A DNA stretch of 22,726 nucleotides from a virus: positions 1 through 22,726 of the IMG/VR virus record IMGVR_UViG_3300027749_000498. One strand, 5' to 3'. The notes beneath the pieces were generated by a model. The model did not search any database, was not told the DNA's origin, and worked only from the letters and a program-made list of their open reading frames with translations. Position numbers and translations under genes: made by a program. Shown piece after piece: positions 1 to 22,726 of the stretch. Position 1 is the stretch's first letter. Every line of letters begins with the position of its first letter.

Positions 1-95
1 TGTGTGGTCCGAAAACCCTTTGGAATCGGTTGCTCGCGGTAGCATACGGCGTCCACCAAAGCCTTCAGGATCGCGTTTTCCTCATTATCCATCAT
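1..95 (-). CDS. Partial phage protein, N-terminus only
   Basis: This is the first 31 codons of a gene that runs off the left edge of the window. It starts with two successive ATG codons (MMDNEENAILKALVDAVCYR). The first ATG overlaps the TGA of the phosphoesterase gene as ATGA, the junction type used throughout this operon, which supports it as a real start. The visible part is acidic and probably helical. No domain can be recognised from so few residues. Confidence 0.55.
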   Translation of the reverse strand, partial: MMDNEENAILKALVDAVCYREQPIPKGFRTT

Positions 96-841
96 ACCGG
101 TATCCTCCACTCTTTTTCGCCAGCGTTCCATTGGTGCAACACTGGCCAACACCGTTCGTCGTCGTACTCGCCAAAAACAAAACCGTGCCCCCAAGCGAGA
201 GTTCCCAATCGCTCCGCAGCGTAATGCGCTTGGCTGATTACCATCCCGGTCCCAACCCCAAACGCCGTCGCGTTGTCCACTCGATTGCATTTGGCTATTC
301 CCGGTCGGTGAGCGTGGGCCACGACTGAATTCCCAAAAGACATCGCAGTGTCACGCAGGTAATTCACTGAGTAGCTGAATCCGTGGAAAAACTTGTAATC
401 CCCAAGCTCATGCCAGTCCCAAACGGTGTACGGAATGATTTTCGCTTTTGCTGCCTTCACCGGCTCAAGCATTCGATCCCAAACGGCTTCGGCTGCGGTC
501 GAGATTACCACATTGTAATGGCTTTTGAGCTTGAAGCATCTGTTCTCATGGTTTCCAACACAAAACACAGTCGGGTGCAACTCCTTAAGATACCTGCGAC
601 CCATTTCCAAGTCCGGCAATACTGAATGAGCCTCGTCAGCGTCACCACTGTTAGGGCGTGCGCCCGTGCGAAATGCCTTTGTGTCGTAAGCGTCTCCAAG
701 GTGGATTACCGCGTCCGGCTTAAACAGTTGGCGGAATCGTAGCGTGGCCTTTTCAAATCCTGGATCAATGAGTTCGCCGTGCGTGCAACCGACCGCCATG
801 AACCGCTTTTTCTTGCTGGGGATCGGCTGCGTTTTTTTCAT
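92..841 (-). CDS. Calcineurin-like metallophosphoesterase
   Basis: Predicted 249-residue cytoplasmic phosphoesterase using a dinuclear metal centre. Seen in the sequence: GDAYD (residues 49-53), GNHE (96-99), an HG at 143-144 and AHAH (165-168), which match metal motifs II to V of the calcineurin/Mre11-like superfamily in order and spacing. Motif I, normally D-x-H, reads C-T-H (residues 19-21), so the first metal-ligand aspartate appears to be replaced by cysteine. Phage members of this family are usually of unknown substrate; a phosphodiesterase acting on nucleic acid or nucleotide is possible but not shown. The gene is in the recombination operon, its ATG overlaps the stop of the small gene upstream (ATGA), and its own stop overlaps the next gene. 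Confidence 0.85.
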   Translation of the reverse strand: MKKTQPIPSKKKRFMAVGCTHGELIDPGFEKATLRFRQLFKPDAVIHLGDAYDTKAFRTGARPNSGDADEAHSVLPDLEMGRRYLKELHPTVFCVGNHENRCFKLKSHYNVVISTAAEAVWDRMLEPVKAAKAKIIPYTVWDWHELGDYKFFHGFSYSVNYLRDTAMSFGNSVVAHAHRPGIAKCNRVDNATAFGVGTGMVISQAHYAAERLGTLAWGHGFVFGEYDDERCWPVLHQWNAGEKEWRIPV

Positions 842-1017
842 AGGTTTTGCTCCAACTGATTCAGCAACATCTGGAACATTTCGCTGGTCATCTCGGGCAT
901 CTGAGACCGGTCGATGCGAGCCTCGGACCTCTGCACCTCGTCAGATCCTGCGATGGGACGCTCCAAAGCAATCACGACAAAAGTTTGTCCTGCGGTAAAT
1001 TGCGGCTCGTCACTCAT
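838..1017 (-). CDS. Small phage protein, unknown (59 aa)
   Basis: A 59-residue reading frame fills the gap between the RuvC-like gene and the phosphoesterase. Its ATG overlaps the RuvC-like stop by four bases (ATGA) and its stop overlaps the phosphoesterase start in the same way, so it sits in the coupled chain and is very likely translated. It begins MSDEPQFTAGQTFVVIALER, and the second half is Met/Gln/Glu-rich and probably helical (MPEMTSEMFQMLLNQLEQNL). No known domain is recognised. It could be a partner of either neighbour, but nothing in the sequence shows this. Confidence 0.7.
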   Translation of the reverse strand: MSDEPQFTAGQTFVVIALERPIAGSDEVQRSEARIDRSQMPEMTSEMFQMLLNQLEQNL

Positions 1018-1466
1018 CTCTCAATTCCTTCCAATTCAAGTGCATAGTCCAGTATCAGCAAAGCATCCGCAGTGGCCAATGTCACGCTTTCGTTGGGAAA
1101 CCTACGCTCCGCTTCCTCCTTCAATTTGCGTTTCCACGCCGGTTGTGAATCGACCGATTTTCGACCGCCCAGGTTCAATCGCGCCTGCCATTCCTTCGGT
1201 GGCACAAGAATCACGCGCCACCCAAGAGCGGTAAGTAGCCCCTCAACGCGACCAAAGTTTCTGAACAGAACCGCTGTCGAACTGGATGCGATCTTTCCGC
1301 CGCAATACTTTGGAACATCCTCAATGTAGGCCACGCCCCCCCCAGATGGAATGGCGTCCCAAATCGCATTGACTCCATCCGGCATTTTGGCAGCCATAAT
1401 GCCATCCGTTATGGTAAATTTGCCAATTCCACCTCCAACGCCAGGGTCAATCGCTATCACATTCAT
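1014..1466 (-). CDS. RuvC-like Holliday junction resolvase
   Basis: A 150-residue protein with an RNase H-like resolvase layout. The N-terminal strand carries IAIDPG (Asp7), a second strand ends in AYIED (Glu49), and a C-terminal helix carries ATADALLILDY (Asp134, Asp140). These match the acidic metal-binding residues of RuvC-family nucleases. PPKEWQ (residues 89-94) is also typical of phage RuvC-like proteins. The expected role is cutting branched DNA (four-way junctions, or branches in replicating concatemers) before packaging. It fits its context next to a helicase, an SSB-like protein and a RecE-like nuclease. The length is close to bacterial RuvC (about 170 aa). The start overlaps the stop of the zinc ribbon gene. 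Confidence 0.87.
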   Translation of the reverse strand: MNVIAIDPGVGGGIGKFTITDGIMAAKMPDGVNAIWDAIPSGGGVAYIEDVPKYCGGKIASSSTAVLFRNFGRVEGLLTALGWRVILVPPKEWQARLNLGGRKSVDSQPAWKRKLKEEAERRFPNESVTLATADALLILDYALELEGIER

Positions 1467-1660
1467 CGTTCATTCCATTTCTCAGTGACCTTTTCAAAAC
1501 TAAACTCGCATCCGCATTCCTCGCAACACATTGGGTCAATGTCTCCATCCTCATCAGGGGTTTGATTATCCGGGTGGCAATGAATTTTGCTAGGCCTTGC
1601 TGGTGTATAATCAATGTCGTGCTCAAGACCGCATTCTGGGCATTCGTAACTGATTGTCAT
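1463..1660 (-). CDS. Small zinc-ribbon protein
   Basis: A 65-residue protein with two Cys pairs: CPEC at residues 8-11 and CEEC at about 46-49, followed by another Cys (CGCEF). A short His-containing segment (IHCHPD) lies between them. This is the pattern of a rubredoxin-like knuckle zinc ribbon. The middle is acidic (DEDGDIDP). Such small phage proteins often bind nucleic acid or protein, but the target is unknown. It is joined to the genes on both sides by 4-base ATGA overlaps, which supports the start and the reading frame. Confidence 0.72.
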   Translation of the reverse strand: MTISYECPECGLEHDIDYTPARPSKIHCHPDNQTPDEDGDIDPMCCEECGCEFSFEKVTEKWNER

Positions 1661-1905
1661 TTTCTAATCCTCCGATAGTTTGCTTTCCAAATTTTACTGC
1701 TCAACACGTTTGCAGCATCCCAAATGGCATCCTCGCTCCATTTAGGTTCAATAACGTGCAAAATTTCGTGAATCAACGTGTCTAAATACTCTCGACTATT
1801 CTGCCTTGGATCCAGTTCCACCAACCCGTCAGGGTAGGCAAGGCCAAACGCCTTTTCCCTACCCAAATGGCGCTCAACAACTTTGACACGTTTCATTTTT
1901 GTCAT
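1657..1905 (-). CDS. HExxH-containing putative metallopeptidase-like protein
   Basis: An 82-residue protein beginning MTKMKRVKVV. It holds HEILH (residues 46-50), the zinc-binding helix of zincin/SprT-like metalloproteins, preceded by an LDTLIHEILH helix and followed by acidic residues that could supply a third ligand. Similar short HExxH proteins occur in many phages without a known substrate, so protease activity is inference. The frame stays open upstream to an ATG at 1953 that has a GAG-type ribosome site. That longer form would overlap the helicase gene by 80 bases. The 1905 start overlaps it by 32 and is preferred, and 1896 is also possible. Its stop overlaps the zinc ribbon start. Confidence 0.7.
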   Translation of the reverse strand: MTKMKRVKVVERHLGREKAFGLAYPDGLVELDPRQNSREYLDTLIHEILHVIEPKWSEDAIWDAANVLSSKIWKANYRRIRK

Positions 1906-3415
1906 TGGTCTTTCGCTTGGAAAACCGTTTGTCCAAAAACTCACTAGCTCCATTGAACGTCTCTAGATACGGCTTCGGGTGACCCAATTTGATTAACCAC
2001 TTAAGCTGTTTTGGAGACGCAAGCTTGAGCCGCTGCCGGTCCATGATTCGATTGATGATTGCGCTCGCGTGCCCTTTACACGTCACGCGATCGCCCGCCA
2101 AGCCGAATCGCTCAAGCATCTGGATCTGCTTAGGACTGGCAGGTGCGTTTTCCCATTCCATGATCGGCTCGTAGTCAGCCAATCTTGAATCATGCAGGCT
2201 CACGGCAAACTCAAGCGGGTCAATCGCGTTCAGCTTCTTGCCAATCGCCTTCGCTGCCTGTTCCTTGAGTTGCTTAATGAGGCTTTGCTCTCGCTGTTCC
2301 TTTGCTGATTCGACGACTTTCTCAACATCCCACATCTCGCCCTGGTCCAGCATTTCCTCGGCAATCTTAGCCACTTCAACCGAATCCGTGACAAGACTTG
2401 TCGGGCGAACCAGGCTATGCTTTCCGGTAAGCCAAAGGGCATCCAGAACAAGCAGGTTTTCCTTTCCTGGAGATATGCGGGTGCCGCGTCCAATCATCTG
2501 ACTGTACAGTGGCCGACTCATCGTGGGTCGCAGGACAAGCACGCAATCAATCGACGGGCAATCGTAGCCCTCAGTCAGCAGCATTGAATTGGACAGGATG
2601 CCGGTTTTCTTGGCTGCAAACCGACCAAGGATTTCGGAGCGATCCGGTGAGGTTCCATCAACGTGCTCGGCATCAAAACCAGCACACTTAGAAATTTCTG
2701 TGAAGGCTTTGCTAGTGGCGATCAGTGGCAAGAAAACGAGCACCTTCCGGTCGCGTGGAATGTGGGAAACGATCTTTTTCAACCATGGTGAAATAGCTGA
2801 ATCCAACTCCTCGCTGGCATACTCACCCGCTCGCTTGCTGACGTTCGACAGGTCCACGCGCACCGGGATCCGATTGACCACAATTTTGGATAGGTATCCT
2901 TGTGCGATCAGGTCCAGCAACCCAATCTCGTAAGCGACCGTTTGGAAGTAGCTGCCCAGTTGCTTTTTATCCGACCGATCCGGGGTGGCTGTGACTCCGA
3001 GCACCTTGGCCCCCGTAAACCGACCCATCAAATTCAGGTAGCTTTCGGATACAAGGTGATGGCACTCGTCCACAATGACCGTGCGAAAATAACCCGAACC
3101 AAACACGTCGCGCCTGCTCAGAGTCTGCATTGATGCCACCACCATGCACTCAGTTCCGGTCGCTCGCGCTTCAGCCATCTCCTTGACCGCCCTAATTCCC
3201 GTTGCCTGCTCCATCTTGTCAATGGCTTGGTCAATAAGCTGTTGGCGGTGGGCAAGAATTAGAACTGGCCCCGACTCAAGCCGATCCCGAGCGATACAAG
3301 CCATCATTACCGCTTTTCCGGATCCTGTTGGGGCTACCGCGATTACACGATCAAACTCGCCCCAGGACCGATGAACCGATTGAATTAGGTTGACCTGATA
3401 TGGTCTGAGATCCAT
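1874..3415 (-). CDS. SF2 DEAD/DEAH-box helicase (UvsW/RecQ-region type)
   Basis: A 513-residue superfamily 2 helicase. Motifs appear in order: LRPYQ (3-7, Q-like motif), Walker A PTGSGKA (29-35), DECHH (116-120, motif II), VTATPDR (141-147, motif III), LLTEGYDCPS (279-288, motif V) and QMIGRGTR (306-313, motif VI). After the two RecA-like lobes there is a basic C-terminal region of roughly 130 residues ending KRKTNDKNETCQSC. Phage enzymes of this type unwind or branch-migrate DNA in replication and recombination-dependent repair. The neighbours (SSB-like, RecE-like nuclease, RuvC-like) support that role. No clear ribosome site precedes the ATG. A strong inverted repeat lies between it and the SSB-like gene upstream. 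Confidence 0.92.
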   Translation of the reverse strand: MDLRPYQVNLIQSVHRSWGEFDRVIAVAPTGSGKAVMMACIARDRLESGPVLILAHRQQLIDQAIDKMEQATGIRAVKEMAEARATGTECMVVASMQTLSRRDVFGSGYFRTVIVDECHHLVSESYLNLMGRFTGAKVLGVTATPDRSDKKQLGSYFQTVAYEIGLLDLIAQGYLSKIVVNRIPVRVDLSNVSKRAGEYASEELDSAISPWLKKIVSHIPRDRKVLVFLPLIATSKAFTEISKCAGFDAEHVDGTSPDRSEILGRFAAKKTGILSNSMLLTEGYDCPSIDCVLVLRPTMSRPLYSQMIGRGTRISPGKENLLVLDALWLTGKHSLVRPTSLVTDSVEVAKIAEEMLDQGEMWDVEKVVESAKEQREQSLIKQLKEQAAKAIGKKLNAIDPLEFAVSLHDSRLADYEPIMEWENAPASPKQIQMLERFGLAGDRVTCKGHASAIINRIMDRQRLKLASPKQLKWLIKLGHPKPYLETFNGASEFLDKRFSKRKTNDKNETCQSC

Positions 3416-3455
3416 TTTGATCGTGTTAGGGGAACGCGGTTTATTGTTGTTGTTC

Positions 3456-3493
3456 GCCCCGCACCGGTTTTATTGTTTTTTCCGGTGCGGGGC
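3456..3493. repeat. Perfect 12-bp inverted repeat with T/A-rich loop
   Basis: GCCCCGCACCGG (3456-3467) pairs perfectly with CCGGTGCGGGGC (3482-3493) around a 14-base T-rich loop on the plus strand. It lies in the only sizeable gap of the left operon, between the SSB-like gene and the helicase. The weak T-rich tail (CTTTGTTTT) follows only on the plus strand, so it would terminate rightward transcription better than leftward operon transcription. In the operon mRNA it would be a strong stem with an A-rich loop. It may be a processing or stability element, or a barrier to antisense transcription. Confidence 0.75.
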
Positions 3494-3513
3494 CTTTGTT
3501 TTCCTACTCTCGA

Positions 3514-3936
3514 TCAGTAAGGAATCTTGTCATCGGCCTTGTCGGAGGGCTTGAGGCTCTTCACCTTGCAAATCGACTTCTTTTCTCCGTTCTTCTCGTA
3601 CTCTTCCTTGCCGACGACAATTGTAAGAGTCTTCCCAAGGAACGTCTTGCCGAAAAACTCGACAAAAGTTCCGCGCTTTTCAAAATCCACTTCCGTTCCG
3701 TCCGGGATTTCCGCACCCGTGGCCACGATCAAACTGTTCACGCGCCAATGACTCTTGGCCGTGTTGTAAAAGTCGTCACGAATGGTGTTTCCGGTAGCGT
3801 CGTCTTTGTACGTTAGAACAGCGACTTCATCGCCTTTGGGAGTGATTTTTTCTTCCACCTTGTCCACCGCGACAATGTAGGTTCCTGGAGTTTCAATGAA
3901 CGATCCAGAGGCGCTTTTGCGATCTACTTTGAACAT
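3514..3936 (-). CDS. SSB-like / DUF669-type single-stranded DNA-binding protein
   Basis: A 140-residue beta-rich protein that looks like the OB-fold ssDNA-binding proteins next to phage RecE/nuclease genes. It opens with a strand pattern (GTYIVAVDKVEEKITPKGDE) followed by VLTYKDDATGNTIRDDFY. The last residues are DDKIPY, close to the DDDIPF tail by which bacterial SSB recruits repair proteins, and are preceded by a Lys/Asp-rich linker. The likely role is coating single strands made by the RecE-like nuclease encoded 15 bases upstream. Family assignment (DUF669-like versus another OB-fold SSB) is uncertain, while an ssDNA-binding role is well supported by tail and context. No clear Shine-Dalgarno precedes the ATG. 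Confidence 0.72.
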   Translation of the reverse strand: MFKVDRKSASGSFIETPGTYIVAVDKVEEKITPKGDEVAVLTYKDDATGNTIRDDFYNTAKSHWRVNSLIVATGAEIPDGTEVDFEKRGTFVEFFGKTFLGKTLTIVVGKEEYEKNGEKKSICKVKSLKPSDKADDKIPY

Positions 3937-3951
3937 ATTTTATCTATTGAT

Positions 3952-4755
3952 TTACTGCGTTACGGTTTCGTTTTTCTTCCGCCAGCTTGGTAGCGAAATC
4001 TTGTTAATCACCTGTGGATAGGCTGGCCAACTATCCATTTCCTTGCAAGAGGCGTACAAATTGATCCGCGCTCTGCGTTCGATGCGAGCGAATTCCAAAA
4101 GCTCATCATCCAGCTCGTACACGCCAACGGCATACGGAGCGACCTTCTCAATCGCGATGAACAGGAACCGCTTACGCTGGCTCATCTCAAGGTAATGAGC
4201 CGCCTGGATGTCGTAGCCGTACAACGCCACGGTGCGTTCGAACCCTTTCGGGCTCGCGTCATCCGTCGTCTTAACGTCGAGGATCAGGTCGTCGGTGAGG
4301 TAATCCAGTCGAGCCTTCATGTCCACGCCAGTATCGTCGTCTTGACCAAACAAACTGACCTCAGATTTCCCCTTAAAGAGCAGTGGGCCAACAATCGGGT
4401 GGGACAGAATCGACCGGGTGCATTGCTTGACCGCTTCCATGTCTTCCGATTCAATCAGGGTCTTGCCCTTGTTGTTGGCTTCCCATTCCTTTTTTGCTTC
4501 CTTGCCGGCGGTGGTGCGTACGTCAAATCGAGGACACACAATGTATTCGGATGCGAATCGTCCAGGCTCAAGAACAGAACAATGAACAGCCGTGCCAAAT
4601 CGCATCGCATCGGATTCCTTGCGCGATTGATTGTGTTTCCACGCCCAATAGTGCGCTGGTGACTTGCGGATCTCCTTCAAGGCACTCGCCGACAACGCAT
4701 CAATCGCGTGGTACTCGGCTGCCGGAAGATCGTATTTGATGGATGTGTTTTTCAT
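3952..4755 (-). CDS. PD-(D/E)XK exonuclease, RecE/DUF3799-like
   Basis: A 267-residue nuclease of the RecE C-terminal/Cas4-like group. Seen in order: LSASALKEIRKSP and YWAWK (21-40), the FGTAVH motif (53-58), Glu132, Asp151 (KARLDYL), the D-x-K motif ILDVKTT (159-164) and the QxxxY motif (QAAHY, 184-188). This is the catalytic core of RecB-family exonucleases. Members of this family resect linear double-stranded DNA to give 3' single strands for annealing. The reading frame is open for 26 more codons upstream, but the ATG at 4755 has a strong AAAGGAGG site and overlaps the upstream stop as ATGA, so it is the start. The SSB-like gene follows after 15 bases. Confidence 0.9.
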   Translation of the reverse strand: MKNTSIKYDLPAAEYHAIDALSASALKEIRKSPAHYWAWKHNQSRKESDAMRFGTAVHCSVLEPGRFASEYIVCPRFDVRTTAGKEAKKEWEANNKGKTLIESEDMEAVKQCTRSILSHPIVGPLLFKGKSEVSLFGQDDDTGVDMKARLDYLTDDLILDVKTTDDASPKGFERTVALYGYDIQAAHYLEMSQRKRFLFIAIEKVAPYAVGVYELDDELLEFARIERRARINLYASCKEMDSWPAYPQVINKISLPSWRKKNETVTQ

Positions 4756-5012
4756 TTCGCGCCCTCCTTTGCGGCGGTCCATTGATCTTGCAGCCGCTGT
4801 CCGTCGCTTGGATACGTGTCCTCTCCAAGCCACATAAGAAGCGCATCCCCCGCCTCAACCAGCGCCTTAATTCTCGCGTTCGCCTCGGCTAGCTCGCGTT
4901 CGAGTTGGCGGCACAAATCAATAGCTCCGTTGAATGCATCCACAACGGAATCGGAAGTCTCCCATTTTGAATCCGCCTCGTTACTTCTCGGCGTGTCGCT
5001 TAGTGTGGTCAT
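4752..5012 (-). CDS. Small coiled-coil protein
   Basis: An 86-residue soluble protein. Residues of about 28-55 form a strong heptad-rich helix (LCRQLERELAEANARIKAL), followed by VEAGDALL and a C-terminal W-x-x-AKE ending. The same KxLxEAGDxL...WxxAKE ending occurs in the coiled-coil zinc protein at 6792-7226, suggesting a shared module. No known function is recognised. Both ends overlap neighbouring genes by ATGA (GNAT gene upstream, nuclease downstream), so start and frame are well supported. Confidence 0.75.
   Translation of the reverse strand: MTTLSDTPRSNEADSKWETSDSVVDAFNGAIDLCRQLERELAEANARIKALVEAGDALLMWLGEDTYPSDGQRLQDQWTAAKEGAK
4762..4770 (-). promoter_or_regulatory. Strong Shine-Dalgarno site of the RecE-like nuclease
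   Basis: AAAGGAGGG ends six bases before the ATG at 4755 and lies inside the 3' end of the preceding gene. It is the best ribosome site in the leftward operon and decides the nuclease start against the longer open frame. It also shows that the host ribosome uses classical anti-Shine-Dalgarno pairing, although many genes here lack such a site. Confidence 0.85.
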
Positions 5013-5605
5013 GGTTTTGTGTTCCCTATAACGCTCGCACGGTAATCACGCATTGATTTACCGCGTGCAAATTGAGTAATCAGACCTGTTTGTTTGTTTT
5101 TTCTCCAAATCGAAGCATCAACTTTTCCAACAGCAGGGGTTACAATTGTGTCGTGAAAAAGTTCAATTTGAAGTGATTTCCTCCATATATTTATTTTCCT
5201 CATTCTTCTAATACCCCCATCTTGAATTCCTATGCATTCATATCCCATTTCTGACCAAAACGTGTTGGCATCTAGGTCAAATCCACATCTTAAAGTAATT
5301 GAAAAAGAACCCTCTGCATAATCCTCCATGGCTTGAACCAGTGCTGCGCCATAGAGTTTTCGGCGAGCATCGTATTCAATACACACTTGATGGCATTTTA
5401 CATCACCACCGCGAGCACCTACATAGAGATAGCCGGCAGGTTCTCCGTTTAGTAGTCCAAGGAATATGCGACCATTCTCGGCTTCACGCTCAAACACACA
5501 TTTCGGATAAAAACTTAATGCCTCTGCGTTTTTGCGTTGAAGGCTATCAACAAACAAAATCAGGTTTGGGTGAACCTTTACGATCTGGAAATCTGAAGCG
5601 TTCAT
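5009..5605 (-). CDS. GNAT-family N-acetyltransferase-like protein
   Basis: A 198-residue protein with a GNAT-like core in residues of about 45-130. It has strand IFLGLLNGEPAGYLYVG, a following strand QVCIEYDARRKLYGAALVQA matching the acetyl-CoA pyrophosphate loop (R/Q-x-x-G-x-A type), a helix (MEDYAEG), and the closing strand-helix with FWSEMGYECIG, typical of GNAT motif B. The C-terminal third is basic and holds IWRKNKQTGLITQFARGKSM, outside the GNAT core. Phage GNAT proteins may acetylate host or phage proteins or small molecules; the substrate cannot be told. This gene looks somewhat more AT-rich than its neighbours. Its stop overlaps the coiled-coil gene. Confidence 0.75.
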   Translation of the reverse strand: MNASDFQIVKVHPNLILFVDSLQRKNAEALSFYPKCVFEREAENGRIFLGLLNGEPAGYLYVGARGGDVKCHQVCIEYDARRKLYGAALVQAMEDYAEGSFSITLRCGFDLDANTFWSEMGYECIGIQDGGIRRMRKINIWRKSLQIELFHDTIVTPAVGKVDASIWRKNKQTGLITQFARGKSMRDYRASVIGNTKP

Positions 5606-5630
5606 CGGTAAATTCTTTTCAACTGTTCAC

Positions 5631-5759
5631 TCACTTGTTTCCTTTCTTCTCGATTAGTTTACTGACCGCCCGCCCCACGCTGTAAATACTCCACGCGAAC
5701 GACAGCGGGACGGAGGCGATACACAGGGTTATGACCCAGGCGTGGGTGGGGTCTTTCAT
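5631..5759 (-). CDS. 42-aa single-pass membrane protein
   Basis: A short frame beginning MKDPTHAWVITLCIASVPLS with one hydrophobic segment (about residues 8-27) followed by a basic tail (VSKLIEKKGNK), so the C-terminus is probably cytoplasmic. Its ATG overlaps the stop of the PP-loop gene as ATGA, the same coupling used around it, which is the main support for translation. The next gene (GNAT) begins 25 bases after its stop. Function is unknown. Confidence 0.65.
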   Translation of the reverse strand: MKDPTHAWVITLCIASVPLSFAWSIYSVGRAVSKLIEKKGNK

Positions 5760-6658
5760 GTTCCACACATTCCTTGGCATTCACCCAGGAACCCCATCAC
5801 AGATTGGTCTCCGCGTTCCTCTGGCGTGCTGAAATCAATTTCTCCAAGCGGCTTGCAAGATTTGTGAAGATACATCGCGTTTCGCATTCCATACGACGCC
5901 CTGGAATGACCATTCCTCAATAACTCATCGACTTCCAAAGCGCGCTTCCAGTCGTCTGGATCGCCCAGCTTGAGCCGTTGCCACTCCTTGTCTGACTTGT
6001 ACGGGCAAAACACGCAGGCGGATCTTTCAACTGAATGTGGCACGCCGTAATCATTCATCCATTTGATGCAGTGACCACGGCGCATCTCCTTTTCGATCAA
6101 TGGGAATTCAGGCCGAGAAAACTTCGACCAACCAGTCGCGTGAAATGATCGCTTAACACGTTCGGCGCGTCCGAGTTCCTCAAACGATAGGCCGAAGATT
6201 TGAGTTACTTTGGTTCCTTTCTGAATACGCTTTCCTTTTGCGCACCCAAGCAGGTCGCGTTTAATAAACTGTTCTATGGGTTGTATCTTGTAATCTCCGG
6301 TACACTGACGCCGCGTAATACCCATTTCACCACGACGGCCCAGAGTGTAAGCCGGGATTGAAGTATGCCCTTTAGCGTGGGTCGGACCCACGCTAATTCC
6401 GTCTCCCAGCTTCCCTGCGCTTACGATGTAAATTGGGAACGACGACGCGACTTCTTTTATGAGCCAGTCGAGATGCCTGTAAATCGCCTTCGGTTCTTCC
6501 TGAACGTCGGCGAAAATGGCGCAGTCGATTGGAGGCAACTCGCCTTTGTGGATCATCAGCGCAACCGTTGTGCTCTGGACGCCAGCCCCGAGGTTGAGAA
6601 TGCGGAGCTTCTTTGGTTCCATAGATTCAGGTTTTGGTTTGAGGAGTTGCGGTGTCAT
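5756..6658 (-). CDS. PP-loop ATPase, PAPS reductase/sulfotransferase-like
   Basis: A 300-residue protein of the adenine nucleotide alpha-hydrolase superfamily. The PP-loop LGAGVQSTTVAL (residues 23-34) replaces the SGGxDS form, as in phage PAPS reductase-like proteins. RQCTGDYKIQPI (117-128) and ACVFCPYKSDKEW (214-226, Cys215 and Cys218) are conserved features of this subgroup. Such enzymes adenylate a substrate with release of pyrophosphate. Some make sulfated or thiolated products (PAPS reductase, DndC), but the substrate of phage members is generally unknown. The frame is open for 97 codons further upstream with low-complexity Arg/Pro-rich sequence. The ATG at 6658, with GGGGGGAG just before it and an ATGA overlap, is the real start. 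Confidence 0.85.
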   Translation of the reverse strand: MTPQLLKPKPESMEPKKLRILNLGAGVQSTTVALMIHKGELPPIDCAIFADVQEEPKAIYRHLDWLIKEVASSFPIYIVSAGKLGDGISVGPTHAKGHTSIPAYTLGRRGEMGITRRQCTGDYKIQPIEQFIKRDLLGCAKGKRIQKGTKVTQIFGLSFEELGRAERVKRSFHATGWSKFSRPEFPLIEKEMRRGHCIKWMNDYGVPHSVERSACVFCPYKSDKEWQRLKLGDPDDWKRALEVDELLRNGHSRASYGMRNAMYLHKSCKPLGEIDFSTPEERGDQSVMGFLGECQGMCGT

Positions 6659-6795
6659 TTTCTCCCCCCAGTCAAATCCGCCCACAGCCCGCCCACGACT
6701 AGCGCGGCCACGGCGGGAGCGCATAGGATCATTGGCGGCAGGAGGACGGCGTAGGCCAGAGACAGGGCGCAGTAGTATTGTAGGCGAAAGGTCAT
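6655..6795 (-). CDS. 46-aa small membrane protein
   Basis: A short frame (MTFRLQYYCALSLAYAVLLP...) with a nearly continuous hydrophobic stretch at about residues 9-38, probably two short membrane spans or one long one, and a short GGRK tail. It is coupled by ATGA overlaps at both ends: to the coiled-coil zinc protein upstream and to the PP-loop gene downstream. That placement both supports it and rejects the long N-terminal extension of the PP-loop frame, which would run over it. Function is unknown. Confidence 0.65.
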   Translation of the reverse strand: MTFRLQYYCALSLAYAVLLPPMILCAPAVAALVVGGLWADLTGGRK

Positions 6796-7226
6796 AAGGA
6801 CTCCTTGGCTTTGGTCCATGCTTTGATATCGGTCGCGGCTGCGGCAAACGGATTGGACAACCGATCCCCCGCCTCCGTGAGCCGCTTGACCTTGGCCTCA
6901 AGCTCGGACACTCTTTGCGACCACTCCTCGGTGGCCTTTTCAACTCCACGCCGCTCGCCTGATGCCATTAGTGAGTGAAGCGTTTTGTTCGTTTCATCAA
7001 GCTCGGACACGCGGTCGCGGAGGGTGCTCAATTCCTTTCGTTCGCAATGCGTGCTTCGTGATATTTCCGGTTTTTGCTCGGCGTGAAGCGTCGTCCAGCA
7101 TTTGAAAACAACCCAACGACTGGAACGATTCTCAACATCATCTTCACAAAACGGGCACTTGTCCAACCCAGCTAAAAGCTCGGCGGTGATGATGGTGTCG
7201 GGATTCATTAAGAGTTTGTCTGTCAT
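6792..7226 (-). CDS. Zinc-motif plus coiled-coil phage protein
   Basis: A 144-residue protein. CPFC (residues 24-27) with later Cys/His residues (KCW, HAEQ, STHCE) suggests a small zinc site resembling those at the head of short phage CPFC proteins such as Lar-like anti-restriction proteins, though the rest does not clearly match. From about residue 65 a long coiled coil follows (ELSTLRDRVSELDETNKTL and EEWSQRVSELEAKVKRL). It ends TEAGDRL...WTKAKESL, which resembles the end of the 86-residue protein at 4752-5012. Function is unknown. Its stop overlaps the next gene; its start is 12 bases after the Gly/Tyr repeat gene, and overlaps the stop of an alternative Thr/Val frame through the repeat. 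Confidence 0.72.
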   Translation of the reverse strand: MTDKLLMNPDTIITAELLAGLDKCPFCEDDVENRSSRWVVFKCWTTLHAEQKPEISRSTHCERKELSTLRDRVSELDETNKTLHSLMASGERRGVEKATEEWSQRVSELEAKVKRLTEAGDRLSNPFAAAATDIKAWTKAKESL

Positions 7227-7238
7227 TTTGTGTGTTGT

Positions 7239-7481
7239 TTAAGCTGATAGTTTTGACCCGCCACCGTAACCGTAACCGTAACCGCCACCGTAACCGTAAC
7301 CGTAACCGGCACCGTTACCGTTACCGTAACCGTCGCCGTAACCGGACCCGTAATTGTAACCGTAACCGTAACCGTAACCGTCACCGGACCCGCCACCGGA
7401 CCCTCCACCGTAACCGGACCCGTAACCGTAATCGGACCCGTAACCGTAACCGTCAAATGTTGTTACCAGCCTTTGTTGCAT
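7239..7481 (-). CDS. Gly/Tyr-rich low-complexity repeat protein
   Basis: An 80-residue protein with a short start (MQQRLVTTFD) followed by about 60 residues in which Gly alternates with Tyr, Ser, Asp, Asn or Gly (GYGYGSDYGYGSGYGGGS...), ending GGSKLSA. The repeat is also open in other frames. This frame is preferred because Gly codons vary mostly at the third base (GGT, GGG, GGC, GGA) while the first two stay GG. The same changes in the Thr/Val frame would swap Val for Gly. Similar GY-rich small proteins occur in environmental phages with no known role; self-association or phase separation is a guess. The start lies inside the end of the preceding gene by 19 bases and has no clear ribosome site. 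Confidence 0.55.
   Translation of the reverse strand: MQQRLVTTFDGYGYGSDYGYGSGYGGGSGGGSGDGYGYGYGYNYGSGYGDGYGNGNGAGYGYGYGGGYGYGYGGGSKLSA
7258..7455. repeat. Degenerate (CCGTAA)n hexanucleotide repeat
   Basis: About 200 bases built from the hexamer CCGTAA (TTACGG on the minus strand), with interspersed variants such as CCGGACCCG, CCGCCA and CCGTTA. Because the period is a multiple of three, five of the six frames stay open across it; only the plus frame reading CCG TAA is blocked. It encodes the Gly/Tyr-rich protein on the minus strand. Copy number is likely to vary between related phages by slippage. Confidence 0.9.
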
Positions 7482-7774
7482 TGGATAAAAGAGATTACAG
7501 ACTTCATTGGGACCAAAACAGTTCCAGTTTCATCGCATGTTGTTGTCGGAAGCGGACCATTTACCAGCTCACCAATACCATTTTTAGTTCCCCAAATTCG
7601 AATGCACTTTGCATCGTTAATTTGACAAAAATCTCCATCAACCTTGGTTTTACCGGCAAACACAAAACCTCGATCAACGATCACAATTTGAATTCCAAGA
7701 TCTCGCTGAGCCGATTGTGTCGGCTGTATTTTTCCAGAGATAAGCGACACCAATTCTGACAGTTCAATGTTCAT
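7463..7774 (-). CDS. DUF6948-like phage protein
   Basis: A 103-residue protein. The core VIVDRGFVFAGKTKVDGDF, then KCIRIWGTKNGIGELVNGP and a C-terminal VLVPMKSVISFIQ ending in Trp, follows the pattern I know for the DUF6948 family of small phage proteins (strand, RxWGTxxGxGELxxxGP, TxxxxxGTVxVPxxxVI). The assignment is from memory of the family pattern and is moderate. It is probably a compact beta-barrel of unknown function. Its ATG overlaps the upstream zinc-knuckle gene by ATGA, which supports the start. Confidence 0.7.
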   Translation of the reverse strand: MNIELSELVSLISGKIQPTQSAQRDLGIQIVIVDRGFVFAGKTKVDGDFCQINDAKCIRIWGTKNGIGELVNGPLPTTTCDETGTVLVPMKSVISFIQCNKGW

Positions 7775-7890
7775 TGTTTTACTTTATTTTTTTGTTGTTT
7801 CGGAATCGGAAGAGAGCACACCAGTCCTCCCCGTTTGGTGCGAAGCAAGCGTTGACCGCAAACGGGGCATCTTGGATTGGGTTTTTTCAT
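7771..7890 (-). CDS. Tiny zinc-knuckle protein (39 aa)
   Basis: A 39-residue basic protein (MKKPNPRCPVCGQRLLRTKR...) with CPVC at residues 8-11 and a later Cys in LVCSLP. It looks like half of a zinc ribbon or a nucleic-acid-binding knuckle. The frame extends upstream to a TTG at 7953, but the ATG at 7890 is the natural start. Its stop overlaps the next start as ATGA. Function is unknown. Confidence 0.6.
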   Translation of the reverse strand: MKKPNPRCPVCGQRLLRTKRGGLVCSLPIPKQQKNKVKQ

Positions 7891-7983
7891 CTGTTGGAAA
7901 GTGAATCCCGTTTTTATGCGGTTACGGGAAAGGGTGCATAAATGACCAGCCAATCTAGCCGCCGCAATTACCCTGAAATCAAA

Positions 7984-9921
7984 TCAGACCGCCAAAACTG
8001 GAGCCATGAGATCTGAATCGTTCAATGATTGCAAGTTTTTTAGCTTTTTTTCTAACGCATTGGCCACTTGAGCCTCAATTGTGCCGTCGGCGTACAGGAT
8101 TTTCTGGATGGAATTCTTTCCACCGGCCCTGTGAACACGGCCCAAAGTCTGAACAAGCTCGATTGCTGAGTAACTTGGAGAAACCAGAGCCAGTCTTGGC
8201 CGATCTTTGATGCAATGAAGGCTAACACCGACTCCACCTGCTTGAATATTGCACAGGATCAACGCAGAACGGTCAGCTTGGAACTCTTCAATGGCCTGCT
8301 GACGCTCAAACGGTGTCTGACCACCTTCAATTCTTCCGATACAACTCACGGTGGCCTTAAGAGCGTCGTTTAGTGCCTGGATTGTCTCCCTGAAACAACA
8401 AAAAACAGCGACTGACATGCCCTGTTCGACTGCGTCTTCCACCATTTCCACGATTGCAGGGATTTTGGCTGCTTCCGATAGCTGTCTAGCCCTCAAAAGA
8501 GCCACCAATGGGCTGTCAGCGTCGGTTTTTTGCTTCTCGTTGACTCGTTTGATGACTTCTTGAGCCTCTTTGTATGCCTGGTTGATTTCCTTGGTCGCTT
8601 TCAGGCCGACCGGAATGAGTTTGGTCTCGATATGGGTCTCAGGAAATGCGCTTCCCAGCTCTTTGACCCTGATTCTAGTGCCTTTTGAGCGGAAGATCTC
8701 TCTGGAAATCTGGGCTAGGTTGTCTTGGTTGCCTCGGAATTCTAATCCTCCGAACCGACCTTCCTTGCAACCGTGATTTTTGGACCATTGCCAGTGTTCT
8801 GAGGGGTTTCTGAACAGCCCAAGGGCAAAACCGATAGCTTTCATCTCAACCGGGCTTGTCGCTGCCGTCGCTGACAACAACAGGAGTGGGATGTTTGCTC
8901 GTTTTGCTTCAATCAGCAGCTTGGAATTCTGACTAGACGATCCTTTGCAACGGTGTACTTCGTCAAAAACCAGCAACGTGCCGTCTTGGATTGTCCAGAT
9001 CCATTGCTTTTTACCTCGGGAATCAGTGATCCACCTTCCCCACTGAGTTGTACCACGTCGCACTAGTTCATAATTGATACAGTCTAGCCTAATTCCAAAG
9101 TGAGCCGCTGCCTTTCTCCAGGATGGAATCACAGCCAGTGGACAAATCACTAGAGCCGGAATTACAAGTATATGGATGGCTTTGCAAGCCTTGTACGTTT
9201 TGCCAGTTCCGACTTCAGAAGCGTCCAGGCAGACCTTGTGACGACGAATTGATCCAACGATACGGCTAGTGGACAGCGTTTGCCATGGGAGCAATCCGTT
9301 TGAATCAATTTCAGGGTCCGAAACGCCATTGGAATCGGTTTGAACTGGCTTTATGGAATCTGCTGGCTTCAACGGAGTCCAACGATTGGCGATCCAGCGA
9401 CAGGTCGTTAAACTCTTTCCGACTGTGATTCCAGCTTCAGCCAACTTTGCTTTGTGGGACTTGTAAACTGACCAAAAAGGATGTCCATCAGGAACTGGAG
9501 CGACTTCCAAGGATTTAGGACCGCTATGGGTTTCGACTCGCTTTGGCGCAGCCCATTCTAGACCAAGATTCGGGTCATTTTGGACTTTGGCAGCTTCCTG
9601 CTCCCTCAACTGTCGCTCCAAAATGTCTCCCTGGGGGTCGTTGTAGTGAGGGATTTCCAGATCCTTGAGCTGTGTGAGCCGATACCTGGAGCAGTATTCC
9701 CACGATTTTAGGACTTGAGCAGAACCCCAAGTTCCGATTGACCGACACAGGTCCTGGCCGATTGCTTGGTGAACCTTACTCCAGCCGACACCGTTTAGGG
9801 TCTGCGCTTGGTCAGGATTGGACTCGGTCAAACGTCGGACTCCCGTTTCTAGCCGAGGAAGCAGGTCGTTAGCGTTCATCGTTGTCTTGTTGGTCTGTGG
9901 GTTGGTGGCATTCTTCAACAT
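7984..9921 (-). CDS. SNF2-type SF2 helicase/ATPase
   Basis: A 645-residue SNF2/RapA-like motor. An N-terminal region of about 220 residues without a recognised domain is followed by motif I DASEVGTGKTY (233-243), PLAVIPSW (261-268, motif Ia area), DEVH (320-323), SATA (350-353) and a second lobe with AGGVGVSLHC (motif V) and QTLGRVHRAGG (motif VI with the arginine finger). These ATPases translocate on double-stranded DNA and remodel DNA or displace bound proteins, and are common in phage replication modules. An ATG at 9921 with a GAGGTG site five bases upstream is taken as the start; the ATG at 9879 would shorten the overlap with the upstream gene from 53 to 11 bases. Confidence 0.9.
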   Translation of the reverse strand: MLKNATNPQTNKTTMNANDLLPRLETGVRRLTESNPDQAQTLNGVGWSKVHQAIGQDLCRSIGTWGSAQVLKSWEYCSRYRLTQLKDLEIPHYNDPQGDILERQLREQEAAKVQNDPNLGLEWAAPKRVETHSGPKSLEVAPVPDGHPFWSVYKSHKAKLAEAGITVGKSLTTCRWIANRWTPLKPADSIKPVQTDSNGVSDPEIDSNGLLPWQTLSTSRIVGSIRRHKVCLDASEVGTGKTYKACKAIHILVIPALVICPLAVIPSWRKAAAHFGIRLDCINYELVRRGTTQWGRWITDSRGKKQWIWTIQDGTLLVFDEVHRCKGSSSQNSKLLIEAKRANIPLLLLSATAATSPVEMKAIGFALGLFRNPSEHWQWSKNHGCKEGRFGGLEFRGNQDNLAQISREIFRSKGTRIRVKELGSAFPETHIETKLIPVGLKATKEINQAYKEAQEVIKRVNEKQKTDADSPLVALLRARQLSEAAKIPAIVEMVEDAVEQGMSVAVFCCFRETIQALNDALKATVSCIGRIEGGQTPFERQQAIEEFQADRSALILCNIQAGGVGVSLHCIKDRPRLALVSPSYSAIELVQTLGRVHRAGGKNSIQKILYADGTIEAQVANALEKKLKNLQSLNDSDLMAPVLAV

Positions 9922-10063
9922 GCTCGCACCTCACGCAAAATGGGCTCCACTTGTTGGCAGTGGCATAGGTAAACTCATGGCAAGGTGGGCGGCAATCTTC
10001 GATTGTTAGCTGATAGAACGAATCTAGGTCGCAGACACAGGGTGATTTTTTGGGTGATTTCAT
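9869..10063 (-). CDS. Small Cys-rich protein
   Basis: A 64-residue protein with CVC (residues 9-11), a Cys-x3-Cys-His set (CRPPCH), then CVRC (43-46) and CHQ, enough ligands for one or two zinc sites. It begins MKSPKKSPCVCDLDSFYQ and ends in an acidic, Gln-rich tail. Its ATG overlaps the stop of the lysozyme-like gene (ATGA), and it overlaps the start of the SNF2 helicase. No family is recognised; a DNA-binding or partner protein for the helicase is only a guess from position. Confidence 0.62.
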   Translation of the reverse strand: MKSPKKSPCVCDLDSFYQLTIEDCRPPCHEFTYATANKWSPFCVRCEHVEECHQPTDQQDNDER

Positions 10064-10392
10064 TTGAGCAATAGGGTGATGTTTCTACGCCAATTCCGAT
10101 TTCCAACAGGATCTGCTGATGTTGGGCAGTACCTATCAGCCAGGTAGATGAGGAATAAACTAGGCTTGCCAGATTTTAGCCAGCGGCTGTGGGTGTTTTG
10201 GATCGTGTTCAGGCAGACCTTTCGAGGATTGGAAGTCTGGACGCTGAGGATTCCGTAGGGGTGGCGCGTTTTGTGACCGCCTTCAACCTTGAATATGGCA
10301 TCGGCAATTCGATTTGCTTCAGAGGCTGGCAATGCAGCTTGAATGCAGCGGACGGAGGCGAACAAGGCTAGGGAGAGCAAGATGGGTTTCAT
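10060..10392 (-). CDS. Exported lysozyme/transglycosylase-like protein
   Basis: A 110-residue protein with a signal peptide (MKPILLSLALFASVRCIQA, cleavage expected near residue 19-20). The mature part has IADAIFKVEGGHKTRHPYGI, where Glu in KVEGG sits where the catalytic Glu lies in lysozyme-like folds. NTIQNTHSRW, FLIYLADRYCP and a closing NRNWRRNI helix follow. The pattern resembles a group of small phage proteins with a lysozyme-like layout, so it may cut peptidoglycan from the periplasm after Sec export. The activity is inferred, and there is only one obvious acid. It is oddly placed in the early operon, about 12 kb from the holin-like genes. Its stop overlaps the Cys-rich gene. Confidence 0.62.
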   Translation of the reverse strand: MKPILLSLALFASVRCIQAALPASEANRIADAIFKVEGGHKTRHPYGILSVQTSNPRKVCLNTIQNTHSRWLKSGKPSLFLIYLADRYCPTSADPVGNRNWRRNITLLLK

Positions 10393-10414
10393 GGGGCATC
10401 TTTCGATTTAATGC

Positions 10415-10768
10415 TCAAAACGAGCGGACGAGTTCGCGAGCCGCGTCAATCAGGTCAGCGAGCGACCGGAGCTCGTCTTCCTTGCCTCCATCGACATAGC
10501 TATCCACTTCCTCTCCGAGGAAAACGCGCTCCAGCCGGATCAGCACGTCGAGGTCAACTTCGCCAACCCCATAGGCCGCGAGGCTGGACAGCTCTGAGGC
10601 GAGGTCATCGTCTCCGATTATCCCGGTCGCGACCTCGTCGCAGTCTTCAGCGCTCTCGATAGAGTCTACTGCCGACTGGGACCAGAGGCATCTGATGCTG
10701 CCATGGTCGATGGTCTCGCGGCTAGCCACCAGATCGGCTACACAGGTGATGAGTGCTTTGATTTTCAT
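10415..10768 (-). CDS. Acidic phage protein, unknown (117 aa)
   Basis: A strongly acidic 117-residue protein starting MKIKALITCVADLVASRETI, with DDDLASEL, GEVDLDVLIRLERV and a C-terminal helix ending ARELVRSF. No domain is recognised. The open frame continues 70 codons upstream, over the end of the previous gene, so the ATG at 10768 is preferred. An AGGAGAG sequence lies about 22 bases before it, too far for a classical ribosome site. Small acidic early proteins are often host-takeover or DNA-mimic proteins, but nothing specific supports that here. Confidence 0.68.
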   Translation of the reverse strand: MKIKALITCVADLVASRETIDHGSIRCLWSQSAVDSIESAEDCDEVATGIIGDDDLASELSSLAAYGVGEVDLDVLIRLERVFLGEEVDSYVDGGKEDELRSLADLIDAARELVRSF

Positions 10769-10826
10769 AGTGTGTTGGTTGGTTTTTTCTCTCCTGAATT
10801 CGCCCCCTCCGAAAAGGGAGCGCGGT

Positions 10827-11174
10827 TCAAGGGAGGGAACTCGTCGCATCATTGAACCCCGGCTCAATACCGTCATCATCAGGCCCGAAGTAAGTCTCTC
10901 CTCGGAAGTAGTCGCACACATTGCGACCCGCTGCATCGACATAGTTGCCTCGCCTGTCACGCCACCCCGACGGCACAACCTCTACATACACCAGACCGGG
11001 ATCCTCACGCACGATCTGGCGGGCCAAGCCCAAGTGGATCTGCCCACCCTCGTCGAGAGGGTGGGCGTAACAACGAATCTGCAAGCTCTCTCGATCGGAA
11101 AGCCGAATGGCGTCGTGACCGGTGATGATGTAGATGAGGGAGGACATGGGAGTAGTGGAGGTGGTGGAGGTCAT
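10827..11174 (-). CDS. Phage protein, unknown (115 aa)
   Basis: A 115-residue protein with a core of ITGHDAIRLSDRESLQIRCY, then GLVYVEVVPSGWRDRRGNYV and an acidic end (YFGPDDDGIEPGFNDATSS). It has alternating strands and turns and is probably a small beta-rich cytoplasmic protein. No family is recognised. Two starts are possible: 11174 (used here; ATGA overlap with the 70-codon frame at 11171-11383) and 11147 (MSSLIYIIT), where the conserved-looking sequence begins. Neither has a clear Shine-Dalgarno site. Confidence 0.62.
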   Translation of the reverse strand: MTSTTSTTPMSSLIYIITGHDAIRLSDRESLQIRCYAHPLDEGGQIHLGLARQIVREDPGLVYVEVVPSGWRDRRGNYVDAAGRNVCDYFRGETYFGPDDDGIEPGFNDATSSLP

Positions 11175-11383
11175 GGTGTTAGGGGGGAATGGGGAGTTAC
11201 AGGAAGAGGAAGAGGAAGAAACACACTGCGGCGATAAGGCAAAGGGCAATTGTGCCGAGGAGGTCGAGGAAGTAAGTGGCGGGCAAATACTTGGTTTGAA
11301 TGGCTTGCATGGTCTGGATTTGGGTTAGAGGTTTCGCTTTCGACAGGGACAATTTGCCATGCCTGCCCGCGAGAGTCTAGCAT
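11171..11383 (-). CDS. Alternative 70-codon frame at the operon head
   Basis: This frame (MLDSRGQAWQIVPVESETSN...) covers the 37-residue membrane frame in another phase. In favour: its stop overlaps the next ATG (11174) as ATGA, the usual junction in this operon, and its first 30 residues look ordinary. Against: the second half is Pro/Leu/His-rich (LPLPLPVTPHSPLTP), as expected from out-of-frame reading of a hydrophobic segment. It is kept as an alternative; at most one of the two is likely to be the main product. Confidence 0.35.
   Translation of the reverse strand: MLDSRGQAWQIVPVESETSNPNPDHASHSNQVFARHLLPRPPRHNCPLPYRRSVFLPLPLPVTPHSPLTP
11197..11310 (-). CDS. Possible 37-aa membrane protein at the operon head
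   Basis: A short frame MQAIQTKYLPATYFLDLLGT followed by an unbroken hydrophobic stretch (IALCLIAAVCFFLFLFL) to the stop, so a single membrane anchor with the C-terminus in the membrane. The opening TKYLPAT resembles the start of some other small phage proteins. It competes with an overlapping 70-codon frame in the same stretch. Only one, or both, may be used. No ribosome site is visible. Confidence 0.45.
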   Translation of the reverse strand: MQAIQTKYLPATYFLDLLGTIALCLIAAVCFFLFLFL

Positions 11384-11389
11384 TTTTTA
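11378..11389 (+). repeat. 12-bp direct repeat, left copy
   Basis: TAGCATTTTTTA occurs here and again, exact and in the same orientation, at 12018-12029. The two copies mark almost exactly the two ends of the gene-poor divergent region. This copy lies at the start of the leftward genes and, read leftward, covers the ATG of the 70-codon frame. Confidence 0.85.
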
Positions 11390-11580
11390 TCAATCAGTGG
11401 AGACACAGCAGGTAACTTGCTGTTAATAAACCAGTTACGGGAGAAAGATTTTTTGTGCGCGGGGAGAAACTGGTGAGGGACTTCCAGTCAATCCTCCTGG
11501 GTGTTGCGAGCAGGCACGCGAGACTGGATGAAGATTGTTTGAAGAAAGGTCTTGCTTTTTTGGAGTTCATTGGCTTAAAA

Positions 11581-11597
11581 TCCGCGCACAGCGCGGA
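11581..11597. repeat. Short perfect hairpin TCCGCGC-ACA-GCGCGGA
   Basis: A 7-bp perfect GC-rich stem with a 3-base loop in the divergent region. No T-run follows on either strand, so it is not an intrinsic terminator. It may be a protein site or an RNA stem in a leader. Confidence 0.6.
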
Positions 11598-11838
11598 ACT
11601 GCTAGTGGCACGGCCAGTGGCACGTTAGCCCGTGGGCGTAAGCAGTGGAAGTCAACTCGTTTTACAAAAGGCCGCCCCAAAGCGAGCCGAGTCAGTAAAA
11701 AAGAGAGATATTATCTAGCCCCTGTGGGTCCACCGGGGAACAAAGGTGGATTGTGTTTACAGCCAACGACTTGCTACGCTTGTTTCCGAGTCGCTACGCT
11801 CCTTGGGACAGGCGTCCCCCCAGGCTCACTGCGTTCGC

Positions 11839-11855
11839 GGGAGATGTTATCTCCC
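11839..11855. repeat. Short perfect hairpin GGGAGAT-GTT-ATCTCCC
   Basis: A 7-bp perfect stem with a 3-base loop, flanked by GC-rich sequence that could extend the stem with slippage (GCGGGAGAT against ATCTCCCCCCGC). No terminator-like T-tract follows. It is one of several structured elements in the gene-poor region. Confidence 0.6.
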
Positions 11856-11970
11856 CCCGCACGGGCTAAGGCCCTGCCGAATCGCTTTTTTGGGAGGCGA
11901 TCGGCTGCTGCGCGTGCGGGCAATGGGGCTAGAGCACAAGTCAGCGCACGTTGGTGTTCCACCATGTTGT

Positions 11971-12006
11971 CACTAGTTGCTAGTTACTAGTGGGCGCGAA
12001 ACTAGT
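11971..12006. repeat. ACTAGT cluster, operator-like
   Basis: CACTAGT (11971-11977) and ACTAGTG (11986-11992) form an inverted repeat around GCTAGTT-like sequence, and a third ACTAGT follows at 12001-12006. The spacing of about 15 bases between copies and the position just upstream of the first late gene suggest a regulator-binding site or iterons. No binding protein can be named. Confidence 0.5.
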
Positions 12007-12008
12007 AG

Positions 12009-12037
12009 TTGTAGAATTAGCATTTTTTACTTGTAAT
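12009..12037 (+). promoter_or_regulatory. Weak sigma70-like promoter candidate for the late operon
   Basis: TTGTAG (12009-12014) and TGTAAT (12032-12037) are separated by 17 bases, matching 3 of 6 and 5 of 6 consensus bases. Transcription would begin around 12044, just before the first late gene. The match is modest and the late promoter may instead use a phage activator or another sigma factor. Confidence 0.25.
12018..12029 (+). repeat. 12-bp direct repeat, right copy
   Basis: This is the second exact copy of TAGCATTTTTTA, 640 bases from the first, between the ACTAGT cluster and the first late gene. It lies inside the spacer of the candidate promoter at 12009-12037. Confidence 0.85.
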
Positions 12038-12057
12038 TTCAGGCGAAACCAGAGTGA

Positions 12058-12798
12058 TTGTTCTACGTGGAACACTTGCCAGCACAGGAACAAAACCCGA
12101 CAATTCACTTGACCTTGTACGGGTACGGGGATGTACACCCGCTGAGTTTGATGAGTTGGGTGGGCCTGACTACGGAACTGGCGAAAAACACGGACTGGAA
12201 AGGGGATATGCGGCTCGTACGCGAGGATGCGCTTATATCGCGCTCGCGATGCAGGGCTACAAAATGGTTTCTGGATAGTGGCTCGGACGTGTGGGTCCAG
12301 ATTGATCACGATATCGAGTTTCAGCCGGAAGATATTTTGGAGTTGGCGCGAATTGCGCACGCGAGGCAAGCGATTGTGTGTATTCCGTATTCGTGTCGTT
12401 CACTTCCGCCGAAACCGGCGTTGAGGGCGAAACCAGGCGCGAAACCTTTGGAGGATGATTCACGGTTGACGCCAATCACTCTTTTTGCGTCGGGTTGTGT
12501 TGCTATCCCGAGGGAGCTGTTGGAAGACTGTCTCGAGGAGTTGTCGAAAGAGGAAACTGACCTGCCTTTGGGTATTCAGTGGTGCGAGGACACGCTAACA
12601 GGCGGACAGATTCCGACGTTGTGGATGCCTTTTGCTGCGGAAGTACGCGAGAGATTGGAATACCTCTCGGAGGATTATGCGGCCTCTTACCGGCTTGCGG
12701 CTTGCGGTGCTGAACAACTCGCTTTTGAGCCGAAAACTCCTATCAAACATTGGGGGGATTTCCCGTTCAGGTTGGCAGGCATTGAGGTGAAAAACTAG
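12058..12798 (+). CDS. GT-A-like (nucleotide-diphosphosugar transferase-fold) protein
   Basis: A protein of about 246 residues. The stretch WFLDSGSDVWVQIDHDIEF (residues of about 70-88) has the strand ending in D-x-D (DHD) that binds metal-nucleotide sugar in GT-A glycosyltransferases. PEDILELARIAHARQAIVC and a later GCVAIPRELLED, with an acidic segment WCEDTLTGG, fit that fold. Phages use such enzymes to modify DNA, capsid or host surface sugars; which applies here is unknown. The start is unclear: the frame opens right after a TGA with TTG at 12058, and GTG at 12067 is an alternative. Both lie in the parS-like palindrome. The small-terminase-like gene follows after four bases. Confidence 0.6.
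   Translation: MFYVEHLPAQEQNPTIHLTLYGYGDVHPLSLMSWVGLTTELAKNTDWKGDMRLVREDALISRSRCRATKWFLDSGSDVWVQIDHDIEFQPEDILELARIAHARQAIVCIPYSCRSLPPKPALRAKPGAKPLEDDSRLTPITLFASGCVAIPRELLEDCLEELSKEETDLPLGIQWCEDTLTGGQIPTLWMPFAAEVRERLEYLSEDYAASYRLAACGAEQLAFEPKTPIKHWGDFPFRLAGIEVKN
12059..12074. promoter_or_regulatory. parS-like palindrome (ParB-binding-site consensus)
   Basis: TGTTCTACGTGGAACA is a 16-base palindrome with one T-G mismatch. It differs at one base from TGTTCCACGTGGAACA, a well-known bacterial chromosomal parS form bound by ParB. It lies at the very start of the first late gene, where it reads FYVEH. No other comparable copy was found in the window. A TGTTCCAC half-site lies about 100 bases upstream (11955-11962). 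No ParA or ParB gene is visible, so a host ParB would be the natural ligand if the site is functional. Confidence 0.6.
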
Positions 12799-12802
12799 GC
12801 GT

Positions 12803-13411
12803 ATGGGCGCGCCAAAACGTGCGGTTTCCATTAATGCAATCGCAAAAGCCCTAAACATTGATCGGAACCGGGCGGCTTGGGGACTCACTAACGACGCCAG
12901 GCTAAAAAAGGACGAGTGCGAAAAGATCCAGGCGAAAGCTAACGAAATGGGCTATAGACGGCCCATAGCTGGCCAACACCACAACTCTCTTCTAACGCAG
13001 GAAAAAGCTGATTCTGTTGTCGAAGGGGTTCTCCTGTGCGAGCCGCTAGAAAAGATCGCGGAACAAGCAGGGATTAAAAGGGAAGCTGCGCTCAAATACA
13101 TTCATGGAGTAGCCGTCCCACTAGACTATCCCGAAACGGAAGAGCAGTGGCGAACGCAAGTCATTGGCTTTTTTGAAATCGCGCTCTGGAAAGGCACTAA
13201 ACGGCTAGCCACCAGCGCAATAGATGAGATTGCACCGCATCAGCTCCCATTGAGCCTCGCGATAACTTCGGACAAACTTTCGCTCATGAAGGGCCAGCCA
13301 ACCAGCTTTAGCGTTAACGTTCATCAGACTATCAACCACCGAGAGTTTCTGGACGAGTTGAAAGGTGCAAAACAAGCCCAGGTAGTCGATGCGGACGGCT
13401 CGGAAGCGTAA
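12803..13411 (+). CDS. LacI-type HTH DNA-binding protein, probable small terminase subunit
   Basis: A 202-residue protein directly before terL. Residues of about 8-54 (VSINAIAKALNIDRNRAAWG, then LTNDARLKKDECEKIQAKAN and EMGYRRP) match the LacI-family headpiece: helix-turn-helix, a hinge-like NDARL turn, and the final helix with the xxLGYRP-type ending. The rest has a second helical unit (LEKIAEQAGIKREAALKYI). Near the C-terminus, LPLSLAITSDKLSLMKGQPT resembles the DKxxLLxGexT segment found in many small terminase-like proteins upstream of terL. The likely role is recognition of phage DNA for packaging, with the HTH contacting the pac or cos site. A regulator of the late operon is the alternative. 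Confidence 0.65.
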   Translation: MGAPKRAVSINAIAKALNIDRNRAAWGLTNDARLKKDECEKIQAKANEMGYRRPIAGQHHNSLLTQEKADSVVEGVLLCEPLEKIAEQAGIKREAALKYIHGVAVPLDYPETEEQWRTQVIGFFEIALWKGTKRLATSAIDEIAPHQLPLSLAITSDKLSLMKGQPTSFSVNVHQTINHREFLDELKGAKQAQVVDADGSEA

Positions 13412-13449
13412 CGCACAATATTGGTTATATTCAATCGCGGCCTACTGTC

Positions 13450-13488
13450 CTATGACACTATGACACTATGACACTATGACACTAGACA
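13450..13488 (+). repeat. CTATGACA tandem repeat reaching the terL start
   Basis: Four exact tandem copies of the 8-mer CTATGACA (13450-13481) and a degenerate fifth (CTAGACA). Each copy carries an ATG that opens the frame ATG ACA CTA TGA, and each of these stops overlaps the next ATG. The chain ends at the ATG of terL (13476), whose next codons MTLD are no longer interrupted because of the degenerate copy. Slippage could change copy number without altering the TerL protein. Confidence 0.9.
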
Positions 13489-15263
13489 CTGCGGCAGGGG
13501 GGGAGGGGGTTGGCAAGCTGGATGGCGGCCAGGTGGCGACGGATTCCCTAAACCAAAAAATTTCCACAAATGACTTGTATTCAAGGGTTTGTCCAACTTG
13601 TTGCAAGTCGTTTGAAGCGCAGCGTGAGCGTGGTGTTTTTTGCGGTGCGCCGTGTCAGCTGAAGTGGTGGTCGGATCAGCCTGAGCATCCGGTTATACCG
13701 AGAGTTGACCACAAGTTGCCGAACGCGGCTGCTTTGAGGGAAAAGCGGATCCGGTTGTTGCTGTTGGAGAAGGGAGATCCGTACAGTTTTGGGTACATCC
13801 CGGATCACTGGGAGGTGGCAAACAAGTATTTGCCGGACACGTCTGAGATGTTGGTGTCTGGTGGAAATCGTGCAGGCAAGACGTTGTTTGCGGCGCGGAA
13901 GGTTGTTGAGACGCTTTTAAGTGGTGAGAACAAGAACGTGTTGTGCTGCCACACGAGTAATGCGACTAGCGTAACTGTCCAGCAACCAGCGATTTACAAC
14001 TACTTGCCTGTGGCGTTGAGGGCGACGAAGAAGGGCAAGATTCACTACCTGAACTATTCTCGGAAGAACGGGTTTACGGACGGGTCGTTCATTTTGCCGA
14101 ATGGTTCACGGTGTGACTTTCTCAATTACACGCAGAGTGAAAACACGATTGAAGGGCGTGAAGCGGACTTGATTTGGTGTGACGAGTTGGTTCCTCAGAG
14201 CTGGGTGGACACGTTGAGGTACCGTTTGGTTACGCGAAGAGGCAAGTTTTTGGTGACTCAGACTCCATTGGAAGGAGTGGCGTCGATATACAAGGAATTT
14301 GTAGCTGGCGCGGCTGTATTGGAGTGGGCACCAGGGCAGTTGTTGGAAGGCAAGTCAGCGGTGGTTGGGTGGCCGACTGGAAAAGCTCCGAGGGTTATGG
14401 AGCGCAAGGAATTGGGCAGGAAGACGGTGTTCTTCTTTAGTGAAGACAATCCATACAATCCTTGGGACGAGATGAAGTCGAAGCTTGTGGGTGCTCCGAT
14501 GGGGCAGGTTTTGACTCGGGCGTATGGCTGGGCGACGGACAATGTGGGAAAGGCGTTTGCGAGATTTCGGCCTGAGACTCACTGTGTGGACGTGAGCAAG
14601 ATGGCTGATGGTGGAACACTGTACATGGTGTGTGACCCGGCTGGTGCGCGTAACTGGTATTGTTTGTGGATGGTGGTGTACGAGGATGGGAAGAAGGTTG
14701 TGGTCAGGGAATTTCCTGATTTTGCGGGGTATGGAGAGTGGGCTTTGCCGAGTGAAAAAGCGGATGGCAAACCGGGTCCAGCGCAGACATTGAGTGCAGG
14801 GCGTTCTATTTCTGAGTATCGGGAGCTGTTCCGACAGATTGAGACTGAGATTGGGCGTGGTGAACCGATCATGCGGCTGATTGATCCCCGGGCAGGTGGA
14901 AGTCCTACGATTAGTGCAGAGGGCGGGACGACGTTGATTGATCTGTTGGCTATTTCAACGGATGAAGATGAAGGAATGGCGTTTGTGCCTGCGCCTGGAG
15001 TTCCAGTAGACCAGAGGACAGCGACGATTAATTCAGAATTAAGCTATGACTCAACGAAGCCTGTGAGCATGTTGAACGAGCCTAAGCTGTATATTTCTAA
15101 GGACTGCCACAACCTAATTTATTGCCTTTCTGAGCATACCGGAAAGGATGGCCAAAAGGGTGCGACAAAGGATGCCATTGATTGTCTTGGCATGTTGTTG
15201 GCGTCCAAGCTGGAGCATATCGGAGCTGGTGGCTTTGATACCATTGGCGGCGGTACTTATTAA
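13476..15263 (+). CDS. terL: Terminase large subunit (TerL), with N-terminal zinc finger
   Basis: A 595-residue packaging motor and nuclease. ATPase domain: Walker A SGGNRAGKT (128-136), Walker B DLIWCDE (231-237) and the coupling motif TQTP (261-264). Nuclease domain of RNase H fold: Asp387 in YMVCDPAG, Asp470 in RLIDPRAG and Asp566 in ATKDAIDC. Residues 38-60 hold a zinc-finger-like set, CPTCC...FCGAPC, not part of the usual TerL core. It pumps DNA into the prohead through the portal encoded next and cuts the concatemer. Upstream is the probable small terminase. The ATG is within the CTATGACA repeat; a G-rich run and later in-frame GTG leave the exact start slightly open. Confidence 0.93.
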   Translation: MTLDTAAGGEGVGKLDGGQVATDSLNQKISTNDLYSRVCPTCCKSFEAQRERGVFCGAPCQLKWWSDQPEHPVIPRVDHKLPNAAALREKRIRLLLLEKGDPYSFGYIPDHWEVANKYLPDTSEMLVSGGNRAGKTLFAARKVVETLLSGENKNVLCCHTSNATSVTVQQPAIYNYLPVALRATKKGKIHYLNYSRKNGFTDGSFILPNGSRCDFLNYTQSENTIEGREADLIWCDELVPQSWVDTLRYRLVTRRGKFLVTQTPLEGVASIYKEFVAGAAVLEWAPGQLLEGKSAVVGWPTGKAPRVMERKELGRKTVFFFSEDNPYNPWDEMKSKLVGAPMGQVLTRAYGWATDNVGKAFARFRPETHCVDVSKMADGGTLYMVCDPAGARNWYCLWMVVYEDGKKVVVREFPDFAGYGEWALPSEKADGKPGPAQTLSAGRSISEYRELFRQIETEIGRGEPIMRLIDPRAGGSPTISAEGGTTLIDLLAISTDEDEGMAFVPAPGVPVDQRTATINSELSYDSTKPVSMLNEPKLYISKDCHNLIYCLSEHTGKDGQKGATKDAIDCLGMLLASKLEHIGAGGFDTIGGGTY

Positions 15264-15274
15264 GAAGGATCAAC

Positions 15275-17413
15275 ATGGAAGAGATGCCTGACATGCAGAA
15301 TTTCAAGAGCGTTGCGTCGTTTCAGCGGCGTGATCTTGACCATGCGAACGATGCGATGTCGCGTGTTGGACCGGACCCTGAGATTGGCGCGTTGATTGAG
15401 GAATTGCGACGTGCAGCGACTGATTACGGAATTGGATCACGGGTCCAGCGTGTTGAGAATACGAGGTACTGCCGGTGGACTGGCCAGAGTGAGGACGGAA
15501 AGAAGTGGAATGAGAACGGGCCGAACAAGCCTGCGTTCCCTTGGGATGGAGCCAGTGACACTCGGATCCCGTTGGCGGACGAAGTGATCAACAACATGGT
15601 GGACCTGTCCACGACGGCGTTCTGGCGGTCCATGATTCACGTTGCTCCAGTAAACGTGGGGACGATGGACAATGCAGTCACGATGCACAGCCTGATGGAC
15701 TTCGTGATGTCGCAGAAGATGTACTATGGTCTGACGCGTGAGGTGGAGCTGATTTCCCAGTATCTCTGGACGTATGGCTGGGCCGGATGCCATGTGACTT
15801 GGCAGCAGGAGATTTCCCAGAAGGAGCAGCATGTCTCAATGAACCAGATCATCCAGATGGCCCAGCAGAGTCAGCCTGGAAGCATTTTGGCGGACCTGCC
15901 AAACCTGATTCAGAACCCGGAAGCAGACGATCAGGTTGCGGAGTTGTTGATTGGAGCGTTTCCGCACTTGAAGAAGCGACGTGCGATGAGGGCTGTGAAG
16001 GATTTGCGGCGCGAAGGGGAATGTGAGTTTCCGGTGCCGTATGTGAGCAAGAATACGCCCCAGATTGCTGCGTTGTGTCCTTGGGACGAGCTGGCGTTTC
16101 CGCCTGAAACAACGGATGTGCAGAGTGCGCGAGTAGTTTTCCGGCGTGTATACATGACCGAGATTGAGGTCCGCCAAAAGGTTGCAACGGAAGAGTGGGA
16201 AGAGGAGTGGGCGCAGGAAGCCATCAATGCGATGGGCCGGTTTTCCAACTACTCGGACTACACGTACACGATTGGCTTGACCAATAATGCACTGATCAAT
16301 CGTCAGCATTTGATTGAAATTTGCTACGCATACCAGAAGGCCATTGATGAGGATGGTGTTCCGGGTGTGTATTGCACGGTGTTTTGTCCTCAGGTTGGCG
16401 ACAAGTGGGGCAAGTTTGAGCTGTTGGAATACAATCACGGGCAATACCCGTTTGTAGTTTGGCGGGCTGAGATGATTCACCGGAAGATTACGGAAAGCCG
16501 TGGTGTTCCTGACATTTGCTCGACTTGGCAGAACGAGGTCAAGGCGCAGCGGGATTCGATTCAGGACTACACGTCGATTTCCACTCTGCCACCGTTGCAG
16601 GTTCCGAAGACTCGCGGTGGAAACTTGAAGTTGGGTCCGGCTGTTCAGATTCCTGTGCTGCGACCCGGCGAGATTAGCTGGATGCAGCCTCCTGCTCGCG
16701 ATCCGAATGTGGCATTTACGCTGATTAAGGAGATCGAAGCCCAGACGGACAGGTACTTTGGAAGGCCGACTGAAAAGGTTCCTCCTGCGCTTACACAGGC
16801 CCGCCAGCAGCGCAACGTAAACAACTGGCTTCATGGCTGGACTGAGGCGTTCCGTCAGGTCATGTCGATCACTTTGCAGTACATGGGACCGGAAGAGATT
16901 ACCCGGATCACCCGTGGACAGCTTAGCATTGTGGGGGATGACACTGAGTTTGACGTGACGCTCAGGTTTGACGTGCGCGAGCTGAGTACGGATCTGGTGA
17001 CTGAGAAGTTGAAGAGCATTGCACAGTTGGTGTTGCCGCTGGATTCGGCTGGTGTTGTGGATCATGCGAAGTTGGTGGCAATGCTCATGCGGGCAATTGA
17101 TCCGACGCTTGCCCAGGAGCTTGTGATGCCTTCTGGCCCTGCAAGTCAGAAAATGTTTGATGAGACAAACAATGACATGGCCCTGATTGCATTGGGTAAT
17201 CCGCCCAAGTTGCGCGAGAACGACCCGGCTGCGGCCACTCGGTTGCAGTTCACTCAGCAGATTTTGCAGAGCAATCCGAAGTACATTCAGCAGGCGCAGC
17301 AGGACCAGACGTTTCAGCAGAACATGCAGAAATACGTCCAAAACCTGCAATTCAGCGTCCAGCAACAACAGAATGCAGTGACTGGAAGACTCGGTGTTGA
17401 CCCCAACAAGTGA
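15275..17413 (+). CDS. Portal protein
   Basis: A 712-residue portal of the long, podovirus-like type. Near the N-terminus AFPWDGASDTRIPLADEVIN is a typical portal signature, followed by a helical region, the wing-like beta segments, and a stem/crown area with WLHGWTEAFRQVMSITLQYM. The C-terminus is Gln-rich and coiled (ILQSNPKYIQQAQQDQTFQQ), as expected for a barrel or crown extension. Twelve copies would form the vertex channel for DNA entry, and TerL docks onto it. The start has a good AAGGAT site five bases before the ATG. The position directly after terL supports the call. The next gene begins on the last base of its stop. Confidence 0.9.
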   Translation: MEEMPDMQNFKSVASFQRRDLDHANDAMSRVGPDPEIGALIEELRRAATDYGIGSRVQRVENTRYCRWTGQSEDGKKWNENGPNKPAFPWDGASDTRIPLADEVINNMVDLSTTAFWRSMIHVAPVNVGTMDNAVTMHSLMDFVMSQKMYYGLTREVELISQYLWTYGWAGCHVTWQQEISQKEQHVSMNQIIQMAQQSQPGSILADLPNLIQNPEADDQVAELLIGAFPHLKKRRAMRAVKDLRREGECEFPVPYVSKNTPQIAALCPWDELAFPPETTDVQSARVVFRRVYMTEIEVRQKVATEEWEEEWAQEAINAMGRFSNYSDYTYTIGLTNNALINRQHLIEICYAYQKAIDEDGVPGVYCTVFCPQVGDKWGKFELLEYNHGQYPFVVWRAEMIHRKITESRGVPDICSTWQNEVKAQRDSIQDYTSISTLPPLQVPKTRGGNLKLGPAVQIPVLRPGEISWMQPPARDPNVAFTLIKEIEAQTDRYFGRPTEKVPPALTQARQQRNVNNWLHGWTEAFRQVMSITLQYMGPEEITRITRGQLSIVGDDTEFDVTLRFDVRELSTDLVTEKLKSIAQLVLPLDSAGVVDHAKLVAMLMRAIDPTLAQELVMPSGPASQKMFDETNNDMALIALGNPPKLRENDPAAATRLQFTQQILQSNPKYIQQAQQDQTFQQNMQKYVQNLQFSVQQQQNAVTGRLGVDPNK

Positions 17414-17685
17414 TGAAACTTAACGAAGAAAAGCTGAAGGAAGCGTTTACGTCAGCAAGTGGGATGGAGCCTGTATACAAGGCTTTCATGCAGGTTGCTC
17501 TTCATCATTTGGAGATCAACAAGCAGGCTGCTTTTTCTCCAAATTTGAGTGCTGAAGACCGTGCTTATAACTGCGGACGATGCGCTTCTTTGGAAGACCT
17601 TTTGTTTGCCATAGAATCCTATGATGCAAAAAATGATTTGACAGAAGCGGGCGAGGAACCCACCTCAGATCAAAGTCTTTCTTAG
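17413..17685 (+). CDS. Small conserved-position protein after the portal
   Basis: A 90-residue helical protein starting MKLNEEKLKEAFTSASGMEP, with ALHHLEINKQAAF and AYNCGRCASLEDLLFAIESY, ending in an acidic tail. The ATG shares one base with the portal stop (TGATG), so translation is probably coupled. Its place between portal and scaffold suggests a head-assembly helper, but no family is recognised and no catalytic motif is seen. Confidence 0.7.
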   Translation: MKLNEEKLKEAFTSASGMEPVYKAFMQVALHHLEINKQAAFSPNLSAEDRAYNCGRCASLEDLLFAIESYDAKNDLTEAGEEPTSDQSLS

Positions 17686-17736
17686 TTTGGACTTCAAACT
17701 ATGGCTTATATACCCGTCTTGCTGGGTTAAAACTGC

Positions 17737-18768
17737 ATGGCTACATCTATTAGTACCGGGGAAGCGTCACCCTCTCAAAACACGGAACCGACCATCAATT
17801 CTGTCAATTTTGGTGAGGCAGAGTTGTCTGATGCAATCTCAAAAATGCTTCAGAAGTCACAGGAAACCGAAAAGCAGTCCGATACAACTGAGGAAGCCGC
17901 TGTTGCGGAAGCTCCTGAAAGTGTCGAATCGGATCAGACCGATCAACAAGCTGAATCTCAGGACGAGTCTTCTGAGGATGTTCCTTCACAGGATGAAGAA
18001 GCAGAAACGCAAAAGCAGGACGATGCTGACGAAGAGCCTAAAGGCGTTCAAAAGCGAATCGACAAGTTGACCCGTGCTCGGAAAGAGGCGTCTGAACGTG
18101 CTGAAACGCTTGAACGTGAACTCAACGAAGCAAAGGCCAAGCTGGAGGAGTTGTCGAAACAGCCCAAGCAGGTTGTACAGGCTGACCCGGCAAATCCGTT
18201 TAGTGACGTGTGGGAAGAATCGAAACTGACCGAGGAGTGGCAGAAGGCCAGGGAACTCAAGCGTTGGTGCGAGGACAACCAAGACGGCACTGAACTCAAT
18301 GGACAGGAGTATTCACGGGACGACATCAAGTCTATTCGCCGCAAGGTTGAAGATGCACTGGAAGTCCAAATCCCGCGACGTGCTCAGTTCTTGAACCAGT
18401 ACAAACAGCTCAAGCCGATTGCAGAACAGATCTACCCTTGGTGGAAAGATCGTGCTGCTGTCGAATATACGCAGGCGCAGGAGGTTTTGAGGTCCATGCC
18501 TCAGATTGCCAACATGCCTGAGTACCAAGTGCTGATTGGTGACTTCGTTGAAGGGCGCAAGCTGCGGTTGGCCAAGGATGCTGAATCCAAAAAGGCAAGG
18601 ACTTCCAAGCCATTGCCGAAACTTGCCCAAAAGCAGCCCGGAGTAACAACCACCTCGCCACGACGGGTTGAAAAGTCAGAGCAAGACACTGCTGTTGCGA
18701 AATCTCGTTTCTTAAAAACTGGTGGACAATCCGAACTAGCCGAACTCCTGAAGCGTAGTCTTCGATAA
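17737..18768 (+). CDS. Capsid scaffolding protein
   Basis: A 343-residue protein with the usual scaffold layout: an acidic, disordered N-terminal third (SDTTEEAAVAEAPES, DESSEDVPSQDEEAETQ), a coiled coil at about 105-145 (RIDKLTRARKEASERAETLE), a middle helical part, and a basic C-terminal region (RKLRLAKDAESKKARTSKPL) that would bind the inside of the capsid shell. It lies directly upstream of the major capsid gene. No protease motif is visible, so it is not an obvious protease-scaffold fusion. No clear ribosome site is seen in the 51-base gap before it. Confidence 0.82.
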   Translation: MATSISTGEASPSQNTEPTINSVNFGEAELSDAISKMLQKSQETEKQSDTTEEAAVAEAPESVESDQTDQQAESQDESSEDVPSQDEEAETQKQDDADEEPKGVQKRIDKLTRARKEASERAETLERELNEAKAKLEELSKQPKQVVQADPANPFSDVWEESKLTEEWQKARELKRWCEDNQDGTELNGQEYSRDDIKSIRRKVEDALEVQIPRRAQFLNQYKQLKPIAEQIYPWWKDRAAVEYTQAQEVLRSMPQIANMPEYQVLIGDFVEGRKLRLAKDAESKKARTSKPLPKLAQKQPGVTTTSPRRVEKSEQDTAVAKSRFLKTGGQSELAELLKRSLR

Positions 18769-18782
18769 ACTGAAATACTAAT

Positions 18783-19805
18783 ATGCCACTGCTCCAGCCC
18801 TCCCAGGTGGGTATCCGTGAGGAACTTGCCGACTACATCGCAATCGTTGACCAGAAGTCTACCCCGTTTGTGTCCATGGCCCCCAAGGGCAAGGATCTCG
18901 GGAACATGACGTTCTCTTGGCAGGTTGATAACTACGCCGCGCCCCAGCTCACTGGCGTTGTTGACGGCACCGACGTGACTGTCGCCTCGGCTTCCAACCC
19001 GGTTGCCAATCGTGCGCGGTTCTCTAACTACGCTCAGGCGTTCCGCCGTACCCTCCGCATCGGCTTCATCGCTCAGACTCAGAATGTCGCTGGCGTCACT
19101 GATGAAGTTGCCAACGGTATCAGCAAGAACCTGATCCAGCTCAAGCGTGACATGGAAGCCACCTTCCTTTGCACGAACCAGGCTGCTGTGGTTGACAACG
19201 GTACCAACGCTTACCTGACGGGTTCGCTTGGCAACTGGCTAACGACCACTGGCTCGTCTGTTGGTCAGCCTACCAGCACGTTTGCTCCTGCCTCCGGTGC
19301 TGTTGATACCACTGCCACTGCGTCTCTGACTGAGACCACTGTGCAGGCCGTGTTGACTGCCATCTATGGAGCGACTGGCGTGTTCCGCGATTACGACGTG
19401 ATTTGCGGCACGACCCTTAAGCGTGCGTTCTCCAACCTGAGTGCGTCCGCTACAACCACCACCGCCAACACTAACACTGTTGCAGCGACCTCTGTTCGCA
19501 CGTTCAACAAAGAACTGGCGTCCGATACCTACAAGTCTTCCATCGACATTTTCGAGGGTGACTTTGGCCGCCTTGTTCTCCACCCAGATGTGTTCATTGG
19601 TGGCAACAACGCCGGTGCTCTTTCGGCTCAGGCTTACAAGGGTTACGTCATTCCCATGGATATGGCTGAAATCCGCTATTCCAAGCTTCCTGAGGTCAAG
19701 GAACTGCCTGACGCTGGTGGCGGCCCTGCTCGCCTTGTTCAGGCTATTGCTGGTCTGGTTGTGAAGAACCCTAACGGCTTTGGCATGTTCAACGCCACGT
19801 CGTAA
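18783..19805 (+). CDS. Major capsid protein, SU10-like (DUF5309 type)
   Basis: A 340-residue HK97-fold capsid protein. VGIREELADYIAIVDQKSTP, followed by FVSMAPKGK and FSWQVDNYA, matches the opening of the SU10-like/DUF5309 capsid family (early helix, TPF turn, E-loop strand). LKRDMEATFL is the conserved spine-helix part, and the end has LVQAIAGLVVKNPNGFGMFN. Ser/Thr/Ala-rich insertions (SASATTTTANTNTVA) lie in the A-domain region. It forms the head shell over the scaffold encoded upstream. No N-terminal prohead protease cleavage site is evident. The leader is AT-rich (AAATACTAAT) without a Shine-Dalgarno sequence, notable for what should be the most abundant protein. A terminator follows. Confidence 0.87.
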   Translation: MPLLQPSQVGIREELADYIAIVDQKSTPFVSMAPKGKDLGNMTFSWQVDNYAAPQLTGVVDGTDVTVASASNPVANRARFSNYAQAFRRTLRIGFIAQTQNVAGVTDEVANGISKNLIQLKRDMEATFLCTNQAAVVDNGTNAYLTGSLGNWLTTTGSSVGQPTSTFAPASGAVDTTATASLTETTVQAVLTAIYGATGVFRDYDVICGTTLKRAFSNLSASATTTTANTNTVAATSVRTFNKELASDTYKSSIDIFEGDFGRLVLHPDVFIGGNNAGALSAQAYKGYVIPMDMAEIRYSKLPEVKELPDAGGGPARLVQAIAGLVVKNPNGFGMFNATS

Positions 19806-19820
19806 TTTTGTACTTGCAAG

Positions 19821-19855
19821 GGCGGGTTTGGCTTACAGGCTGAACCCGCCTTTTT
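19821..19855 (+). terminator. Intrinsic terminator after the major capsid gene
   Basis: GGCGGGTT (19821-19828) pairs with AACCCGCC (19843-19850), an 8-bp GC-rich stem with a 14-base loop, followed at once by TTTTT. This is a classical Rho-independent terminator 15 bases after the capsid stop. Only three bases separate its T-run from the next ATG, so downstream genes depend on read-through, antitermination or another promoter. Confidence 0.88.
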
Positions 19856-19858
19856 GAT

Positions 19859-20239
19859 ATGTCTCAACACAGCCAAATCATTGCCAGCATTGCTGAAGCT
19901 ATTCCTTCGCATTTGAAGAAGGCGGTTCTCGATGAACTGAAGAACGGTTATCGGATGGAACTGGTGAATGCTGATGTGAATCGCATAAAGATTGCACAGG
20001 ACACACACAGCCGGGAGCACAAGTCGATTGATGGAATTGGCCGGTTGCGAATGCGTGTTGATCCGACGCTCTATCATCACTGGGGAGCGAAGTACGGATA
20101 TGGCTGTTGGAAGGACAATGGTTTTCTGAAAGAAGTGGAGCGAGACAACCCCGAAGTTCGCGTGAAATGCGGAGGAACTCGCTTGCAAATTGGGTATTCC
20201 AGCCCCACAAAGTTCAGCAAGAATTACGGAGCAATTTGA
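19859..20239 (+). CDS. Phage protein, unknown (126 aa)
   Basis: A 126-residue protein starting MSQHSQIIASIAEAIPSHLK, with a helical first third and a Gly/Trp/Tyr-rich second half (YHHWGAKYGYGCWKDNGFLK, then VRVKCGGTRLQIGY) that looks like a small beta-rich domain. No family is recognised. The ATG sits three bases after the T-run of the capsid terminator and has no ribosome site, so an internal start such as the ATG at residue 33 is possible. Position between capsid and fibre-like genes suggests a virion or head-completion role. Confidence 0.68.
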   Translation: MSQHSQIIASIAEAIPSHLKKAVLDELKNGYRMELVNADVNRIKIAQDTHSREHKSIDGIGRLRMRVDPTLYHHWGAKYGYGCWKDNGFLKEVERDNPEVRVKCGGTRLQIGYSSPTKFSKNYGAI

Positions 20240-20242
20240 CCT

Positions 20243-20500
20243 ATGAATATCGGAGCTGTACGCGGTTCTAGCGGTGAATACGGTGGAATTGCCAATACCA
20301 GCACGGCTGCCGTAACTGGCGCGTTCCAAGGTGTATTGTGCGTGACTGACTGCGTGTTTAGCGCGGTTACCAGCAACATAACCAGCTTTAGCACTTCTGC
20401 GACTTACAAGGTTGGGACGTATATCCCCGGCGCGTTTGCAAGCGTTGCAGCGTCCAGCGGAACGTTCATTGCGTACTACCGCCGCTCTTCTCAGGTCTAA
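20243..20500 (+). CDS. Small beta-rich protein, possible capsid decoration
   Basis: An 85-residue protein low in charged residues and rich in Ser, Thr, Ala and Gly (MNIGAVRGSSGEYGGIANTS..., FSAVTSNITSFSTSATYKVG). Residues near the end (GAFASVAASSGTFIAYYRRS) follow a strand-turn pattern common in small phage surface or spike-linker proteins. The single unit starts three bases after the previous stop. Calling it a decoration protein is inference from composition and position. Confidence 0.62.
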   Translation: MNIGAVRGSSGEYGGIANTSTAAVTGAFQGVLCVTDCVFSAVTSNITSFSTSATYKVGTYIPGAFASVAASSGTFIAYYRRSSQV

Positions 20501-20505
20501 GTTTT

Positions 20506-20673
20506 ATGGGACCGCTTGCTGTAACGTACAAGCTGGCGTTTGGTTTGAACCGTGCTGTCGTTTCTGGCGCGGCAGCGTTTTTGTATCTTTTGTGGGGAAG
20601 CACTGCCGCAGATTTCCTTGTGATTTCGACTGCCGACATTGGAACTGGTTCTGGAAGGATCAAACTCTCTTAA
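20506..20673 (+). CDS. 55-aa small hydrophobic protein
   Basis: A short frame MGPLAVTYKLAFGLNRAVVS followed by GAAAFLYLLWGSTAADFLVI and a Gly/Ser-rich end. The middle (about residues 18-42) is hydrophobic enough for a membrane segment, but is interrupted by Gly, Ser and Asp. It fills the gap between two coding genes with five bases before it and three after it, which supports it. Function is unknown. Confidence 0.55.
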   Translation: MGPLAVTYKLAFGLNRAVVSGAAAFLYLLWGSTAADFLVISTADIGTGSGRIKLS

Positions 20674-20676
20674 GCT

Positions 20677-21729
20677 ATGGCTGATTCAACGATTAATGGT
20701 CTGACGGCGTTGGCAGCCGCATCGGTTGTTCCAGGCACTGATGTCGCTCCTGTTTGGCAGGGATCCGCTTCCACGACCAAGAAGGTGACGATTGCTGACT
20801 TGGTGACTGCTGGAAACACGTTTGGAACGATCACAGCATCCAGTCCAGCGACGATTAGCCAGACGTGGAACAATGTTGCTGTCACGTTCACTGGAAAGCT
20901 GGTTAGTATCACGGACACGGCAAGCAACGCTGCGTCGCTTTTTCAAGACTGGCAGGTTGGCGGATCAAGCAAGCTGTCCATCGTCAAGACAGGCAAGATC
21001 CTTGGAAACGGAGCCAACCCTTATCTGTTTCTAGACAATTCCGTTGGATCTCAGTTTGGATATGGAACTGGAATCCTCAACAACGGAGGAACCAGTCTTA
21101 CATGGGCTGTCGGAGGAACTGAAGTTGCCCGAGTTGATAATGCAGGGCTTTTTTCTGTCGCTAGTGGCGGCGGTTATCAGTGGTCATCGACAACTGCGTC
21201 CAGCGGAACCAAGGATTTGATTTTGCTGCGTGATGCGGCGGCTACTCTCGCCCAGCGCAACGGCACCACTGCTCAATCCTTTCGCGTTTACAACACCTAC
21301 ACGGACGCAAGCAATTTCGAGCGCGGAACGATGGATTGGGCTACAACCGCCAACACTTTGACGATTGGAAGCGCAAAGGCTGGAACTGGTACTGCCCGTT
21401 CGGTTAACTTAATTGCAGGCGGCGTTGTTGCAATGACTATCGGTACTGCTGCTGATGTTCAGATTCCAAAAACAGTCACTGCCGCAGGCACCACCGGAGC
21501 GCAGACCATCAACAAACAGTCTGGAACTGTGAACTTCGCTGCCGCTGCTACTTCTCTGGTTGTTACCAATTCGTTTGTCACCACTAGCAGCATCATTGTT
21601 GCCACGGTTGGAACCAACGATACCACCATGAAAATTGTTAACGCAGTGGCTGCCGCTGGCTCGTTTACGTTGAATGCAAATGCTGCGGCTACGGCGGAAA
21701 CTCGCGTGAACTTTGTTGTGTTGAACTGA
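20677..21729 (+). CDS. Beta-rich fibre/decoration-like virion protein
   Basis: A 350-residue Ser/Thr/Ala/Gly-rich protein. The start (STINGLTALAAASVVPGTDV, then APVWQGSASTTKKVTIADLV) resembles the N-terminal attachment segment of many phage head or tail fibre-like proteins. The middle carries repeated strand motifs (VGGTEVARVDNAGLFSVASG) and AQRNGTTAQSFRVYNTYTDA, also common in phage fibre proteins. The C-terminal quarter (GTTGAQTINKQSGTVNFAAA onward) is a separate beta-domain that may trimerise or bind a receptor. No enzymatic motif is seen. Whether it belongs to the head or the tail cannot be told, because other tail genes lie outside the window. Confidence 0.7.
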   Translation: MADSTINGLTALAAASVVPGTDVAPVWQGSASTTKKVTIADLVTAGNTFGTITASSPATISQTWNNVAVTFTGKLVSITDTASNAASLFQDWQVGGSSKLSIVKTGKILGNGANPYLFLDNSVGSQFGYGTGILNNGGTSLTWAVGGTEVARVDNAGLFSVASGGGYQWSSTTASSGTKDLILLRDAAATLAQRNGTTAQSFRVYNTYTDASNFERGTMDWATTANTLTIGSAKAGTGTARSVNLIAGGVVAMTIGTAADVQIPKTVTAAGTTGAQTINKQSGTVNFAAAATSLVVTNSFVTTSSIIVATVGTNDTTMKIVNAVAAAGSFTLNANAAATAETRVNFVVLN

Positions 21730-21738
21730 TTTTGATTT

Positions 21739-22014
21739 ATGGACATCTCGCTAACTCTTACTGACGCCCAGCAGAAGGGCTTGGAATACGTCACCAATCT
21801 GTCCAACAAGGGCAAGGATGACGCTGACAAGATTACGCCAGAACAGTACGCCACCAGTGCGCTTGTTGCTACGCTCAATTCGTATGCTTCCCAGCGTTCT
21901 GCCGTTCGTATTCAGTACGGATTGGGTCTATACACTAACGCCGATCCTGCGCTCAAGGAAGCTATTGACGCCGAACTTGGTTTTGATCCGAACTATCCTA
22001 CTGGAAACGAATAA
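21739..22014 (+). CDS. Phage protein, unknown (91 aa)
   Basis: A 91-residue protein starting MDISLTLTDAQQKGLEYVTN, mostly helical, with ITPEQYATSALVATLNSYAS and an acidic end (ELGFDPNYPTGNE). No family is recognised. It follows the fibre-like gene by nine bases and precedes the lysis-like genes, so it may be a virion accessory or a small helper protein. Confidence 0.65.
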   Translation: MDISLTLTDAQQKGLEYVTNLSNKGKDDADKITPEQYATSALVATLNSYASQRSAVRIQYGLGLYTNADPALKEAIDAELGFDPNYPTGNE

Positions 22015-22016
22015 AC

Positions 22017-22181
22017 ATGGAACAATACACCTGGACGCTCACCAAAGAGCAGGCTGGAAATCTCGTTGCAATCATTGATCTCGCGGTCAAGGCAGGCGGT
22101 TTGAATGTCGCTGAAAAAGCACTTCCGCTTGTCACTGATCTAACCAAACAGATCAACGAGCAGTCCAAGAAATCCGAGTAA
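22017..22181 (+). CDS. 54-aa small helical protein
   Basis: A short frame (MEQYTWTLTKEQAGNLVAII...) with an amphipathic helical pattern and a Lys/Glu/Ser-rich end (QINEQSKKSE). It starts two bases after the previous stop and ends two bases before the next ATG, so it is tightly packed in the operon. TWTLTKEQA resembles the start of many small phage proteins of unknown role. No domain is recognised. Confidence 0.62.
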   Translation: MEQYTWTLTKEQAGNLVAIIDLAVKAGGLNVAEKALPLVTDLTKQINEQSKKSE

Positions 22182-22183
22182 CC

Positions 22184-22372
22184 ATGAACAGCCAGAGCGA
22201 TATGAACCCACAACACAATCATGCTGAAGCTGCGGCCGGTGCTCTATTCTCGCTGTCTGGTGCTGTGGTTTCCATGATCCCACAAATCGAGGAGTGGATT
22301 CGTCTCGCTTCTCTTTTCGTTGGTCTGATCATCGGGCTTGTCACGCTCTATCGGATGTTCCGCAAACAATAA
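22184..22372 (+). CDS. Holin-like small membrane protein
   Basis: A 62-residue protein with a polar N-terminus (MNSQSDMNPQHNHAE), a first hydrophobic stretch (AAAGALFSLSGAVVSMIP), an acidic linker (QIEEW) and a second membrane span (LASLFVGLIIGLVTLYRMF) with a short basic tail (RKQ). Two short spans, polar N-terminus and basic tail are the layout of class II holins. It is followed by another two-span protein and a spanin-like lipoprotein, which supports a lysis cassette. Which of the two is the holin and which an antiholin, or something else, cannot be told. Confidence 0.6.
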   Translation: MNSQSDMNPQHNHAEAAAGALFSLSGAVVSMIPQIEEWIRLASLFVGLIIGLVTLYRMFRKQ

Positions 22373-22376
22373 ATTT

Positions 22377-22562
22377 ATGAAAAACTACAAGACTACCATT
22401 GCTGGAATCGGAGCCATCCTTGTCGCTATTGGTGCCGCTCTCAAGGCCCAGTTTGACGGCGATCCGACGACCAACATTGACATTGGCGCAACCATTGCCG
22501 CGATCACTGTCGGTATTGGTTTGATTGCCGCCAAGGACGCCAGCACACCCGAATCCAAGTGA
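22377..22562 (+). CDS. Second holin-like two-span membrane protein
   Basis: A 61-residue protein: MKNYKTTIAGIGAILVAIGA, a polar linker (KAQFDGDPTTNID), then a second span (IGATIAAITVGIGLIAAKD) and a short hydrophilic tail (ASTPESK). The KTTxAGIxAIxVAIG...GIGLIAAKD pattern is familiar from small phage membrane proteins near lysis genes. It begins four bases after the previous gene stop. Holin or lysis-accessory function is inferred from topology and neighbours. Confidence 0.62.
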   Translation: MKNYKTTIAGIGAILVAIGAALKAQFDGDPTTNIDIGATIAAITVGIGLIAAKDASTPESK

Positions 22563-22726
22563 CATGGATCGGTCCACTCGTCAAAGCGATCCTTGAATGG
22601 CTGACTGGGCTGGCCAGACAAGACATTACTTCCATTGATGCGAAACGAGATCCCGAGCTTGCTGATCAGCTTCGCGCTCGCTTGCCTGATGACGGGATGC
22701 GGGACGACAAGGGTGGTTTACGTACC
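22559..22726 (+). CDS. Partial small protein with nested lipoprotein gene
   Basis: A frame starting at GTG, overlapping the previous TGA as GTGA and open to the window edge (56 codons). It reads MTWIGPLVKAILEWLTGLAR and then QDITSIDAKRDPELADQLRA. It has an amphipathic or weakly membrane-associated first half and a helical second half. Short phage proteins of this look occur next to holins. A second gene in the +1 frame begins inside it at 22638. It could be a partner of that spanin-like lipoprotein, but lacks an obvious inner-membrane anchor. Confidence 0.5.
   Translation, partial: MTWIGPLVKAILEWLTGLARQDITSIDAKRDPELADQLRARLPDDGMRDDKGGLRT
22638..22726 (+). CDS. Rz1-like outer-membrane spanin lipoprotein, partial
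   Basis: A frame in +1 relative to the gene that contains it, running off the right edge. It starts MRNEIPSLLISFALACLMTG with Cys as residue 21, forming a lipobox-like LMTGC after a hydrophobic signal. The mature part begins CGTTRVVYV, a pattern common in short phage lipoproteins of the o-spanin type (GCxTTRVVYVP). Such proteins sit in the outer membrane and complete lysis, implying a host with an outer membrane. Nesting in an overlapping frame is typical of Rz/Rz1 pairs. Confidence 0.6.
   Translation, partial: MRNEIPSLLISFALACLMTGCGTTRVVYV

Follow-up and report, generated by a model that had tools for sequence, protein, structure and literature searches.

A hexanucleotide tract in a phage genome raises the question of which of its open frames, if any, encodes a protein, and of what such a protein would do. 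The plus strand of the window, i.e. the whole stretch of DNA analysed (22.7 kb), carries an SU10-type capsid gene and a terminase gene; helicases, an SSB-like gene and small genes form a block on the minus strand. The features surrounding the tract are collected in Table 1. Elsewhere in the window, at 13450-13490, about five copies of CTATGACA are located at and upstream of the terminase start codon (ATG 13476).

Table 1. Position of the repeat array and of the neighboring features in the window
Feature	Position	Strand	Description
Gene 1, upstream gene of the cassette	7463..7774	-	103 aa; DUF6948-related, predicted Sm-like fold
Overlap of gene 1 and gene 2, 19 nt	7463..7481	-	Gene 2 starts inside the end of gene 1
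Gene 2, (G-x)n low-complexity gene	7239..7481	-	80 aa; ATG at 7481; Gly/Tyr frame
Hexanucleotide array	7263-7453 (Tandem Repeats Finder); 7260..7451 as 32 units in register	-	Consensus GGTTAC
Thr/Val ORF, judged spurious	7223..7456	-	TTG start; beyond the stop of the upstream gene, in phase with that gene
Next gene of the operon	6792..7226	-	144 aa; ATG at 7226
Block missing in L001	7232..7786	-	Both cassette genes plus a short spacer and the final codons of the gene before them

The repeat array and its open frames

The hexanucleotide tract reported by the first-pass annotation of this DNA is present, with a period of 6, 31.8 copies and 74% matches according to Tandem Repeats Finder. Three open minus frames had been counted; only two are open across the array, together with two plus frames, and the Leu/Arg minus frame is interrupted by three stops. 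In the Gly/Tyr frame, gene 2 consists of a leader, MQQRLVTTFD, followed by the 32 hexamer units. The Thr/Val ORF initiated at a TTG exists as described, and its TGA and the ATG of the following gene share an ATGA junction.

The choice of the Gly/Tyr frame had been argued from the silent third base of its Gly codons. Variation in these codons is indeed greater at base 3 (6 changes) than at the first two bases (3 changes), the single changes from GGTTAC in the 32 units being distributed as 1, 2, 6, 9, 10 and 1 over bases 1 to 6. As an argument for selection, however, this pattern fails: 6 of the 29 changes are silent in the Gly/Tyr frame versus 6.4 for random placement (P 0.66), and 10 of 29 in the Thr/Val frame versus 9.7 (P 0.52). 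Because the silent counts match random placement in both frames, the sequence of the window alone picks neither of them.

The coding frame in related tracts

The relatives decide. A set of 197 distinct tracts was chosen for its G-x composition, Gly alternating with one other residue, x. The Gly slot is occupied by Gly at 97.2% and the x slot by Y (38.6%), D (25.5%), S (19.8%) and N (7.6%), percentages that are raised by this way of choosing the tracts; when the filter on x is omitted, 212 tracts are obtained, and 8 of the 15 extra ones are GGG-type arrays read as Thr/Pro in another frame. The openness of the Thr/Val frame, observed in 195 of the 197 tracts, is no evidence, because in (GGN NAC)n a frame of this type reads GNN ACG and cannot stop. 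An in-frame upstream ATG with no stop in between is found for the G-x frame in 153 of the 197 tracts, against 32 for the equivalent of the Thr/Val frame. Leaders also recur: among 74 repeat genes, 30 are of the TLDG type, 17 EDSQ, 8 ALIDxEA and 19 other, and the leader of gene 2 is similar to the MERLVTLDG and METxLTLDG of its relatives.

The bases chosen in the x codons point to the same frame. Any change within the NAC set, or within the NCC set, is silent in the Thr/Val-type frame and replaces a residue in the G-x frame. Over the 197 tracts, the NAC codons are TAC (2284), GAC (1501), AAC (414) and CAC (68), and the NCC codons TCC (1095), GCC (37), ACC (45) and CCC (2). Repeat units are not independent, as they are copied by slippage; counted by tract (n=197), the figures are 121 for TCC, 18 for GCC, 18 for ACC, 78 for AAC and 36 for CAC. 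The 70 arrays that were reached via gene 1, which had likewise passed a filter on x, contain TAC 679, GAC 539, AAC 138 and CAC 16 times, and TCC 150, GCC once, ACC 3 times and CCC once.

As no cassette gene was found in the close relatives of the window phage, length variants were compared in 7 of the 115 Barba phage records and in 6 of 8 Pectobacterium/Dickeya matches, these six being Pectobacterium phages. The repeat gene measures 210, 216, 240 or 252 nt in the seven Barba isolates and 162, 222, 258 or 270 nt in the six Pectobacterium phages, so that the sampled genes of both groups differ in length by multiples of six only. Indels breaking the Gly/Tyr frame and sparing the Thr/Val frame had been named as the observation that would speak against the former; none exists among these variants, but multiples of six keep every frame and their testimony does not discriminate. 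In unit-by-unit alignments to a reference isolate, the first two Gly bases are unchanged and the changes fall mainly on bases 1 and 2 of x. Gly is consequently read as fixed, with x drifting inside a small alphabet, because the changes avoid the former bases and concentrate on the latter. Of the 33 changes counted among Barba isolates in six comparisons, all with the same reference, 25 affect base 4; such changes are silent in the Thr/Val-type frame and residue-changing in the G-x frame, and count against the G-x reading. Judged on these sequences, the G-x frame is supported by which bases are chosen, and not by the number of silent changes.

Fusions provide a further indication. The Gly-x module is joined to a C-terminal domain of the FAHG...WHxxLTGSC kind in L237:2261-2782, L240:2267-2836, L254:1761-2522, L102:4528-5232 and L016:3056-3856, carried by gut phages and by a Monoglobus plasmid record; no Pfam name was obtained for this domain in the members scanned. 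In another fusion, L081, the C-terminal domain matches DUF7666 (Pfam, 28.5 bits for a cut-off of 27). These fusions to C-terminal domains use the G-x frame, as does the fusion in L037 (see below), where the folded domain is on the other side of the repeat. Matches of the repeat proteins themselves to TrAA12, keratin and similar Pfam entries look compositional and were set aside, though some exceed their cut-offs (TrAA12 in L083, 41 bits; keratin-associated in L085, 23.4 bits).

Dual or frame-switching coding had been proposed for this tract. The Thr/Val frame, alone or with the Gly/Tyr frame, would in that case be a product, and its ATGA junction with the next gene, its openness across the tract and the silence in this frame of the base-4 changes that dominate between Barba isolates speak for it. 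Against these points stand the inability of the frame to stop, the scarcity of its upstream ATGs, the fusions in the G-x frame and the rarity of CAC relative to TAC, although exchanging T for C at base 4 leaves the Thr/Val reading unchanged. Two frames both conserved as proteins with their own starts were not found in the 197 tracts, because the second frame has an upstream ATG in 32 of them against 153 for the first, and because choices that are silent in it are strongly restricted in the G-x frame. A Thr/Val product is hence scarcely credible. The evidence from relatives argues strongly that the Gly/Tyr frame, which the first-pass annotation had favored, is the gene, and that the G-x code gives rise to the Thr/Val frame as a by-product.

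The two-gene cassette and its distribution

Gene 2 does not stand alone in the window, and its overlap with the end of gene 1 suggests translational coupling. The gene 1 protein used alone as query retrieved no relatives in viral contigs, where an alignment profile did find them. By tblastn it matched 119 phage records (115 Rheinheimera, 2 Rhodobacter phage RcapNL and 2 Manatee Spring); one record of each kind was read (n=3), and a (G-x)n protein is encoded by the next gene in all three. The (G-x)n protein of one relative is labelled 'lamprin' by its depositors. A profile of four proteins (A1) was used on IMG/VR, and 80 of 180 loci were taken. With the window and three phage records, these give 84 loci, 74 of which have a (G-x)n gene adjoining the gene 1 stop, with x mostly Y, D, S or N; the pairing is found in 70 of the 80 newly fetched loci and, after clustering at 80% identity, in 61 of the 66 clusters. 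When the first ATG, GTG or TTG counted from 45 nt before the gene 1 stop is taken as the start, gene 2 overlaps this stop in 66 of the 74 two-gene relatives and keeps the same relative frame in 67.

Ten of the 84 loci lack a repeat gene behind gene 1. The contig of L206 ends at the gene 1 stop and that of L169 23 nt past it, the remaining DNA resembling the start of a (G-x)n gene; L199, L200, L202-L204 and L214 possess a repeat ORF upstream of gene 1 instead; L201 begins at a contig end and has no repeat gene behind gene 1, and L185 has no repeat gene at all.

The reverse test started from DNA: the pattern (GGTTAC)3 gave at least 120 loci, and of 120 assessed with the looser score, 25 are devoid of a (G-x)n gene. 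A first array was considered testable when 400 nt or more precede it (64), and 23 located near a locus end were left out. A DUF6948-family gene lies upstream on the same strand for 56 of the 64, and 55 are at most 300 nt behind such a gene or fused to one; the A3 profile used here comes partly from the same loci, and its 32 members match PF22253 independently. Seven arrays have no upstream DUF6948-family gene (L012, L024, L074, L076, L077, L085 and L124). In L045 this gene is 6.5 kb from the array, and in L096 the first array precedes the DUF6948 gene while a second one is directly behind it. At many pattern loci the upstream genes belong to a second branch, of the 'ARRLWYWxGAASLSQLA' kind. 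In the phage contig L037, the domain and the repeat are combined in frame in a single ORF of 198 residues. L238 has a DUF6948-type gene with no repeat gene behind it, and ten loci from bacterial genomes contain a repeat gene in seven cases by the stricter score (upstream in L231) and in eight by the looser one. Control loci yielded neither gene in 18 by the stricter score, and a Gly-x stretch in 1 of 18 by the looser one.

Several loci depart from this simple arrangement. Tandem (G-x)n genes are found in L217:2767-5229 (seven genes), and also in L054, L056, L075, L050, L072, L074 and L032/L043, the copies having closely similar leaders and C ends and different repeat cores. The seven L217 genes are not each accompanied by a gene 1 copy, a poor fit to a simple 1:1 partnership. 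In L174:1684-3129, three repeat genes surround one DUF6948-type gene and the Gly-x repeat passes into YWDRYWDRYW. In the Iodobacter phage phiPLPE (L233:1173-1409), a (G-x)n ORF overlaps the end of a DUF6948-type gene in an unannotated stretch.

Could the tract be a mere product of slippage, a microsatellite open by chance in several frames with no protein under selection? Its hypervariability, and the lack in the window of any frame with an excess of silent changes, would fit. The recurrence of the same kind of gene beside the same neighbor in the clusters, the restricted x alphabet, the recurring leaders, the fusions and the near-empty control loci make this explanation highly improbable. Gene 2 is strongly supported as the gene of a Gly-Tyr protein, predicted to be disordered, that pairs with gene 1 in many different phages, and the coding frame and the two-gene cassette, taken together, are on the sequence evidence regarded as nearly certain.

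The genomic setting of the cassette was also considered. L001 to L003 are the core relatives of the window phage, with a helicase 91-93% identical. Positions 8000 down to 7787 of the window have a match in L001 (95%), followed by 19 identical nt at 7231-7213; in L001 the two matching segments are one base apart. These 19 nt (L001, about 10040-10058) correspond to the start of the downstream genes, which both begin with MTDKL and are otherwise different, and possibly represent a recombination joint. No cassette gene was found in L002, and the L003 contig ends within the helicase. Because L001 is without the block, the cassette is dispensable at the lineage level. Within a few kb of it, several named phages carry erf, bet, recE, exonuclease, SSB or DNA polymerase genes. 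The early-gene setting is not uniform: the RcapNL cassette is near a repressor, and that of the Pectobacterium phage Taid is flanked on either side by tail genes of the opposite strand. Further carriers include Iodobacter, Chlorobiaceae, Pectobacterium and Vibrio phages, human-gut phage scaffolds, the Monoglobus plasmid record and a Neisseria gonorrhoeae record. In the latter (L253:1501-2250, about 1152550 of NZ_CP119142.1), a DUF6948-type gene is followed by the Gly-x frame YGNGNGSGNGDGYGNG..., at a locus presumably lying in a prophage; tblastn hit three such places per record in two records.

The proximity of replication or recombination genes in several phages would also suit a function of the DNA repeat itself, as origin iterons or as a packaging or recombination site. 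The DNA varies, however, while the G-x code persists (the modal Gly codon by tract, n=197, is GGT in 106, GGC in 81, GGG in 8 and GGA in 2), and L001 lacks the cassette, so little credence is given to this explanation.

Predicted fold and possible role of the two proteins

The window gene 1 protein has no Pfam match at E <= 1 and does not reach the PF22253 (DUF6948) cut-off of 27 bits; 24 of the 69 members of its branch match PF22253 at E <= 0.1. The second branch comprises 37 upstream ORFs, 32 of which were aligned (A3) after removal of one near-duplicate, one partial and three divergent sequences, and all 32 match PF22253 at E <= 0.01. The profiles of the window branch (A2) and of the second branch are related according to hhalign (probability 95.4, E 1.8e-8). 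As it is below the Pfam cut-off and yet profile-related to true members, gene 1 is classified on sequence as a relative of PF22253, not as a member. Neither the 69 proteins (E <= 0.1) nor the 32 (E <= 0.01) match a Sm, LSM or Hfq Pfam family, and the protein is therefore described as having a predicted Sm-like fold rather than called a Sm protein. A search of PDB sequences with A2 returned nothing but an acetyltransferase (E 0.44), and PHROGs, NCBIfam and PADLOC gave nothing useful or above cut-off for either gene. No canonical Sm motifs were recognised, and RNA binding is proposed tentatively.

Modelled by AlphaFold with 69 sequences (pLDDT 90.6, pTM 0.74), gene 1 presents the element order H-E-E-E-h-E-E, and the model contains the helix followed by a five-stranded bent sheet that defines the Sm fold. 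In the model of the L037 fusion, which represents the second branch, the domain is at about 98 pLDDT and the repeat tail at about 50 with no secondary structure; the tail is predicted to be disordered. The 50 PDB matches listed by Foldseek for gene 1 are Sm/Lsm, snRNP or spliceosome entries except for two TIP60 nanoparticles, as are 47 of the 50 listed for L037, the other three being NatC; spliceosome matches name the entry and not the chain, whose Sm identity was read from length and fold. The best E-value for gene 1 among the matches listed is 6.4e-3, and no PDB match of either branch model reaches E <= 0.001. With VIA-align, 49 of the 50 matches listed for gene 1 (Z 9.1-7.5) and all 50 for L037 (Z 8.7-7.6) are Sm/Lsm, snRNP or spliceosome, where Z of 8-9 is moderate and Z under 8 may be background. 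The remaining gene 1 match belongs to the NatC complex, through a chain presumed to be an Lsm-type subunit. In BFVD, the gene 1 model matches DUF6948 proteins and a phage Sm-like protein. This uniformity across two branches is persuasive, and a Sm-like fold of the gene 1 protein is considered very probable.

On this basis, the following mechanism may be outlined. Gene 1 would produce a small protein of predicted Sm/Lsm fold, from a divergent branch related to DUF6948, and gene 2 a disordered protein of (G-x)n type, with an almost invariant Gly and, at x, chiefly Y, D, S or N. The second protein would serve in trans as the tail of a Sm-like oligomer, its acidic and aromatic residues competing with nucleic acid on the ring or organising it; Asp would account for competition, Tyr and Gly for association, and the tail could bring numerous rings together, probably at an early stage of infection. 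Owing to the hexanucleotide code, slippage would change the length and make-up of the tail in steps of two residues. The oligomer or ring, the binding of nucleic acid, the contact of both proteins, the timing and the role as condensate or competitor are all inferred. The first-pass suggestion of a low-complexity, perhaps self-associating product remains plausible in these terms. The best explanation, a Sm-like protein with a fast-evolving disordered tail in trans that tunes nucleic-acid binding or assembly, is given not quite an even chance; the tail-in-trans mechanism as such, the simplest reading by analogy with the acidic tail of Hfq and the tails of Borg Sm proteins, is held slightly more tentatively. 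On a speculative extension that we rate as unlikely at present, phages would run a ribonucleoprotein system of their own, with a Sm-like ring, a separate slippage-variable tail and a tunable condensate or RNA competitor during infection; because the module also occurs joined to other domains, such a ring could gather several client proteins by means of a common Gly-x tag. As several repeat proteins end in other folded domains, the tail may also serve these rather than the Sm-like partner.

Other roles were weighed for the same pair. The (G-x)n protein could be a nucleic-acid mimic or an inhibitor acting on its own, e.g. in anti-defence or host take-over, with the Sm-like protein as carrier, antitoxin or regulator. 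In favor are the recombination or replication genes close to the cassette in several named phages, the share of D (a quarter of x), the fusions to other domains and the arms-race-like differences in length and make-up among closely related phages; Y nevertheless outnumbers D overall, and seven proteins of both kinds gave no PADLOC match, a resource that covers defence and hardly counter-defence. This role is judged improbable. A structural, silk-like or adhesive polymer, beside which the Sm-like fold of the neighbor would be incidental, is less probable again: the repeat resembles fibroin in its strictly alternating Gly, the 'lamprin' label exists and the Taid cassette sits between tail genes, although these are on the other strand, whereas other named phages have recombination or replication neighbors, disorder is predicted, and the repeat is paired directly with the Sm-like protein and fused to it once. 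Finally, the repeat gene could encode a modified-peptide precursor whose leader is bound by the gene 1 protein. The conserved ends of tandem repeat genes, e.g. MTEYFYPVG...TRRRS in L054 and L075 or MKIAINFEDSQNS...GVGY in L217, are reminiscent of such systems; no constant modification-enzyme neighbor is annotated in the named phages that were read, where many neighbors are 'hypothetical', and the Sm/Lsm fold matches of gene 1 and the fusions to folded domains also make this very improbable.

The cassette accounts for a set of phage genes that are 'hypothetical', oddly labelled or unannotated. As Lys and Arg are almost absent from the repeat, ordinary tryptic proteomics is likely to miss its product. 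A literature search on the pairing, conducted on titles and the beginnings of abstracts with few subscription journals covered, found no description of it, and a full-text search for DUF6948 by name found no paper. The compact two-gene format, spread over many phages, and the natural tail variants would offer a direct test of the effect of length and of Tyr, Asp or Ser content on ring function and condensation.

Several known systems can be compared with this cassette. Gene 1 is profile-related to PF22253, the fold is predicted to be shared and the aligned PF22253 members lie directly upstream of repeat genes, but the window protein is below the cut-off and the Pfam name gives no function. The RNA granules of eukaryotes are built with the help of Sm/Lsm proteins bearing low-complexity tails. 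Fibroin has Gly at every second residue, with x being A or S; the likeness to fibroin and lamprin is limited to this composition, whereas the phage protein is short, has Y, D, S and N as x and is encoded beside a Sm-like gene. In bacteria, the acidic disordered C-terminal tail of Hfq is reported to mimic nucleic acid, to compete with it on the ring and to tune RNA annealing (PMC5606850). The predicted fold of gene 1 and its disordered partner, with many acidic residues, are similar to this arrangement; unlike in Hfq, the phage tail has its own gene except in one fusion, is made of Gly-x pairs and varies in length, and no Sm/LSM/Hfq sequence family was detected. Another study describes archaeal Borg Sm proteins with disordered, tandem-repeat N-terminal extensions that are encoded by DNA repeats (PMC9879509). 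In both cases, a Sm or Sm-like protein of a mobile element is joined to a disordered region encoded by a DNA repeat; the Borg repeats are units of 4-17 residues inside the Sm protein, whereas the phage repeat is a unit of two residues, in a neighboring gene and in bacteriophages.
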